Source: Nocardioides jiangsuensis (GTDB lineage Bacteria > Actinomycetota > Actinomycetes > Propionibacteriales > Nocardioidaceae). Taken from it: a stretch of DNA of 64,000 bases. A program made the position numbers and the translations under genes. Positions 1 to 64,000 of the stretch are shown here, in pieces (position 1 is the stretch's first letter; each line of letters opens with the position of its first letter). The DNA lies in assembly GCF_019679455.1 (NCBI RefSeq), contig NZ_JAIEZQ010000001.1, positions 1,364,001 to 1,428,000 of the forward strand, given 5' to 3'. Below the pieces are notes generated by a model. The model was not told the DNA's origin and did no database searches. It saw only the letters and a list, made by a program, of their open reading frames with translations.

Positions 1-1592
1 CGGTGGATGGGCTCGTGGCAGGCGGGCCCCTCCCGCAGCCACCAGCCCGCCGCGCGGCGTACCCACTCCGGCATGTCCGCGTCGTCGCGCACCTGGTGCA
101 GGACCGGGTCCGCGGTCATCCCCGCGCAGTAGAGGGCGGCGCGGACGACGGCCTCGTTGGCCGGGCTCGCCGCGCGCAGGAGCGGCACCACCGCCGGACG
201 ACGGCTCTCGCCGGGTGCCGGCGGGAGGTGCGCCACGCAGACGTACGCCGCGGTGCGCAGCGCGTCGGCGTCGCCCTCCGCGACCCGGCACAGGAGGTCG
301 CGCTCCGCCTCGGTGCCGATGAAGGTCAGCAGCACCAGGGTCTTCTCGACCAGCTGCGGGTCGACGGGCTCGCCGTCCAGCGCACGCGCGACGAGCCGCG
401 CGCAGCCGGCCGCGATCCGCGGGCCGTACGGCGAGAGCGCGAGGCTGAGCGAGGCATGGAACCTGCGCTCGGCGATCCGGTGGAACAGCGCCTCCTCGAC
501 CAGCCGCTCGAGCAGCGGGTCGTCCGGCTCGCCGGAGGGACGAGCCACCCCGGAGCAGACCTTGACGACCAACGAGCGAGGCCAGGTCTTGGTGGCGACA
601 TCGCTTGCCGCCGCCATGAGCGGGTCGACGCGGGCCGCGGTGTGGGTCGCCTGGCGGATCCGGTCCTGGATGTCGTCGGGGAGCACCGCCACGAGGTCCG
701 CGACCCGGTTGAACAGGCCACCGTCGGCGAGCCCGTCCTCGCGGACCATGCGGACCACGATGGCCTCGAGCCGGTGCATCTGCGCCTCGTCGAACTGCTT
801 GCGGCGCACCTTCGCGGCGGCCACCCAGGCGGCGCCGTACCGGATCTGGCCCGGCGGCTGCTCGAGCAGCAGAAGGGTCAGGTCGCCGGCCTGCGGGGTG
901 TCCATGCTCTGCAGCAGGGCGATCGGGTCCGCGACGAGCAGGGAGTCCGGGGTGGTGACGTACTGGCCGATCGAGTGGGTCAGGGCCGGGCGGGCCCGCG
1001 CATGACGTGCCAGCAGCAGGGCGGCCTCGCTGCGGGTCGCGTAGGCGGGCCCGACCGAGAGCCCGAGCTCGCGCAGCAGCCGGGTGGCCACGGTGCGCCA
1101 CAGCGACGTGGGCAGGATGACGTGGTCGGTGTGGGTGGCGACGTAGCTGCCGAAGTCCAGCCAGTCGGCCCCGGTGGGCTCGCCGTCGACGACCTCCTCG
1201 AGCACCTGCTCGAAGCGGTCGGCGGACACCCGGTGGGTCTCGACGGCGGCGATCGCCGAGGCGTCCGGGCGGGCGAGCTTGCGGGCGCTGATGCAGAAGG
1301 CGACCAGCCCCGACCGGGTCAGGCCGAGGGCGGTCTCGTAGGCGGCGACCACGTCGAGGGGAGCGGCGAGCCGTCCGGTCTCCCACCGGCTCAGCCGGCT
1401 CGGGTCGGCGGACACGCCCGCCTCGACGAGGGCCGCGGAGAAGGCGCGGGCTCCGGTGTCCGGGGCGCCGTACAAGCGCCAGCTGCGCAGCAGCCACCCG
1501 ACGCGGACGTCGACGGTGAAGTCCAGGCCCTCAGCAGGGGTCGGGTCGACCAGGAGGCCGGGTGGCCGGCCGCGTCGGCGGCGATCGTCCAT
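1..1592 (-). CDS. XRE-type helix-turn-helix regulator, 3' end outside window
   Basis: A continuous minus-strand frame runs from an ATG at 1592 to the window edge without a stop, giving about 530 residues. Residues about 30-95 read as an XRE-like HTH with a RLSRWETGRL recognition-helix pattern. The long remainder is alpha-helical and Leu/Ala/Val-rich, with no enzyme motif I recognise. The start is supported by GGAG eight nucleotides upstream. The gene diverges from lutABC across about 200 nt, so it could control lactate genes, but that rests on position only. Codon third positions are GC-rich as in neighbouring genes, and the antisense frames here look like composition shadows. The DNA-binding call is good; the ligand and targets are unknown. 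Confidence 0.8.
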   Translation of the reverse strand, partial: MDDRRRRGRPPGLLVDPTPAEGLDFTVDVRVGWLLRSWRLYGAPDTGARAFSAALVEAGVSADPSRLSRWETGRLAAPLDVVAAYETALGLTRSGLVAFCISARKLARPDASAIAAVETHRVSADRFEQVLEEVVDGEPTGADWLDFGSYVATHTDHVILPTSLWRTVATRLLRELGLSVGPAYATRSEAALLLARHARARPALTHSIGQYVTTPDSLLVADPIALLQSMDTPQAGDLTLLLLEQPPGQIRYGAAWVAAAKVRRKQFDEAQMHRLEAIVVRMVREDGLADGGLFNRVADLVAVLPDDIQDRIRQATHTAARVDPLMAAASDVATKTWPRSLVVKVCSGVARPSGEPDDPLLERLVEEALFHRIAERRFHASLSLALSPYGPRIAAGCARLVARALDGEPVDPQLVEKTLVLLTFIGTEAERDLLCRVAEGDADALRTAAYVCVAHLPPAPGESRRPAVVPLLRAASPANEAVVRAALYCAGMTADPVLHQVRDDADMPEWVRRAAGWWLREGPACHEPIH

Positions 1593-1791
1593 GGCCGTTG
1601 CTCCTGTGTGGCGAGGTTGGGCGCGGTGCTCCCCCGTGAACACCGCGTCCATCATGCCCGCCTCGTGAGGGAGCATGAGCCTCGCCCCCGGCAGTGCGAA
1701 GGTAATGCAATCGACCCCAGCGAGTTCCCAAATTGACGAGCGGCGTGAGCGGAGCAACAAATGGGCGTGTGCGCTATGGCACAGTGGCCCC
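1593..1791. promoter_or_regulatory. Divergent promoter region, XRE regulator / lutABC
   Basis: This is a gene-free 199-nt stretch. TATGGC at 1775-1780 lies 11 nt before the lutA ATG and is a plausible -10, implying a leader of only a few bases. TTGACG at 1733 resembles a -35 but is too far away to pair with it. No operator is evident. Confidence 0.4.
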
Positions 1792-2529
1792 ATGAAGGTC
1801 GCCCTGATGGTCACCTGCGTCAACGACGCCATGTTCCCGGAGACGGGGAAGGCGGTGGTGCGGCTGCTGCGGCGGCTGGGCGTCGACGTCGACTTCCCCG
1901 AGGCGCAGACCTGCTGCGCGCAGCCCATGGTCAACACGGGCTACCTCGACGAGGCGGTCCCCGCGGTCCGCACCTTCGTCGACACCTTCGAGCCGTACGA
2001 CGCCGTGGTGACCCCGTCCGGGTCCTGTGCCGGGTCGGTCCGGCACCAGCACGCGATCGTCGCGCGCCGCACCGGGGACGCCGCCCTCGCCGCGCGGGTC
2101 GCCCGGACCTCGCCGCGCACCTACGAGCTCACCGAGTTCCTCGTCGACGTGCTCGGCGTGGAGGACGTCGGTGCCTACTTCCCGCACCGGGTCACCTACC
2201 ACCCCACCTGTCACTCGCTGCGGCTGCTCGGGGTGGGGGACCGGCCGCAGCGGCTGCTCCGCGCCGTCCGCGGCCTCCGGCTGGTCGACCTGCCGGCGGC
2301 GGAGGAGTGCTGCGGCTTCGGCGGCACGTTCGCGATGAAGAACGCGGAGACCTCGGTGGCCATGGGCGCCGACAAGGCCCGCCACGTCCGGGAGAGCGGC
2401 GCGGAGGTGCTCGTCGCCGGCGACAACTCCTGCCTGATGCACATCGGCGGCGTGCTCTCCCGGCAACGGGCCGGGGTCCGCGTCATGCACCTCGCCGAGA
2501 TCCTGGCCCGCACCGAGGAGGACGCATGA
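1792..2529 (+). CDS. lutA: L-lactate utilization protein LutA, (Fe-S)-binding
   Basis: A 245-aa protein of the LutA/YkgE family, which with LutB and LutC forms a cytosolic Fe-S complex oxidizing L-lactate to pyruvate. Two CCG-type cysteine motifs are visible: QTCCAQP at residues 40-46 and EECCGFGG at 171-178. The length matches the family (about 240). I chose the ATG at 1792 because the protein then begins MKVALMVTCVND, as family members do; further upstream codons add only low-complexity sequence. The stop overlaps the lutB start (ATGA), indicating translational coupling. First gene of lutABC. Confidence 0.93.
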   Translation: MKVALMVTCVNDAMFPETGKAVVRLLRRLGVDVDFPEAQTCCAQPMVNTGYLDEAVPAVRTFVDTFEPYDAVVTPSGSCAGSVRHQHAIVARRTGDAALAARVARTSPRTYELTEFLVDVLGVEDVGAYFPHRVTYHPTCHSLRLLGVGDRPQRLLRAVRGLRLVDLPAAEECCGFGGTFAMKNAETSVAMGADKARHVRESGAEVLVAGDNSCLMHIGGVLSRQRAGVRVMHLAEILARTEEDA

Positions 2530-4013
2530 CCGCCACGTTCGTCGGGATGCCGGCGTTCCCCGAGGCCGCCCGCGCCGCGCTGGCCGACACGCAGCTGCGG
2601 CAGAACCTGACCCACGCGACCGGCACCATCCGCGCGAAGCGGGCCTCCGTGGTGGGCGAGGTCGCGGAGTGGGAGGAGCTGCGCCTGGCCGGCGCCGCGA
2701 TCAAGGACAACACCCTGCACCGCCTCGACGAGCACCTGCTCACGCTGGAGGCGGCGCTGGTCGAGCGTGGCGCGGTCGTGCACTGGGCCCGCGACGCCGA
2801 CGAGGCCTGCCGGATCGTCGCGGAGGTGGCCAAGAGCCACTCCATCGACGAGGTGGTGAAGGTCAAGTCGATGGCCACCCAGGAGATCGGTCTCAACGAG
2901 GTCCTCGCCGAGCACGGCATCGCGGCCTGGGAGACCGACCTGGCCGAGCTGATCGTGCAGCTCGGCGACGACCTGCCCAGCCACATCCTGGTTCCCGCGA
3001 TCCACCGCAACCGGGCGGAGATCCGCGAGATCTTCCGCGACCGGATGGGCGAGGTCGGCCGCCCCGCCCCCGACGACCTCTCCGACGAGCCGGCCGAGCT
3101 CGCCGGGGCTGCCCGGCTGCACCTGCGGCAGAAGTTCCTCAACGCGAAGATGGCCGTCTCCGGCGCGAACTTCGCGGTCGCCGAGACCGGCACCCTCGTC
3201 GTCGTGGAGAGCGAGGGGAACGGCCGGATGTGCCTGACCCTCCCCGAGGTGCTGGTCTCCGTGGTCGGCATCGAGAAGCTGGTGCCGACCTGGGCCGACC
3301 TCGACGTGTTCCTCCAGCTGCTGCCGCGCTCGAGCACGGGGGAACGGATGAACCCCTACACCTCCACCTGGGCGGGGGTGACACCCGGCGACGGGCCGCA
3401 GGAGGTGCACGTGGTGCTCCTCGACAACGGCCGCACCCGGGCACTGGCCGACGAGGTCGGCCGGCAGGCGCTGCGCTGCATCCGCTGCTCGGCCTGCCTC
3501 AACGTCTGCCCGGTCTACGAGCGCACCGGCGGCCACGCCTACGGCTCGGTCTACCCGGGACCGATCGGGGCGATCCTCAACCCGCTGCTCAAGGGCACCG
3601 GCGTCGACGAGCAGACCGACTCGCTGCCCTATGCCTCCACGCTGTGCGGCGCCTGCTTCGAGGCCTGCCCCGTGCGGATCGACATCCCCGAGGTGCTCGT
3701 GCACCTGCGGTCGAAGGTGGTCGACGCGCACCGCGACCAGCGTCCCAAGTCCGAGGCGCTGGCGATGCGGGCGGCCGGCTGGGCCTTCGGCGACGCGCGC
3801 CGGCTCGACCTGGCCGAGAAGGTCTCCGGGGTCGCCGGGCGGGTCGCGGGACGGCTCTCCCGGCGCAGCCTGCCCGGCGGCCGCAGCGCGGTCAGCCGGC
3901 TGCCGTGGCCGGGGTCGCGGTGGAGCGACGCGCGCGACCTGCCCGCGCCACCCCCGGAGTCGTTCCGGGCGTGGTGGCGGCGGACCCGCGGCGGGAACGA
4001 GGAGGAGCGGTGA
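2526..4013 (+). CDS. lutB: L-lactate utilization iron-sulfur protein LutB
   Basis: A 495-aa LutB homologue with an N-terminal LUD domain and C-terminal ferredoxin-like clusters. The first 4Fe-4S motif has Cys 318, 321, 324 and 328 (CIRCSACLNVCP); the second has Cys 374, 377 and 381 (CGACFEACP). It should carry electrons within the LutABC lactate-oxidizing complex. The ATG at 2526 overlaps the lutA stop by 4 bp, and its own stop overlaps the GTG of lutC. Length is slightly above B. subtilis LutB (476) because of an Arg/Pro-rich tail. The longer upstream open frame is out of register with real coding and belongs to lutA's shadow. Confidence 0.95.
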   Translation: MTATFVGMPAFPEAARAALADTQLRQNLTHATGTIRAKRASVVGEVAEWEELRLAGAAIKDNTLHRLDEHLLTLEAALVERGAVVHWARDADEACRIVAEVAKSHSIDEVVKVKSMATQEIGLNEVLAEHGIAAWETDLAELIVQLGDDLPSHILVPAIHRNRAEIREIFRDRMGEVGRPAPDDLSDEPAELAGAARLHLRQKFLNAKMAVSGANFAVAETGTLVVVESEGNGRMCLTLPEVLVSVVGIEKLVPTWADLDVFLQLLPRSSTGERMNPYTSTWAGVTPGDGPQEVHVVLLDNGRTRALADEVGRQALRCIRCSACLNVCPVYERTGGHAYGSVYPGPIGAILNPLLKGTGVDEQTDSLPYASTLCGACFEACPVRIDIPEVLVHLRSKVVDAHRDQRPKSEALAMRAAGWAFGDARRLDLAEKVSGVAGRVAGRLSRRSLPGGRSAVSRLPWPGSRWSDARDLPAPPPESFRAWWRRTRGGNEEER

Positions 4014-4612
4014 GCGCGCGCGAGGAGATCCTGGGCGCCGTACGACGGGCGCTCGGCGACGCGGACCGGGCCGAGCAGCCGGTGCCGCGCGGCTACCGGG
4101 ACGCCACCGCGCCCGAGGGGGTCGTCGACCTGTTCGCGGACCGGGTCGAGCACTACCGCGCGACGGTGACCCGCTGCTCCGCCGACGAGGTCGAGCAGGC
4201 GGTCCGTGCCGCGCTCGGGGGCGCCGGGAAGGTCGTCGTGCCCGAGGGCCTGCCGTTCCACGTCGAGGGCGCCACCGTCGACGCCGGGCTCACCGCCAAG
4301 GAGCTCGACGCGATGGACGCCGTGGTCACCACGGCCACGGCCGGGGTGGCGATCACCGGCACGATCGTGCTCGACCACGGGCCCGGACAGGGCCGGCGGA
4401 TGCTGAGCCTGGTGCCCGACATGCACGTCTGTGTGGTCCGCGAGGACCAGGTCGTCGCCGGCGTCCCGGACGCGGTCGCACGGCTCGACCCGGTGCGTCC
4501 GCAGACGTGGATCAGCGGGCCGAGCGCCACCAGTGACATCGAGCTGAACCGGGTCGAGGGCGTGCACGGCCCGCGGACCCTGAACGTGGTCGTGGTGGCC
4601 CCGTCAGGGTAG
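4010..4612 (+). CDS. lutC: Lactate utilization protein LutC (LUD domain)
   Basis: A 200-aa LUD-domain protein, third subunit of the LutABC lactate oxidation complex. It has the family pattern VVTTATAGVAITGTI in the centre and VVREDQVV / WISGPSATSDIEL near the end. The GTG start at 4010 overlaps the lutB stop (GTGA), preceded by GGAGGAG in the lutB tail. It is shorter than B. subtilis LutC (240 aa) but typical of actinobacterial versions. Last gene of the operon; a 12-bp perfect hairpin begins in its final codons. Confidence 0.92.
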   Translation: MSAREEILGAVRRALGDADRAEQPVPRGYRDATAPEGVVDLFADRVEHYRATVTRCSADEVEQAVRAALGGAGKVVVPEGLPFHVEGATVDAGLTAKELDAMDAVVTTATAGVAITGTIVLDHGPGQGRRMLSLVPDMHVCVVREDQVVAGVPDAVARLDPVRPQTWISGPSATSDIELNRVEGVHGPRTLNVVVVAPSG

Positions 4613-4623
4613 GGCCACCACGA
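4590..4623. terminator. Hairpin terminator of lutABC, overlapping the stop codon
   Basis: TCGTGGTGGCCC at 4590-4601 pairs perfectly with GGGCCACCACGA at 4612-4623 around a 10-nt loop. The lutC TAG (4610-4612) sits at the loop/stem boundary. There is no U-tract. It also lies at the 3' end of the convergent DsrE-like gene, so it may work in both directions. Confidence 0.6.
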
Positions 4624-4661
4624 GTCTGCCGGCCTGAGCCGCAGACCGCGGCCGCGGGCGT

Positions 4662-5171
4662 CTAGATGAAGAGCAGCTGTGCGTTCTCGGTCTTCTCGAT
4701 GAAGTCGGCGGCGCTGATGATGCCCTCGACCTCGTCGTACAGGTCCTCCTCGTCGAGGTGCATCATGTCCGCGGACATGCGGCACGCCCACAGGTGACCG
4801 CCGGAGTCGACGATCTGCTGGAGGAACTCCGGGACCTCGGGCACGTCGAGCTCGGCGATGGACCTCTTCATCCGCGAGGTGGCCATGTGGGTCATCCCGG
4901 GCAGCCCGCCGAGGCCCTGGGGCATGTGGGTCGCGGTGTTGCCGAGCGGGGTGAACTTCAGGTCGCCCATCGTCTTCTTGTTGATCATGTCGAAGCCCCA
5001 GAAGGTGAAGAACAGGTGCACCTCGACACCCTCACCGAGGGCGGCGTTCGCCAGGATCAGGCCCGGGTAGGCCATGTCGAGGTTGCCCTTGGAGCAGATG
5101 ATCGCGAGCTTGCGGTCGGTCGCCGCGTCGTCGAACGACGGGACGAGCGGGGCGTTCTGGGTGGTGGTCAT
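4662..5171 (-). CDS. DsrE/DsrF/DrsH-like sulfur-carrier protein
   Basis: A 169-aa DsrE-superfamily protein (DsrE2-like architecture). Residues 22-60 form the beta-alpha fold (LAIICSKGNLDMA, VHLFFTFWGFDMI), with Cys26 near the N-terminus and Cys130 in HLWACRMSADMM, the likely persulfide-carrying cysteine. Family members relay sulfane sulfur in the cytoplasm. The start has GAGGAG eight bases upstream. It is the last gene of a minus-strand set with the TusE/DsrC-like and SQR-like genes (32-nt gap upstream), which fits sulfide or persulfide handling. There is no dsrAB or Hdr gene here, so dissimilatory sulfur metabolism is not implied. Confidence 0.85.
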   Translation of the reverse strand: MTTTQNAPLVPSFDDAATDRKLAIICSKGNLDMAYPGLILANAALGEGVEVHLFFTFWGFDMINKKTMGDLKFTPLGNTATHMPQGLGGLPGMTHMATSRMKRSIAELDVPEVPEFLQQIVDSGGHLWACRMSADMMHLDEEDLYDEVEGIISAADFIEKTENAQLLFI

Positions 5172-5203
5172 GGCCGGGTCTCCTCGGGTGGGTTCGCTGC
5201 GCG

Positions 5204-5518
5204 TCAGACGCAGCCGTGGGGCTTGGGCAGGCCGGCGACGTAGGCCATCTTCTTGGCCGGCTTCTGGGGGAACAGCACGAACAGCTGCTTGGTGGGGATG
5301 CCGCCGAGCACGCTCACCCGGCGCAGCGTCGCGGTCTCGCCCTGGTCGGCGAAGTCGGTGCGCAGGAAGCGGATCGCCTTCCAGTGCTCGTCGGACATCT
5401 CGATGCCGATCTGGGCCGCCAGCGCCTTGCCCAGGGGCTCGCTCCACTCCGTGTACTCGGTCATGAAGCCTTCGTCGTCGACGTGGATCACGTGGCCGTC
5501 GATGGTGGTGGTGGGCAT
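5204..5518 (-). CDS. TusE/DsrC/DsvC-family sulfur relay protein
   Basis: A 104-aa protein of the DsrC/TusE family. The C-terminal arm ends GLPKPHGCV, so the penultimate Cys103 of the family is present. The second arm cysteine of true DsrC, about 11-12 residues earlier, is replaced (sequence KKMAYVAG). The single-Cys arm is like TusE, which accepts sulfur rather than forming the DsrC trisulfide. AGGAGAGG five bases before the ATG supports the start. It lies 2 nt from the SQR-like gene stop, so it is co-transcribed. An open frame extends far upstream but its codons are shadows of the SQR-like gene. Confidence 0.88.
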   Translation of the reverse strand: MPTTTIDGHVIHVDDEGFMTEYTEWSEPLGKALAAQIGIEMSDEHWKAIRFLRTDFADQGETATLRRVSVLGGIPTKQLFVLFPQKPAKKMAYVAGLPKPHGCV

Positions 5519-5520
5519 GG

Positions 5521-6777
5521 CTACCTCTCCTGGGTCGCGGTGGTGGGTTCGGTTTCTTTGCCGGCCATCGACATGAGGGCCGGGAGCGGGATCGGCCGGC
5601 CCGGGAGCAGCACGTTCCAGTAGACCCAGCGGAACGCGAGCTTCCCGAGGTGGTTGGCGCGGGTCTCCTTGAGCAGGTCCATCGGGCCGATCCTCGGCAG
5701 CGGGTACTTGCCGGGCAGCGGCTCGGTGTCGTAGTTGAAGTCGATGAGCAGGCCCTTGCCGTCGCCCGACTCCACGAAGCAGTTCGCGTGCCCGTCGAAG
5801 GCGCCGGTCATCGGCAGGCCCGCGACGTGCTCGAGGAAGTTCTCGACGAAGATCTCGACCGAGAAGTGCGCCACCGAGCCGGCCTTCGACGCCGGGATGT
5901 CGCTGGCGTCGCCGAGCGCGAAGATGTTGTCGTGCTTGCGCGAGAGCATCGTGTGCTTGTCCACCGGGACGTAGTTGAGCTCGTCGCCGAGACCCGAGCG
6001 GGCCACGAAGTCGGCGCCCATGTTGAGGGGCACGGTCACCAGCAGGTCGAAGGGGACCTCGCGCTCGTCGTACGACACCAGCGTCTTCCGCTCCTCGTCG
6101 ATCCGCTCGACCATGAAGTCGGGCTCGACCGCGATCTTCCGCTCGTCGAGCATCGACCCGAGGTGGGCCGAGGCGACCGGCTGGGTGAAGGCACCGGGGA
6201 GCGGCGTCACGTAGGTGAGCTCGACCCGGTCGCGGACACCCTTCTGGCGCAGCCACGCCTCGGCGAGGAACGCGAACTCCAGCGGCGCGACCGGGCACTT
6301 GATCGGCATCTCGGTCACGTGCACGACGAGCCGGCCGTGGTCGAAGCGCTTCAGGGCCTCCGCGAGCGCCTTGGCCCCGTCGAGGGTGTAGAAGTCGAAG
6401 ATCCTGCGTCGCCACTCGGTGCCGAGCATGCCCGGGGTCTGGTCGGGGCGGGGCGTGGTGCCGCTGGCGATCACCAGGTAGTCGTAGGGCAGGGTCCGGC
6501 CGTCGGTGAGGGTGACGGTGTTCGCCTCCGGCCGGACGCGGTCCACGTCGCCGAGCACGAGGTCGACGCCGTCGGCGATGAAGGCGTGCCGGGACCGGAC
6601 CACCTGCTGCTCGGTGTAGCCGCCGAAGGGCAGGAAGAGGTAGCCGGGCTGGTAGGGGTGCACGTCGTCGCGGTCGACGACGGTGACCCGCCACGCATCG
6701 CGCTCGAGACGCTTGCGCAGCTTGTTGGCGACCATCGTGCCGGCGGTGCCACCGCCCAGGATCAGCAGGTCTCTCAC
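5521..6777 (-). CDS. Sulfide:quinone oxidoreductase-like FAD protein
   Basis: A 418-aa flavoprotein of the pyridine nucleotide-disulfide oxidoreductase fold. The FAD-binding GGGTAGT is at 8-14, the second dinucleotide motif region (LVIASGTTPRP) at about 101-111, and FALGDASDIP at about 286-295. Cys161 (MPIKCPVAP) and Cys333 (HANCFVES) match the two redox-active cysteines of SQR-like enzymes; a third classical cysteine is absent. Family members oxidize sulfide to sulfane sulfur and reduce quinone at the membrane. GTG start with AGGAGG six bases upstream. First gene of the SQR-TusE-DsrE set. Another NDH-2-like role is possible, but the neighbours favour sulfide. Confidence 0.82.
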   Translation of the reverse strand: MRDLLILGGGTAGTMVANKLRKRLERDAWRVTVVDRDDVHPYQPGYLFLPFGGYTEQQVVRSRHAFIADGVDLVLGDVDRVRPEANTVTLTDGRTLPYDYLVIASGTTPRPDQTPGMLGTEWRRRIFDFYTLDGAKALAEALKRFDHGRLVVHVTEMPIKCPVAPLEFAFLAEAWLRQKGVRDRVELTYVTPLPGAFTQPVASAHLGSMLDERKIAVEPDFMVERIDEERKTLVSYDEREVPFDLLVTVPLNMGADFVARSGLGDELNYVPVDKHTMLSRKHDNIFALGDASDIPASKAGSVAHFSVEIFVENFLEHVAGLPMTGAFDGHANCFVESGDGKGLLIDFNYDTEPLPGKYPLPRIGPMDLLKETRANHLGKLAFRWVYWNVLLPGRPIPLPALMSMAGKETEPTTATQER

Positions 6778-6855
6778 GGCTCCTCCTTCGGAGTTCTCGT
6801 CCGTTCACCTCCACGCTAGGCAGGCCGGGGGGTGGCGGGCAGGGCACAAGGTCCT

Positions 6856-6869
6856 TACCCCAGGGGGTA
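6856..6869. promoter_or_regulatory. CstR/CsoR-like palindromic operator
   Basis: TACCCC-AG-GGGGTA is a perfect 6-bp inverted repeat with a 2-bp spacer, about 80 bp upstream of the SQR-like start. Operators of the CsoR family, including the persulfide sensor CstR, have this TACCC/GGGTA form. No csoR/cstR gene lies in the window, so control by such a repressor is an inference. Confidence 0.5.
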
Positions 6870-7003
6870 TACGTCCCGGCGGGTCGTCGTTGTCGGAGGT
6901 ATGTCCCGGTCGGGATGTAGGGCCCGGGCCGCGGTGACCATCGGCACCTGCGACCCGCCGCACGCGCCACCGACGCTGGAGGTGAGGCCTGGAGGCGATC
7001 AAC

Positions 7004-8491
7004 GTGCGTGCATCCGTCTATCCCGTCCATGTCGATGCCACCCTCGACGCCGGTCTGAACCGATGGCTCTGGCTGGTCAAGTGGGTGCTGGTGATCCCGC
7101 ACTACGTGGTGCTGGTGTTCCTGTGGCTCGCGTTCGCGGTGCTCAGCATCGCCGCGTTCCTCTCGATCCTGGTCACCGGCCGGTACCCGCGGGCCATCTT
7201 CGACTTCGACGTCGGGGTGATGCGCTGGTCGTGGCGGGTGGCCTACTACGCGTACGGCGCCCTCGGCACCGACCGGTACCCGCCGTTCACGCTCGCCGAG
7301 GTGCCCGACTACCCCGCCCACCTGACGGTGGACTACCCCGAGCGGCTCTCCCGTGGGCTGGTCCTGGTCAAGTGGTGGCTGCTCGCCCTGCCGCACTACC
7401 TCGTGGTCGCGTTCTTCCTCGGCAGCGGCTTCTACGTCGCGACCGAGATGGGGTCGGACAACGGGCAGGTGCTGTGGGGCGGCGGGCTGATCGGCCTCCT
7501 CGTGCTGATCGCCGCCGTGGTCCTGCTCTTCACCGGCGTCTACCCGCGGCCGGTCTACGACCTCGTCCTGGGCATGAACCGCTGGGTGCTCCGGGTCGCG
7601 GCGTACGCGGCCCTGATGACCGACGAGTACCCGCCCTTCCGTCTCGACATGGGCGAGCACGACCCCGGCCCGGGACAGGTGGCCGTGGCGCCGCCCGCGC
7701 CACCGCCGCCCGGTGCGGCGGCCGTGCCGGGAGCGGCTCCCGCCCCCGCCGTGGGAGCGGCCGGCGCCGAGACGACGCCGCCTGCCACGCCGGGCTGGAC
7801 CACCGGCCGGGTCGTGGCGGTGGTGCTGGCGAGCCTGCTGTTCCTCGTGGCGGGAGGCCTGCTCGCCGGGGGGACGACGCTCGCGGTGGCCGACCAGACC
7901 ATGCGCAACGACCGCGGCTTCATGATGACCCCCACCGAGGGGGTGGGCAGCGCCGCCTTCGCGGTCACCTCCGAGCCCATCCAGCTCGAGACCGGGACCG
8001 CCTCCGACGCCGTGCCCCGCGGTCTGTTCGGCGAGGTCTCGGTCGAGGTCACGCCGACCGGCGACCAGCCGGTCTTCGTCGGGGTCGCCGAGGCGGCGGA
8101 CGCCGCGCGCTACCTCGACGGCGTGGGCCACTCCACGCTGCTCCGGTTCGCGGGGGCCGACGGCGACCAGACCCCCGTCTACCGGCAGTATGACGGCGGC
8201 GCGCCGTCCGTGCTCCCCGGGGACAGCGACATCTGGACCGCGTCGGCGTCGGGCACCGGCGACCAGCAGCTGACCTGGGACGCCGCTTCCGGGGACTGGG
8301 TCGTGGTGCTGATGAACGCCGACGGCAGCCGTGACGTTGCCGCCGACGTGGCGGTGGGCGCGACCGTTCCCGCACTGGGCTGGCTGGTGGCCGGGCTCCT
8401 TGCGGTCGGCGGCGTCCTGCTGCTCATCTCCGTCGCCACGCTGGCCCTCGCGATCCGGGGCGCGAGCAGGCGCACCCCCGGACAGACCTGA
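7004..8491 (+). CDS. DUF4389 membrane protein
   Basis: A 495-aa membrane protein with two tandem DUF4389 repeats: residues about 14-95 and 115-215, each with a KW-x-L-x-x-PHY helix, a second helix, then GRYPR/GVYPR and RYPPF/EYPPF motifs. An Ala/Pro linker (about 220-265), a transmembrane helix (270-295), an exported beta-rich region and a final helix (about 455-485) follow. Function is unknown. GGAGG eight bases before the GTG supports the start. It diverges from the SQR-like gene and is followed 16 nt later by a flavodoxin, so the two are probably co-transcribed. Confidence 0.85.
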   Translation: MRASVYPVHVDATLDAGLNRWLWLVKWVLVIPHYVVLVFLWLAFAVLSIAAFLSILVTGRYPRAIFDFDVGVMRWSWRVAYYAYGALGTDRYPPFTLAEVPDYPAHLTVDYPERLSRGLVLVKWWLLALPHYLVVAFFLGSGFYVATEMGSDNGQVLWGGGLIGLLVLIAAVVLLFTGVYPRPVYDLVLGMNRWVLRVAAYAALMTDEYPPFRLDMGEHDPGPGQVAVAPPAPPPPGAAAVPGAAPAPAVGAAGAETTPPATPGWTTGRVVAVVLASLLFLVAGGLLAGGTTLAVADQTMRNDRGFMMTPTEGVGSAAFAVTSEPIQLETGTASDAVPRGLFGEVSVEVTPTGDQPVFVGVAEAADAARYLDGVGHSTLLRFAGADGDQTPVYRQYDGGAPSVLPGDSDIWTASASGTGDQQLTWDAASGDWVVVLMNADGSRDVAADVAVGATVPALGWLVAGLLAVGGVLLLISVATLALAIRGASRRTPGQT

Positions 8492-8507
8492 GGAGAAGGA
8501 GACCGCC

Positions 8508-9032
8508 ATGAAGGCACTCGTCGTCTACGAGTCCATGTTCGGCAACACCGAGGAGGTGGCCCGCGCCGTGGCCGACGGCCTGCGGGAGCGGCTCGAGGTG
8601 GAGGTCGTCGAGGTCGGCGACGCGCCCGCGAGCCTCCCGGCGCCGCTCGACCTGGTCGTCGTCGGTGGACCGACCCACGCGTTCTCGATGACCCGGCAGA
8701 ACACCCGCGAGGACGCCGTACGCCAGGGCGCCACGCACCCGGCCGGGACCGGGATCCGGGACTGGATCGACCACCTCGAGGCCGGGCGGCACACGGAGTA
8801 CGTCGCCACCTTCGACACCCGCGTGACCAAGGTGCGGCACCTGCCCGGCTCCGCCGCGAAGTCGGCGACCAAGGCGCTGCGCCGGCACGGCTTCAAGTCC
8901 GGTGCGGGCACCGCGAGCTTCTACGTCGCCGACGTCGACGGGCCGCTGGTCGACGGTGAGCTCGAGCGGGCGCGGGCCTGGGGTGGACAGCTCGCCGCGG
9001 AGGCCCAGGCCCGGGCCGGCGCCTCCGCCTGA
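8508..9032 (+). CDS. Flavodoxin family protein
   Basis: A 174-aa flavodoxin-like protein. The phosphate-binding loop SMFGNTEEV is at residues 9-17 and the second loop VVVGGPTHAFS at about 50-60. It should bind FMN and carry electrons in the cytoplasm. GAAGGAG precedes the ATG by six bases. The upstream DUF4389 gene ends 16 nt earlier. It is longer and more Arg-rich than electron-transfer flavodoxins, so a regulatory or stress role is also possible. No partner reductase is adjacent. Confidence 0.85.
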   Translation: MKALVVYESMFGNTEEVARAVADGLRERLEVEVVEVGDAPASLPAPLDLVVVGGPTHAFSMTRQNTREDAVRQGATHPAGTGIRDWIDHLEAGRHTEYVATFDTRVTKVRHLPGSAAKSATKALRRHGFKSGAGTASFYVADVDGPLVDGELERARAWGGQLAAEAQARAGASA

Positions 9033-9177
9033 GACCGCCGGCCGGCTCGCGAGGTGCTCAGCGTCGGCGCGCCGGTCGGTGTGTGACGCGCCACTGTGGG
9101 CGTGTCCACCGGCTTGTCCGCGGCCACGTCGGGTACGACACTGTTCCGAGACCGCCAGCGGAAAGGGAGGGGCCTCG

Positions 9178-10125
9178 TTGTCCGCGCGGGTTCACCAGCA
9201 CGCTGCTCTGCAGCACAACGCGATCTTCTACGACGCACCGGCCGACCTCACCACGGCGGCGGAACGTTTCGTGCGCGAGGGGCTCGAGGCCGGCGAGGTC
9301 GTGCTCGTCAACTCCGGCAGCAACCCTGTCACCGAGGCCCTCTCCGCCGTGTACGGCGACGAGAAGCGGGTCGTCTTCGCCGAGTCCCCGGTCTACGGGC
9401 GGCCGGTGTCGGTGATCGACGCCTACAAGCGGATCATGGACCGCGGCCTCGCGGCGGGCGTGCCCGGCTACCGCGCGATGGGCTTCATCGACTTCGACAA
9501 CGCCGACCTGCCCTGGCAGGAGTGGCTGCTCTACGAGGCGGCGGTGAACCGGGTCTTCGCCGACTACCCGTTCCGCACCCTGTGCCCCTACGACACCACC
9601 CAGGTCGAGCCGGGGATCCTCGAGGCGATCCAGAGCGCCCACACCGGTCTGGTCACCCCGCACGGCGTCCGCCCCAACCCGACGTACCTCGACCCGGCCG
9701 ACCTGGTCCGCCACGAGGGCTGGCGCACCCCGAGGGCCGCGGTACAGGACGACCCGCCGCACCTGGTCCTCGACCGCACCGAGAACCTGACCGAGCTGCG
9801 CCTGGAGCTCTTCCCGGCCACCCTGATGTCCACGGTGCCGCGCCAGAAGGTCGACGACTTCGTCACTGCCGTCTGCGAGGTGACCGCCAACGCCTGGCGC
9901 CACGGCGCGCCGCCGGTGCGGCTGCGGCTGTGGACCGAGGTGGACACCCTGCTGTGCACGGTCACCGACCAGGGTCCGGGTATCGACGACGCGTTCGTCG
10001 GCTACGCCCGGCCGAGCAGCACCGAGGCCTCGCTGGGCCTGTGGGCCGCCCGCCAGCTCTGCGACGTGCTCGACTTCGACCGCACCCGGGACGGCTTCGA
10101 GGTCCGACTGGTCGCCTACGCCTGA
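9178..10125 (+). CDS. MEDS-domain anti-sigma-factor-like ATP-binding protein
   Basis: A 315-aa cytosolic protein. Residues about 5-165 fit the MEDS (DcmR-type sensory) domain, with HNAIFYDA, EAGEVVLV, YKRIMD and GFIDFDN. The C-terminal 130 residues form a GHKL/HATPase domain: TAVCEVTANAWRHG gives the N-box and VTDQGPGIDD the G1 box. This arrangement is seen in RsbW-like kinases that control sigma factors. The TTG start at 9178 is chosen because AGGGAGG lies seven bases upstream; the open frame upstream of it lacks coding character. No cognate sigma factor or anti-anti-sigma factor is in the window. Confidence 0.82.
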   Translation: MSARVHQHAALQHNAIFYDAPADLTTAAERFVREGLEAGEVVLVNSGSNPVTEALSAVYGDEKRVVFAESPVYGRPVSVIDAYKRIMDRGLAAGVPGYRAMGFIDFDNADLPWQEWLLYEAAVNRVFADYPFRTLCPYDTTQVEPGILEAIQSAHTGLVTPHGVRPNPTYLDPADLVRHEGWRTPRAAVQDDPPHLVLDRTENLTELRLELFPATLMSTVPRQKVDDFVTAVCEVTANAWRHGAPPVRLRLWTEVDTLLCTVTDQGPGIDDAFVGYARPSSTEASLGLWAARQLCDVLDFDRTRDGFEVRLVAYA

Positions 10126-10550
10126 GCGCGGCGCATCGGCACGTGCGGGATGCCGTCGTCGAGGAACTCCTCGCCGGACGCCTCGAACCCGAACCGGCCG
10201 TACCAGCCGACCAGGTAGGACTGGGCGTCGAGCACGACCGGCCGGTCCCCGGCCGACGCCAGCGCCGCCCGCATCAGGTCCTCGGCGAGGCCGCGTCCGC
10301 GGTGGGTCGCCGCCACCAGCACCCGGCCCACCCGCACCGAGCCGTGGTCATCGAGGACCCGCAGGTAGGCCACCGGCCGCCCGTCGTCCTCCACCCACAG
10401 GTGCCGTGTCCCGGGCTCGAGGTCGCGCCCGTCGAGCTCCTGGTAGGGACACTCCTGCTCCACCACGAACACCGCCTCGCGCAGCTGCCAGAGCAGGTAG
10501 GCGGTGCGGGTGTCGAGCTCGTCGAAGGGTGCGGTGCGTACGTCGGCCAC
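10116..10550 (-). CDS. GNAT N-acetyltransferase, ElaA-like
   Basis: A 144-aa GNAT protein of the ElaA type. Landmarks are YLLWQLREAVFVVEQ near residue 20-35, the acetyl-CoA loop RVLVAATHRGRGLAEDL in the middle and YGRFGFEASGEEFLDDGIPH near the end. The GTG at 10550 gives the usual ElaA length; the frame stays open further upstream but loses similarity. Substrate unknown. It converges with the MEDS gene, sharing 10 bp at the 3' ends, and diverges from the next gene. Confidence 0.85.
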   Translation of the reverse strand: MADVRTAPFDELDTRTAYLLWQLREAVFVVEQECPYQELDGRDLEPGTRHLWVEDDGRPVAYLRVLDDHGSVRVGRVLVAATHRGRGLAEDLMRAALASAGDRPVVLDAQSYLVGWYGRFGFEASGEEFLDDGIPHVPMRRAQA

Positions 10551-10605
10551 CGGAACATTCTGGTACGGCGGTTCGTTGGTCGTCGGACGGAGGGTGGGCC
10601 AGGCG

Positions 10606-11307
10606 ATGAGCGAGACCGGTACGACGTCGGGGCGCCGGCGGCACACGGCGGGCTGGGCGGTCGCACGAGGGGAGGACGTCGACCTCGCGCCGACCCCGGA
10701 GGCCGAGCTCGACCGCCAGTTGGGGAACCTGTGCGACAAGGGCTACCCGGAGCTGGCCGGGATGAGCCCCGGCGGCCTGCGTGACCACCTCGCGCCGCTG
10801 GGCGAGCTGCTGCCGAAGGCGTTCGCCTCGACGCCCCGGTCCCTCCCGTTCCTGCTCGTGGTGACGAGCCGGCTGGTCCCCACCGTGGCCGCGGTGGAGC
10901 GGTTCGCCGTCCGCGGACGGCCCGGCTTCACCGACATGGCCGACGAGCTCGGCGGCTATGCCCCCATCCCCGAGGTCGAGCCGCCCGAGGCGGACGCCTA
11001 CCTGCTGGTCGACGTGGACACCGGCGCCGGGACGCTCGGCGTCCGGCCGACCGACGCGCTGCCCGTCCTGCTCGGTGCGGGGCGCAGCCCGCTCACCATC
11101 GACGAGGGGGTGGCGCTGGTGACCCACTTCCCGAAGGTGCTCACCACGCGCAACGCCTTCCAGAGCCTGGGGTCACGCGCGGCGAACAAGCGGGTCCCGA
11201 GCTTCTGGGTGAGCAAGGGTGCGCCGCGGCTGGGCTGGTGCTGGGCCGGCAACCCGCACACCTGGCTGGGTGCGGCCTCGGCCGCGGCCCGCTACGGCAG
11301 CCGGTAG
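10606..11307 (+). CDS. Conserved actinobacterial protein (DUF5701-like)
   Basis: A 233-aa soluble protein with a LCDKGYPELAGM segment near residue 45-57 and a conserved FPKVLTTRNAFQSLGSRAANKRVPSFW stretch toward the C-terminus (read as separate blocks). It resembles the actinobacterial DUF5701 family; the family number is from memory. No catalytic motif is recognisable. The ATG at 10606 is the first start after which codon usage is clearly coding; the frame is open for 100 nt upstream. It converges with the PIG-L gene, overlapping it by 16 bp. Confidence 0.7.
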   Translation: MSETGTTSGRRRHTAGWAVARGEDVDLAPTPEAELDRQLGNLCDKGYPELAGMSPGGLRDHLAPLGELLPKAFASTPRSLPFLLVVTSRLVPTVAAVERFAVRGRPGFTDMADELGGYAPIPEVEPPEADAYLLVDVDTGAGTLGVRPTDALPVLLGAGRSPLTIDEGVALVTHFPKVLTTRNAFQSLGSRAANKRVPSFWVSKGAPRLGWCWAGNPHTWLGAASAAARYGSR

Positions 11308-12023
11308 ACCGCGAACTTCTCGCCGAGCCGGCCGTCGGCGAGCCCGTACTCGACGGCGGTCGCGGTGAGCTTGTCGTGCATCGCCCGGCGGATCCGCTCC
11401 GGGTCGGGGTGCTGGCTCTCGTGGCACAGGAGCGCGGCCATCTTCGCCTCGAAGTGCTCGGTCACGTCGACCACGTGGTTGTCGGTCGGGTGCTCCATCA
11501 GCCACACCTCCGACGCAGACCAGGCCTCGAGTCCCTCGTCCTCGAGCAGGTCGCGGAACGCGAACGGGTTGCCCGACGCCGGGAACAGCGCCTGGGTCGC
11601 GGCCTCCCCGCCGGCGAGGTGGTCGGGGTGGGAGGGGGCCAGGCGCTCCCAGCTCCGCTCCGGGCTCGAGATGAGCACCCGCTGCGGGCGGACCTGGCGC
11701 AGCACCCGGACCAGGTCGCGCACCAGCGCCCGGGTCACCTCCAGCTCCCCGTCGACGTACCCGAGGAACCGGACGTCCTGCACGCCGACCGCCTTCGCGG
11801 CGGCGCGCTGCTCCCGGTGCCGGATGTCGGGGATGTCGGCGCGGTCCACGGCGGGGTCGAAGCCGCCGGCCTGCCCGTCGGTGATCACGCAGTAGGTCAC
11901 GTCGATCCCCGCGCCGGTCCAGGCGGCGACGGTCGCGGCGGCGCCGAAGTCGACGTCGTCGGGGTGCGCGGTGACCACGAGGGCGCGCTCGACCTCGCGG
12001 TCGGGGAGGGGGGCCGGGGTCAC
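11292..12023 (-). CDS. PIG-L family deacetylase
   Basis: A 243-aa PIG-L/LmbE-fold zinc hydrolase. The metal motif AHPDD is at residues 19-23 and the second metal ligand lies in SHPDHLAGG in the centre. Relatives deacetylate N-acetylglucosaminyl conjugates such as GlcNAc-inositol (MshB), bacillithiol precursors or antibiotic sugars. Substrate here is unknown; it is shorter and differently placed from mycothiol MshB. It lies 9 nt downstream of the esterase gene and is probably co-transcribed with it. Confidence 0.88.
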   Translation of the reverse strand: MTPAPLPDREVERALVVTAHPDDVDFGAAATVAAWTGAGIDVTYCVITDGQAGGFDPAVDRADIPDIRHREQRAAAKAVGVQDVRFLGYVDGELEVTRALVRDLVRVLRQVRPQRVLISSPERSWERLAPSHPDHLAGGEAATQALFPASGNPFAFRDLLEDEGLEAWSASEVWLMEHPTDNHVVDVTEHFEAKMAALLCHESQHPDPERIRRAMHDKLTATAVEYGLADGRLGEKFAVYRLP

Positions 12024-12032
12024 CCGCCCACC

Positions 12033-12941
12033 CTAGCCACGCCCGGAACCGGGCTCGGCGAGGAACTCCAGGGTGGTCGCCAGGGCCGGCCCGGCCTCGG
12101 GCACCGGCAGGATCGGGAAGACGTGCAGCAGGTCGGGCTCCTCGACGTAGGCGAGGTCCCAGCCGGTGCCCTCCGCCCGGCGCACCAGCTCGCGGCACTG
12201 CGGGTGGAACGTGTCGAGGGTGCCGCAGAACATCAGCGTGGGCGGCAGGCCGGCCGGGTCGCCGTACAGCGGGCTGACCTCGGGCCGGGTCTCGTCGTCG
12301 CCGCCTGCCCACCACGACCCTGCGAGCCGGAGCCTGGTGAGCCGCAGCCACGGGTCGCGGGCGTTGGCCTCGGCCGTGCCGGGCGCCGCGTTGGTGAGGT
12401 CGAGCCAGGGGCTGAGGAGGACGAGGTGCGTCGGCTGTGGCCCCGGCCGGGCGGCGAGCTGCTGCGCGAGGGCGAGAGCGAAGCCGCCGCCCGCGGAGTC
12501 GCCGGCGAGCACCACGCCGCGCGGCGACTCGATGGCCAGCTGCTCGAAGAGCGACAGCACCGCCGGGTGCGAGTCGCGCCAGGTCCACTGCGGCGCCAGC
12601 GGGTAGACCGGGAGCACCACCCGCGCGTCGAGCCGCCGGGCCAGCCGGACCACGTAGCGCCAGTGCCCCGGGTCGGCGTGGGCGACGTAGCCCCCGCCGT
12701 GCAGGTAGAGCACGGCGCGCCCCGGGTCGGTGCCCCGCACCCGCAGCTCGTGGACGGGGAAGCCGAGGTCCGTGCGGGTGGTCACCTCGCAGCCGCGCAC
12801 GGTCCGGGCCGGCGGGTCGGTGGCGGCGCGGGCCTGCGCGGCCAGCACCCCGCGGCGCAGCGCGTCCGCGTCGTCGACCTCGCCGCGCCGACGCAGCACC
12901 GGCACCACCCGGGCCAGGAACTGGTGCTGCGGACTCGGCAC
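12033..12941 (-). CDS. Alpha/beta hydrolase, HSL-type esterase
   Basis: A 302-aa hydrolase of the hormone-sensitive-lipase family. The oxyanion motif HGGGY is at residues 81-85 and the nucleophile elbow GDSAGG at 147-152 (Ser149). The likely acid/base residues lie in GTLDTFHP and LLHVFP near the C-terminus. It probably acts on short-chain acyl esters in the cytoplasm. GTG start with GGAGGA upstream. It diverges from the thiamine transporter operon. Confidence 0.88.
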   Translation of the reverse strand: MPSPQHQFLARVVPVLRRRGEVDDADALRRGVLAAQARAATDPPARTVRGCEVTTRTDLGFPVHELRVRGTDPGRAVLYLHGGGYVAHADPGHWRYVVRLARRLDARVVLPVYPLAPQWTWRDSHPAVLSLFEQLAIESPRGVVLAGDSAGGGFALALAQQLAARPGPQPTHLVLLSPWLDLTNAAPGTAEANARDPWLRLTRLRLAGSWWAGGDDETRPEVSPLYGDPAGLPPTLMFCGTLDTFHPQCRELVRRAEGTGWDLAYVEEPDLLHVFPILPVPEAGPALATTLEFLAEPGSGRG

Positions 12942-13030
12942 GGGCCTCCTCCGTGGGTCGGTCGCGGGTGGTCACGCGGGTCGGGTCCGGCCGCCCGACG
13001 GACACCCTGCGGGCGCGCCTCGGGCAGGTG

Positions 13031-13036
13031 TAGTCT
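13031..13036 (+). promoter_or_regulatory. -10 box upstream of the TPP riboswitch
   Basis: TAGTCT matches the actinobacterial TANNNT -10. A transcript beginning about 7 nt downstream (near 13043) would start directly before the first riboswitch helix. No clear -35 is visible. Confidence 0.5.
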
Positions 13037-13047
13037 CGCACCCAGAA

Positions 13048-13138
13048 CGACAGGGGAGCGCCGACCGGCGCTGAGAGTGCGGAAACGGCCGCAGACCCTC
13101 GAACCTGCCCCGGCTCATACCGGCGAAGGAAGTCGAGT
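13048..13138 (+). ncRNA. TPP riboswitch (THI element)
   Basis: The hallmark blocks of the thiamine pyrophosphate aptamer occur in order: GGGGAGC, GGCGCTGAGAGTGCGG, GACCCTCGAACCTG and CATACCGGCGAAGGAAG. It precedes ykoE, so TPP is expected to switch off the transporter genes. Exact ends are approximate. Confidence 0.95.
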
Positions 13139-13140
13139 CT

Positions 13141-13180
13141 CGATCGCATTCGTGCGATTCCCTCCCTGAACCTTTGGGAG
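13141..13180 (+). promoter_or_regulatory. Riboswitch expression platform sequestering the ykoE SD
   Basis: Two hairpins follow the aptamer. ATCGCA at 13143-13148 and TGCGAT at 13153-13158 enclose a TTCG tetraloop. CTCCC at 13162-13166 can pair with GGGAG at 13176-13180, which is the ykoE Shine-Dalgarno sequence, 6 nt before the ATG. This suggests control of translation rather than termination. Confidence 0.6.
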
Positions 13181-13186
13181 TGCAGC

Positions 13187-13849
13187 ATGTCCTCTTCAGT
13201 CGAGTCACAGCCGAACCGGGCCTCGGGCGGCCGTCGTACGACGGTCCTGGCGTCCCGCCCGCTGCTCGGTTACCGCACCGTCGACCTCGTCAGCGCCGCC
13301 ATGCTCGGTGTCGCGTTCGGGGTCGTGTTCTGGGCGTGGAGCCTGGTGTACAACGCGCCCGCGGCGGCGCTGTACGCGGTCTTCCCGCCGCTGACCGCCC
13401 TGCTCGCCGGCCCGTGGCTGCTCGCGGGGGTCGTGGCGGGCCTCCTGGTCCGCCGTCCCGGCGCCGCGCTGCTCGCGGAGGTCGTGGCGGCGGCCGTGTC
13501 TGCCCTGATCGGCTCGCAGTGGGGGTGGACGGTGCTGCTGTCGGGCGCGCTGCAGGGGGTCGGCGTCGAGATCGCGCTGGCGCTCTTCGCGTGGAGGCGG
13601 TTCGGTCCGTTCGTCGCCGTCCTGGCCGGCTCGCTGGCCGCCGCGTGCGAGGTCGTCTTCTACGAGTGGTGGCAGTACGTCGTCGACTTCTCGTGGGCCT
13701 GGAAGCTCGCCTACCTGGGCGCCTTCGTCGTCTCCGGCGCCGTCGTCGCGGGTCTCGGCGGGCTGCTGCTGGTGCGCGCGCTCGCCAAGACGGGCGCCGC
13801 CAACGCGATGCCCCCCGGCCAGGAGGAGCTCGAGCGATCCGCGGTCTGA
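13187..13849 (+). CDS. ykoE: ECF transporter substrate-binding subunit YkoE (thiamine/HMP)
   Basis: A 220-aa integral membrane protein with about five or six hydrophobic helices, a YkoE-family (ABC_cobalt-like) S component. Typical features are a polar first 30 residues, VDLVSAAMLGVAFGVVFW, then a long loop-poor membrane core with the conserved WWQY region. YkoE partners with YkoD and YkoC to import thiamine or its pyrimidine moiety. The ATG at 13187 follows GGGAG by six bases. The upstream TPP riboswitch ties it directly to thiamine supply. Confidence 0.93.
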   Translation: MSSSVESQPNRASGGRRTTVLASRPLLGYRTVDLVSAAMLGVAFGVVFWAWSLVYNAPAAALYAVFPPLTALLAGPWLLAGVVAGLLVRRPGAALLAEVVAAAVSALIGSQWGWTVLLSGALQGVGVEIALALFAWRRFGPFVAVLAGSLAAACEVVFYEWWQYVVDFSWAWKLAYLGAFVVSGAVVAGLGGLLLVRALAKTGAANAMPPGQEELERSAV

Positions 13850-13869
13850 CCAGCCCCGCTCCCGCCTCC

Positions 13870-15393
13870 GTGCCGAGGACCGGGGGTGGCCGGGTCGACG
13901 TACGCGGGCTCACCTGGCGACCTTCGGGCCGGCGCGTCCCGGTGCTCGCCGGGCTCGACCTCCGGATCGAGCCCGGCGAGAAGGTGCTGCTCGCGGGAGC
14001 GAGCGGGTCGGGCAAGTCGACCCTGCTGCGGGCCATCGCCGGCCTGCTGCAGACCACGGACGTCGGAGAGCTCTCCGGTGAGGTGAGCGTCGACGGACGG
14101 CACCCCCAGGAGCGCGCGGGAACCGTGGGGCTGCTGCTGCAGGACCCCTCGGCGGCCGTCGTCGCGGACCGGGTCGGACGCGACGTCGCGTTCGGGCTCG
14201 AGAACACCCGGACGCCGCCGGACCTCATGCCGGGCCTCGTCGCCGGGGCGCTGCGGGCCGCCGGGTTCCCCTACGACGAACGGCGCAGCACCAGGACCCT
14301 GTCCGGTGGGGAGACGCAGCGTCTTGCGCTGGCCGGGGCGCTGGCGCTGCGGCCGCAGGTGCTGCTCCTCGACGAGCCGACCTCGATGCTCGACGCGGAC
14401 AACGCCGCCCGCGTACGTCGCTCCGTCCTCGCCGCCTGTGAGCAGCAGGGGACGACGCTCGTCGTCGTCGAGCACCAGATCGGTCCCTGGGTCGAGCACC
14501 TGGACCGGTGCGTCGTCCTCGACCGGTCCGGTGCCGTCATCGCCGACGGGCGCCCCGGCGAGGTCCTGGCGCGGCTGGGGGAGTCCCTCGCCGCCGAGGG
14601 GATCTGGGTCCCGGACCTGCCCGCGCCGCGGCCGCTCTCCGTGGACCCGGTGCTGGTCACGCCGACGCTCCACGTCCCCGTCGGCGAGGTGCTCCTCGCC
14701 GCGGAGCGGGTGGGCGTCACCTACGGGTCGCCGTTCGGCGGGTCCGCGGGCGAGCCGCGGAACGTCGCGCTCGACGACGTCAGCTGCGTCCTGCACGAGG
14801 GCGAGAGCGTGGTCCTCGGCGGTGGGTCCGGTGCCGGGAAGTCCACCCTGCTCGCTGCCCTCGCCGGCCTCCAGGCCCCCGACCGCGGCGCGGTCCACAT
14901 CCACCCCCGGCTCGCCGGGCGGAAGGGCCGCGTCCTGCACCGGCTCACCTCGCCCGAGCTGGCGGCGCGGGTCGCCTGGGTGCCCCAGCTCCCCGAGCAC
15001 GGCCTGGTCACCCACACCGTGCTCGACGAGCTGCTCGTCAGCGCCCGGGCCCTCGGGCAGCCCGCGGCCGCGGCCGAGCGGCGGGCGCGCGCACTGCTCG
15101 AGCACCTCGGGCTGGCCGCGCTCGCCGGCTCCTCGGTGCACCACCTGTCCGGGGGTGAGCAGCGGCGGCTGGTGGTCGCCGCCGCGCTGGTGCACGGTCC
15201 GGCCGGGCTGCTCCTCGACGAGCCGACGGTCGGCCAGGACCGGAACACCTGGGCGGCGGTCACCGGACTGTGCCTGGCGGCGCGGAACGCGGGAGCCGCG
15301 GTCGGCGTCGCCACGCACGACGCGGTGGCCACGCACGCCCTGGTCTCCCCCGGCGGGCGCACGCTCACCCTCGAACGGGGACGGCTGACATGA
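13870..15393 (+). CDS. ykoD: ECF transporter double ATPase YkoD
   Basis: A 507-aa protein with two fused ABC ATPase domains that energise the YkoEDC importer on the cytoplasmic face. Walker A sites are GASGSGKS at residues 43-50 and GGSGAGKS at 318-325. Signature motifs are LSGGETQR and LSGGEQRR; Walker B regions are VLLLDEPTS and GLLLDEPTV. The GTG at 13870 is the first in-frame conventional start, but it has no Shine-Dalgarno sequence. AGGAGG at the ykoE 3' end would suit an ATC just before the ykoE stop, so the true start is uncertain by about 40 nt. Its stop overlaps ykoC (ATGA). Confidence 0.92.
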   Translation: MPRTGGGRVDVRGLTWRPSGRRVPVLAGLDLRIEPGEKVLLAGASGSGKSTLLRAIAGLLQTTDVGELSGEVSVDGRHPQERAGTVGLLLQDPSAAVVADRVGRDVAFGLENTRTPPDLMPGLVAGALRAAGFPYDERRSTRTLSGGETQRLALAGALALRPQVLLLDEPTSMLDADNAARVRRSVLAACEQQGTTLVVVEHQIGPWVEHLDRCVVLDRSGAVIADGRPGEVLARLGESLAAEGIWVPDLPAPRPLSVDPVLVTPTLHVPVGEVLLAAERVGVTYGSPFGGSAGEPRNVALDDVSCVLHEGESVVLGGGSGAGKSTLLAALAGLQAPDRGAVHIHPRLAGRKGRVLHRLTSPELAARVAWVPQLPEHGLVTHTVLDELLVSARALGQPAAAAERRARALLEHLGLAALAGSSVHHLSGGEQRRLVVAAALVHGPAGLLLDEPTVGQDRNTWAAVTGLCLAARNAGAAVGVATHDAVATHALVSPGGRTLTLERGRLT

Positions 15394-16085
15394 GCCGCCC
15401 GTCCTACGGCCCGCTGTCCCTCCTCGCCGCGTCGCTGCTCCCGGCGCTGGGAGCCCCCGCCATCCACTCGACGCGGCACGGCCTCGTCTGCGTCGGGGTG
15501 CTGCTCCTCGTGTCCCTCGTGGTGGTGCGGGACTGGTCCTCGACGGTGCGGCGACTCGGGCTGGTCGCGCTGGCGGCGCTCTCGCTCGGCCTGTCCACCT
15601 GGCTGTACGGCGGCCGGGACCTCGACGTCGCGGCCGGCGCGACCCTGCGCGTGCTCTACCTGGTGATCCCGGCGGCCGTGCTCACGCCGTTCATCGACCC
15701 CACCCGGCTGGGTGACCACCTGGCCCAGCGGCTGCACCTGCCGGCACGTCCGGTCGTCGCGTCGACGGCCGCCCTCCAGCGCCTGGAGGCCCTCGGCTGG
15801 CAGTGGCAGCAGATCGCGCGGGCCCGCCGCGCACGCGGTGTCGGCGCCGACGGCGGCATCCTGCACCGGGCCCGTGTCACGGCGTCGATGGCGCTGTCGC
15901 TGATGGTGTCGACGATGCGGATGTCCGGGTCGATGTCGCTGGCGATGGATGCCCGCGGGTTCGGCGCCGCACACCGCCGTACCTTCGCCGAACCGGCGCC
16001 CTGGCAGCGCCGGGACACGGCGATCCTGCTGGGGGGCGTGGCGGTCGCGGCGCTGCCCTGGCTGTACCTCGTGGTGACGGCCTGA
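15390..16085 (+). CDS. ykoC: ECF transporter transmembrane subunit YkoC
   Basis: A 231-aa CbiQ/EcfT-type transmembrane protein with four to five hydrophobic helices. Coupling motifs are ARRARGVGA in the cytoplasmic loop and MDARGFGA near residue 190, matching the two A-R-G signatures of EcfT proteins. It should link YkoD to YkoE. The ATG overlaps the ykoD stop by 4 bp. No hairpin terminator is evident after it. Confidence 0.92.
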   Translation: MSRPSYGPLSLLAASLLPALGAPAIHSTRHGLVCVGVLLLVSLVVVRDWSSTVRRLGLVALAALSLGLSTWLYGGRDLDVAAGATLRVLYLVIPAAVLTPFIDPTRLGDHLAQRLHLPARPVVASTAALQRLEALGWQWQQIARARRARGVGADGGILHRARVTASMALSLMVSTMRMSGSMSLAMDARGFGAAHRRTFAEPAPWQRRDTAILLGGVAVAALPWLYLVVTA

Positions 16086-16115
16086 CGCGCCATCGGACCG
16101 GAGCGGGTGGTTCGT

Positions 16116-16121
16116 TAGAAT
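16116..16121 (+). promoter_or_regulatory. Leaderless-type -10 box before the PAP2 gene
   Basis: TAGAAT ends 6 nt before the GTG at 16128, so transcription is expected to begin at or next to the start codon. No Shine-Dalgarno sequence is present. Confidence 0.6.
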
Positions 16122-16127
16122 TCCCCG

Positions 16128-17180
16128 GTGAAACGGCGGGCTTACGGACTCCTGGTGGGAGTCGCGATCATGACGGGTGTGCTCGCCGTCGTGGCAAGCC
16201 AGTCGCTGGGCCTGCCGATCCGCGACCCGGAGGGCTTCCTCGGACCCTCGTGGCTGCGCCTGCCGCTCCTGGTGGGCGGGGCGTTCCTCGCCGACGTGAT
16301 ACCGAGGGCCGCCTGGCGGTCGCGCCGTGACCCACGCGCCTTCCGGAACGAGGCCCGGGCGGTGATCGACGAGCACTGGACCCGGGAACGCATCGCGCTG
16401 GTCATCATCGGGCTGGCCAGCTTCTACGTGACGTACGTCGGCTACCGGAACCTCAAGAACTTCCTGCCCTTCATCCGCGAGGGCACGCAGGACCCGCTCC
16501 TCAAGGCGATCGACGAGGCCATCTTCTTCGGCGGCGACCCGGCGATCTTCCTGCACACCGTGCTCGGCGAGGGCGTCAGCGCGCACGTGCTGTCCTTCGT
16601 CTACCTGCTCTTCCTGCCGCTCGTGCCGATCTCGGTGATCGCGTGGCTCGTGTGGTCGCGCAACATCAGCTTCGGCTACTGGTACGTCACCGCGCAGTGC
16701 CTGTGCTGGGCGCTCGGCACGGCCAGCTACTACGCCATCCCGTCGCTGGGTCCGGCCTTCTACTACGTGTGGCTCTACACCGACCTCGACGTCACCGGTG
16801 TGACCCAGCTGCAGGACTCCCTCTCCGCCGGCCGGCTGGACGTCGTGCTCGACCCGTTCAACTCCGACGGCGTGCAGAGCGTGGCGGGCTTCGCGTCGCT
16901 GCACGTGGCGATCGTGCTCTGCGCGGCGCTCGTCGCGCAGTACACCGTGCGGCACGCCTGGATTCGGTGGGGGCTGTGGGTGTTCTTCGTGCTCACCGTC
17001 ATCGCCACCATCTACTTCGGCTGGCACTACATCTCCGACGACATCGCCGGCGCCGCGATCGCCATCATCTCGGTGTGGCTCGGCGGTCTGGCGACGGGTC
17101 AGAAGTTCGAGCGCCACGGCCGCTCCTCGCACCCGACCACGTCCAGCGCCGACGTACCGGTGGAGCGGGAGACCCTGTAG
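16128..17180 (+). CDS. PAP2-superfamily membrane phosphatase/transferase
   Basis: A 350-aa polytopic protein with about seven hydrophobic segments. C-terminal PAP2 motifs are GFASLHVA (about residue 259-266) and GWHYISDDIAGA (about 299-310), giving the catalytic His pair and Asp. The arrangement resembles the PAP2_3 (Aur1/inositol-phosphoceramide-synthase-like) subgroup rather than undecaprenyl-PP phosphatase. It likely acts on a lipid phosphate at the membrane outer face; the substrate is unknown. A leaderless promoter precedes it and it stands alone. Confidence 0.85.
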   Translation: MKRRAYGLLVGVAIMTGVLAVVASQSLGLPIRDPEGFLGPSWLRLPLLVGGAFLADVIPRAAWRSRRDPRAFRNEARAVIDEHWTRERIALVIIGLASFYVTYVGYRNLKNFLPFIREGTQDPLLKAIDEAIFFGGDPAIFLHTVLGEGVSAHVLSFVYLLFLPLVPISVIAWLVWSRNISFGYWYVTAQCLCWALGTASYYAIPSLGPAFYYVWLYTDLDVTGVTQLQDSLSAGRLDVVLDPFNSDGVQSVAGFASLHVAIVLCAALVAQYTVRHAWIRWGLWVFFVLTVIATIYFGWHYISDDIAGAAIAIISVWLGGLATGQKFERHGRSSHPTTSSADVPVERETL

Positions 17181-17385
17181 CCGGCACCTCCCCCTGGAAC
17201 ATCTGCGGCCGCGGGGTCGGTGAAAGCAAAATCATCTGCGAAATATCGCCTCTTCGCGTCAAATCCGACATTGGGGCGATACCTTGCTTGTGGGGTAATT
17301 CAAGGGAGCTTGGGGAAGTTCCCGACCGGCTGGGGGGCCGGTTCGACTATCTGGCTCTGAGGGGCCGGGGGGAGATCTAGACGTC
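17181..17385 (+). promoter_or_regulatory. Promoter/leader region of the LPQTG protein gene
   Basis: This 205-nt gap is relatively AT-rich at 17225-17300. TTGGGG at 17271 and GGTAAT at 17294 are 17 bp apart and form a plausible -35/-10 pair. A CCGGC/GCCGG hairpin near 17324-17342 lies in the leader, and GGGGGGAG occurs about 10 nt before the ATG. Confidence 0.4.
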
Positions 17386-18312
17386 ATGTCTACATACATC
17401 GGCGTGCGCTCGCACGCGTTCAAGGCATCCGCGGCCGTTCTTGCCGCCTTCCTGACGCTCGGCTTCGCCGGCGTCGCCAACGCGGCAGGCAACTCCGCGA
17501 ACGCCGGAGCCGGCGGGGCGGGTGACGCCAGCGCGAGCGCCGGTGCCCAGGACGGTGCCATCTGCCACAAGGCCGGCAAGAAGTTCGAGCTCATCCCGCC
17601 GGACCAGGCGCCGGGACACCTGAGCCACAAGGACGACGTCGCACCCAACGCGGACGGGATCTGCCCTGCAGGGGACCCGACCGACCCGACGGACCCGACG
17701 GACCCGACGGACCCGACGGACCCGACGGACCCGACGGACCCGACGGACCCGACGGACCCGACCGATCCGACCGACCCGACCGACCCGACCGACCCGACCG
17801 ACCCGACCGACCCGACCGACCCGACCGACCCGACCGACCCGACCGATCCGACCGATCCGACCGATCCGACCGATCCGACCGATCCGACCGATCCGACCGA
17901 TCCGACCGATCCGACCGATCCGACCGATCCGACCGATCCGACCGATCCGACGGACCCGACCGACCCGACCGACCCGACCGACCCGACCGACCCGGTGGAC
18001 CCGGTGGACCCGGTGGACCCGGTGACTGAGCTTCCGGACGAGGGTGGTCCGGTCCTCACGCCTTCGATCCCTGTCGTGGTTGACGGCCCGGAGCCCAGCG
18101 CCCCTGTGGCGGAGGAGCGCGAGACCCGCAAGCCTCGGGACGCTCGGATCCTCGGTGTGGCCAACACGGTCAGCCGGCCCGCCGCCGTGGTGCTGCCCCA
18201 GACCGGCGCACCTGCCGACCTCGGCCTCCTGGCCGGCAGCGGACTGACGCTCGTCGTCGCCGGTGGCCTGCTGCTCGCCACCCGTCGTCGCGGCCAGATG
18301 CCCCAGGCCTGA
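17386..18312 (+). CDS. LPXTG cell-wall-anchored protein with Asp-Pro-Thr repeat stalk
   Basis: A 308-aa surface protein. Residues 1-33 form a signal peptide ending VANAA. A short Ala/Gly-rich region and a small two-cysteine module (ICHKAGKKFELIP ... GICPAG) follow. The stalk is 35 Asp-Pro-Thr units plus 4 Asp-Pro-Val units. The sorting signal is LPQTG at 270-274, then a hydrophobic helix and RRRGQ tail, so sortase should attach it to peptidoglycan. No sortase gene is in the window. The small Cys module is the only candidate functional head; the protein may be mostly a spacer. Confidence 0.9.
   Translation: MSTYIGVRSHAFKASAAVLAAFLTLGFAGVANAAGNSANAGAGGAGDASASAGAQDGAICHKAGKKFELIPPDQAPGHLSHKDDVAPNADGICPAGDPTDPTDPTDPTDPTDPTDPTDPTDPTDPTDPTDPTDPTDPTDPTDPTDPTDPTDPTDPTDPTDPTDPTDPTDPTDPTDPTDPTDPTDPTDPTDPTDPTDPTDPTDPVDPVDPVDPVTELPDEGGPVLTPSIPVVVDGPEPSAPVAEERETRKPRDARILGVANTVSRPAAVVLPQTGAPADLGLLAGSGLTLVVAGGLLLATRRRGQMPQA
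17674..18024 (+). repeat. 9-bp coding tandem repeat, 39 units
   Basis: Thirty-nine in-frame 9-bp units occupy 351 bp. The unit is GAY-CCG-ACS (Asp-Pro-Thr) 35 times, then GACCCGGTG (Asp-Pro-Val) four times. Synonymous variants are clustered: eight GACCCGACG (units 2-9), eight GACCCGACC (12-19), eleven GATCCGACC (20-30). This pattern suggests block duplication or slippage. Confidence 0.97.
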
Positions 18313-18360
18313 CCGCGCAGAGACCAGCTGTCCCGGTCGACCCGGGAAGCTGAGCCCGGC

Positions 18361-18397
18361 TTGGCACCGCCCCTTCCTCCCAAGGGGGCGGTGCCAA
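18361..18397 (+). terminator. Hairpin terminator 1 after the LPQTG gene
   Basis: TTGGCACCG-CCCC-TT pairs with AA-GGGG-(G)-CGGTGCCAA, a 15-bp stem with one bulged G and a 6-nt loop. No U-tract follows. Confidence 0.75.
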
Positions 18398-18404
18398 ACC
18401 CCCG

Positions 18405-18439
18405 AGGCCCCGTCCCCTCCTCCCGAAGGGACGGGGCCT
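18405..18439 (+). terminator. Hairpin terminator 2 after the LPQTG gene
   Basis: AGGCCCCGTCCC at 18405-18416 pairs perfectly with GGGACGGGGCCT at 18428-18439 around an 11-nt loop. It lies 7 nt after the first hairpin, making a tandem terminator. Confidence 0.75.
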
Positions 18440-18793
18440 TGGCATGTCCGCAGTCGGTCGACCCACGCACGACGGGAGCCGGTCGATCGCGCAGCAAAGA
18501 GTCGCCGGTAACGGTATAAATCGGGCATTCACGACATCCGCTAAAGTTACAACCATGTAGTTCGTCAAGATGACACGCCGTGGGGCAGAAGTTTTTTATG
18601 TGAAAACTGTTCCTTTTGTGGCAGGTGCGCACTAACGTTCCCTCGACGGTGCTGCTCGGGTGGCTCGTCTCTCAGGTCGGCAGCTGGCTTATGGGAGGGC
18701 CAGCAGCCGGTGACCGGAAGGCCGGTCGTGCTGGGAACGGCCCGCGAACCGCCGGGGAAGCGGCTCGCGGGACACACCGAAAGGGACGAACAC
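18440..18793 (+). promoter_or_regulatory. Long AT-rich promoter region and structured leader of the NlpC/P60 gene
   Basis: No gene is visible in this 354-nt stretch. Positions 18505-18630 are unusually AT-rich for the window. GTAAC at 18508-18512 and its complement GTTAC at 18546-18550 flank 33 bp. Near the start codon, CCCGCGA-A-CCGC at 18741-18752 pairs with GCGG-C-TCGCGGG at 18760-18771 around a 7-nt loop. I compared it with the c-di-AMP (ydaO) riboswitch known upstream of such genes and do not see that consensus. Confidence 0.45.
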
Positions 18794-20266
18794 GTGCGAC
18801 TCCACCGAGCAGGTGCGCAGATGAGCAGCGAGACCGGCCGAGGCCGGCGGGTGCGGCTCCGCGTCGCCGTGACCGCGGGCGTGGCCCTAGCGGTGTCCGT
18901 GTCCGTCGTGCAGCCGGCCGCCGCCGACAGGGGCGACCGGGCGTTCCCCAGCCAGGAGCAGGTCGAGGCCGCGCAGCAGCGCGTCGCCGACAAGACCCGG
19001 GACGTCGGCGCGATCCAGGCGTCGCTCCTGCTCGCCAACCAGCGCCTCGAGCAGGCCGCGGTGGCCGCGGAGGTGGCGTCGGAGCAGTACAACGGCGCGA
19101 TGTGGCGGCTCGAGGAGGCCAATCTCCAGGTCGCGAAGGCCAAGGACGAGGCGGTCGCCGCCCGGCGGACGGTCGCAGAGCAGCGCGGCGCCATCGGTGC
19201 CCTGGTCGCGGCGTCGTACCAGCAGGGCACGGAGATCACCGCGCTCGGCGCGATGATGGACGCCTCCGGCCCGGAGGGCGTGCTCGACCAGTTCGCCGCC
19301 TTCCAGGGAGCCTCCGACTCCCTGCAGGCCGACTACGACCGGTTCTCCGCCGCCGACGCCCTCGCCCAGGTCTTCGAGAGTCGCGCCAAGGACGCGCGCG
19401 CCGAGCAGGTCCGCCTCGCCGCCGAGGCCGAGGTGGCCCGGGACCGGGCCACGCAGGCGGCGGACGACGCGCAGGCGGCGGCCGCGCAGATCGCCACCGA
19501 GAAGGACCTCCTCATCCGGGAGCTCGCGGCGGCCCAGAACATCTCCGTCGAGCTCGCTCAGCAGCGCCAGACCGCGCTCGAGGAGCTCGCCGCCCAGCGC
19601 GCCGCCGAGCGGGCCCGCGCCGAGGCCGAGGCCGCCGCCCGCGAGCAGGCTCGCGAGGAGGCCGCCAAGGCGCGCGAAGATGCACGGCTGCGCGCCGAGG
19701 CCGCCGCGCAGGCCCGTCAGGACGCCCGCCAGGAGGCGCGCCAGGACGCTCGTCAGGAGCAGCGCGAGCAGGCGGAGCGGGACGAGCCCGCGAAGGTCGA
19801 CAAGCCCAGCAGGCCGAAGAAGCCGAGCCGGCCCGCTCCGGCCCCCGCCCCCGCCCCGGCCCCGGCACCTGCTCCGGCCCCCGCGCCGGCCCCCAGCGGC
19901 AGCGGCGGAGCGGGCGAGGCCATCGCGTTCGCCAAGGCGCAGGTCGGTGAGCCCTACGTGTGGGGCGCCGCCGGTCCGAGCTCCTGGGACTGCTCGGGGC
20001 TGATGCTGGGCGCCTGGGGCGCCGCGGGCGTCTCCCTCCCGCACTACTCCGCCGCGCAGTACTACGCCGGCACCCCGATCTCGTCGGGCGACCTCCGCCC
20101 CGGGGACCTCGTGTTCTGGGGCTCGTCGAGCGACCCGAGCTCGATCCACCACGTGGCGATGTACATCGGCGACGGCATGATCGTGCACGCCCCGCGGACC
20201 GGCCGCCCGGTGTCGATCGACAGCCTCTACTACTGGATCCCGCCGAACTTCTTCGCCCGGGTGTAG
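18794..20266 (+). CDS. RipA-like NlpC/P60 peptidoglycan endopeptidase
   Basis: A 490-aa secreted hydrolase. After a signal peptide ending QPAAADR (about residue 43), residues about 50-340 form a long Gln/Ala/Glu/Arg-rich coiled coil. A Lys/Arg/Pro segment and an Ala-Pro repeat linker (about 352-375) lead to the NlpC/P60 domain. Catalytic Cys400 is in WDCSGL and His453 in HHVAMYIG. Such enzymes cleave D-iGlu-mDAP bonds during cell separation; the coiled coil would keep it inactive or recruit FtsEX-type partners. The GTG at 18794 has AAAGGGA upstream; an ATG at 18821 is an alternative start. Confidence 0.9.
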   Translation: MRLHRAGAQMSSETGRGRRVRLRVAVTAGVALAVSVSVVQPAAADRGDRAFPSQEQVEAAQQRVADKTRDVGAIQASLLLANQRLEQAAVAAEVASEQYNGAMWRLEEANLQVAKAKDEAVAARRTVAEQRGAIGALVAASYQQGTEITALGAMMDASGPEGVLDQFAAFQGASDSLQADYDRFSAADALAQVFESRAKDARAEQVRLAAEAEVARDRATQAADDAQAAAAQIATEKDLLIRELAAAQNISVELAQQRQTALEELAAQRAAERARAEAEAAAREQAREEAAKAREDARLRAEAAAQARQDARQEARQDARQEQREQAERDEPAKVDKPSRPKKPSRPAPAPAPAPAPAPAPAPAPAPSGSGGAGEAIAFAKAQVGEPYVWGAAGPSSWDCSGLMLGAWGAAGVSLPHYSAAQYYAGTPISSGDLRPGDLVFWGSSSDPSSIHHVAMYIGDGMIVHAPRTGRPVSIDSLYYWIPPNFFARV

Positions 20267-20311
20267 GTCGCGTCACTTCCCGTCCGCGCGGCGGCCTGGG
20301 ATTCTTGGCCC

Positions 20312-22252
20312 ATGCCCTCTCAGTACGTGTCTCCCACGGTTGACGTCCCCGCCCTCGCGACCCTGCTCGACGGCAGGTACGCCGAGGTCCGTCAGCTCGT
20401 CCGCAAGAACCTCGCCCAGCACGGCGACATCCTGCGCGACGCCGAGGAGATGAGCCGGGCGGACTTCCGGCAGCGGGTCCTCGACGTCGTGGTGATGATG
20501 GCGCGGACCGGCCAGACCGGCATGGGGTTCCCCGAGGAGTACGGCGGAGGCGGTGACATCGGCGCCTCGATCGCGGCGTTCGAGACCCTCGCCTACGGCG
20601 ACCTGTCGGTGCTGGTGAAGGTCGGGGTGCAGTTCGGCCTGTTCGGCGGGGCGATCCTCCAGCTGGGCACGAAGCCGCACCACGACGCCTACCTGGCCGA
20701 CCTCGTGAGCGGGAAGCTGCTCGGCTGCTTCGCGATGACCGAGACCGGCCACGGCTCCAACGTCCAGGCGCTCGGCACCACCGCGGTGTACGACGCGGCG
20801 ACGGCGGAGTTCGTGATCAGCACCCCCGACGACCTCGCCCGCAAGGACTACATCGGCAACGCCGCGATGCACGCCTCGACCGCCGTGGTCTTCGCCCAGC
20901 TCGTCGTCAACGGGCAGTCGCAGGGCGTGCACGCCTTCGTCGTACCGATCCGCGACGAGACCGGGGAGCCCGTGCCCGGGGTCCGGATCGAGGACTGCGG
21001 GCAGAAGATCGGGCTCAACGGCGTCGACAACGGCAGGCTCTGGTTCGACGGGGTCCGGGTGCCCCGGGAGGCGCTGCTCAACCGCTACGCCGAGGTCACC
21101 GCGGACGGCGCCTACACGTCGGAGATCGAGAACCCCGACCGCCGGTTCTTCACGATGCTCGGCACGCTCGTCCAGGGGCGGGTGTGCGTGGGTGGGGCGG
21201 CGATCAACGCCAGCAAGGTGGCGCTGGCGGTGGCGGTCAAGTACGGCCTCCGGCGGCGCCAGTTCGGCACGCCCGGCTCGGGAGACGAGGAGCTCCTGCT
21301 CGACTACGGCATGCACCGGCGTCGGCTGTTCCCGCTGCTCGCGCGCACCTACGCCCTGCACTTCGCCCAGGAGCGGTTGGCCGCCGACCTGCACGAGGTG
21401 TTCTCCCACGAGGACGCCTCGGAGCGCGACCGCCGGGCGCTGGAGTCCCGGGCTGCCGGCACCAAGGCGCTCGGCACCTGGCACGCGTCCCGGACGATCC
21501 AGGAGTGCCGCGAGGCCTGCGGTGGCGCGGGCTACCTGTCGGTGAACCGGTTCGACGCGCTCCGCGCGGACACCGACGTCTTCACCACCTTCGAGGGCGA
21601 CAACACGATCCTGCTGCAGCTCGTCGCGAAGGGCCTGCTCACCGACTACCGCGACGCCTTCGGCGACCTCGACCAGTTCGGGATGGTGCGGTTCGTCGCC
21701 TCGGTCGCGGTGGAGACGGTGATGGAGCGCACGAGCGTGCACAAGATCCTCGACCGGCTTCGCGACGTGGTGCCCGCCAACGACCCGGACACCGACCCGG
21801 ACGCGGGGCTGCTCGACACCTCCGCGCACCTGAACCTGCTGCGGTGGCGCGAGGAGCACATGCTCGCCGGGGTCGCGCGGCGGCTGAAGAAGGGGATGGA
21901 CGCCGGCGGCGACCCGGCCGCGGTGTTCAGCGCCTGCCAGGACCACGTGATCGGCGCGGCGCACGCGCACGTGGAGCGGCTGGTGCTCGAGGCCTTCGTG
22001 GACAAGGTGGGCGCGATGGAGACCGGGCCGAACCGCGAGGCGATGCACCTGCTCTGCGACCTCTACGCGCTCTCGGCCATCGAGCGGGACCGGGCCTGGT
22101 TCATGGAGCACGGCCGGCTCTCCAACGCCAAGTCCAAGGCCGTCACCGCGATGGTCAACGAGCTGTGCCGGCGGGTCCGCCCGATCTGCGGCGACCTCGT
22201 CGACGCCTTCGACGTCCCGCCGGAGATGCTCCGCGCCGAGATCATCCACTAG
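20312..22252 (+). CDS. Acyl-CoA oxidase/dehydrogenase family protein
   Basis: A 646-aa flavoprotein of the acyl-CoA oxidase-like branch of acyl-CoA dehydrogenases, larger than the usual 380-400 aa ACADs. Landmarks are GFPEEYGGGG (about 71-80), the FAD/substrate segment CFAMTETGHGSNVQ (about 139-152), KYGLRRRQFG (about 310) and FEGDNTILLQ (about 428-437), whose Glu is the expected catalytic base. It oxidizes fatty acyl-CoA in beta-oxidation. A C-terminal helical domain of about 200 residues follows. GATTCT ends 6 nt before the ATG, so it may be leaderless. Confidence 0.9.
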   Translation: MPSQYVSPTVDVPALATLLDGRYAEVRQLVRKNLAQHGDILRDAEEMSRADFRQRVLDVVVMMARTGQTGMGFPEEYGGGGDIGASIAAFETLAYGDLSVLVKVGVQFGLFGGAILQLGTKPHHDAYLADLVSGKLLGCFAMTETGHGSNVQALGTTAVYDAATAEFVISTPDDLARKDYIGNAAMHASTAVVFAQLVVNGQSQGVHAFVVPIRDETGEPVPGVRIEDCGQKIGLNGVDNGRLWFDGVRVPREALLNRYAEVTADGAYTSEIENPDRRFFTMLGTLVQGRVCVGGAAINASKVALAVAVKYGLRRRQFGTPGSGDEELLLDYGMHRRRLFPLLARTYALHFAQERLAADLHEVFSHEDASERDRRALESRAAGTKALGTWHASRTIQECREACGGAGYLSVNRFDALRADTDVFTTFEGDNTILLQLVAKGLLTDYRDAFGDLDQFGMVRFVASVAVETVMERTSVHKILDRLRDVVPANDPDTDPDAGLLDTSAHLNLLRWREEHMLAGVARRLKKGMDAGGDPAAVFSACQDHVIGAAHAHVERLVLEAFVDKVGAMETGPNREAMHLLCDLYALSAIERDRAWFMEHGRLSNAKSKAVTAMVNELCRRVRPICGDLVDAFDVPPEMLRAEIIH

Positions 22253-22276
22253 CGAGCGGCCGGTGCCGGAACAGGA

Positions 22277-22325
22277 AAACGCCCCCGCAGCGATCGAGGT
22301 GCTTTCCCTCGATGCGGGGGCGTTT
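22277..22325. terminator. Bidirectional terminator between acyl-CoA oxidase and ppa genes
   Basis: AAACGCCCCCGC at 22277-22288 pairs with GCGGGGGCGTTT at 22314-22325, extended inside by ATCGAGG/CCTCGAT. A-rich and T-rich ends suit termination in both directions between the convergent genes. Confidence 0.85.
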
Positions 22326-22356
22326 CAGGTCCTGACGGTGCTGGAGGCGCTCCAGG

Positions 22357-22848
22357 TCAGTGGCTGGCCTCGTCCTTGGCGCGCTGGAAGGAGGCGCGGA
22401 CCTCGTCCTCGGCCTCGGTGCGGCCGACCCAGTTCGCGCCCTCGACGGACTTGCCGGGCTCGAGGTCCTTGTAGACCTCGAAGAAGTGCTGGATCTCGAG
22501 CCGGTCGAACTTCGAGACGTGGTTGATGTCGCGCAGGTGCTCGAGGCGCGGGTCGTGCGAGGGGACGCACAGGACCTTGTCGTCGCCGCCGGCCTCGTCG
22601 GTCATCCGGAACATGCCGATCGCGCGGCACTTGATCAGGCAGCCGGGGAAGGTCGGCTCCTGGAGCAGCACCAGCGCGTCGAGCGGGTCGCCGTCCAGAC
22701 CGAGGGTGTCCTCGATGAAACCGTAGTCCGCCGGGTACTGCGTGGAGGTGAACAGTGTCCGGTCGAGCCGGATTCGACCGGACTCGTGGTCGACCTCATA
22801 CTTGTTGCGCTGGCCCTTCGGAATCTCAACCAGTACGTCGAACTCCAC
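22357..22848 (-). CDS. ppa: Inorganic pyrophosphatase
   Basis: A 163-aa family I soluble pyrophosphatase hydrolysing PPi in the cytoplasm. It shows [15 protein letters not shown] near the N-terminus, [12 protein letters not shown], the metal-binding [10 protein letters not shown] motif with its Asp residues, and KDLEPGK near the C-terminus. I chose the GTG at 22848: GGAGG lies eight bases upstream and the length then matches the 162-aa mycobacterial enzyme. Two in-frame GTGs upstream (22854, 22863) are too close to or inside the Shine-Dalgarno sequence. Divergent from dacB. Confidence 0.95.
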
Positions 22849-22913
22849 GTCCACTTCCTCCACTCGGCGTTCTCAAGATCAGTGCGGCCTAGTGTCGCGC
22901 ACAACGGAGGAAA

Positions 22914-24419
22914 ATGCGCAGTCGGGAGGCGTTCGGCATGGCCAGAGGTGACGTACGCCACTCCGGCCGTCGGGTCGACCGCTCCGCCCGGACCGGTTCC
23001 GGAAGGCTGCTGCGCCGGGCCACCGTCGCGCTGGTCGTCCTCGTCCTGGTCCTCGCCGGCGTCTCCTACACCTTCGACCTCGGCAACCGCTGGCTCGGCT
23101 GGGACTACCCCTCGCCGGTCACCGAGCCGGCCGCGGTGGCGCCGCCACCGGGTCTGAGGCTGCCCGCGGCGACCGTCGCGGAGCCGGTGGCCGTGCCCGG
23201 CGACGCGAGCACCGCCGCGGACCCCGCGAAGGTGCGCCGCGCGCTGGCCGGGCTGCTGCGGGACAAGAAGCTCGGCCCCCGCGTCGCGGTGGCGGTGGAC
23301 CAGCTCTCCGACGGGTCCCCGGTGTTCCGGTCGGGGCCGACGGTGGTCACGCCGGCGTCGACGATGAAGCTGCTCACCTCCGCCGCGGCGCTCGCCGCCC
23401 TCGGCCAGGGACACACGTTCAGCACGACGGTGGTGGCCGGCGCCACGCCACGTCAGGTCGTGCTCGTCGGGGGAGGGGACCCGCTGCTCGCGCGCACCCC
23501 GAGCGGCGACGACACCTACCCGGCCCGGGCCGACCTGCTCACCCTGGCGAAGAAGACCGCCCGCTCCCTTGACGGGCTCGGCCGCACCCGCGTCTCCCTC
23601 GGCTACGACGCGTCGCTGTTCACCGGCCCCGCGGTCAGCCCGCAGTGGCCCGCGTCGTACCTGCCCGACGACGTGGTCTCGCCGATCTCGGCGCTCTGGG
23701 TCGACGAGGGCCGGGAGCGGCCGGGGATGGTGGACCGGTCGGCCGACCCCGCCCTCGGCGCGGCCCAGGTGTTCGCGCAGGCACTCGCCAAGCAGGGGAT
23801 CGCGGTCGTGGGCCGGCCCCGCCCGACCGCGGCGGACGCCGAGCCCGACGTGCTCGCGGAGGTGGAGAGCGCGCCGCTCGAGCAGGTCGTGCAGTGGGTG
23901 CTCGAGATGAGCGACAACGAGGGCGCCGAGGTGCTGTTCCGGCACGTCGCGCTCGCCACGGACCGGCCCGGGTCGTTCGTCGGGGGGAGCGCCGCCGTAC
24001 GCGACGTCCTCGCCGACCTCGGGATCGACACCGCCGGTCAGCGGATCCTGGACGGCAGCGGGCTCTCACGCGACGACCGGGTCGCGGCGGAGACGCTCCT
24101 CGCGGTGGTCGGCGCGGCCGCGGACGAGGACCACCCCGAGCTGCGCCCGGTCGCGGTCGACCTCCCCGTTGCGGGCTTCACCGGCTCGCTGACCTACCGG
24201 TTCGCCACCGGCGACGACGCCGGCCTGGGCCGGGTCCGGGCGAAGACCGGCACGCTGACCGGCGTGCACGGGCTGGCCGGGACCACGACCGACCTCGACG
24301 GCACCGTGCTGTCCTTCGCGGTGGTCGCCGACCGGGTCAAGGTGGAGAACACGCTGGACGCCCGGGCCACGATCGACGAGATCGCCGCCGCCCTCGCGGG
24401 CTGCTCCTGCGGAGCCTGA
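22914..24419 (+). CDS. dacB: D-alanyl-D-alanine carboxypeptidase/endopeptidase (PBP4, DacB)
   Basis: A 501-aa low-molecular-mass class C penicillin-binding protein. An N-terminal membrane anchor lies at about residues 36-52. Active-site motifs are STMK at 149-152 (nucleophile Ser149), SDN at 333-335 and KTG at 444-446. It trims peptidoglycan stem peptides outside the membrane. GGAGG stands three bases before the ATG at 22914, which is close; an ATG at 22938 is the alternative. TAGTGT at 22890-22895 is a likely -10 in the 65-nt gap shared with ppa. Two cysteines end the protein (GCSCGA). Confidence 0.92.
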   Translation: MRSREAFGMARGDVRHSGRRVDRSARTGSGRLLRRATVALVVLVLVLAGVSYTFDLGNRWLGWDYPSPVTEPAAVAPPPGLRLPAATVAEPVAVPGDASTAADPAKVRRALAGLLRDKKLGPRVAVAVDQLSDGSPVFRSGPTVVTPASTMKLLTSAAALAALGQGHTFSTTVVAGATPRQVVLVGGGDPLLARTPSGDDTYPARADLLTLAKKTARSLDGLGRTRVSLGYDASLFTGPAVSPQWPASYLPDDVVSPISALWVDEGRERPGMVDRSADPALGAAQVFAQALAKQGIAVVGRPRPTAADAEPDVLAEVESAPLEQVVQWVLEMSDNEGAEVLFRHVALATDRPGSFVGGSAAVRDVLADLGIDTAGQRILDGSGLSRDDRVAAETLLAVVGAAADEDHPELRPVAVDLPVAGFTGSLTYRFATGDDAGLGRVRAKTGTLTGVHGLAGTTTDLDGTVLSFAVVADRVKVENTLDARATIDEIAAALAGCSCGA

Positions 24420-24446
24420 CCGCCCTCGGGTGTTGAGCGCACGGCG

Positions 24447-24452
24447 TAGGGT
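24447..24452 (+). promoter_or_regulatory. Leaderless-type -10 box before the DUF2342 gene
   Basis: TAGGGT is followed by 6 nt and then the ATG at 24459. No Shine-Dalgarno sequence is present. Confidence 0.6.
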
Positions 24453-24458
24453 CGAGCC

Positions 24459-25529
24459 ATGGCTGGCAACCGCTCCACGATGATCGACTGGGACCTCGCG
24501 GTCACCGCTGCGTCCAAGATGTCCGGACCCGGCCCGATGATCAGCCGGGGCGAGGCGGAGGCCGTCGTCGCCGAGCTGCGTGCCGGCGCACACCGCTCGA
24601 CGTCGTTGGTACGCGACTACACCGGCCTCGTCGCGGAGGAGCGCAGCGCGCCCGTCCTGATCGTCGACCGGCCCGGCTGGATCCAGGCGAACGTCGACGG
24701 CTTCGCCACGATCATCTCGCCGCTGGTGGAGAAGCTGCAGGAGCGCAAGGGCGCCCCCTCGCCGCTGGCCGAGGCGGTCGGCTCCCGCGTGACCGGTCTC
24801 GAGCTCGGCGCGCTGCTCGGCTTCATGTCCTCGAAGGTGCTCGGCCAGTTCGACCCGTTCCACGCCCCCGTCGGGTCCGAGACGGCCGGGCGGATGCTGC
24901 TGGTCGCCCCGAACGTCGTCCACGTCGAGAACGAGCTCGACGTGGACCCGACCGACTTCCGGCTCTGGGTGTGCCTCCACGAGGAGACCCACCGGGTCCA
25001 GTTCACCGCCGTGCCGTGGATGCGCGACCACATCCACGGCGAGATCGCGAACCTCGTCGACTCCGTCGAGGTCGACCCGGCCAAGCTCGCGGGCATGCTC
25101 GGCGAGGGCGTCAAGCGTCTCGGTGACCTGGTCCGCGGCAACGACGACGTCAGCCTGCTCGACCTGGTCCAGACCCCGGAGCAGAAGGAGGTCGTGGACC
25201 GGATCACCGGTGTCATGTCCCTGCTCGAGGGGCACGCCGACGTGGTGATGGACGGGGTGGGGCCCGGCGTGATCCCCTCGGTCGCCCAGATCCGGGCCCG
25301 GTTCAACGAGCGCCGCAAGGGCGCCGGCACCCTCGACAAGGTGCTCCGCCGGTTGCTCGGCCTCGACGCGAAGATGGCGCAGTACCGCAACGGTGCCGCG
25401 TTCGTGCGCGGCGTGATGGACCAGGTCGGCATGGAGGGCTTCAACAAGGTGTGGGTCGAGCCCGCCAACCTCCCGTCCAAGGCCGAGATCGGCGACCCGG
25501 CCGCCTGGGTCCGCCGCGTCCACGGCTGA
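24459..25529 (+). CDS. Zinc-dependent metalloprotease-like protein (DUF2342, F420-associated)
   Basis: A 356-aa protein of the actinobacterial DUF2342 family, annotated in databases as a putative zinc hydrolase associated with coenzyme F420 genomes. The HExxH zinc site is HEETH at residues 174-178. A downstream [12 protein letters not shown] segment supplies a plausible third ligand glutamate, as in other minigluzincin-like folds. No signal peptide is seen, so it is cytoplasmic. Substrate unknown. It begins with a leaderless promoter and heads the group with tilS and hpt, an arrangement common in actinobacteria. Confidence 0.9.
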
Positions 25530-25542
25530 CCTCCCGCCGCAC

Positions 25543-26523
25543 ATGGGCCCGTCCCCGGCGGTCGCCGCCGTCCGGCTGGCCGTGCGCCGCAGCCTCGCCG
25601 ACCTCGACCCCGGCGCCCGCCTGCTCGTCGCCTGCTCCGGCGGCGCCGACTCCCTGGCCCTGCTCGCGGCGACCGTGTTCGAGAGCCGCCGCCCCGGACA
25701 CCGGGTGACCGCGCTGACCGTGGACCACGGCCTCCAGGACGGCTCCGCCGAGCGCGCCCGGGACCTGGTGGAGCGGATGCGGTCGCTCGGAGCGGCGGAG
25801 GCCCGCGCGGTCCGGGTCGAGGTGGGTACGGCGGGCGGGCCGGAGGCCGCGGCACGGGCCGCCCGCTACGCCGCGCTCGGGCGGGTCGCGGAGGACGTCG
25901 GCGCGGACGCCGTACTCCTGGGGCACACCCGTGACGACCAGGCGGAGACCGTGCTGCTCGGGCTCGCCCGCGGGTCCGGGGCCCGGTCGCTCGCCGGGAT
26001 GGCCCCGGTGTCCGGCCCCTACCGCCGCCCGCTGCTCGGCCTGTCCCGCGCGGACACCGTCGCGGCCTGTCGCGCCGAGGGCCTGGCGCCCTGGGAGGAC
26101 CCGCACAACGACGACCCCGCCTTCGCCCGGGTCCGGGTGCGGCGCGAGGTGCTGCCGGTGCTGGAGCGGGAGCTCGGCCCCGGGGTGGCCGAGGCGCTGG
26201 CCCGCACCGCGCGGCTGCTCCGCGACGACGCCGACGCCCTCGACGCGCTCGCCGAGGAGGCGCGGGCCGCCGCCGCGGACGGCGACGGGCTGCGGGTCGA
26301 CGTACTCCTCGCCGCGCCCGCGGCGGTGCGCCGGCGGGTGCTGCGCCGGGCCGCGCTGGCCGCAGGGTGCCCAGCCACCGAGCTCTTCGCCGTGCACGTC
26401 GAGGCGGTCGACGCGCTGCTCACCGACTGGCGCGGGCAGGCGGGCGTGGACCTGCCCGGCCCCCGGCACGCACGTCGCGCCGGGGGCAGACTGCTGTTCT
26501 GCCCAGGGCCTGTGGCAGGCTGA
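25543..26523 (+). CDS. tilS: tRNA(Ile)-lysidine synthase
   Basis: A 326-aa N-type ATP pyrophosphatase that converts C34 to lysidine in tRNA-Ile(CAU). The PP-loop SGGADS is at residues 32-37. [11 protein letters not shown] and [22 protein letters not shown] are the following conserved blocks, and [17 protein letters not shown] lies in the middle. It ends in the shorter C-terminal form of actinobacterial TilS. The ATG is 13 nt after the DUF2342 stop with no clear Shine-Dalgarno sequence, so translation probably depends on the upstream gene. Confidence 0.95.
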
Positions 26524-26528
26524 CGTCC

Positions 26529-27080
<552 letters not shown>

Positions 27081-27220
27081 TTTTCGGCCGGTTGGGATTC
27101 ACCTCGCCGATTTCGCGGAACAATGGTCCGAGACGGAGCCGGTGAGCACGCAACGAGCCTGCCGGGTCCGTTGGCTTCGACGTGTACCGTCGGAAGTCTC
27201 GAAGTAGTAGTGACTTGGCA

Positions 27221-27246
27221 GGAGGGCGGGGCGTAGACCCCGGCAC
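27221..27246 (+). promoter_or_regulatory. ftsH translation start: SD, hairpin, start codon
   Basis: GGAGG at 27221-27225 lies 21 nt before the ftsH ATG, normally too far. CGGGG at 27227-27231 and CCCCG at 27238-27242 can form a 5-bp hairpin between them. If it folds, the effective spacing drops to about 5 nt. The rest of the 166-nt gap after hpt has no other strong signal. Confidence 0.5.
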
Positions 27247-29247
27247 ATGGACGTGAAGCGCATTTTCCGAGGTCCCTGGTTGTGGATCGTCGTCGCGGTG
27301 GTCGGCGTGCTCGTCGCCCTGCAGTACCTCGCCCCCAACGGTGGCGACGAAGAGGTCGACACGTCCACCATGGTCGGCCACATCGAGGACGGCTCGGTCG
27401 AGAGCATCCTGTTCGTCGACGGGGACCAGGAGATCCAGGCCACCCTGGACGACGGCACCAAGCTCACCTCCTCCTGGGTCGCCGGGCAGCAGGTCAGCCT
27501 GGTCAACAAGGTCCAGGACCAGGTCGACGCCGGCACCATCGAGAAGTTCAACGTCGAGGTCCCGCGGCCGAGCCTGCTCGGCTCGATCCTGGCCACGCTC
27601 CTCCCGTTCGTCCTGATCATCCTGCTGTTCCTGTTCCTGATGAACCAGGTCCAGGGCGGCGGCGGCCGCGTCATGCAGTTCGCCAAGTCCAAGGCGAAGC
27701 TGATCAGCAAGGACATGCCGAAGACCACGTTCTCCGACGTGGCCGGGTGCCAGGAGGCCATCGAGGAGCTCGGCGAGATCAAGGAGTTCCTCCAGGAGCC
27801 GGCCAAGTTCCAGGCCGTCGGCGCGAAGATCCCCAAGGGCGTCCTGCTCTACGGCCCGCCCGGCACCGGTAAGACCCTGCTCGCCCGCGCCGTCGCCGGC
27901 GAGGCCGGGGTCCCGTTCTACTCGATCTCCGGCTCCGACTTCGTCGAGATGTTCGTCGGTGTCGGCGCCTCCCGCGTCCGCGACCTGTTCGAGCAGGCCA
28001 AGGAGAACGCCCCCGCGATCGTCTTCATCGACGAGATCGACGCCGTGGGCCGGCACCGCGGCGCCGGCATGGGCGGCGGCCACGACGAGCGCGAGCAGAC
28101 GCTGAACCAGCTGCTCGTGGAGATGGACGGCTTCGACGTCCGCGGCGGGGTCATCCTGATCGCCGCGACCAACCGTCCCGACATCCTCGACCCCGCGCTG
28201 CTGCGTCCGGGCCGGTTCGACCGCCAGATCGGCGTCGAGGCGCCCGACCTCGCGGGGCGGCACATGATCCTCAAGGTCCACTCCCGCGGCAAGCCGATGG
28301 CCGAGGACGTCGACCTCCTGTCGGTCGCCCGTCGTACGCCGGGCTTCACCGGCGCCGACCTGGCCAACGTGCTCAACGAGGCCGCGCTGCTCACCGCGCG
28401 TCAGAACAGCAAGCTCATCGACGACGAGGCCCTCGACGAGGCGATCGACCGGGTCATCGCCGGCCCGCAGAAGCGGACCCGGCTGATGAGCGAGAAGGAG
28501 AAGCTGATCACGGCGTACCACGAGGGCGGCCACGCCCTGGTCGCCGCCGCGCTCCCCGGCACCGACCCGGTGCACAAGGTCACGATCCTCCCGCGCGGCC
28601 GCGCCCTCGGCTACACGATGGTGCTGCCCGACGAGGACAAGTACTCCCAGACCCGCTCGGAGATGCTCGACAAGCTCGCCTACATGCTCGGCGGCCGCGC
28701 GGCCGAGGAGATGGTCTTCCACGACCCGACCACCGGCGCCGGCAACGACATCGACAAGGCCACGTCGCTGGCCCGGGCGATGGTCACCCAGTACGGCATG
28801 ACCGAGCGCCTCGGCGCGATCAAGCTGGGGGAGACCCAGGGCGAGCCGTTCCTCGGCCGCGACATGGGGCACACCCGCAACTACTCCGAGGACGTCGCCG
28901 CCGTGGTCGACGAGGAGACCAAGCGGCTCCTCGCCACCGCCCACCAGGAGGCCTTCGACATCCTCGAGGAGAACCGCGACGTCCTCGACTCGCTGGTGCT
29001 CGCGCTGATGGAGCAGGAGACCCTCGACAAGGCCGAGGTCGCCGCGATCTTCGAGCCGCTGCGCCGCCGTCCGGTACGTCCCGCGTGGACCGGGTCCCCG
29101 ACCCGGGAGCCGTCGCGGATCCCGCCGGTCGAGGTGCCCAAGTCCGCCGCCAACGGCTCCGGCCCGGAGGAGACCCAGGGCGCCGTGATCCTCACCCCGC
29201 CCGGCAGCGGTGGTGACGTGCACGGCGACCCCACCGTGAACTCATGA
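27247..29247 (+). CDS. ftsH: ATP-dependent zinc metalloprotease FtsH
   Basis: A 666-aa membrane-anchored AAA protease that degrades misfolded membrane and regulatory proteins. Transmembrane helices lie at about residues 11-27 and 117-136, bracketing a small extracytoplasmic domain. Walker A GPPGTGKT is at 203-210, Walker [10 protein letters not shown] and the SRH region RPGRFDRQI follow, and the zinc site HEGGH is at 425-429 with the third ligand in the AGNDIDKAT region. The C-terminal tail is Pro/Gly-rich. Its stop overlaps folE (ATGA). Confidence 0.97.
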
Positions 29248-29858
29248 CGGTCGACCGGATCAGCCAGGAGCCGCGCGAGGACATCCCGCCCTTCGACCTC
29301 CCGCGGGCCGAGGCTGCGGTGCGCGAGCTGCTGATCGCGGTCGGCGAGGACCCCGAGCGCGAGGGGCTGCGGGAGACCCCGGCGCGGGTGGCCCGGGCCT
29401 ACCAGGAGCTGCTCGTCGGGATGCGGACGAACCCGGAGGAGGTGCTCACCACCACCTTCGACATGGGCCACGACGAGATGATCCTGGTCAAGGACATCGA
29501 GCTGTGGTCGATGTGCGAGCACCACCTCGTCCCGTTCACCGGGGTCGCGCACATCGGGTACATCCCGGCGGACAACGGCCGGATCACCGGCCTGTCCAAG
29601 CTGGCCAGGCTGGTCGACGTCTACGCCCGCCGGCCCCAGGTCCAGGAGCGGCTGACCACCCAGATCGCCGACTCCATGATGAAGATCCTCGAGGCGCGTG
29701 GCGCCATCGTGGTGATCGAGGCCGAGCACCTCTGCATGACCATGCGGGGCGTCCGCAAGCCCGGCTCGAAGACGGTCACCTCCGCGGTCCGCGGCGTGAT
29801 GCACAACGCCGCCACCCGGTCCGAGGCGATGAGCCTCATCATGCACGGCACCCGCTGA
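29244..29858 (+). CDS. folE: GTP cyclohydrolase I
   Basis: A 204-aa GTP cyclohydrolase IA, the first step of folate synthesis (GTP to dihydroneopterin triphosphate). Zinc ligands are Cys91 and His94 in MCEHHLVPF and Cys164 in EHLCMTMRG. The [14 protein letters not shown] block and the ending NAATRSEAM fit the family. The ATG overlaps the ftsH stop by 4 bp. A strong hairpin follows, so the rest of the folate genes are transcribed separately. Confidence 0.97.
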
Positions 29859-29875
29859 CCCCACCTCGCTCCGAC

Positions 29876-29920
29876 TGCGCCGCCCGGACCCCGCCCGAGC
29901 GGGCGCATCCGGGCGGCGCA
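29876..29920 (+). terminator. Terminator hairpin after folE
   Basis: TGCGCCGCCCGGA at 29876-29888 pairs perfectly (13 bp) with TCCGGGCGGCGCA at 29908-29920. An inner GCCCG/CGGGC stem caps it. It separates ftsH-folE from the folP operon. Confidence 0.75.
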
Positions 29921-29942
29921 CGGCGCGCACACGGCGCGGATA

Positions 29943-29948
29943 TAGGGT
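29943..29948 (+). promoter_or_regulatory. Leaderless-type -10 box before folP
   Basis: TAGGGT (within TATAGGGT) is followed by 7 nt and the ATG at 29956. No Shine-Dalgarno sequence is present. Confidence 0.6.
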
Positions 29949-29955
29949 CGGGGAC

Positions 29956-30822
29956 ATGTTCGCCGGACCGCCCCGCCACGTCGCCGGCCTGCCCCGGCTC
30001 GGCCGCAGCCTGGTGATGGGCGTGGTCAACGTGACCCCCGACTCGTTCTCCGACGGGGGCCGCTGGGTCGACCCCGACGCGGCCCTGGCCCACGCGCGGC
30101 GGCTCGTCGCGGACGGCGCCGACATCATCGACGTGGGGGGCGAGTCCACCCGTCCCGGCGCGACCCGACCGCGTGTCCAGGAGGAGATCGACCGGGTCCT
30201 GCCGCTGGTCTCGAGGCTCGCGGCCGACGGCACCCGGGTGTCGGTCGACACGATGCGTGCCGAGGTGGCCGAGGCCGCGCTGCGCCAGGGTGCGGCCGTG
30301 ATCAACGACGTCTCGGGCGGCCGCGCGGACGACGCGATGTTCGGGGTGGTGGCCGCGGCGGGGGCGCCGTACATCCTCATGCACTGGCGCGCGCACTCGG
30401 TCACCATGCAGCAGCGCACCGAGTACGTCGACGTGGTGGACGACGTGATGCGCGAGCTCGTCGAGCAGCGGGACCGGGCCGTCGCGGCCGGGATCGCGCC
30501 GGAGCGGATCGCCCTGGACCCGGGCATCGGGTTCTCCAAGACCGCCGAGCAGAACTGGGACGTGCTGGCCGCGACCGAGCGGTTCCACGGCCTGGGGCAC
30601 CCCCTGCTCGTCGCCACGAGCCGCAAGCGCTTCCTCGGTGCCCTGCTCGCCGCCGACGACGGCACGCTGCGCCCGCCCCTCGAGCGGGACGACGGCACCA
30701 CCGCGACCTCGGCGCTGGCCGCCGCAGCCGGAGCGTGGTGCATCCGGGTGCACTCGGTGCGGGCGACCGCGGACGCCGTCCGGGTGGCGCAGCGGTGGGC
30801 CCAGGGCCAGGAGGCGCGATGA
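29956..30822 (+). CDS. folP: Dihydropteroate synthase
   Basis: A 288-aa TIM-barrel enzyme joining pterin pyrophosphate and p-aminobenzoate, the sulfonamide target. Visible blocks are MGVVNVTPDSFSDGG (about 21-35), IIDVGGESTRPGA, INDVSGG, DPGIGFSKT and the SRKRFLG phosphate site near the C-terminus. The start follows a leaderless promoter. It heads an operon whose next gene overlaps it by 4 bp (ATGA). Confidence 0.97.
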   Translation: MFAGPPRHVAGLPRLGRSLVMGVVNVTPDSFSDGGRWVDPDAALAHARRLVADGADIIDVGGESTRPGATRPRVQEEIDRVLPLVSRLAADGTRVSVDTMRAEVAEAALRQGAAVINDVSGGRADDAMFGVVAAAGAPYILMHWRAHSVTMQQRTEYVDVVDDVMRELVEQRDRAVAAGIAPERIALDPGIGFSKTAEQNWDVLAATERFHGLGHPLLVATSRKRFLGALLAADDGTLRPPLERDDGTTATSALAAAAGAWCIRVHSVRATADAVRVAQRWAQGQEAR

Positions 30823-31244
30823 GCAGCCAGGCTGACAGGGCCGCGGTCGTCGCGGTCAACGAGGAGTTCTACCGCGCCTTCGAGGCCGCCGACCTGGACG
30901 CGATGCGGGACCTGTGGGTCGACGACGGCGAGACGCTGTGCGTGCACCCGGGGGCGCTGCCGGTGCGCGGCACGTCCGCGATCAACCGCTCGTGGGCGCT
31001 GATCATGGCGAACACCCCCTACATCCAGTTCTTCCTCACCGACGTCGAGACCAGCGTGCTCGGGGACGTCGCGTCGGTGACCTGCACCGAGAACGTGCTG
31101 ACCGCCGACGACTCGGTCGAGGAGGGGGCGTTCACCGGCGCGAAGGCGGTGGCCACCAATGTGTTCGTTCGCACAGCCGACGGCTGGCGGTTGTGGATCC
31201 ATCACGCGTCCCCGGTAGTGTCGGGAGAGCACCATGAGGACTGA
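30819..31244 (+). CDS. NTF2-like (SnoaL-type) protein in the folate operon
   Basis: A 141-aa alpha+beta barrel protein of the nuclear transport factor 2 superfamily. It has VNEEFYRAFEAADLDAM at the N-terminus, the WVDDGETLCVHPG strand region and GWRLWIHHASPV at the end. Function is not known; relatives include isomerases, hydrolases and ligand-binding proteins. The ATG overlaps the folP stop and the 3' end overlaps the folB start by 11 bp, so it is translated as part of the fol operon. A pterin-related role is suggested only by position. Confidence 0.85.
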   Translation: MSSQADRAAVVAVNEEFYRAFEAADLDAMRDLWVDDGETLCVHPGALPVRGTSAINRSWALIMANTPYIQFFLTDVETSVLGDVASVTCTENVLTADDSVEEGAFTGAKAVATNVFVRTADGWRLWIHHASPVVSGEHHED

Positions 31245-31647
31245 CGACCCGGCTGCACGGGCTTCGCAGGCCGATGCGCCGCAGGGCGTGGACCGGCTCG
31301 CGGTGCGCGGGATCGAGGCCTACGGACACCACGGTGTCCTCGACTTCGAGCGCCGCGACGGGCAGGTCTTCCTGGTGGACCTGGTGCTCGGGCTGGACAC
31401 CCGTCCGGCCGCGCGCACCGACGACTTGCAGGACACCGTCGACTACGGAAGCCTCGTGGCGGCGGTGAAGAACGCCGTGGAGACCGACCCTGTTGACCTG
31501 ATCGAGACGCTGGCGCAGCGTATTGCTGACCTGTGTCTCACCGACAGCCGTGTGCAATGGACGGAAGTGACCGTGCACAAGCCGGACGCCCCTATCGAGG
31601 CGACGTTCTCGGACGTCACCCTGACGATTCTTCGGAGCCGATCGTGA
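31234..31647 (+). CDS. folB: Dihydroneopterin aldolase
   Basis: A 137-aa FolB converting dihydroneopterin to 6-hydroxymethyl-dihydropterin. The signature GIEAYGHHGVLDFER is at about residues 26-40, followed by the DTVDYGSL block and the catalytic-lysine region VTVHKPDAPI near the C-terminus. The first about 20 residues are a polar extension. GGGAGAG precedes the ATG, which lies inside the NTF2-like gene. Its stop overlaps the folK GTG (GTGA). Confidence 0.95.
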   Translation: MRTDDPAARASQADAPQGVDRLAVRGIEAYGHHGVLDFERRDGQVFLVDLVLGLDTRPAARTDDLQDTVDYGSLVAAVKNAVETDPVDLIETLAQRIADLCLTDSRVQWTEVTVHKPDAPIEATFSDVTLTILRSRS

Positions 31648-32210
31648 CTGAGACCCCGAACCCCCACATCGTGGACACCGACACGCTGACCGGCGAGATG
31701 CACCCCATCCGCCGCTCGGTGCTGGCTGTCGGCTCCAACCTGGGCGACCGGCTGGCCAACCTCCAGGGCGCCGTCAACTCCCTCGCCGACACCCCCGAGG
31801 TCTGGGTCACCGCGGTCTCCCCGGTCTACGAGACCCGGCCGGTGGACGCCCCCGACGACTCGCGCGACTTCCTCAACGCCGTCGTGCTCATCGACACCAC
31901 GCTGTCCGCGCGCACCCTGCTGGACCGCGCGCTCGCCATCGAGGACGCCTTCGGCCGTGAGCGCAGCGAGCCCGGCGCCCCGCGCACCCTCGACGTCGAC
32001 CTGATCGTGGTCGGCGACCGCCGCGCGAACGACGAGGACCTGGTGCTGCCGCACCCGAAGGCGCACGAGCGCGCGTTCGTCCTCGCCCCGTGGCACGACA
32101 TCGAGCCCGATGCCGACATCCCCGACCACGGACCCGTCGCCAAGCTGCTCGAGCAGACCGGGCGCGAGGGTGTCACCGTGCGCGAGGACCTCTCGCTCGA
32201 CCTGCAGTGA
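31644..32210 (+). CDS. folK: 6-hydroxymethyl-7,8-dihydropterin pyrophosphokinase
   Basis: A 188-aa HPPK that pyrophosphorylates hydroxymethyl-dihydropterin for FolP. SVLAVGSNLGDRLANLQ is at about residues 26-42, PVYETRPV follows, and the signature RTLDVDLIVVGD with metal-binding Asp residues lies at about 113-124, then LPHPKAHERAFVL. It has an N-terminal extension of about 20 residues. GTG start overlapping folB; its stop overlaps the next GTG. With folE, folP and folB it leaves only the removal of triphosphate and the folC/dfr steps outside the window. Confidence 0.96.
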   Translation: MTETPNPHIVDTDTLTGEMHPIRRSVLAVGSNLGDRLANLQGAVNSLADTPEVWVTAVSPVYETRPVDAPDDSRDFLNAVVLIDTTLSARTLLDRALAIEDAFGRERSEPGAPRTLDVDLIVVGDRRANDEDLVLPHPKAHERAFVLAPWHDIEPDADIPDHGPVAKLLEQTGREGVTVREDLSLDLQ

Positions 32211-32728
32211 GCCGCGACCCGGACCCGCGCGACCGGGAGGACGACGAGCGGTACGACGACGAGCGCCCCTCCGGCCACGTCGGCACGACGCGGGTCGGGA
32301 CCCTCGTCGGGTTCGGCCTGACCGGCCTGGTGCTCGGCTGGCTGCTGCGTCCGGTGGCGGTCCGGGTCAACGGGGCGGCCCCGACCGTGGGCTGGCTGCC
32401 GGTCCTGGCGCTGGCGTTCGTGGCCGTGATCATCGGCGCGGTTGCCTGGTCGACGTACCGGGCTCTGCACCGGCGCCACGAGCGGATCGAGCCGCACCGG
32501 GCGGTGAACCGGCTGGTGCTCGCCAAGGCGTGCGCGCTGACCGGGGCGATCGTCGCCGGGGGCTACTTCGGGTACGCGCTGAGCTGGTGGGGGGTGACCG
32601 CCGCGGCGCTCGGCCCGCAGCGGATGGTCCAGGCGGGACTGGCCGGTGTCGCGGGTGTGCTGATCGTCGCAGGATCGCTGCTCCTGGAGCGAGCGTGTCG
32701 CGTCCACCGCGACGACTCCGAGACCTAG
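32207..32728 (+). CDS. DUF3180 membrane protein
   Basis: A 173-aa integral membrane protein with a charged N-terminus (about 25 residues) and four hydrophobic helices at about 31-48, 60-80, 105-130 and 138-158. It fits the DUF3180 family, which commonly follows folK in actinobacteria. Function unknown. The GTG overlaps the folK stop (GTGA), so it is the last gene of the fol operon. Confidence 0.82.
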   Translation: MSRDPDPRDREDDERYDDERPSGHVGTTRVGTLVGFGLTGLVLGWLLRPVAVRVNGAAPTVGWLPVLALAFVAVIIGAVAWSTYRALHRRHERIEPHRAVNRLVLAKACALTGAIVAGGYFGYALSWWGVTAAALGPQRMVQAGLAGVAGVLIVAGSLLLERACRVHRDDSET

Positions 32729-32731
32729 GCT
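32726..32731 (+). promoter_or_regulatory. Leaderless-type -10 box inside the DUF3180 3' end
   Basis: TAGGCT overlaps the DUF3180 TAG stop and ends 6 nt before the ATG at 32738. Confidence 0.6.
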
Positions 32732-32737
32732 GCTCCT

Positions 32738-33349
32738 ATGGCCATCTCTTCCCCGAATCGCCGCCGTCAGCGCAGCGTCCGCGTCACCGTCGCCGTCACC
32801 CTGCTCTCCGTGGCCACCGCGGCCGTGGTGCTCGCGCTGCCGACGCAGTCCCCGGCCTGGCTCAGCGTCTCCTCCGTCTTCGCGCTGGTGTGCGGCTTCG
32901 CCGCCTCGCGCATCATCTACAACGAGCTGCTGCAGAGCCGTCGTGAGGCGGCGACCGACCGCGCCTCGCAGGCGCAGGCCTACCGGAGCATGTTCTCCGA
33001 GCGCGCCGCCGAGCACGCCGAGTTCACCACCGCGATGACCGACCGGCTGGCCATCCGCGACCGTTCCATCAAGGAGCTCGAGGGCACCATCGTGCTCGCC
33101 GAGAAGCGCGCCATGGAGGCGGAGACCCGCGTGAAGCGGGAGGCCCGCCGTGCCAACGACGCGATGGAGCTCGTCGCCTCGCTCCAGGAGCAGCTCGAGA
33201 TCCGCAAGGCCGAGGAGGCCGACGAGCTCGCGAGCTGGGAGGGCTGGGACGGCGTCATGGACGCCAGCACCGTCGTCGACCTGCTCGCCTGGGAGGACAA
33301 GGCGAACGCCGGGGCCGGCGCAGCCGCGGACGACCGCAAGCACGCCTGA
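32738..33349 (+). CDS. Membrane-anchored coiled-coil protein
   Basis: A 203-aa protein with a basic start (RRRQRSVRV), two transmembrane helices at about residues 17-34 and 40-60, and a cytoplasmic helix rich in Ala/Glu/Arg (about 65-160) that reads as a coiled coil. The end is acidic, with WEGWDGVMDAST. I do not recognise a named family. It has its own leaderless promoter despite sitting 9 nt after the fol operon. No enzyme motif is seen. Confidence 0.75.
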   Translation: MAISSPNRRRQRSVRVTVAVTLLSVATAAVVLALPTQSPAWLSVSSVFALVCGFAASRIIYNELLQSRREAATDRASQAQAYRSMFSERAAEHAEFTTAMTDRLAIRDRSIKELEGTIVLAEKRAMEAETRVKREARRANDAMELVASLQEQLEIRKAEEADELASWEGWDGVMDASTVVDLLAWEDKANAGAGAAADDRKHA

Positions 33350-33427
33350 CCCGCTGACCACCCCCGCTGACCGGACGGATCCGTCCGGGCCCGCGGACCC
33401 GAGGGCGACGAACGTCCCGCGATGCGG

Positions 33428-33433
33428 GACAAT
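33428..33433 (+). promoter_or_regulatory. Leaderless-type -10 box before the double GNAT gene
   Basis: GACAAT, one mismatch from TANNNT, is followed by 6 nt and a GTG at 33440. This favours the GTG over an in-frame ATG at 33422, which would lie upstream of the transcription start. Confidence 0.5.
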
Positions 33434-33439
33434 CGACGG

Positions 33440-34498
33440 GTGACCTCTTCGAGCACCGACCGATTCGACGACCCCTCCTACCTCTCCGACCTCCCCGGCG
33501 GATGGAGCGTGGGAACCCCCGACGAGGCCGATGCGGCCGAGCTCGCGGCGCTGCTCCGCCGGCACGAGAAGCACGGGCGCGGCTGGGCGGGATCCGGCGA
33601 GGACGACGTCCTCGTGGAGGTCTCCGCGACCGGCTCGATGGTGCGCGAGAACATCGTGCTCCGCGACGGCGACGGCGTCATCCGCGGCTGGGCCAGCGCC
33701 CACGACCGCGCCGCCGGCCGCATGCTGCTCATCGTGATCGTCGACCACCGGCTCGACGACAGCCTGGCCGACCGGGTGGCCGAGGTGCTCTTCGAGTGGG
33801 CCGACGAGGCCGCGACCCGGGTGGGCTCCGAGCGGGGCCTGGACGTGCAGCAGATCGACAGCGGCGCCTTCGCCGACGACGACCGGCAGCACCGCTGGCT
33901 CTCCCGCGCCGGCTACACCCAGGTACGCCGCTGGTGGCAGATGAGCCGCCCCGTGACACCGGAGGAGGCCGACCTCGACCCCGAGCCCGACGCGGGCGTG
34001 GTGATCCGGCCGGTGAAGCGCGAGGGCGGCGGGATGCCGGACGAGGACGACCTGCGCACCGTCCACGACATCCTCGAGACGTCGTTCGCCGACCACTTCA
34101 ACTCCCACGAGGAGACCTTCGACGAGTTCGTCTTCCGGCTCCGCGAGGACCCCGGCCACCGGTGGGACCACTGGTGGATCGCCGAGCTCGTCGACGAGGG
34201 CAAGGAGCCCGAGCCCGCCGGCACGCTCGTGGGCGCGGTCCGCGAGGGTGAGGACGGGCAGCCCGACGGCAGCTACGTGGAGTACCTCGGCGTGCTCCAG
34301 TCCGCGCGCGGCCGGGGCGTCGCGAAGGCGCTGCTCGGCACGATCATCGCCGACGCCGCCTCACGCGGCCGGGACCGCGTGGGCCTCGAGGTCGACGCGG
34401 ACTCCCCGACGGGCGCGGACGCGCTCTACGAGTCGATGGGCTGGAAGACGAGCTACGTCACCCAGTCGTGGCACCGCGACGTACCCGTCGCCGACTGA
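33440..34498 (+). CDS. Double GNAT acetyltransferase (MshD-like arrangement)
   Basis: A 352-aa protein with two GNAT-type halves. The N-terminal half (about 20-175) is degenerate. The C-terminal half (about 190-345) has a clear acetyl-CoA loop, VLQSARGRGVAKALLG, and ends ALYESMGW in the usual position. The layout resembles mycothiol synthase MshD, but the motifs are not specific enough to name it. Acceptor unknown. The start is taken from the leaderless promoter. It stands alone, convergent with the ABC ATPase gene. Confidence 0.82.
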   Translation: MTSSSTDRFDDPSYLSDLPGGWSVGTPDEADAAELAALLRRHEKHGRGWAGSGEDDVLVEVSATGSMVRENIVLRDGDGVIRGWASAHDRAAGRMLLIVIVDHRLDDSLADRVAEVLFEWADEAATRVGSERGLDVQQIDSGAFADDDRQHRWLSRAGYTQVRRWWQMSRPVTPEEADLDPEPDAGVVIRPVKREGGGMPDEDDLRTVHDILETSFADHFNSHEETFDEFVFRLREDPGHRWDHWWIAELVDEGKEPEPAGTLVGAVREGEDGQPDGSYVEYLGVLQSARGRGVAKALLGTIIADAASRGRDRVGLEVDADSPTGADALYESMGWKTSYVTQSWHRDVPVAD

Positions 34499-34513
34499 GC
34501 GGCGCAGGGCCGG

Positions 34514-35491
34514 TCAGGCCTGCTGGACCGAGCGGCGCAGGGCCCGGTGCACCCCGTTCGGGGTGAGCACGCCGACCGTCCGCCCGTCCTCGGTCACGCC
34601 GACCACGCCCTCGTCGTACCGCATCATCGTGGCCAGCGCGTCCTCCAGCGACGCGGAGACGTCCACCGACGTGCGCACCTGGTGACCGTCGGGCGCCTCC
34701 AGGTCGCCGCGGTCGATCGGGGTGACCGAGAGGCGGCGCAGCCCCCGGGCGCTGCCGACGAACTCCGCCACGAAGTCGTCGGCGGGCTTGCCCAGGATCT
34801 GCGCGGGCACGTCGTACTGGGCGAGCCGGCCGCCCGCGGCGAAGACCGCGACCCGGTCGCCCATCCGGACCGCCTCGTCGATGTCGTGGGTCACCAGCAG
34901 CACCGTCTTCTGCAGGTCCCGCTGCAGCCGCAGGAACTCCTCCTGCAGCCGACCCCGGACCACCGGGTCGACCGCGCCGAACGGCTCGTCCATGAGCAGC
35001 ACCGGCGGGTCGGCGGCGAGGGCGCGGGCCACCCCGACGCGCTGGCGTTGGCCGCCCGAGAGCTGGTGGGGGTAGCGGCCGCCGTGCTGGGCCGGGTCGA
35101 GGCCGACGAGGTCCATCAGTTCGTCGGCCCGGGCCATCGCCTTCCTCCGGTCCCAGCCGAGCAGCGACGGGACCGTGGCGACGTTGGTGCGGACGGTCTG
35201 GTGGGGGAAGAGGCCGACCTGCTGGATGACGTAGCCCATCCGCCGGCGCAGCGCGACCGGGTCGACGTGGGTGATGTCCTCGCCGTCGAGGGTGATCGTG
35301 CCGCTGGTCGGCTCGATCAGCCGGTTCACCATCTTCAGCGTCGTGGACTTGCCGCAGCCGGACGGGCCGACCAGGCAGACCAGCGAGCCGCGCGGCACGT
35401 CGAGGTCGAGCTCGTGCACCGCGACGGTGCCGTCGGGGTAGGTCTTGCCCACGCCTGCGAGCCTGATCATCGGCTGTTCGCTAGGTTCCAT
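34514..35491 (-). CDS. Betaine/choline-type ABC transporter ATPase
   Basis: A 325-aa OpuCA/ProV-like ATPase. Walker A GPSGCGKS is at residues 42-49, the Q-loop in IQQVGLFPHQTV, the signature LSGGQRQRVGVARAL and Walker B VLLMDEPFGAVD follow. The C-terminal 70 residues form one or two CBS-like motifs (SVDVSASLEDAL, GVVGVTEDGRTVGVLT), as in osmotically regulated importers. It energises uptake of a quaternary ammonium osmolyte. The ATG has AAGGG seven bases upstream. It diverges from the permease genes, with start codons only 3 bp apart. Confidence 0.92.
   Translation of the reverse strand: MEPSEQPMIRLAGVGKTYPDGTVAVHELDLDVPRGSLVCLVGPSGCGKSTTLKMVNRLIEPTSGTITLDGEDITHVDPVALRRRMGYVIQQVGLFPHQTVRTNVATVPSLLGWDRRKAMARADELMDLVGLDPAQHGGRYPHQLSGGQRQRVGVARALAADPPVLLMDEPFGAVDPVVRGRLQEEFLRLQRDLQKTVLLVTHDIDEAVRMGDRVAVFAAGGRLAQYDVPAQILGKPADDFVAEFVGSARGLRRLSVTPIDRGDLEAPDGHQVRTSVDVSASLEDALATMMRYDEGVVGVTEDGRTVGVLTPNGVHRALRRSVQQA
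35482..35487 (+). promoter_or_regulatory. Leaderless-type -10 box for the permease genes, inside the ATPase gene
   Basis: TAGGTT is followed by 6 nt and the GTG at 35494. The box lies within the first codons of the divergent ATPase gene. Confidence 0.55.
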
Positions 35492-35493
35492 GT

Positions 35494-36207
35494 GTGGCCC
35501 TTCCCTCCCCGAGCACTGCCGTGGTGCCGGCTGCCGCCGAGCCTAACTGCATGGTCCGCAACGAGTGGGTCTGCGGGGAGTTCCTCACCAGCCGCGCCGA
35601 GCAGCTGACCGAGGCGCTGGTGCAGCACGTGTGGCTGACCGTGGTGTCGGTGCTGCTCGGGCTCGCGGTGGCGTTCCCGCTCGCGCTGCTGGCGCGTCGG
35701 CACGCCCGGGTGGAGTGGGCCGTGGTCGGCACGACCACGGCGCTCTACACGGTCCCGTCGCTCGCCCTGTTCGCCCTGCTGCTGCCGTTCACCGGCCTGA
35801 CCGCGACCACGGTGGTCACCGGGCTGGTGCTGTACTCGCTGACCATCCTGGTCCGCAACATCCTCGAGGGGCTCAAGGCCGTGCCCGCCGACGTCGTCGA
35901 GGCCGCGCGCGGGATGGGGTACGGCGGCACCCGGCTGCTGCTCTCGGTCGAGCTGCCGCTCGCGGTCCCCTCGATCATGGCGGGGCTCCGGGTGGCCACG
36001 GTGTCGACCGTCGCGCTGACCACCGTGGGCGCGATCATCGACTACGGCGGCCTGGGCAACCTGCTCTTCGAGGCGGTGAACACCCAGTTCAAGCCGCAGG
36101 TGCTCACCGCCAGCGTGCTGTGCGTGGCGCTCGCCCTGGCCTTCGACCTGCTGCTGGTGGGCACGCAGCGGGTGCTGACCCCGTGGGCCAGGACGAGGGG
36201 GGCCTAG
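35494..36207 (+). CDS. Betaine/choline-type ABC permease 1
   Basis: A 237-aa OpuCB-like permease with about five to six membrane helices. The EAA coupling loop reads EAARGMGYGGTRLLLSVELPLAVPSI (residues about 132-157, seen in two blocks), and the IDYGGLGNLLF motif follows, typical of quaternary amine importers. GTG start set by the leaderless promoter; an ATG at 35551 is an alternative that trims an unusual polar N-terminus. The second permease starts 2 nt after its stop. Confidence 0.9.
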   Translation: MALPSPSTAVVPAAAEPNCMVRNEWVCGEFLTSRAEQLTEALVQHVWLTVVSVLLGLAVAFPLALLARRHARVEWAVVGTTTALYTVPSLALFALLLPFTGLTATTVVTGLVLYSLTILVRNILEGLKAVPADVVEAARGMGYGGTRLLLSVELPLAVPSIMAGLRVATVSTVALTTVGAIIDYGGLGNLLFEAVNTQFKPQVLTASVLCVALALAFDLLLVGTQRVLTPWARTRGA

Positions 36208-36209
36208 CC

Positions 36210-36935
36210 GTGCTCGACGTGTTCCAGGGCGTCGTCGCCTGGTTCCAGGACCCCGCCCACTGGCAGGGCGAGGAAGGAGTCTGGAACCGGCTCAGCGAGC
36301 ACCTGCTCCTCACCGCGACCGCGACCGTGCTCGCGGTCCTGCTCGGGCTGCCGCTCGCGCTGTGGCTGGGCCACGTCGGCCGGGGCGGCCTCCTCGCGGT
36401 CAACATCTCCAACGTCGGGCGGGCGGTGCCCACCTTCGCGGTGCTGCTGCTGCTCTCCATCGGCCCGGTCGGCGCCGGCGACCTCGGCCCCTACGGCCGG
36501 GCCGGCCTCGCGACGCTGCTGTCGCTGGTGCTCTTCGCGCTGCCGCCGATCATCACCAACGCCTACGTGGGCATGCGGGAGGTCGACCGGGACACCGTCG
36601 AGGCGGCGCGGGGCATGGGCATGCGGGGCGGGCAGCTGCTGCGGCGGGTCGAGCTGCCGCTCGCGCTGCCGCTGATCCTGGCCGGCGTCCGGCTCGCCGT
36701 GGTCCAGGTGTGGGCGACCGCGACGATCGCCGCCCTGGTGGCCGGGCCGGGCCTTGGCCGGATCATCACGCTGGGCTTCCGCCGCCAGGACCTTCCCGAG
36801 GTGGTCTCCGGGGCGCTCGTGGTCGCGGTCTTCGCGCTGCTCCTCGAGGGCCTGATGGTGCTCGCCCAGCGGCTGCTGGACCCGGTGGCCCGCGCCCGCC
36901 GTACTCCTGCTTCTCGAGCCGGGTCGGTACGCTGA
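36210..36935 (+). CDS. Betaine/choline-type ABC permease 2
   Basis: A 241-aa OpuCD-like permease. It contains VGRAVPTFAVL, the EAA loop AARGMGMRGGQLL...VELPLALPLIL, and GPGLGRIITLGF. Together with permease 1 it would form the heterodimeric channel. AGGGGGG lies about eight bases before the GTG. An upstream open extension of its frame is the shadow of permease 1. Confidence 0.9.
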   Translation: MLDVFQGVVAWFQDPAHWQGEEGVWNRLSEHLLLTATATVLAVLLGLPLALWLGHVGRGGLLAVNISNVGRAVPTFAVLLLLSIGPVGAGDLGPYGRAGLATLLSLVLFALPPIITNAYVGMREVDRDTVEAARGMGMRGGQLLRRVELPLALPLILAGVRLAVVQVWATATIAALVAGPGLGRIITLGFRRQDLPEVVSGALVVAVFALLLEGLMVLAQRLLDPVARARRTPASRAGSVR

Positions 36936-37006
36936 TCCGAGCGGGTGTCGGACGGCGCCCACCGGACACGCGCGGTGATGACCGCGGGACACAGAAGGCG
37001 GAGCGC

Positions 37007-37987
37007 ATGAGCATCCTCAGGCGACCCAGCAGCACCTCGGTACGACGGGCGCTCGCCGCCGTGGCAGCGACGCCCCTGCTCCTCCTCGCCGCCTGCGGCA
37101 ACGGCGGCGAGGACGCGCTCGACTCCGGCAGCGGCTCGGGCGCGGGCGGCTCCGGCGACGAGGTCGTCATCGCCTACCAGGACTACACCGAGATGCAGAT
37201 CATGGCGGAGATGTACGCCGCGCTGCTCGAGGACGCCGGGTACGCGCCGACGCTGAAGGGCCTCGGCGACCGCACCCTCTACGCCGGCGAGCTCGGCAGC
37301 GGCGGGGTCGACGTGGCGCCGGAGTACGTCTCCTCGATGACCGAGTACCTCAACAAGGACATCAACGGCCCCGACGCGAAGCCGGTGGCGTCCCCCGACG
37401 TGGACGAGACCCTGGCGACCCTGGAGGAGCTCGGCTCGCAGGCCGGCGTGACTCCGCTCCAGCCGGCGGAGGCCGAGGACGCCAACGCGTTCGCGGTCAC
37501 GACCGAGTTCTCGGAGACCAACGGCGTGACCACGCTGAGCGACCTGGGGAACTACGACAAGCCCGTCGCGCTCGCGGCGGCCCCGGACTGCCCGGACCGC
37601 GACGACTGCAAGCTGGGTCTCGAGTCGGTGTACGGCGTCGAGATCAGCACGTTCGAGCCGCTCGGGTTCGGCAGCACCCAGACGAAGGACGCGGTCACCA
37701 GCGGCGAGGTCGAGGTCGGCCAGGTGGGCACGAGCGACGGCTCGCTGCAGAACCTCGGGCTCGTGGTGCTCGAGGACGACAAGGACTGGCAGAACGCCGA
37801 GAACCTCGTCCCGGTCGTGAACACCGAGTTCCTCGACGCCCACCCCGACGTGGCCGACGCGCTGAACAAGCTGTCGGACACGCTCACCACCGAGGACCTG
37901 ATGACGCTCAACGCCAAGGTCGACTCCGAGCGCATGCTCCCCGAGGACGTCGCCTCGGACTACCTGACCCAGAAGGGCCTCGTCTGA
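37007..37987 (+). CDS. Betaine/choline-type substrate-binding lipoprotein
   Basis: A 326-aa OpuAC/OpuCC-family binding protein. The signal peptide ends in the lipobox LLAAC (Cys at about residue 29), followed by a Gly/Ser linker and the binding domain beginning VVIAYQDYTEMQIMAEM. It would be lipid-anchored outside the membrane and deliver an osmolyte such as betaine or choline to the permeases. It lies 71 nt after permease 2, with GAAGGCGGAG before the ATG. Ligand not determinable by eye. Confidence 0.9.
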   Translation: MSILRRPSSTSVRRALAAVAATPLLLLAACGNGGEDALDSGSGSGAGGSGDEVVIAYQDYTEMQIMAEMYAALLEDAGYAPTLKGLGDRTLYAGELGSGGVDVAPEYVSSMTEYLNKDINGPDAKPVASPDVDETLATLEELGSQAGVTPLQPAEAEDANAFAVTTEFSETNGVTTLSDLGNYDKPVALAAAPDCPDRDDCKLGLESVYGVEISTFEPLGFGSTQTKDAVTSGEVEVGQVGTSDGSLQNLGLVVLEDDKDWQNAENLVPVVNTEFLDAHPDVADALNKLSDTLTTEDLMTLNAKVDSERMLPEDVASDYLTQKGLV

Positions 37988-38015
37988 CCCCACGCATCCT
38001 GACCCGAATCAGCCC

Positions 38016-38066
38016 GCCGACCCGTCCCGCCCTGCCCCTGAAGCCGGCAGGATGCGGCGGGTCGGC
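38016..38066 (+). terminator. Hairpin terminator after the osmolyte transporter
   Basis: GCCGACCCG at 38016-38024 pairs with CGGGTCGGC at 38058-38066, with partial pairing inside the long loop. It marks the boundary to the sugar cluster. Confidence 0.55.
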
Positions 38067-38185
38067 ACCGAGCGGCGGGTCCGAGTCCCGTTCCGGCCGG
38101 CGTCACGTACCCTCGTCGGCAGTCGCGTCCGTGAGCTGACCGGAGCGGCGGAAGCAGAGCGGACAGCAGGAGCGAAGGGAGACGC

Positions 38186-38245
38186 ATGGGTACGTCAGCC
38201 AGGCGCTGCTTCGTCCACGTCGGCCGGCCAGGGAGTCTGCGGTGA
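38186..38245 (+). CDS. 19-residue leader ORF, possible sulfotransferase-gene remnant
   Basis: The small ORF has a strong Shine-Dalgarno sequence (AAGGGAG, 4 nt before ATG) and encodes MGTSARRCFVHVGRPGSLR. The first 13 residues look like the N-terminus of bacterial sulfotransferases, whose PAPS loop reads F-hydrophobic-H-hydrophobic-G-x-P-K-T-G-T. The match breaks off right there. The stop overlaps the GTG of the GT29-like gene (GTGA), so ribosomes could pass from one to the other. It may be a deletion scar retaining the old promoter and ribosome site, or a functional leader peptide. Confidence 0.5.
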   Translation: MGTSARRCFVHVGRPGSLR

Positions 38246-38952
38246 GCGGGGACGGGCCCCCGGCGGCGCGAGGGGTGACCGCCGCTGCGCCGGTCGAGCC
38301 CGCGGCCCAGGACTCCGCGGTCCTGCGCGACCTGATGCTCGCCTACGCGCGGAACCGGCCGGTGCGCAAGGTCGCGGTTGTGGGCAATGCCCCGCTCCCG
38401 CCCGACGAGGCTCGCGCCGATGAGATCGACACCGCCGACCTGGTGATCCGGGTCAACAGCTTCGTGATGGACCGGCCGGGGGAGCCGCGCTGTCAGGGCG
38501 GCCGGGTCGACGTGGTGGTGTGGAACCGGATCACCCGCGCCACGGAGTTCCTCTTCGACCGCTACCGTGAGCGTCTCTACCTCATGGTCGAGCCGATGCG
38601 CATGCACGGCATCGCCGAGATGTGGCCCGCCTCCTGGCCCCAGGACCTCGGCCTCGTCGCCGTGCCCAACGGGTCGGCCGCCATCCCCCTGAGCGAGGAG
38701 CTCGACATCCCGTGGCGCGAGGAGCGGCTGGCCCCCACGACGGGCATGACCGCGGCGTACCTCGCGATCGTGCTCTTCCCCGAGTGTGACATCGTGCTGA
38801 CGGGGTTCTCGTTCCTCGATGACCCGACCCAGACGCGTTGGCACCATCAGTGGGGAGACTCCTGCCCGGTCGGCCCCGAGCACCGGATCGACAACGAGTC
38901 ACGACTGATGCGCTCGTGGATCGAGTCGGGGCGGGCACGGTTCCTGCGATGA
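38242..38952 (+). CDS. GT29-like sialyltransferase
   Basis: A 236-aa glycosyltransferase with all four sialylmotifs of family GT29 recognisable: L-motif KVAVVGN...ADEIDTADLVIRVNSF (about 43-73), S-motif PTTGMTAAYLA...CDIVLTGFSF, motif III around WHHQW, and VS motif His214-x4-Glu219 (EHRIDNE). GT29 enzymes transfer sialic-acid-type sugars from CMP donors. No signal peptide or membrane helix is seen, unlike eukaryotic relatives. It heads the pseudaminic acid cluster, so CMP-pseudaminic acid is the probable donor. GGGAG lies six bases before the GTG. Confidence 0.75.
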   Translation: MSGDGPPAARGVTAAAPVEPAAQDSAVLRDLMLAYARNRPVRKVAVVGNAPLPPDEARADEIDTADLVIRVNSFVMDRPGEPRCQGGRVDVVVWNRITRATEFLFDRYRERLYLMVEPMRMHGIAEMWPASWPQDLGLVAVPNGSAAIPLSEELDIPWREERLAPTTGMTAAYLAIVLFPECDIVLTGFSFLDDPTQTRWHHQWGDSCPVGPEHRIDNESRLMRSWIESGRARFLR

Positions 38953-38981
38953 CGCCCTCAGCACGCTCTCGAGGAGACAAG

Positions 38982-39377
38982 ATGACATACCTGCAGAATG
39001 CGCGTGCGCGTGGCCGGTCGCTCCTTGGGCGGAGACGACCCGCTCCGCCCGCGGACGTCCCCGACGCGACCACGCAGCGACTCGACCGTCAAAATCGTCG
39101 GATCGGCGCGCTGGAGCGGGACATGAACCGGATGGGTCCGCAGATGGCCGCCCTCGAGGCGCGACTGGAGTCGCTGCGCGAGCGGCTCGTTCGTCCCGAG
39201 GCCGCTCCCGGCGACTACGACGAGGCCCTGTCCCTCGTCGAGGAGGTACGCCGCGAGCACGAGCGGATCCGGGCCCGGATCAGCGCGGCGTCGCGGTTCG
39301 AGGAGCGGCTGCGCCAGCTCGAGGAGGAGATGGGACGGCGCTCGGCGAACGAGCCGACGGACGGGGACGGCGCGTGA
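38982..39377 (+). CDS. Short coiled-coil protein in the pseudaminic acid cluster
   Basis: A 131-aa soluble protein. A basic segment (residues about 7-20, RARGRSLLGRRRP) precedes heptad-like helices at about 32-65 and 80-120, rich in Arg, Glu and Leu. The ATG at 38982 has GGAG five bases upstream; an ATG at 38949 overlapping the previous stop (ATGA) is the alternative. I recognise no family. Being between the transferase and the synthesis genes, it might scaffold or tether the glycosyltransferase. Confidence 0.65.
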   Translation: MTYLQNARARGRSLLGRRRPAPPADVPDATTQRLDRQNRRIGALERDMNRMGPQMAALEARLESLRERLVRPEAAPGDYDEALSLVEEVRREHERIRARISAASRFEERLRQLEEEMGRRSANEPTDGDGA

Positions 39378-39423
39378 CCTCCTGGTCGACCCCGGCTCTG
39401 CCCAGGCTCGGGTGGGGCGACTA

Positions 39424-39440
39424 GCCGCCTCTGAGGCGGC
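39424..39440 (+). terminator. Near-perfect palindrome before the phaJ-like gene
   Basis: GCCGCCTC-T-GAGGCGGC has 8-bp arms around one base. It could act as a terminator for the upstream genes or as an operator for the promoter just downstream. Confidence 0.4.
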
Positions 39441-39444
39441 GCCG

Positions 39445-39450
39445 TAGCGT
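39445..39450 (+). promoter_or_regulatory. -10 box for phaJ-pseH-pseI
   Basis: TAGCGT lies 33 nt upstream of the ATG at 39483, directly after the palindrome. GGAGAGGA precedes the ATG, so this transcript has a leader. Confidence 0.45.
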
Positions 39451-39482
39451 GTGGCTCCGACAACGACCCGGAGAGGACTCCG

Positions 39483-39887
39483 ATGAGCATCAGCGTTGGT
39501 GACACAGCGCGGATCAGCAAGACCATCACCGAGGCCGACATCCTCATGTACGCCGCGGTGAGCCTGGACACCAATCCGGTGCACCTGGACGCGGTCGCCG
39601 CGGAGAAGTCCCTCTTCGGCGAGCGCATCGCGCACGGGATGCTGACCGCGGGGCTCATCTCCGCGTGTCTGGGGACTCGTCTCCCCGGGCCAGGGACGAT
39701 CTACCTCGGACAGACCCTGGAGTTCTCCGCCCCGGTCAGGATCGGTGACACGATCACCGCGCAGGTGGAGGTGGTGGAGGTCGGCGAGAAGGGCCGCGTC
39801 CGCCTGGCCACGCGCTGCACCAACGTCACGGGCGAGACGGTCCTGTCCGGCGAGGCGACGGTGCTGCCACCGCGGGGTGAGACGTGA
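39483..39887 (+). CDS. MaoC/PhaJ-type (R)-specific enoyl-CoA hydratase
   Basis: A 134-aa hot-dog-fold protein. The hydratase-2 motif is LDTNPVHLD with Asp29 and His34, equivalent to the catalytic Asp31/His36 of Aeromonas PhaJ. RIAHGMLTAGL, LGTRLPGPGTIYL and the F-x-x-PV-x-x-GDT block follow, all PhaJ-like. It should convert crotonyl-CoA or similar enoyl-CoA to the (R)-3-hydroxyacyl-CoA. The stop touches the pseH start (TGATG), an intimate link to an N-acyltransferase. No PHA synthase is nearby, so a role in supplying the acyl group is the better guess. Confidence 0.85.
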   Translation: MSISVGDTARISKTITEADILMYAAVSLDTNPVHLDAVAAEKSLFGERIAHGMLTAGLISACLGTRLPGPGTIYLGQTLEFSAPVRIGDTITAQVEVVEVGEKGRVRLATRCTNVTGETVLSGEATVLPPRGET

Positions 39888-40435
39888 TGATCGAGCTCAT
39901 CGACTGCGAGGAGTCCCATCGTTGGCTGCTGTACGAGTGGCGCAGCTCCGACGAGGTGCGGCCGTACATGTACGACCGCGCCGAGATCTCCCGGGAGACC
40001 CACGACGCCTGGTACACCCAGCTCTTGCGGCGGGAAGGGCGCAGGGGTTGGATCATCGCCATGGACGGCAAGCCGGTGGGTGCGGCGTTCGTCTCCCAGC
40101 ACGACCACGAGAACCGGCGGGCCACCTGGGCGTTCTACCTGGCCGACCCGTCGACCCGGGGTCGGGGCGTGGGCAGCGCGGTGGAGTACCTCGTCCTCGA
40201 GCACGCCTTCGGCGAGCTGGGCTTGCACAAGCTGTGCTGCGAGGTGCTGTCGTTCAACACCGCTGTCGTGGCCATGCACAAGAAGTTCGGCTTCGTGGAG
40301 GAGGGGCTCCTGCGCGATCACTGGTACCGCGACGGGGAATGGGTCGACACACACGTCCTGGCGATGTTCGAGGACGCCTGGGCCGAACGTCGAAAGCGCT
40401 TCGGCGAGCAGCTGCGTTCCAGGGGGCTGATCTGA
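39887..40435 (+). CDS. pseH: PseH-like N-acetyl/acyltransferase
   Basis: A 182-aa GNAT enzyme of the PseH type, which acylates the 4-amino group of UDP-4-amino-4,6-dideoxy-L-AltNAc. It has LLYEWRSSDEVRPYMYD near residues 14-30, the acetyl-CoA loop STRGRGVGSAVEYLV and MHKKFGFVEEGLLRDH near the C-terminus. The ATG at 39887 overlaps the phaJ-like stop by one base (a GTG three bases earlier is possible). Its own stop overlaps pseI by one base. The donor may be acetyl-CoA or, given the neighbour, 3-hydroxybutyryl-CoA. Confidence 0.88.
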   Translation: MIELIDCEESHRWLLYEWRSSDEVRPYMYDRAEISRETHDAWYTQLLRREGRRGWIIAMDGKPVGAAFVSQHDHENRRATWAFYLADPSTRGRGVGSAVEYLVLEHAFGELGLHKLCCEVLSFNTAVVAMHKKFGFVEEGLLRDHWYRDGEWVDTHVLAMFEDAWAERRKRFGEQLRSRGLI

Positions 40436-41487
40436 TGCAGGAGACCATCCGTTTCGCCTCGACCCCGGTCGGGGAGGGGCACCCGCCGTTCATCGTCGCG
40501 GAGATGTCGGGCAACCACAACGGTGACCTCGACCGGGCTCTGGACATCGTCAGGGCCTCGGCCGAGGCCGGGGCGCACGCCCTGAAGCTGCAGACCTACA
40601 CGGCGGACACGATCACCGTGGATGTGGACTCCCCGGCGTTCCGGGTGTCCTCGGGGCACGAGCTGTGGGGAGGCCGTTCGCTCTATGAGCTCTACGAGGA
40701 GGCGCATACTCCCTGGGAGTGGCACGAGCCGATCTTCGGGCTCGCCCGCGAGCTCGGCATGGTGGCGTTCTCCGCGCCGTTCGACCCCACCGCCGTCGCG
40801 TTCCTCGAGAAGCTCGAGGTGCCCGCCTACAAGGTCGCCTCCAGTGAGATCGTCGACCTCCCCCTGATCCGGGCGATGGCCGAGACCGGAAAGCCGATCA
40901 TCATCTCCACGGGGATGGCCAACCTCTCCGAGATCGACCGGGCGGTGTCCACCGCACGCGAGACGGGCAACGAGGACATCGTCGTCCTGAGCTGCACGGC
41001 GTCCTACCCGGCGACCCCGGAGGGCTCGAACCTTCGGGCCATTCCCCAGCTCCGGGCACTCCTCGACACGCAGATCGGTCTCTCCGACCACACCCTCGGG
41101 ATCGGCGCGGCGGTGGCGGCAGTGGCGCTGGGCGCGACCCTGATCGAGAAGCACGTGACGTTGGACCGGCACGACGGCGGCGTCGACTCGGAGTTCTCGC
41201 TCGACCCCGGCGAGCTGCACCTGCTCGTCCGGGAGACGAACACGGCCTGGCGGGCGCTCGGCACGGCGTACGTCGGACCGACCGAGGGCGAGGCCGAGGG
41301 GCTGAGGTTCCGCCGCTCGCTCTACGTCGTGCAGGACGTCAGAGCCGGCGACGTCGTCACGCCGGAGAACGTCCGGTCCATCCGTCCGGCCGGTGGGCTC
41401 GAGCCCGCGATGATCGACGTCGTCCTGGGTCGGACCTTCCGCTCGGACGCGCCCAAGGGCACGCCGCTGACCTGGAACCTCGTCTGA
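40435..41487 (+). CDS. pseI: Pseudaminic acid synthase
   Basis: A 350-aa NeuB-family enzyme condensing 2,4-diacylamido-2,4,6-trideoxy-L-altrose with PEP to form pseudaminic acid. The barrel begins FIVAEMSGNHNGDLD (about 19-33), has HALKLQTYTADT, ASSEIVDLPLI, STGMANLSEI and LSDHT. A C-terminal SAF/antifreeze-like domain covers about 290-350. GGVDSEFSLDP favours PseI over NeuB or LegI. Follows pseH with a one-base overlap (TGATG). It converges with pseG, 12 nt away. Confidence 0.92.
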   Translation: MQETIRFASTPVGEGHPPFIVAEMSGNHNGDLDRALDIVRASAEAGAHALKLQTYTADTITVDVDSPAFRVSSGHELWGGRSLYELYEEAHTPWEWHEPIFGLARELGMVAFSAPFDPTAVAFLEKLEVPAYKVASSEIVDLPLIRAMAETGKPIIISTGMANLSEIDRAVSTARETGNEDIVVLSCTASYPATPEGSNLRAIPQLRALLDTQIGLSDHTLGIGAAVAAVALGATLIEKHVTLDRHDGGVDSEFSLDPGELHLLVRETNTAWRALGTAYVGPTEGEAEGLRFRRSLYVVQDVRAGDVVTPENVRSIRPAGGLEPAMIDVVLGRTFRSDAPKGTPLTWNLV

Positions 41488-41499
41488 GCCCTTGCCCGG

Positions 41500-42531
41500 T
41501 CAGCGGGCAACGAGGGCGAGGAGCCGGTCGGCGACCCGGGCCCTGCCGCGTCCGTCGACCCTGGCCCACGCGGCGGAGGCGAGAGCTGCGCGCTGGGACG
41601 GGTCGCGGAGGAGGCCGCGCAGAGTGTCGTGGGCTGCGACCGCCCCCTCGCCGCGCAGCTCGGCCAGCGAGCCGAGGCCCGCAGCGAGCCTGCCGGACAC
41701 CAACCGCTGGTAGCTGACGGTCTGGTTGTCGGCGACCCGCACGAGAGCGGTGGCCGCGCCGAGCGCCAGAAGCTCCCAGGTCGAGGAGCCGGCGGCGCTG
41801 ACCACGAGGTCCGCTCCGACGACGAGCTCAGGCAGCCGGTCGGTCGGCGTGATCGCGTCGATGCTCTGCCCGGAGGCCAGCGGGATGGCGCTGACCTCGT
41901 CGAGCAGGTCGGAGCGGGTCACCACGGTCGCCACGAACGGCAGGCCGGTCCGCGCGAGCGCGCACGCGACGACCGGTGCCGCGCCGTACGCGTCGGTCCC
42001 GCCGAAGACCGCCATCACGGAGGGGACCGACGCCGTGGTCGCCGCCGGCGGCGCCGAGGGCCGCCGCAGCACGACGTCGTCGCGCAGGAGGGCGTAGCTC
42101 AGCCCCGCCAGCCGCTCGCTGCCGACCGGCAGCTCGACCGGGTCTTCCTCGGCGCCGATGTTCTGGTCGAGCAGGAGGTCGGCCTCGGCGCCGCGCAGCT
42201 GGTTGTCGACGAGGGCGAGCGTGGGCATCCCCGTCGCCCGCACGCCCCGGTAGACCGCACCGGGCAGCACATAGGAGTCGAACACGACGGCCGCGACGCC
42301 CTCGGCCCCGAAGAGCTCGACGTGGGCCTCGGCGGAGTCGACGGACGGGAGCAGCGCGAAGCCCCGGGTGCGGATCTGCTCGCGTGCCCACGGGACGGAG
42401 TGGGCGTCACAGACGAACACGACCTCGCAGCCCCTCGACGAGAGCTCCTCGGCCAGCGCCAGGCTGCGCATGACATGGCCGACACCGACGGTCGGCCCCA
42501 CGTCACAGCGGACGGCAATCCTGGGTGCCAA
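41500..42531 (-). CDS. pseG: UDP-2,4-diacetamido-2,4,6-trideoxy-L-altrose hydrolase
   Basis: A 343-aa GT-B-fold PseG. The N-terminal RCDVGPTVGVGHVMRSLALA block contains the active-site His19. VFGGTDAYGAAPVV marks the nucleotide-binding loop, and VVSAAGSSTWELLALGAATALV lies in the C-terminal half. It removes UDP from the PseH product to give the free sugar for PseI. The start is a TTG with AGGAG four bases upstream. It is the only minus-strand gene of the cluster, sharing an 88-nt divergent promoter region with pseB. Confidence 0.9.
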   Translation of the reverse strand: MAPRIAVRCDVGPTVGVGHVMRSLALAEELSSRGCEVVFVCDAHSVPWAREQIRTRGFALLPSVDSAEAHVELFGAEGVAAVVFDSYVLPGAVYRGVRATGMPTLALVDNQLRGAEADLLLDQNIGAEEDPVELPVGSERLAGLSYALLRDDVVLRRPSAPPAATTASVPSVMAVFGGTDAYGAAPVVACALARTGLPFVATVVTRSDLLDEVSAIPLASGQSIDAITPTDRLPELVVGADLVVSAAGSSTWELLALGAATALVRVADNQTVSYQRLVSGRLAAGLGSLAELRGEGAVAAHDTLRGLLRDPSQRAALASAAWARVDGRGRARVADRLLALVAR

Positions 42532-42569
42532 GGGGCTCCTCGCCTGTCGGATCGGATCAGGGCGACCGT

Positions 42570-42575
42570 TACGAT
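42570..42575 (+). promoter_or_regulatory. -10 box for pseB-pseC-pseF
   Basis: TACGAT in the 88-nt gap between pseG and pseB fits a -10; the transcript would start near 42583, giving a leader of about 37 nt. No clear -35. Confidence 0.4.
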
Positions 42576-42619
42576 ACTCGCGCCCGACGACACGTCACTC
42601 TCCAGCTAGGCGGACATGC

Positions 42620-43603
42620 ATGAGCGTTCTGCAGGAATCCGACATTCTCGTCACGGGCGGAACCGGATCCTTCGGCAAGGCGTTCGTCCGCTACGCCCTC
42701 GAGAACCTGAACCCGCGCCGGCTGATCATCTTCAGCCGCGACGAGCTGAAGCAGTACGAGGTCAGGCAGCTCTTCAACGACGACAGGCGCCTGCGCTGGT
42801 TCATCGGGGACGTCCGTGACGAGCAGCGCCTGCTGCGCGCCATGCACAACGTGGACTACGTCGTGCACGCCGCCGCCCTCAAGCAGGTCGACACCGCGGA
42901 GTACAACCCGTTCGAGTTCGTCAAGACCAACGTGATGGGCTCCCAGAACGTCATCGAGGCCGCCATCGACACGGGCGTGAAGAAGGTCGTGGCGCTGTCG
43001 ACGGACAAGGCATCGAGCCCGATCAACCTCTACGGCGCGACCAAGCTGACCGCCGACAAGCTCTTCGTCTCGGGGAACCACTACGCCGCGGCCTACGAGA
43101 GCCGGTTCTCGGTGGTGCGCTACGGCAACGTGATGGGCAGCCGCGGCTCGGTCATCCCGTTCTTCCGGAGCCTCGCCGAGGCGGGTCAGTCCCTGCCGAT
43201 CACGGACCTGCGCTGCACGCGCTTCTTCATCACGCTCCCGCAGGCGGTGAAGTTCGTCGTCGACTCCTTCGACATGATGCAGGGTGGCGAGCTGTACGTG
43301 CCGCGCATCCCGTCGATGAAGATCACCGACCTTGCCCAGGCGATCGCACCGGGTGCGGCGATGCACGACGTCGGCCTGCGCCCCGGCGAGAAGCTGCACG
43401 AGGAGATGATCTCCCCCGAGGAGGGCCGTCGGGCCCTGCGCGTCGGGGAGCGTTACGTCCTCCAGCCCGACCTCGGCACGTGGGGGTACGAGCCACCGGC
43501 CGACGGGAAGCTGATGGAGCCGGGCTTCGCCTACCGCTCGGACAGCAATGACGAATGGTTCACGCGCGACGACATCACCCGGATCCTCGAGCAGGACATC
43601 TGA
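42620..43603 (+). CDS. pseB: UDP-GlcNAc 4,6-dehydratase (5-inverting)
   Basis: A 327-aa extended short-chain dehydrogenase of the FlaA1/PseB group, the first pathway step. The NAD motif GGTGSFG is at residues 13-19. STDKASSPINLYGATK contains the catalytic Tyr138 and Lys142. VRYGNVMGSRGSVIPFF and LRPGEKLHEEM complete the family pattern. The ATG at 42620 gives the standard PseB length; upstream frame is the antisense of pseG. It is followed by pseC after 2 nt. Confidence 0.93.
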   Translation: MSVLQESDILVTGGTGSFGKAFVRYALENLNPRRLIIFSRDELKQYEVRQLFNDDRRLRWFIGDVRDEQRLLRAMHNVDYVVHAAALKQVDTAEYNPFEFVKTNVMGSQNVIEAAIDTGVKKVVALSTDKASSPINLYGATKLTADKLFVSGNHYAAAYESRFSVVRYGNVMGSRGSVIPFFRSLAEAGQSLPITDLRCTRFFITLPQAVKFVVDSFDMMQGGELYVPRIPSMKITDLAQAIAPGAAMHDVGLRPGEKLHEEMISPEEGRRALRVGERYVLQPDLGTWGYEPPADGKLMEPGFAYRSDSNDEWFTRDDITRILEQDI

Positions 43604-43605
43604 CC

Positions 43606-44730
43606 GTGCTGCCCTACGGGCGTCAGTCCGTCTCCGAGGAAGACGTCGCCGCCGTCACGGCGGTGCTGTCCGGCGACTGGTTGACCACCGGACCCCATGT
43701 CGCCGAGTTCGAGTCCGCGATCTCGGCGATGGTCGGCGGGCACCGGGCGGTGAGCTGCACCAGCGGCACGGCCGCGCTCCACATCGCCTACGCGGCGCTC
43801 GGCCTCGGGCCGGGTGACGAGGTGGTCACGACGCCCATGACCTTCGTGGCGACCGCGAGCACGGCGTCGCTCCTCGGCGCCACGATCGTCTTCGCCGACG
43901 TCGAGGAGGACACGGCGCTCATCGACCCGGGAGCGGTGTCGGCTCTCGTGGGCGACCGGACCCGGGTCGTCGCCGCCGTGGACTATGCAGGGCACCCGTG
44001 CGACTACGACCGGCTGAACGAGCTCGCCGCCGGCGTCGGTGCGGTCACCCTCGCCGACGCTGCCCACTCCGTGGGGGGTACGTCGCACGGCAGGCCGGTC
44101 GGGGACCTCGCCGACATCACCACGATGTCGTTCTTCCCGACCAAGAACCTCACCACCGGTGAGGGCGGAGCGGTCGTGGCAAAGGACCCCGCGCTGGCAC
44201 AGCGCGCAGCGGAGTTCCACAACATCGGCCTGATCCGTGACCCCGACCGCTTCGAGATCACCGACCAGGGTCCCTGGCACCAGGAAGTCCACGAGCTCGG
44301 GCTCAACTACCGGCTGACCGACATCGGGTCGGCCCTGGGGCTCAGCCAGCTGCGCCGGCTCCAGCAGTTCAAGCAGCGGCGCGCGGAGATCAAGGACCGT
44401 TACGACCAGGCGCTCGACGGAGTTGCCGGGGTGCGCGTGCCCGTGCGGCGCGACGACGTCGACCCCGCCTGGCACCTCTACCCGCTGCGGGTCCTCGACG
44501 GTCGCCGACGCGAGGTCTTCGAGAAGATGCGCGCGGCAGGGATCGGGGTACAGGTCAACTACCTCCCGGTCTACTGGCACCCTGTCTACGCGCGGATGGG
44601 CTACCGGCGCGGCATGTGTCCCCACGCCGAGGCGTTCTACGCCGAGGAGCTCTCGCTGCCGATGTTCCCCGACCTCACCGACACGCAGGTCGACCACGTC
44701 GTCGAGCAGCTGGTCGAGGCGCTGCACTGA
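43606..44730 (+). CDS. pseC: UDP-4-amino-4,6-dideoxy-L-AltNAc transaminase
   Basis: A 374-aa PLP-dependent DegT/DnrJ/EryC1 aminotransferase, second step of the pathway. PLP-binding Lys180 sits in FFPTKNLTTGEGG, with LADAAHSVGG upstream and LGLNYRLTDIGSALGLSQL after. QVNYLPVYWHPVY is in the C-terminal domain. The GTG at 43606 removes an out-of-family extension and gives the usual start, LPYGRQSVSEEDV. Its stop overlaps the pseF ATG by one base. Confidence 0.93.
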   Translation: MLPYGRQSVSEEDVAAVTAVLSGDWLTTGPHVAEFESAISAMVGGHRAVSCTSGTAALHIAYAALGLGPGDEVVTTPMTFVATASTASLLGATIVFADVEEDTALIDPGAVSALVGDRTRVVAAVDYAGHPCDYDRLNELAAGVGAVTLADAAHSVGGTSHGRPVGDLADITTMSFFPTKNLTTGEGGAVVAKDPALAQRAAEFHNIGLIRDPDRFEITDQGPWHQEVHELGLNYRLTDIGSALGLSQLRRLQQFKQRRAEIKDRYDQALDGVAGVRVPVRRDDVDPAWHLYPLRVLDGRRREVFEKMRAAGIGVQVNYLPVYWHPVYARMGYRRGMCPHAEAFYAEELSLPMFPDLTDTQVDHVVEQLVEALH

Positions 44731-45458
44731 TGCGGGTCGGGATCATCACCCAGGCGCGGACGACGAGCACGCGGCTCCCGCGCAAGGTGTTGATGACCGC
44801 GGGGGGCCGCACGATGCTCGACCATCACCTCGACCGCCTCACCCGCAGCGGCCTGCCGGTCTACGTTGCCACGACCACCAACGCCACCGACGACGACATC
44901 GTCTCGCTGGCGGCAGGACGGGGGCTGCCGGTTCACCGGGGCAGCGAGCACGACGTGCTCTCCCGGTTCAGTGGCTGCGCTGCTGAGCACCACCTCGACA
45001 TCGTCGTACGGGTCACGTCCGACTGCCCACTGATCGACGGCGCCCTGATCGCCTCCGCGGTGGAGGACTTCGTGGCCGCCGACGACCCGTGGCTGTACCT
45101 GTCGAACTCGCTCGAGAGGACGTTCCCCCGCGGCTTCGACTTCGAGGTGTTCAGCGCCGAGGCGCTCTTCGATGCTCAGGAGCACGCCTCGGAGGAGGTC
45201 GAGCGTGAGCACGTGACGCCCTATCTCTACGCCAACCGGACCGGGCGGATGCACCTGCGGAACACGGCCTGGCCCGAGGACAAGTCGGCCTACCGAGTCA
45301 CCCTGGACACCGCAGACGACTTCGAGCTGCTCCGCCGGCTCATCGAGGAGCACCAGGCGCACACCCTGTCCTGTGCCCAGATCATCGAGGTGCTCGACGC
45401 CCACCCCCGTCTCGCCGCCATCAACGAGCACGTCGAGCAGAAGAAGCTCGGCCGGTAA
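44730..45458 (+). CDS. pseF: PseF/SpsF-type cytidylyltransferase
   Basis: A 242-aa nucleotidyltransferase of the CMP-NeuAc synthetase-like (SpsF) group. The N-terminal QARTTSTRLPRKVL (residues 8-21) is the CTP-binding motif. VRVTSDCPLIDG holds a metal-binding Asp, and LDTADDFELLRRL lies near the C-terminus. It should activate pseudaminic acid as CMP-Pse. The SpsF branch also occurs in Bacillus coat polysaccharide operons, so substrate specificity is inferred from the five other Pse genes around it. Confidence 0.85.
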   Translation: MRVGIITQARTTSTRLPRKVLMTAGGRTMLDHHLDRLTRSGLPVYVATTTNATDDDIVSLAAGRGLPVHRGSEHDVLSRFSGCAAEHHLDIVVRVTSDCPLIDGALIASAVEDFVAADDPWLYLSNSLERTFPRGFDFEVFSAEALFDAQEHASEEVEREHVTPYLYANRTGRMHLRNTAWPEDKSAYRVTLDTADDFELLRRLIEEHQAHTLSCAQIIEVLDAHPRLAAINEHVEQKKLGR

Positions 45459-45480
45459 CCACGCTGCGGCCCAGCAGTAT

Positions 45481-45496
45481 CCGGCCGCCAGGCCGG
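45481..45496. terminator. Short hairpin between convergent pseF and nuoD-like genes
   Basis: CCGGCC-GCCA-GGCCGG forms a 6-bp stem with a 4-nt loop in the 42-nt gap. No U-tract. Confidence 0.4.
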
Positions 45497-45500
45497 GGTG

Positions 45501-46727
45501 CTACTTGTCGATGTCGCCGACGACGAAGAACATCGAGCCGAGGATCGCCACCATGTCCGCGACGACGCAGCCGGTGAGGACCTCCGGAAGCACCGCGATG
45601 TTGTTGAACGACGCGCTGCGCAGCTTCATGCGCCACGGGGTCTTCTCGCCCCGGGAGACGAGGTAGTAGCCGTTGATGCCGAGCGGGTTCTCGGTCCAGG
45701 CGTACGTCGACCCCTCCGGGGCCTTGAGGATCTTCGGCAGCCGCACGTTGATCGGCCCCCGGTCGAGCGAGCGGAGCCGGTCGAGGCAGGCCTCCACGAT
45801 GTCGAGCGAGACCTGCACCTGGTCCAGCAGCAGCCCGAACCGCGCGTAGCAGTCACCCTCCGCGCGCAGCGACAGCCGCATCACGCCATCGGCGACGAGC
45901 TCGTCGTAGGCGAGGTACGGCTCGTCGCGCCGGAGGTCGAAGTCCACCCCGGAGGCCCGCGAGATCGGTCCCGAGACGCCGTACGCGTCGATCAGCTCGC
46001 GGGAGAGGATCCCGACGTTCTGGGTGCGGGCCTGGAAGATCTCGTTGCCGAAGATCAGGTCCTCGATCTGCGGCAGCCGGGAGCGGACCGCCGTGACCGC
46101 CTGCCCGCACCGGTCGAGCCAGCCGGCCGGCAGATCCTCCTTGAGCCCGCCGACCCGGTTGAACATGTAGTGCATCCGGCCGCCGGAGAGCTCCTCCATC
46201 ACCGCCTGGATCGTCTCGCGCTCCCGGAAGGCGTAGAACATCGGCGTGATCGCGCCGAGCTCGATCGGGTAGGAGCCCATGAACATCAGGTGGTTCAGCA
46301 CCCGGTTCAGCTCGGCGAGCAGGGTCCGCAGCCACACCGCCCGCGCGGGCACCTCCATGCCCAGCATCCGCTCGACGGCGAGCACCACGCCGAGCTCGTT
46401 GGAGAACGCCGAGAGCCAGTCGTGCCGGTTGGCGAGCACGATGATCTGCCGGTAGTCGCGCACCTCGAACAGCTTCTCGACGCCGCGGTGCATGTACCCG
46501 ACGACGGGTTCGCACGCCACGATGCGCTCGCCGTCGAGGGTGAGCCGGAGCCGCAGGACGCCGTGCGTCGCGGGGTGCTGGGGGCCGATGTTGAGGACCA
46601 TGTCCTGGGTGGCCATCCCGGGGCCGCCACCACGCTCGTGGTCGCCGAACCCGGCCGCACCCGCACCCACGCCGACCACGATCTGCTCGGGGCGTTTCAT
46701 CGGTCTGCGCTCAGTCACGGGGCCCAT
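45501..46727 (-). CDS. NuoD-like NADH-quinone oxidoreductase 49-kDa subunit, isolated copy
   Basis: A 408-aa protein clearly of the NuoD/NDUFS2 family: [18 protein letters not shown] (about 43-60), [26 protein letters not shown] and a C-terminal [28 protein letters not shown] region (seen in blocks). In complex I this subunit lines the quinone pocket. No other nuo gene is in the window, so this is a second, detached copy or part of another hydrogenase/Mrp-like assembly. Start uncertain: the first ATG (46727) and one at 46698 are both possible, since the N-terminal 38 residues are not family-like. Confidence 0.87.
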
Positions 46728-46741
46728 CGTCCCACGGCGTC

Positions 46742-46747
46742 TAGGCT
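46742..46747 (+). promoter_or_regulatory. Leaderless-type -10 box before the PH-domain pair
   Basis: TAGGCT is followed by 6 nt and the GTG at 46754. It lies 15 bp upstream of the divergent nuoD-like start. Confidence 0.6.
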
Positions 46748-46753
46748 CGACGC

Positions 46754-47242
46754 GTGAACGATCTCTTCGCCCCGCCGGGCAACGAGTGGCGCCCCGTCTC
46801 CCCGCAGCTCGGCCGGATGCGGCGTACCGTCCTGGCCGTCCTCGTGGCGGTCGCCGTGGTGGTGTCGCTGACGGCCGGGCTCGTCCTCGGCCTGCTCGGC
46901 TGGTTCGGCAGCCTCGCCGCGCTCTGGCTGGTGCTCGGCGCGGCCGGCTGGGTGGTGATCGGCCGCAATGCCCGGTCGTGGGGGTACGCCGAGCGGGACG
47001 AGGACCTGTTCATCAAGCACGGCGCGCTGTTCCGCGAGCTGGTCGCGGTGCCGTACGGGCGGATGCAGTTCGTGGACATCACCTCCGGCCCGGTCGAGCA
47101 GCTCTACGGGGTCGCGACCGTGCACCTGCACACCGCGAGCGCCAGCTCGAACGCCCGGATCCCCGGCCTCCCGGCCGCGGAGGCGGCCCGGCTCCGCGAC
47201 CGGCTGACCCAGCTCGGTGAGGCGCAGGCGGCCGGCCTGTGA
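46754..47242 (+). CDS. PH-domain membrane protein, YdbS-like
   Basis: A 162-aa protein with two membrane helices (about residues 24-60) followed by a bacterial PH-like (bPH2) domain: [28 protein letters not shown]. It pairs with the next gene, as YdbS and YdbT do in Bacillus. Function is not settled; roles in envelope stress or antimicrobial resistance have been proposed for relatives. Leaderless GTG start; its stop overlaps the next GTG (GTGA). Confidence 0.85.
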
Positions 47243-48642
47243 CCGACCGCCCCTTCCGGAGGCTCTCGCCGCTGACCCCGGTGGTGCGCGGCTTCATCGT
47301 GGTGGTCGCGGCCGGGACGACGGTGCTGCGCGACGTGACCCGCGGTGACCTCGGGCCGGCCGCGGTCCTGCTCGGGATGCTGCTCGTCGGCGGCGGCGTG
47401 TTCGGGATCGCGTCGTGGTACCGCACCAAGTTCTGGATCGAGGCCGACGAGCTCCGGGTGGACACCGGGGTGATCAGCCGGCAGTCCCGGAGGATCCGGA
47501 TCGACCGGCTCCAGGGCATCGATATCGTGCAGCCGTTCGTGGCGCGGCTGTTCGGGCTCGCCGAGCTGCGCATGGACGTCGCGGGGGGTCACGCCCGGGA
47601 GGGGTCGCTGGCCTTCCTCCCGCTCGGCGAGGCCCGCGAGCTCAAGGACCTCCTGCTCACCCACCGCGACGAGGTCCGGGCGCGTACGGCGCCGCCGGAG
47701 GCACGGCTCGCGGTGGAAGGGCCGGCGCCCACGGCGGAGGGGGCGACCCCGACCCCGCAGAGCGCCCCGGTGGCCGCCGTACCCGCTCCGCCGGGGCCCG
47801 AGCGGGTCCTCGCCCGGGTCGACCTCGGCACCCTGATGCTCAGCACCCTGCTGTCCGTCGAGACGATCGTGCTCGTGGTCCTCGGGACCGGCCTCCTGGC
47901 GGTGTTCGTGGCGAGCGGGGAGTGGCTCGGCGCCTCAGCGGTGGCACCGCTGCTCGCCGGCCTCGGGGTCGTCCTGTTCAAGCGGGTCTCGGGCAACTAC
48001 GGGTTCACCGTGTCGGAGACCCCGGCCGGCCTCCAGGTGCGCCGGGGCCTGTTCGACCTCACCGCGCAGACCATCACCGTCGCCCGGATCCAGGGGCTCG
48101 TGGTCACCGAGCCGCTGCTGTGGCGGTGGCTGGGCTGGTCCCGCCTGGACGTCTCGATCGCGGGCTACGGCGACTCCTCCGAGGACGAGGGGCCGGCGCC
48201 GTCGACGGTGCTGCCGGTGGGGCAGCGCGCGGCCGTGGCCTTCCTGGCGCGCCACGTGCTGGCCGGGGACGAGGTCGCGCAGGCCACGCTGCACCCGGCA
48301 CCGCGGGGGGCGCGGTGGGCGGCCCCGGTGGGCTGGCGGTACATGGCGGCCGGCGCGACGGACCGGCTGGTCGTCTCGCGCGAGGGGTGGCTGACCCGAC
48401 GTACGCACGCCGCCCCGCACGCCCGCGTGCAGTCCGTCCGGGTGACCCAGGGGCCGTGGCAGCGCCGGCTCGGCCTGGCCGACCTGCACCTCGACAGCCC
48501 GCCCGGGCCCACCCGGGTGCGCGCCCGCAACCGGGTCGCGGCCGAGACCCGGGAGTGGTTCGATGTGGAGGTGCGGGTGAGCCGGGAGGCCCGGCGCCGC
48601 CTGGGCAGGCCGGCTAGCCCTTCAGTGCCCCCGTCGCCCTGA
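47239..48642 (+). CDS. PH-domain membrane protein, YdbT-like
   Basis: A 467-aa protein with repeated bPH2 units, each after a pair of membrane helices. Unit one (about residues 60-140) has KFWIEADELRVDTGVISRQSRRIRIDRLQGIDI; unit two (about 245-340) has GFTVSETPAGLQVRRGLF and TVARIQGLVV; a third shorter unit near 380-450 has RLVVSREGWLTRR. A Pro/Ala linker lies between units one and two. Partner of the YdbS-like protein through a 4-bp overlap. Its 3' end overlaps the convergent acyltransferase by 29 bp. Confidence 0.85.
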   Translation: MTDRPFRRLSPLTPVVRGFIVVVAAGTTVLRDVTRGDLGPAAVLLGMLLVGGGVFGIASWYRTKFWIEADELRVDTGVISRQSRRIRIDRLQGIDIVQPFVARLFGLAELRMDVAGGHAREGSLAFLPLGEARELKDLLLTHRDEVRARTAPPEARLAVEGPAPTAEGATPTPQSAPVAAVPAPPGPERVLARVDLGTLMLSTLLSVETIVLVVLGTGLLAVFVASGEWLGASAVAPLLAGLGVVLFKRVSGNYGFTVSETPAGLQVRRGLFDLTAQTITVARIQGLVVTEPLLWRWLGWSRLDVSIAGYGDSSEDEGPAPSTVLPVGQRAAVAFLARHVLAGDEVAQATLHPAPRGARWAAPVGWRYMAAGATDRLVVSREGWLTRRTHAAPHARVQSVRVTQGPWQRRLGLADLHLDSPPGPTRVRARNRVAAETREWFDVEVRVSREARRRLGRPASPSVPPSP

Positions 48643-50674
48643 GCGCGGACCAGACCTCGCGGCGGAAGTGCGTGGCGATCGTGGTCGTGAAGTGGTTCCG
48701 GTTCTTCCAGACCACGATGCCGTCGACCACCGGCAGGCAGCGGGGAGCGCCCACGCAGATGATCGGGTTCACGTCGAGGGTGAACACGTCCGCCGAGCGT
48801 TCCGAGGCGATCCGGTAGTAGGCGTCGCTCACCGGCGTCTCGGCAGGCACGGGCACCTCGCACTGGTCGAGCCGGGTCGCGGTGGCCAGACAGTCCAGCG
48901 GGTCCATCCCGGGGGTGCCCAGCATGCTGGTGACCACCAGGGCCCGCCGGCCCTGGGAGGTGATCGTGTCGAGGGTCTCGGTGGTGGCCGCGAAGTTCAG
49001 CTCCGAGAGCGTCTCGTCCGACCCGCCGTCGCGCACCAGGTTCCCCGCCCACTCCGCCTCGTCGTCACGTGGGAGCGTGGCCAGGACGACCAGGTCCGGG
49101 TCGAGCACGGGCAGGGCCTCGTCGTACCACTCCGCGCGCAGCGACCGGCACTTCCGCTGGTTCTCCAGCGGCTGGGTCACGTTGACCAGCCCGGCCTGCC
49201 AGGAGCAGGCGGGCATCACGTTGAGGGACAGGGTCAGGTCGTGCTCCTGCGCGAGCTTGATGAACATCGGTCCGAGCATCCGCGCCTGGCTGTCACCGAC
49301 GAGGGTGATGTGGGGGCCGTCGCCGCGCACCACGACGCAGTCCTGCGGCCGCTCGACGGAGCAGGGCGGCATCGGGCCGGTGTCGTCGAGCACCGCACGC
49401 CAGTCGATGGCGGGGACCGGCGCCCGGCGCTCACGGTCGGTCGGTCCGACCGTCGTGGAGGCCGGGGTGGCGGTTGCCGTCCCGCCCGGGGTCGACCCCG
49501 GTGCCCAGCTGACCGCGGCCGCCTGCACCAGGCGTGGCTTCCGGTCGCTCTCGAGGACCACGGGGACCACGGCGGTCGCCACGAGGGCGCTGGCGGCCAC
49601 GCCGGCCACGACCGTGCTCCAGGTGTACCGGCGCAGGTGGCTCACCGTGCGGATCGGCATCTCGAACAGCTCGTAGGAGAGGACCGCCAGGCCGGTGCTC
49701 AGCACCGCTGAGATCACCGCCAGGACCGCCGGTCGGACCGCGAGCACCTCCTGGAGGACCAGGATCACCGGCCAGTGCCAGAGGTAGGTCCCGTAGGAGA
49801 CCTTGCCCAGGTAGACCGGCGTGCGGCCGGAGAGCCGGCGGCTCAGCCAGCCGTCGTCGGACAGCATCAGGCCGGCGACCAGGACGGCCGAGGCGAGCGT
49901 CGCGCCGACCCCGCGCCACGACGGGCTCAGCTCGACCGCGCCGCTGCCCAGCAGGAGCAGCCCGGCGAGGCCGGCGAGTGCGCCCGTGCCGGCGAGCGCG
50001 GACCCCGGCCGCCTGGCCAGGCCGCGCAGGGTCACCGCGAGGAGCGCGCCCGCGAGCAGCTGGTACAGCCGGGCGTCGGTGCCGTAGTAGGCCCGGTTCG
50101 GGTCCACCCCCGCCCAGGCGAGCTGGCTCGCCAGCGACAGGGCGAGCAGGCCGGCCAGCGCGGCGGCGGTGGCACCGGCCCAGCGGCGGGAGGCCCGGAC
50201 GAGCAGGAGCAGCAGGACCGGGAAGACGACATAGAACTGCTCCTCGATCGCCAGCGACCAGAAGTGCAGGAAGGGGCTCTCGTCGACCCCGGTGGCGAAG
50301 TAGTCGTTCTGCTGGGAGAGGAAGTTCCAGTTCGCCACGTAGAGCAGCGCGCTCTGCGCGTCGGTGACCAGCGGGACGCGGCGCACCAGCGACGTGGTGA
50401 GCAGGAACATCAAGCTGGTGGCGACCACGACCACCACCGCGGCGGGCAGCAGCCGGCGGACCCGTCGGGCGTAGAAGCGTCCCAGCGACAGCCGCCCGGT
50501 GCTGTCGAGCTCACTCAGGATCACGTTCGAGACGAGGAAGCCGGAGAGCACGAAGAACAGGTCCACCCCGATGAAGCCACCGCCGACCGACGCGAGGCCG
50601 CAGTGGAAGAGCAGCACGAGGTAGACGGCGACGGAGCGCAGCCCGTCGAGGGCAGGGCGATAGGACCAGGGCAC
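48614..50674 (-). CDS. OafA-type O-acyltransferase with SGNH domain
   Basis: A 686-aa membrane protein. Residues 1-360 are an acyltransferase-3 domain with about ten helices, starting YRPALDGLRSVAVYLVLLFHCG and containing the RRVRRLLPAA and FWSLAIEEQFY motifs. After a Thr/Pro linker (about 395-420) comes an extracytoplasmic SGNH domain with VGDSQARM as nucleophile block. The distal triad position reads K-N-R-N-H rather than the usual R-D-x-N-H, so the triad Asp is Asn. It likely O-acetylates a surface polysaccharide. GTG start without a strong Shine-Dalgarno sequence. Confidence 0.88.
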   Translation of the reverse strand: MPWSYRPALDGLRSVAVYLVLLFHCGLASVGGGFIGVDLFFVLSGFLVSNVILSELDSTGRLSLGRFYARRVRRLLPAAVVVVVATSLMFLLTTSLVRRVPLVTDAQSALLYVANWNFLSQQNDYFATGVDESPFLHFWSLAIEEQFYVVFPVLLLLLVRASRRWAGATAAALAGLLALSLASQLAWAGVDPNRAYYGTDARLYQLLAGALLAVTLRGLARRPGSALAGTGALAGLAGLLLLGSGAVELSPSWRGVGATLASAVLVAGLMLSDDGWLSRRLSGRTPVYLGKVSYGTYLWHWPVILVLQEVLAVRPAVLAVISAVLSTGLAVLSYELFEMPIRTVSHLRRYTWSTVVAGVAASALVATAVVPVVLESDRKPRLVQAAAVSWAPGSTPGGTATATPASTTVGPTDRERRAPVPAIDWRAVLDDTGPMPPCSVERPQDCVVVRGDGPHITLVGDSQARMLGPMFIKLAQEHDLTLSLNVMPACSWQAGLVNVTQPLENQRKCRSLRAEWYDEALPVLDPDLVVLATLPRDDEAEWAGNLVRDGGSDETLSELNFAATTETLDTITSQGRRALVVTSMLGTPGMDPLDCLATATRLDQCEVPVPAETPVSDAYYRIASERSADVFTLDVNPIICVGAPRCLPVVDGIVVWKNRNHFTTTIATHFRREVWSALRATGALKG

Positions 50675-50768
50675 GAGCAGAGAGAATGGAGCAGGACCTG
50701 GCCCGATGTGTCCTTTTTGCGAAGTCTGCCGGGATCGGCAACAGTGCGCCGCCGAGCCTCCGGGAGGG

Positions 50769-51773
50769 TCAGGCGTCGAAGGGCTGCGGCACCCCGGCCG
50801 CGGACACCATCCACCAGAATCCGCCGAGCCCGGTCTCCTCGGTCAGCTCCGCGGCCTCGCCGGCGCGCGAGAGCGACGCGACGTAGCCGGCCGGGTCGGT
50901 GCCGGCCAGCGCGAGGTCGGGGCGCCGCCCGGAGACCCCGAGGGCGCGCAGCGCGTCGGCCTGCCGGAGCAGCCGGGCGTCCGTCCGCCCGGCCACCGAG
51001 TCCACCGCGACGTGGGCGGTGACGTCGCGCGACCCGTCCGGGAGCACGTCCACCTCCGTCCCGCGCAGGTAGGAGCGGAGCGAACCGTACGGCGGCCGGT
51101 CCGGCGCGGTGTGGCCGTAGTCCACCGCCACCGCGAGCCCGTGCCGCACCCGTCGTACGACGTCGGCCCAGGCGGCGTCCCGGGTGGTGCCGACCTCCGC
51201 GCGGGCACCCGGCTCCCGCGAGCCCAGGGGCCACCACTGCTCGCACCAGGCCGCGAGCGACGCCGGCACGGAACGGTCCGCCAGGGAGGCGCCGAGGCTC
51301 TCCGCGCCGGTGGCCGGGTCGACGTGCACCACGCGCGGGACGCCCCTCGGGTCGACCTCGACCACGTGGCAGGGGATGTTGTCGAGCCACTCGTTGGCCA
51401 CCATCAGCCCGTCCACGGACTCGGGCAGCGCCGGCGTCCAGTCCACCGCCGCGGGCAGCTCCTCGGGGCGTCGGGCGACCTCGACCCCGAGCAGGGTCAG
51501 CGACGGGTCGATCCGGTGCATCTCGGCGAGCAGCTCGCCGCGGCCGGCGCCCACGTCGACGACCGTGTCCAGGCCGGCCCGGCGGACCAGCTCGACCAGC
51601 GAGGCGGCGAACAGCGGGGAGGCGTGCACGGAGGTGCGGAAGTGCGCCGACGGCGACTCGCGGCGGAAGAAGCCCGCCGGACCGTAGAGCGCCGCGTCCC
51701 AGGCGTTCTTCCACGCCGGGTCCGAGGTCGGCGGCGGCATGGCGGGCATCCCGAGGGACGTCAGGCTGGTCAT
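50769..51773 (-). CDS. MidA/NDUFAF7-like SAM-dependent methyltransferase
   Basis: A 334-aa class I methyltransferase of the MidA/NDUFAF7 family. It has the N-terminal YGPAGFFRRESPSAHFRTS signature (about 30-48), the SAM loop TVVDVGAGRGELL (about 69-81), ANEWLDNIPCHVVE and VAVDYGHT. NDUFAF7 symmetrically dimethylates an arginine of the NuoD homologue NDUFS2 during complex I assembly. A nuoD-like gene on the same strand lies 4 kb away. The target in bacteria is an inference. Confidence 0.87.
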   Translation of the reverse strand: MTSLTSLGMPAMPPPTSDPAWKNAWDAALYGPAGFFRRESPSAHFRTSVHASPLFAASLVELVRRAGLDTVVDVGAGRGELLAEMHRIDPSLTLLGVEVARRPEELPAAVDWTPALPESVDGLMVANEWLDNIPCHVVEVDPRGVPRVVHVDPATGAESLGASLADRSVPASLAAWCEQWWPLGSREPGARAEVGTTRDAAWADVVRRVRHGLAVAVDYGHTAPDRPPYGSLRSYLRGTEVDVLPDGSRDVTAHVAVDSVAGRTDARLLRQADALRALGVSGRRPDLALAGTDPAGYVASLSRAGEAAELTEETGLGGFWWMVSAAGVPQPFDA

Positions 51774-51936
51774 GCGGTCAGGTTAACCGGGGCAGCCCTG
51801 CGGGTATGTGCTGTGACGGAGCCCACGCGAGAGCCGGGTTCCGGCCCCCCTGGCGCGAGCGTACGCTCGTCCTGCACGAGCCCAGCAGAACGTCCGGTAC
51901 CCCGAAGGCAGGGGACTGGAACGAAAGGTGAGTTCG
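51774..51936 (+). promoter_or_regulatory. Divergent promoter region with 14-bp palindrome
   Basis: CGAGCGTACGCTCG at 51856-51869 is a perfect palindrome. It contains TACGCT (51862-51867), a possible -10 for the CoA/NAD operon, so a bound protein would block the promoter. AAAGGTGA five bases before the ATG at 51937 is the ribosome site. Confidence 0.5.
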
Positions 51937-52824
51937 ATGACCCGTATCGGGGTTGTTGGTGCCGGTCGTGTCGGCGCCGTCCTCGCGGCCGCACTGCGCG
52001 CCGCAGGCCACGAGATCGTGGCCGCCGCCGGTGAGTCATCGGCCTCGCGTACCCGCATCGAGACGCTGCTCCCCGGCGTCCCCGTGCTCAAGCCGACCGC
52101 CGTCGCCCGCGCGTGCGACCTGCTGCTGCTCACGGTCCCCGACGACATGCTCGACAACGTCGTGAACATGCTCAGCGCCAGCGGCGCGATCCGGCGCGGC
52201 CAGTACGTCGCGCACACCTCGGGTCGGCACGGCCTCGCCGTGCTCGGACCGGCCGCCGACCGGGGCGCCCACGTGCTGGCCCTGCACCCGGCCATGACGT
52301 TCACCGGCACCGACGTCGACCTGGCCCGCCTGGACGGGTGCGTCTTCGGGGTCACCGCCCCCACCGACACCCGGGAGCTCGTCGAGACCCTGGTCGCCGA
52401 CCTCGGCGGCGTGCCGATGTGGGTACCCGAGGAGCGGCGCACCCTCTACCACGCCGGCCTCGCCCACGGTGCCAACCACCTCGTCACCCTCGTCGCCCAG
52501 GCGATGGACCTGCTCCGCGCCTCGGGCGCCGAGGACCCCGCGGCGACGCTGCGCCCGCTGCTCACCGCGGCCCTCGACAACGTCCTCTCCTACGGCGACG
52601 CGGCGCTGACCGGGCCCATCGTGCGCGGCGACGTCAACACCGTCCGGGCCCACCTCGTCGACATCGCCACCAGCTCGCCGTCGACGCTCGAGTCGTACGT
52701 CGCCATGGCGCGGGCCACCGCGAACCGGGCGGTCCTCGACGGTCGGCTGCTGCCGATCCGCGCCGCGAAGCTCGTCGGCATCCTCAACGACGCGCTCACC
52801 GAGCACCGACGGGCCCACGCGTGA
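51937..52824 (+). CDS. Rossmann-like DUF2520 protein, candidate ketopantoate reductase
   Basis: A 295-aa oxidoreductase. The N-terminal NAD(P) motif is [18 protein letters not shown], followed by [11 protein letters not shown], and the DUF2520 half contains [10 protein letters not shown] and [19 protein letters not shown]. Family members often precede panC and panD, and a role as ketopantoate reductase has been proposed for that arrangement. I chose ATG 51937 because the GTG at 51928 lies inside the Shine-Dalgarno sequence. The stop overlaps panC (GTGA). Confidence 0.85.
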
Positions 52825-53735
52825 CCGCCTTCCCCCAGGCCGGTCCCCGCCGGCCGGTCGTCGCGGAGACCCGCGCCGAGCTCGGCGAGGCCCTCGCCGC
52901 CGTCCGCGCCCGCGGCGGGAAGGTGGCGTTCGTGCCCACCATGGGCGCGCTGCACGAGGGTCACGCGACGCTGGTCCGCGAGGCCGCCTCCCGGACCGGC
53001 GGCACCGACGCGGTCGTGGTGTCGATCTTCGTCAACCCGATGCAGTTCGGTCCCCACGAGGACCTCGACCGATACCCGCGGACCTTCGACACCGACCTCG
53101 AGGTGTGCGCCGCCGAGGGGGTCGACGTGGTCTTCGCGCCGTCCGTCGACGAGGTCTACCCGGGCGGCGAGCCGCAGGTGACCGTCGAGCCCGGACCGCT
53201 CGCGGAGGTGCTCGAGGGCCGGACCCGGCCCACGCACTTCCGGGGCGTGCTCACCGTGGTCGCCAAGCTCTTCGGCCTGGTCCGCCCCGACCTGGCGTTC
53301 TTCGGCCAGAAGGACTACCAGCAGCTGGTGCTGATCCGCCGGATGGTGGCCGACCTGTGCATGGGCATCGACGTCGTCGGGGTCGAGACGGTGCGCGAGC
53401 ACGACGGGCTCGCCCTGTCCTCGCGCAACCGCTACCTCGACGAGGAGCAGCGCGTCCTCGCGCTCGGCCTCGTGCGGGCCCTCCGCGCCGGCGCCGAGGC
53501 AGGGGCCGGCGGCCCCGCGCACGCGCTGGCGGCGGCGCGCGCCGTACTCCAGGACTCGCCCGGGGTCGCCCTGGACTACCTCGAGCTGACCGCGCCCGAC
53601 CTGGGCCCGGCGCCGGACGAGGGGGAGGCCCGGCTGCTCATCGCGGCCCGGGTCGGCAGCACACGCCTCATCGACAACACGCCCCTGTGCCTGGGGCGCG
53701 CTGGGCACCACCACGAACGAGCAGGGAGCAGCTGA
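52821..53735 (+). CDS. panC: Pantothenate synthetase
   Basis: A 304-aa PanC joining pantoate and beta-alanine with ATP. Signature blocks are [16 protein letters not shown] (about 38-53), [30 protein letters not shown] and ALSSRNRYL (KMSKS-like region). GTG start overlapping the upstream stop. The last about 25 residues are a family-variable tail. The stop overlaps the panD ATG by one base. Confidence 0.96.
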
Positions 53736-54160
53736 TGTTGCGCACCATGATGAAGAGCAAGATCCACCGCGCGACGGTGACGCAGGCAGACCTGCACTAC
53801 GTCGGGTCGGTGACCGTCGACGAGGACCTCCTCGACGCCGCCGACCTGCTGCCCGGCGAGCTCGTGCACATCGTCGACATCACCAACGGCGCCCGCCTGG
53901 AGACCTACACGATCGCCGGCGAGCGCGGCTCGGGCGTGATCGGCATCAACGGGGCCGCCGCGCGCCTGGTGCAGCCCGGCGACCTGGTCATCCTCATCGC
54001 CTACGGGCAGATGGAGACCGCCGAGGCGCGCGACTTCGTGCCCAGCGTGGTCTTCGTCGACGCCGACAACCGGGTGGTCCGCACCGGCACCGACCCGGCC
54101 GAGGCGCTGCCCGGCACCGGCCTGCTCCGCGGAGACCTCACCTACTCCGGCGCCCGGTGA
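53735..54160 (+). CDS. panD: Aspartate 1-decarboxylase
   Basis: A 141-aa pyruvoyl enzyme making beta-alanine from aspartate. The self-cleavage site is Gly24-Ser25 in HYVGSVTVD, which yields the pyruvoyl group. GIYNGAA-type segment is GINGAAARL, then [16 protein letters not shown] precedes the ATG. It supplies the second substrate for PanC, encoded directly upstream. Confidence 0.97.
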
Positions 54161-54173
54161 GCGACCGGCGCGC

Positions 54174-55862
54174 ATGAGGACCGGGGCCGTCCTCCCAGAA
54201 CGCCTCGAGGCCCCGCCTCCTGGCTGGACGACGGACGCCGACGTGGTCGTGATCGGCTCCGGCATCGCGGGCCTCAACGGAGCGCTCCGGATCCGCTCGG
54301 CCGTGCCCGGCAGCCGGGTCCTCGTGGTCACCAAGGACCTCCTCTCCGCCGGGTCGACCACCTGGGCCCAGGGCGGGATCGCCGCAGCACTCGGGCCGGA
54401 GGACACCCCCGAGCAGCACCTGCACGACACCCTGGTCGCCGGTGCCGGCCTCTGCGACGTGGAGGCGGTCCGCACCCTCGTCACCGAGGGTCCGGAGGCG
54501 GTCCGGGCGCTCATCGACCTGGGCACCGAGTTCGACCAGACCCCCGCCGGCGAGCTGTCGCTCACCCGGGAGGGCGGGCACCTCCGGCGGCGCGTGCTCC
54601 ACGCGGGGGGCGACGCCACTGGCGCCGAGATCCAGCGCGCCCTGGTGGCGGCGGTGGCCGCAGAACCCGGCATCACGGTCATCGAGCACGCCCTGGCGCT
54701 CGACCTCGAGCTGGCCTCCGACGGCGCGGTGGCCGGGGTGACCCTGCATGTGATGGGCGAGGGCCAGGAGGAGGGGGTCGGGGCGGTCCGCTGCCGCGCG
54801 GTGGTGCTGGCCAGCGGTGGCATGGGCCAGGTCTACGCGGCGACCACGAACCCGCCGGTCTCCACCGGTGACGGGATGGCCCTCGCGCTGCGGGCGGGGG
54901 CGGTCCTGCGGGACCTCGAGTTCGTGCAGTTCCACCCGACCGTGATGTGGCTGGGGGAGGAGTCCTCGGGGCAGCAGCCGCTGATCTCGGAGGCGGTGCG
55001 CGGCGAGGGCGCCTTCCTTGTGGACCACGCCGGCGCGCGGATCATGGAGGGCGTCCACCCGCTGGCCGACCTCGCGCCCCGCGACGTCGTGGCCAAGGCG
55101 CTCATGCGCCGGATGCGGGAGACCCACCGGCCGCACGTGTGGCTCGACGCGCGGCACTTCGGCGCCGAGAAGTGGGCCAGCCGCTTCCCGACCGTCCTCG
55201 CCTCCTGCCGCGACCACGGGATCGACCCGGTCACCGACCTGATCCCCGTGGCACCGGCCTGCCACTACGCGTCGGGCGGGGTCGCGACCGACCTCGACGG
55301 CCGGTCCTCGGTCCCGGGGCTCTACGCCTGCGGGGAGGTGGCCTGCTCCGGGGTCCACGGCGCGAACCGGCTGGCGTCGAACTCCCTGCTCGAGGGGCTG
55401 GTGTTCTCCCGGCGGATCGCCGCCGCCGTGGCGCGCGACCTCCCGCCCGCCCAGGAGCCGGCCGCCGACCGCCGTACCCGGGGGCTGGTGCCCGCGGTCG
55501 TCGCTTCCGCGGTGCAGGACGTCATGACGCGGTACGCCGGGGTGCTCCGCTCCGACGAGGGGCTGCGCGAGGCCGCGCGGGACCTCGGGGGGCTCGCGGT
55601 GACGCCGGAGGGCTCGACCCCCGGGACCGCGTCCTGGCGGGCCACGAACCTGCTCACGGTGGCGAGCGCGCTCGTCGAGGCCGCGCGGACCCGGGAGGAG
55701 ACGCGGGGTTCGCACTGGCGCGAGGACTTCCCCGAGACCGACGACGCGGCCTGGTCCGGGCACCTCGACGTCCGCATGGAGCCCGGCGGCCGGCTGTGCC
55801 TGGACTACCTGCCCGGGACGGAGCCCCCGCCCCGGGCCCCCATGGCAGGATCGCGACCGTGA
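54174..55862 (+). CDS. nadB: L-aspartate oxidase
   Basis: A 562-aa FAD enzyme oxidizing L-aspartate to iminoaspartate for NAD synthesis. VVVIGSGIAGLNGAL is at about residues 24-38, and STTWAQGGIAAA follows. FHPTVMW, ISEAVRGEGAFLVD, CHYASGGV and GANRLASNSLLEGLVF are the succinate-dehydrogenase-like blocks. It starts 13 nt after panD. The partner quinolinate synthase gene nadA is not in the window. Its stop overlaps nadC (GTGA). Confidence 0.95.
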   Translation: MRTGAVLPERLEAPPPGWTTDADVVVIGSGIAGLNGALRIRSAVPGSRVLVVTKDLLSAGSTTWAQGGIAAALGPEDTPEQHLHDTLVAGAGLCDVEAVRTLVTEGPEAVRALIDLGTEFDQTPAGELSLTREGGHLRRRVLHAGGDATGAEIQRALVAAVAAEPGITVIEHALALDLELASDGAVAGVTLHVMGEGQEEGVGAVRCRAVVLASGGMGQVYAATTNPPVSTGDGMALALRAGAVLRDLEFVQFHPTVMWLGEESSGQQPLISEAVRGEGAFLVDHAGARIMEGVHPLADLAPRDVVAKALMRRMRETHRPHVWLDARHFGAEKWASRFPTVLASCRDHGIDPVTDLIPVAPACHYASGGVATDLDGRSSVPGLYACGEVACSGVHGANRLASNSLLEGLVFSRRIAAAVARDLPPAQEPAADRRTRGLVPAVVASAVQDVMTRYAGVLRSDEGLREAARDLGGLAVTPEGSTPGTASWRATNLLTVASALVEAARTREETRGSHWREDFPETDDAAWSGHLDVRMEPGGRLCLDYLPGTEPPPRAPMAGSRP

Positions 55863-56842
55863 CCATCGCCCGCACGCCGTTCCCCGACCTGCCCACGGCG
55901 CTGGTCACCGAGCTCGCCGACGCCGGGCTCGACCCGCGCAGGGTGTACGACGACGTGGTGGCCGCGGTCGACGAGGACCTGCCGGGCGACGACGTCACCA
56001 CGGAGGCCACCGTCCCCGCCGACAGCGTGGCCTGGGCCGACCTCGTGGCGCGCGCCGACGGGACCGTGTGCGGCACCGCGGTCGCCGAGCTCGTGCTCCG
56101 CTTCGTCGCCGGGGACGACCTCGGGGTCGAGCGGCGGGTCCGCGACGGCGAGCGGGTCGCCCGCGGCGACGTCGTGCTGAGCGTGCACGGCCCGGTCGGC
56201 CTGCTGCTCACCGCCGAGCGCACCGCGCTGAACTACCTGGGCCACCTGTCCGGGGTCGCCACGGCCACCGCGACCTGGGTCCGCGCCCTCGCCGACACCG
56301 CCGCGCAGGTGCGCGACACCCGCAAGACCGTCCCGCACCTGCGGGCCCTCGAGAAGTACGCCGTGCGCTGCGGCGGCGGGGTGAACCACCGCGGCTCGCT
56401 GTCGGACCAGGCACTGGTCAAGGACAACCACGTGCTCGCCGCCGGCGGGGCGGTGGAGGCGTTCGAGGCGGTACGGCGCCGCTACCCGACCGTCCCGGTG
56501 CAGATCGAGGTGACCTCGCTGGAGCAGCTCACCGACCTGCTCGCGGCCGGCGCCGACTCGGTGCTGCTCGACAACATGGACTGCGACGAGATGCGCGAGG
56601 CCGTGGCGGTCAACGCCGGGCGCGCGAAGCTCGAGGCGTCCGGCGGGCTCACCATCGAGCGCGCCCGCGAGGTCGCCCTGACCGGGGTCGACTACCTCGC
56701 GGTGGGCGCGCTGACCCACTCCGCGCGGGTGCTCGACATCGCGATGGACCTGCGCGTCGGCACGGGGCGCCCGGACGCGGGGCGCCCGGACGCGGGTCCC
56801 TCGGGCGCCGGCGGCGCGGCCGCCGTACCCGGGGAGGCCTGA
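55859..56842 (+). CDS. nadC: Nicotinate-nucleotide pyrophosphorylase (QPRTase)
   Basis: A 327-aa quinolinate phosphoribosyltransferase producing NaMN. DEDLPGDDVTTEAT, ERTALNYLGHLSGVAT, RDTRKTVPHLRALEKYAVRCGGGVNHR (in blocks) and DSVLLDNM with SGGLT are the family landmarks. The C-terminal 30 residues carry two tandem GRPDA units, a small low-complexity tail. GTG start inside nadB's stop; its own stop overlaps coaX by one base. Confidence 0.96.
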   Translation: MTIARTPFPDLPTALVTELADAGLDPRRVYDDVVAAVDEDLPGDDVTTEATVPADSVAWADLVARADGTVCGTAVAELVLRFVAGDDLGVERRVRDGERVARGDVVLSVHGPVGLLLTAERTALNYLGHLSGVATATATWVRALADTAAQVRDTRKTVPHLRALEKYAVRCGGGVNHRGSLSDQALVKDNHVLAAGGAVEAFEAVRRRYPTVPVQIEVTSLEQLTDLLAAGADSVLLDNMDCDEMREAVAVNAGRAKLEASGGLTIERAREVALTGVDYLAVGALTHSARVLDIAMDLRVGTGRPDAGRPDAGPSGAGGAAAVPGEA

Positions 56843-57618
56843 TGCTGCTCTGCGCCGACATCGGCAACAGCCACACCACCTTCGGCCTGCTCGAGGGCGG
56901 CGACGTCCTCGACCACTGGCGGGTGGCCACCGACGAGCGCCGGACCGCCGACGAGTGGGCGGTGCTGATCAAGAGCCTGCTCGCCGACTCCGCGGTGCCC
57001 GGGGCGCTGCGCGGCGTCGCGGTCTGCTCCACGGTCCCGTCGGTCCTGCACGAGTGGCGCGAGATGCTGCGCGGCTACTTCGGCGACGTCCCGCACGTCG
57101 TGGTCGAGCCCGGTGTGCGCACCGGGGTGCCGGTGCTGATGGACAACCCGCGCGAGGTCGGCTCGGACCGGATCATCAACGCGCTCGCCGCCGCCCACCT
57201 GTACGACGGCCCGTCGATCGTCGTCGACTTCGGCACCGCCACCACCTTCGACGTGGTGAGCGCGAAGGGGGAGTACGTCGGCGGCGCGATCGCGCCCGGC
57301 ATCGAGATCTCGCTCGAGGCCCTCGGCCGCCGCGGTGCGCAGCTGCGGTCGGTCGAGCTGCTCCGGCCGCGCAGCGTGATCGCGAAGAACACCGTCGAGG
57401 CCCTCCAGTCCGGGGTGCTCTACGGCTTCGCCAGCCAGGTCGACGGGATCGTGACCCGGATGGTCGCCGAGCTGCGCCGCGACCTCGCCGACGTCACCGT
57501 GATCGCCACCGGCGGGCTCGCCCCGCTCGTGGTCGAGGAGTGCGCCACCTTTACCGAGCACCAGCCCTGGCTCACCCTGCTCGGCCTCGAGCTCGTGTTC
57601 ACCCGCAACCAGACCTGA
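56842..57618 (+). CDS. coaX: Type III pantothenate kinase
   Basis: A 258-aa ASKHA-fold CoaX that phosphorylates pantothenate, the product of the PanC reaction encoded upstream. The phosphate-binding CADIGNSHTTFGL is at residues 4-16, the pantothenate site in NPREVGSDRIINALAA, and VDFGTATTFDVV and GGAIAPGIEIS follow. One-base overlap with nadC (TGATG). Last gene of the CoA/NAD operon. Confidence 0.95.
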   Translation: MLLCADIGNSHTTFGLLEGGDVLDHWRVATDERRTADEWAVLIKSLLADSAVPGALRGVAVCSTVPSVLHEWREMLRGYFGDVPHVVVEPGVRTGVPVLMDNPREVGSDRIINALAAAHLYDGPSIVVDFGTATTFDVVSAKGEYVGGAIAPGIEISLEALGRRGAQLRSVELLRPRSVIAKNTVEALQSGVLYGFASQVDGIVTRMVAELRRDLADVTVIATGGLAPLVVEECATFTEHQPWLTLLGLELVFTRNQT

Positions 57619-57645
57619 CCCGCCCACCGCTTAGGCTTGGGCACC

Positions 57646-59175
57646 ATGACCGACCAGACGCCAGCCGTGTCCGCTGCCTCCGAGGAGGAGTCCCTCCCCG
57701 AGCAGATGCGGGTGCGGCGGGAGAAGCGCGAGCGTCTGATCGAGGCGGGCCGCAGCGCGTACCCGCTGACCGTCGAGCGCAGCCACACCCTCACCGAGAT
57801 CCGCGAGAAGTTCGACCCCCTGATGGAGCGGGGCGAGCTCGCGCCGGACACCCGCACCGGTGACCAGGTGGCCATCGCGGGCCGCGTGATCTTCCTCCGC
57901 AACACCGGCAAGCTCTGCTTCGTCCGCCTCCGTGAGGGCAACGGCACCGAGCTCCAGGTCATGCTCTCCCTCGCCGACGTCGGCCAGGAGCAGCTCGACG
58001 AGTTCAAGCACCTCGTCGACATCGGCGACCTGGTCGCGGTGCAGGGCGAGGTGATCACCAGCCGCCGCGGCGAGCTGTCCGTGCAGGTCGCCGCCTGGCA
58101 GATGGTCGCCAAGACGCTGCGCCCGCTCCCGAACGAGTACAAGCCCCTCTCCGACGAGGCCCGGGTCCGGCTCCGCTACGTCGACATGATCGTCAACCCC
58201 GAGTCCCGGTCGATCGTGCGCACCAAGGCCACCGTCCTGCGCACCCTCCGCTCCGTGCTCGACGGTCAGGACTTCGTCGAGGTCGAGACCCCGGTCCTGC
58301 AGCTGACCAACGGCGGTGCGGCGGCGCGTCCGTTCCGTACCCACCTGAACGCCTTCGACCAGCCGATGCTGCTCCGGATCGCGCTCGAGCTCGACCTGAA
58401 GAAGGCCATGATCGGCGGCGTCGACCGGGTCTACGAGATCGGCCGGACCTTCCGCAACGAGGGCCTCGACTCCACCCACGCGGCCGAGTTCTCGATGCTC
58501 GAGGCCTACCAGGCGTACGGCGACTACAACACGATGGCCGAGCTCACCCGCACGCTCGTGCTCGAGTCGGCGCGCGCGGTCGGCCGCACGGTCATCCCCG
58601 CCCGGGACGGGTCCTACATCGACCTCGAGGAGCCGTGGCGTCAGGCGACCCTGTTCGAGCTGGTCTCCGAGCGGCTCGGCGAGGAGGTCGACGTCACCAC
58701 CTCGCACGAGACCCTGACCAAGTACGCCGACCGCCACGGTGTGGAGCTCCAAGCGCACTGGAACGCCGGGGAGGTCGCGCTGGAGCTCTACGAGAAGCTC
58801 GTCGAGCACACGCTGATCAAGCCCACGTTCGTGCGTGACTACCCCGAGTCGGTCCGTCCCCTCGCCAAGCCGCACCGCGAGCACGCGGGCCTCGTCGAGG
58901 CGTGGGACCTGATCATCAACGGCATCGAGCTGGCCCCGGCCTACTCCGAGCTCAACGACCCGGTCATCCAGCGCGAGCGCCTCGTGGAGCAGTCGCTGCT
59001 CGCCGCCCAGGGCGACCCGGAGGCCATGGAGCTCGACGAGGTCTTCCTCCGGGCCATGGAGTACGGCATGCCTCCCGCCGGCGGGATGGGCATGGGCATC
59101 GACCGTCTGGTCATGCTGCTGACCGGCGTCGGGATCCGCGAGTCGATCCTCTTCCCGCTGCTGCGCCCGGAGTGA
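57646..59175 (+). CDS. lysS: Lysine-tRNA ligase, class II
   Basis: A 509-aa class II LysRS. The N-terminal OB-fold covers about 60-160, with VAIAGRVIFLRNTGKLCFVRL. Motif 2 is VYEIGRTFRNEG; motif 3 is GMGMGIDRLVMLLTG near the C-terminus. The motif-1 region reads PVLQLTNGGAAARPF. ATG 57646 is preferred over an in-frame TTG at 57637. TAGGCT ends 8 nt before the ATG, suggesting its own near-leaderless promoter although it follows coaX by 27 nt. Confidence 0.94.
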   Translation: MTDQTPAVSAASEEESLPEQMRVRREKRERLIEAGRSAYPLTVERSHTLTEIREKFDPLMERGELAPDTRTGDQVAIAGRVIFLRNTGKLCFVRLREGNGTELQVMLSLADVGQEQLDEFKHLVDIGDLVAVQGEVITSRRGELSVQVAAWQMVAKTLRPLPNEYKPLSDEARVRLRYVDMIVNPESRSIVRTKATVLRTLRSVLDGQDFVEVETPVLQLTNGGAAARPFRTHLNAFDQPMLLRIALELDLKKAMIGGVDRVYEIGRTFRNEGLDSTHAAEFSMLEAYQAYGDYNTMAELTRTLVLESARAVGRTVIPARDGSYIDLEEPWRQATLFELVSERLGEEVDVTTSHETLTKYADRHGVELQAHWNAGEVALELYEKLVEHTLIKPTFVRDYPESVRPLAKPHREHAGLVEAWDLIINGIELAPAYSELNDPVIQRERLVEQSLLAAQGDPEAMELDEVFLRAMEYGMPPAGGMGMGIDRLVMLLTGVGIRESILFPLLRPE

Positions 59176-59931
59176 CCGGCCCGGCCGGGGTCGGACGCCG
59201 TCCGTTCGGTCCCGTTCGGGTGGTTCGTGGGGGTCGGCGGACCTGACAGGTCCAGACACCTCGCGGGACGAGTCCGGCGGTTTCTCGGCATGCGCCGGCA
59301 AGCGGCGTCCCCGCGCGTCTTCCGGGGCGTCCGCGGACGTCCCGGGACGGTCGGAGGGGGAGCCGGTGGGACGGTTCCCCCGGGGGCGCGGGAAACAGCC
59401 GGGGGGACCCGCGGGAAACGGCCCGCGCTCGACGGTGCGGACCACGGCGGGGACTCTTCCGCCGCGCTCGTCGTACGAATGCGGACCGTCGAGAAAATAG
59501 CGCCGCGATCCGCGTCCGGGTGTCGAAAGCCGCTAAACGCGGGGGTCGACAGCCGCATTCGGCGACAGCCGAAATGTGTACCAGGCAAACAAGGTCGGGC
59601 GCTTTCCCGGGCGAGATGTCGTGCAGGAAATCACGACGGTCCGGCGGATCGCCCACACCTGCCCGGGCTCGGCAGCGTGCCCGGCTCCGCACGCCGCAGG
59701 GTGATATCCGGTTCGCGGGTCCTCGACGGCGGAGGCGGCACGACGCGGCATTCGGCGAATGCGCTCGCCCGTCGGGTGGACGGCAATCGCGCCGACCCGT
59801 CCGACCGGTGGAATGCTGCGGTAATGACCGTCGGCTAATCGTGGAAAGGGTATGTTCATTCCAGCGGATATGTTTTCCGGTACTTCCGTGGAATCGACAC
59901 CTCGATGATGCAGGAAAGGCCAGGCACAGGA
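59176..59931. other. Gene-free region between lysS and lsr2
   Basis: I see no convincing gene in these 756 nt; open frames on both strands lack motifs and normal amino-acid composition. The first 300 nt are very GC-rich. From about 59480 the GC falls, and near the lsr2 start there are two TATGTT-containing repeats (59851 and 59869). GCATTC-GGC-GAATGC near 59750 is a small inverted repeat. This looks like the long promoter/leader of lsr2. Confidence 0.6.
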
Positions 59932-60267
59932 ATGGCACAGCGAGTGAACGTAATCCTCGTCGACGACCTCGACGGCAGCGACGCGACCGAGACCGTCACC
60001 TTCGGGATCGACGGGGTCGACTACGAGATCGACCTGAACGACGCCCACGCGGCCACGCTGCGCGAGGCCTTCTCCGCCTACGTCGAGGCCGGCCGCCGTG
60101 TCGGGGGCCGTCGCCGCAGCAAGGGGCAGCGCGCCTCCGGAGGGGCCGCGGCAGGGGGCACCAGCGCCGCGGACATCCGTGCCTGGGCGCGGGAGAACGG
60201 GTACGACGTGCCGGAGCGCGGCCGCGTCTCCGCCGAGGTGCGCGAGGCGTACGCCGCCGCGCACTGA
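59932..60267 (+). CDS. lsr2: Lsr2 nucleoid-associated protein
   Basis: A 111-aa Lsr2, the actinobacterial H-NS-like silencer of AT-rich DNA. The N-terminal dimerisation domain begins MAQRVNVILVDDLDGS and contains VTFGIDGVDYEIDL. The C-terminal DNA-binding helices include ADIRAWARENGYDVPERGRVSAEV, with the AT-hook-like RGR. I chose the ATG at 59932 because family members start MAQ(K/R)V; an in-frame ATG at 59905 is possible. A UUCG-type terminator follows. Confidence 0.96.
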   Translation: MAQRVNVILVDDLDGSDATETVTFGIDGVDYEIDLNDAHAATLREAFSAYVEAGRRVGGRRRSKGQRASGGAAAGGTSAADIRAWARENGYDVPERGRVSAEVREAYAAAH

Positions 60268-60280
60268 ACGCCCGGCTCAA

Positions 60281-60296
60281 GCCCGCTTCGGCGGGC
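60281..60296 (+). terminator. lsr2 terminator
   Basis: GCCCGC-TTCG-GCGGGC is a 6-bp stem with a UUCG tetraloop, followed by GTTC. An alternative longer pairing uses AACGCCCG at 60267-60274 with CGGGCGTT. Confidence 0.75.
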
Positions 60297-60297
60297 G

Positions 60298-60312
60298 TTC
60301 GCTCTCAGCGAA
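60298..60312. promoter_or_regulatory. ClgR-type operator upstream of clpC
   Basis: TTCGCT-CTC-AGCGAA is a perfect inverted repeat with 3-bp spacer. Read on the minus strand it contains CGCTGAGAGCG, which fits the CGCYNANRGCG core I recall for the activator ClgR of actinobacterial clp genes. Its centre is about 48 bp upstream of a start site implied by TAGGCT at 60341-60346. Confidence 0.6.
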
Positions 60313-60340
60313 GCGTGGAAGCGTCGGAGCGGGGAACACG

Positions 60341-60346
60341 TAGGCT
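60341..60346 (+). promoter_or_regulatory. -10 box, clpC promoter 1
   Basis: TAGGCT is 28 bp downstream of the ClgR-like box. A second -10-like TAGAGT lies at 60421-60426, closer to the gene, so clpC may have two promoters. Both give leaders of tens of bases or more. Confidence 0.45.
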
Positions 60347-60486
60347 GGCCGCGGGGTTGACCCATCCGTAGCCAGTTCACACCGGCACAACGGGGCACAG
60401 ACATCCCTGTCCGTGCGGACTAGAGTGCACGGAATACGGCCCCGCCGAAGCGTCGGCGGTGAGCATGCAAGGAGCGATGGATAGAT

Positions 60487-62994
<2,508 letters not shown>

Positions 62995-63034
62995 GAGTAA
63001 CCCCGGACTCGCCGCGTCCCGGCGGTACGACGAC

Positions 63035-63086
63035 GCCGAGCCGTCGCATCCCGACCCTTCACAGGGGACGGGTGCGGCGGCTCGGC
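63035..63086. terminator. Terminator between clpC and mutY
   Basis: GCCGAGCCG at 63035-63043 pairs with CGGCTCGGC at 63078-63086, with further pairing inside (CCGACCC/GGGGACGG region). It sits between convergent genes. Confidence 0.65.
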
Positions 63087-63112
63087 GCATTTCCCGGTCA
63101 GCGGCGGCGGGG

Positions 63113-64000
63113 TCAGGGGAGGGCGTACGTGTCGGCGGAGAGCCGCGCGACCAGGCCGTCGTGGACCAGGCTGTCCAGGCAGCGCGAGCGTTGTACGGCG
63201 TCGCTCCACACGGCCTCCAGCCGGGAGCGGTGCACCGGCTCGTGGGCGTCGCGCAGCACGCCGAGCAGCCGCCCGCGGCACTGCCGGTCGGTGCCCGCCC
63301 AGGCCTGGCCGCGCCGGGGCGGCCCGTCGTACGCCGGCATCCCGGCCCGCTGCCACGCGCACAGGTCGGACACCGGGCAGGAACCGCACCGCGGCGTGGC
63401 CGCCGTGCAGACCAGGGCGCCGAGCTCCATCACCGCGACCGCCCAGGTGGCCGCGGTCGGCTCGTCGTCGGGCAGCAGCCCGGTGGCGAGGTCCCGCTCG
63501 GCGCGGGTGACCGAGGCGCCGGGGAACTCCACGCCGGTGAGGCTGCGCGCGAGGACCCGCCGCACGTTGGTGTCGAGCACGACGTGGCGCTGCCCGAACG
63601 CGAAGGAGGCGACCGCGGCCGCGGTGTAGTCGCCGACGCCGGGCAGCGCCCGTAGCTCCTCGAGCGAGGAGGGCACCTCGCCGCCGTGCTCGGTGACGAT
63701 CGCGGTGGCGGCGCCGTGCAGACGCAGGGCCCGGCGGGGGTAGCCGAGCCGCCCCCACGCGCGTACGGCGTCCCCGGTGGAGGCCGCGGCCAGGCCGGCC
63801 GGTGTCGGCCAGGTGTCCATCCACGCGGCGAAGACGGGCAGCACCCGGGCCACCGGGGTCTGCTGGAGCATGAACTCGCTGACCATGACGGCCCACGGGG
63901 ACGCGTCCGGCTCGCGCCAGGGCAGCACGCGGGCGTGGTCGTCGTACCAGGTCAGCACCCGCTGGTGGAGGCCCGCCGGGCCCTCGGGAAGGTCGGTCAT
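63113..64000 (-). CDS. mutY: A/G-specific adenine glycosylase MutY
   Basis: A 295-aa HhH-GPD DNA glycosylase removing A opposite 8-oxoG. Catalytic Glu42 is in SEFMLQQT and Asp143 in VLDTNVRRV. The helix-hairpin-helix is LPGVGDYTAAAV (120-131). The 4Fe-4S ligands are Cys198, 205, 208 and 214 (C-x6-C-x2-C-x5-C). It lacks the NUDIX-like 8-oxoG-sensing domain of E. coli MutY, as usual in actinobacteria. The ATG lies exactly at the window edge, so a start further upstream cannot be excluded. Confidence 0.93.
   Translation of the reverse strand: MTDLPEGPAGLHQRVLTWYDDHARVLPWREPDASPWAVMVSEFMLQQTPVARVLPVFAAWMDTWPTPAGLAAASTGDAVRAWGRLGYPRRALRLHGAATAIVTEHGGEVPSSLEELRALPGVGDYTAAAVASFAFGQRHVVLDTNVRRVLARSLTGVEFPGASVTRAERDLATGLLPDDEPTAATWAVAVMELGALVCTAATPRCGSCPVSDLCAWQRAGMPAYDGPPRRGQAWAGTDRQCRGRLLGVLRDAHEPVHRSRLEAVWSDAVQRSRCLDSLVHDGLVARLSADTYALP

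Follow-up and report, generated by a model that had tools for sequence, protein, structure and literature searches.

In the genome of Nocardioides jiangsuensis, a gene for a predicted PhaJ-type (R)-specific enoyl-CoA hydratase (maoC) stands directly in front of pseH, the N-acyltransferase gene of a pseudaminic acid (Pse) cluster, in a stretch of 64,000 nucleotides that we call the window. What is new here is that this pseH is unlike the version of the host's relatives, that maoC and pseH lie together at the joint between a GT29–coiled-coil gene pair and pseI, and that no PHA synthase or PhaB match accompanies them in the host genome. On balance we think it somewhat probable, from this one genome, that the hydratase supplies PseH with (R)-3-hydroxybutyryl-CoA and that the sugar would be Pse5Ac7(3Hb). 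A wider proposal, about which we have slightly more doubt than belief, is that we see a nonulosonic acid operon with its own acyl-donor supply, in which a PhaJ-type hydratase and a matching PseH were imported together, into a bacterium lacking a PHA synthase, and changed N7-acetyl into N7-(R)-3-hydroxybutyryl, the pseH place being an exchangeable acyl module. The genes of the cluster are listed in Table 1.

Table 1. Features of the cluster, with positions in the window and the profile matches that name them.
Feature	Position	Strand	Remarks
GT29 (sialyltransferase-like) protein	38242..38952	+	First cluster gene; PF00777 28.7 bits, residues 36-75 only
Coiled-coil gene	38934..39377	+	Start uncertain; weak coiled-coil matches alone
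Perfect 8-nt inverted repeat, 1-nt centre	39424..39440		Gap between coiled-coil gene and maoC, upstream of maoC
maoC, predicted PhaJ-type (R)-specific enoyl-CoA hydratase, 134 aa, ATG	39483..39887	+	MaoC_dehydratas PF01575 94.8 bits (cut-off 27)
pseH, GNAT N-acyltransferase for UDP-4-amino-4,6-dideoxy-L-AltNAc, 182 aa	39887..40435	+	TIGR03585 (PseH equivalog) 124.3 bits (cut-off 93.1)
pseI, pseudaminic acid synthase	40435..41487	+	TIGR03586 457.8 bits (cut-off 340.25)
pseG-like UDP-sugar hydrolase	41500..42531	-	TIGR03590 141.7 bits, below cut-off of 153.55
pseB, UDP-GlcNAc 4,6-dehydratase (inverting)	42620..43603	+	TIGR03589 473.8 bits (cut-off 407.75)
pseC, aminotransferase	43600..44730	+	Start uncertain, ORF from 43555; TIGR03588 416.3 bits (cut-off 423.5); PF01041
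Cytidylyltransferase in PseF position	44730..45458	+	CTP_transf_3 79.7 bits

The TGA of maoC (39885–39887) and the ATG of pseH have base 39887 in common (TGATG), as the first-pass annotation had stated, and the TGA of pseH (40433–40435) shares base 40435 with the ATG of pseI in the same manner (TGATG). maoC is the first gene of this overlapping maoC–pseH–pseI run, and no catabolic gene directly adjoins it. The annotation had called the hydratase fused to PseH, which is too strong a word here: the proteins are separate, and a single base is common to their genes. A GTG at 39884 offers an alternative start that would lengthen PseH to 183 residues. The inverted repeat in front of maoC is a possible operator or weak terminator; a consensus search of this gap gave neither a terminator-like nor a sigma-70-like site. 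GC3 is 0.91 in maoC and 0.92 in pseH and is similar in the remainder of the cluster, so that base composition shows no sign of recent import. The host genome has seven PF01575 matches, and with an estimated density of about one gene per kb the chance that such a gene adjoins a given gene is about 0.4% when computed post hoc. Directly behind the cluster, on the opposite strand, lies a lone nuoD-like gene (Complex1_49kDa; 45501–46727, minus strand), which passed one cut-off among the NuoD models listed, that of PRK06075.

The nearest solved chains to MaoC are two (R)-specific enoyl-CoA hydratases: 5cpg (E = 1e-38), which we take to be P. aeruginosa PhaJ1, with 68 of 129 residues identical (53%), and 1iq6 (E = 2.8e-28), presumably A. 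caviae PhaJ, with 59 of 128 columns identical (46%). At the sequence level this identity settles the MaoC fold, and the assignment as a PhaJ-type hydratase, of the PhaJ1 type, is supported by it. The Asp29/His34 pair and the LPGPGTIYL block that had been claimed for this protein are both present. Asp29 and His34 align with the PhaJ catalytic pair of the D-x-N-P-x-H motif, and Asp29, Asn31, Pro32 and His34 are invariant in an alignment of 13 sequences, the window MaoC included. It could be argued that a protein of this kind acts on the sugar itself, or that it is a thioesterase-like hot-dog protein instead of a donor-forming hydratase. Hot-dog folds are known in general to be versatile, but here the catalytic pair and the motif residues are intact and a solved (R)-hydratase is 53% identical, and we give this explanation hardly any credit. 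As to chain length, Ser60, Leu63 and Val127 correspond in the 1iq6 alignment, with an assumed numbering offset of 1, to Ser62, Leu65 and Val130 of A. caviae PhaJ, which we take to be the residues that restrict that enzyme to short acyl chains; A. caviae PhaJ is C4–C6 specific.

The closest relatives found for the window MaoC are proteobacterial, with up to 59% identity on plasmids (among the matches listed, 60 of 264 records) and up to 57% in Pseudomonadales, while relatives in four genomes of the host's order reach 50–51%. In a tree of 58 rows, a starred clade of 17 actinobacterial rows (100/94) holds the host's own paralogue (L013). The window MaoC falls outside this clade and in no starred set, and its own position is unsupported.

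The usual role of PhaJ is the feeding of PHA synthase. The host genome gave no match to the PHA synthase family PF07167, which in a control search matched one of 14 genomes, that of Caulobacter, and none of its 27 reductase matches was above the curated cut-off for PhaB. A role of MaoC in PHB metabolism therefore seems unlikely from the gene content, and for the same reason we see no canonical PHB route by which (R)-3-hydroxybutyryl-CoA would be made; other reductases of the host could in principle make this compound.

PseH scores above its equivalog cut-off, and its gene stands upstream of pseI in a cluster with pseB, pseC, pseI and pseG. The AlphaFold2 model of PseH (pLDDT 95.4) was compared with solved structures. 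The best matches were spermidine acetyltransferases (SpeG chains, Z up to 23.7) and H. pylori PseH in its acetyl-CoA-bound form (4ri1; Z 22.0, rmsd 1.9 over 168 residues, 21% identity). Since SpeG chains score at least as high as 4ri1, the protein cannot be recognised as PseH from its fold alone. At rank 11 among the structural neighbours we find FdhC (5ktc; Z 20.9, 18% identity), whose entry title names an (R)-3-hydroxybutanoylamino sugar product, and the product is bound in the structure. FdhC acts on dTDP-Fuc3N. Its likeness to the model shows only that such a fold can handle an (R)-3-hydroxybutanoyl group and says nothing certain of the window PseH. In the structural neighbour list and in the PseH sequence, no feature that separates acetyl from hydroxybutyryl users was found.

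The closest PseH found is that of Blastococcus saxobsidens, with 54% identity. In a PseH tree of 79 rows, the 29 rows of the host's order form one clade (100/100) from which the window PseH is excluded; it pairs with the Blastococcus saxobsidens protein (100/93). The starred set around this pair (17 rows, 99/93) also includes eight orphan Pseudomonas GNATs. The pair adjoins rows from Chloroflexi, Alphaproteobacteria (Caulobacteraceae-like) and Nostoc with weak support (91/69). The tree took eight of the 35 orphan rows and omitted five duplicate loci, its bootstrap is not fully settled, and rows were labelled "pse" by exclusion (the loci of L067, L069 and L132 are without pseI). By this phylogeny the window PseH is a different version from that of the host's relatives and foreign to them. 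The Sinorhizobium rkp-3 loci, which were the best plasmid hits of PseH, had been considered as a pointer to hydroxybutyryl transfer; this was dropped because in the tree the window PseH groups with Blastococcus instead of Sinorhizobium.

Of the remaining proteins, PseI and PseB score above their cut-offs, and PseC is 7 and PseG 12 bits under theirs. The cytidylyltransferase had no match to the PseF models at E<=0.001, and its best models were of the CMP-Kdo synthetase type. These profile matches identify the cluster as one for pseudaminic acid. PseI was found at E<=1e-80 in 48 of the 196 genomes of the host's order, host included. From the 47 other genomes we compared 29 PseI loci with about 1.5 kb on each side, where PseI is 66–71% identical to ours and a PseH match occurs in 28 of the 29 at 24–38%. 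We also compared eight wider clusters of the order, six of which come from genomes already represented among the PseI loci. They show 72–75% identity for PseB (four clusters), 65–76% for PseC (three full-length) and 61–71% for PseI (all eight). For PseF the range is 34–66% (three clusters; cytidylyltransferase homologues in L149, L152 and L151 at 66%, 57% and 34%), and for PseG it is 29–50% (four clusters). PseG, like PseH, is thus far more variable than PseB, PseC and PseI across the pse clusters of the order. With the window PseH as query, PseH was found in four of these eight clusters at 28–36% identity; with an actinobacterial PseH as query it was found in six, and L149 and L152 had none. 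The order's other clusters carry a different pseH before pseI, without maoC. The acyl-handling steps of pse clusters look exchangeable.

The comparison with Blastococcus saxobsidens (locus L065) shows where the two genes lie. This locus has homologues of the GT29-like protein (51% identical) and of the coiled-coil protein (39%), in the order GT29–coil–pseI, and the TGA of the coil gene overlaps the inferred ATG of pseI; its pseH is elsewhere in the locus, in front of pseG. In the window the same order is interrupted by maoC and pseH. Since the GT29 and coil genes run straight into pseI in L065, maoC and pseH sit exactly in the joint and look like one inserted unit. The simplest history suggested by this gene order is that maoC and pseH arrived at the joint together, with two separate steps also conceivable. 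The joint is the strongest sign, seen in one genome, that the two genes would belong together. The GT29-like gene and its small coiled-coil neighbour (38242–39377), which accompany pse genes both here and in L065, may encode a transferase for the sugar together with a partner protein.

The first-pass annotation had proposed to look for phaJ–pseH adjacency in other genomes and had counted absence of the hydratase from related clusters against its own reading. No second pair appeared in the loci examined, and the hydratase is absent from the related clusters of our sample: no MaoC gene was found in 80 PseH loci (0/80), in the 29 PseI loci of the host's order with their 1.5 kb or so on each side (0/29), or in the eight wider pse clusters (0/8). 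The 80 loci were kept from 181 relatives in a PseH alignment scan of genome contigs; 68 of them are at least 18 kb long and the rest 4–17 kb, pseI was matched as well in 33, and the label of orphan Pseudomonas GNAT was given to 35, which have no or nearly no further pse matches. The MaoC profile with which the 80 loci were scanned was made from 26 sequences and found MaoC in all 34 control loci. The orphan PseH-like GNATs of L077, L104 and similar Pseudomonas loci have no pse neighbours; in two such loci they lie near genes for MFS, flavodoxin-like, solute-binding, EAL and HBM chemoreceptor proteins. The Blastococcus genome has no PhaJ/MaoC relative at E<=1e-10. All five other genomes with a related PseH hold PhaJ relatives, with no pse genes adjoining in the stretches examined. 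Three other genomes of the genus, one of them 77% complete, gave neither maoC nor pseH at E<=1e-15.

Searches that started from MaoC gave matches in 12 of 196 genomes of the host's order (host included), in 14 of 394 of the class, and in 132 of 293 of the order of Stutzerimonas (Pseudomonadales), where the loci of 30 were examined. L008 aside, no pse neighbour was seen in the class and the Pseudomonadales, nor a pse gene adjoining MaoC in the 23 loci L002–L024. L008 has a weak PseH-like GNAT stretch (33% over 48% of PseH, E=5e-6), which we took for an unrelated GNAT. Two MaoC plasmid regions (of 60 among 264 matching records) both have acyl-CoA metabolism neighbours. The search from PseH matched two of 396 genomes of the phylum, host included, and the other one (L154) has pseG and pseI and no MaoC. 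Five plasmid regions of 257 records, four of them from Sinorhizobium, have no MaoC, and the Sinorhizobium loci of Rm41, chiapasense, americanum and CCBAU 05631 show no hydratase beside pseH. None of four PseH loci on viral contigs has MaoC; PseH matches in phages came from 17 records. The maoC–pseH pairing is so far a singleton, in the sample examined rather than in all genomes.

This absence fits a rival explanation, in which the cluster makes ordinary Pse5Ac7Ac, PseH uses acetyl-CoA, and the hydratase is a hitch-hiker that serves general short-chain acyl-CoA metabolism and owes its place in the operon to chance or to co-expression. That the sister PseH of Blastococcus has no hydratase, and that the window PseH matches an acetyltransferase equivalog and an acetyl-CoA-bound PseH structure, agree with such an ordinary cluster. 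This main rival has to account, however, for the one-base overlap with pseH, for two genes at one joint, for a PhaJ without a PHA synthase match, for a pseH that was itself exchanged, and for a maoC with no catabolic gene directly beside it; we consider it possible and rather doubtful. Another option is that the hydratase and PseH do cooperate and that the acyl group is a different (R)-3-hydroxyacyl, such as 3-hydroxypropionyl, 3-hydroxyvaleryl or a branched one. The nearest relatives found (among the matches listed) share 54% identity with PseH and no more than 59% with MaoC, and many acyls occur on Pse, with glyceroyl, lactyl and 4-hydroxybutyryl amides described in the accessible part of a review (Chem Rev). 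Against this stand the pocket residues, which match those of the C4–C6 enzyme of A. caviae, and the literature covered, in whose available passages 3-hydroxybutyryl is, glyceroyl apart, the sole 3-hydroxyacyl on N7 of Pse; another acyl group seems improbable to us.

The reading that we prefer, transfer of (R)-3-hydroxybutyryl by PseH, had been the interpretation of the first-pass annotation, and it is supported in part. The PhaJ-type gene, the overlapping run, the foreign pseH, the lack of a PHA synthase match and the published 7-N-3-hydroxybutyryl Pse speak for it, while the absence of the hydratase from the other pse loci examined speaks against it. We infer the substrate of the hydratase, the acyl choice of PseH, the sugar that is made and its destination. 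In the proposed mechanism, maoC and pseH would be a two-gene unit for acyl donor and acyl transfer that has taken the position of pseH in an actinobacterial pse cluster of otherwise ordinary type. MaoC would form (R)-3-hydroxybutyryl-CoA by hydration of crotonyl-CoA that stems from beta-oxidation or related metabolism, and PseH, translated from the overlapping start codon, would transfer the acyl group to the 4-amino group of UDP-4-amino-4,6-dideoxy-beta-L-AltNAc. PseG, PseI and the cytidylyltransferase might then lead to CMP-Pse5Ac7(R-3Hb), and the sugar could enter a surface or cell-wall glycan, perhaps via the GT29-like protein.

To our knowledge, the source of hydroxyacyl-CoA for rare N-acyl groups on bacterial surface sugars is rarely stated. 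If the proposal is true, a hydratase that is locked to the transferase answers this question for one case; it would also give a genome marker for the N-acyl type of Pse and a pair of enzymes for the synthesis of Pse5Ac7(3Hb). With this pairing, the choice of acyl group by PseH becomes open to a direct test. Rhizobia make PHB and can borrow hydroxyacyl-CoA from this metabolism, so they need no local hydratase, and a host without a PHA synthase might need one.

That Pse with N-linked 3-hydroxybutyrate is known from other bacteria, as had been claimed, is correct for N7 in two cases. According to the available text of the sources, the K antigen of S. fredii HH103 has Pse with a 7-N-3-hydroxybutyryl group (PMC9037385, PMC4881576), and S. 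boydii type 7 has (R)-3-hydroxybutanoyl at N7, where the acyltransferase is predicted to be Psb5 (PMC3628348). For Sinorhizobium Rm41, the accessible part of a review gives hydroxybutyryl on N5 and acetyl on N7; a Sinorhizobium-like PseH is thus no proof of hydroxybutyryl transfer. For H. pylori PseH the literature, in the portions available, describes acetyl-CoA as the donor and names no coupled hydratase. Other papers covered by the literature search are PMC9912281, PMC1403797, PMC4363471, PMC4964394, PMC6388019 and PMC8851196. No open-licence PMC paper with "MaoC" and "pseudaminic acid" together was found, which is a weak test since subscription journals are mostly outside this collection. 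Three papers combine "pseudaminic" with "enoyl-CoA hydratase"; in one of them, in the text available, the hydratase belongs to a separate terpene cluster. HH103 and S. boydii type 7 with its Psb5 have the same sugar type as the predicted product of the window; these systems were compared by description rather than by loci, and the accessible text of their sources mentions no hydratase.

Among solved enzymes, the PhaJ proteins 5cpg and 1iq6 share with the window MaoC the fold, the Asp/His pair and the LPGxGxIYLGQ block, and they differ in that our maoC sits in a nonulosonate operon of a genome without a PHA synthase match. The PseH proteins of H. pylori (4ri1) and C. jejuni (4xpk) are like the window PseH in GNAT fold, in a score above the equivalog cut-off and in a pse operon place upstream of pseI, while the structural alignment with 4ri1 has 21% identity. 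FdhC (5ktc) is a sugar N-acyltransferase with an (R)-3-hydroxybutanoyl product and a structural neighbour of the model, but it is 18% identical and not a pse enzyme. The anthrose operon, whose hydratase is crotonase-type and whose sugar is not a nonulosonate, combines an enoyl-CoA hydratase with an aminotransferase and an acyltransferase, and is a precedent for a hydratase that makes hydroxyacyl-CoA beside a sugar N-acyltransferase.
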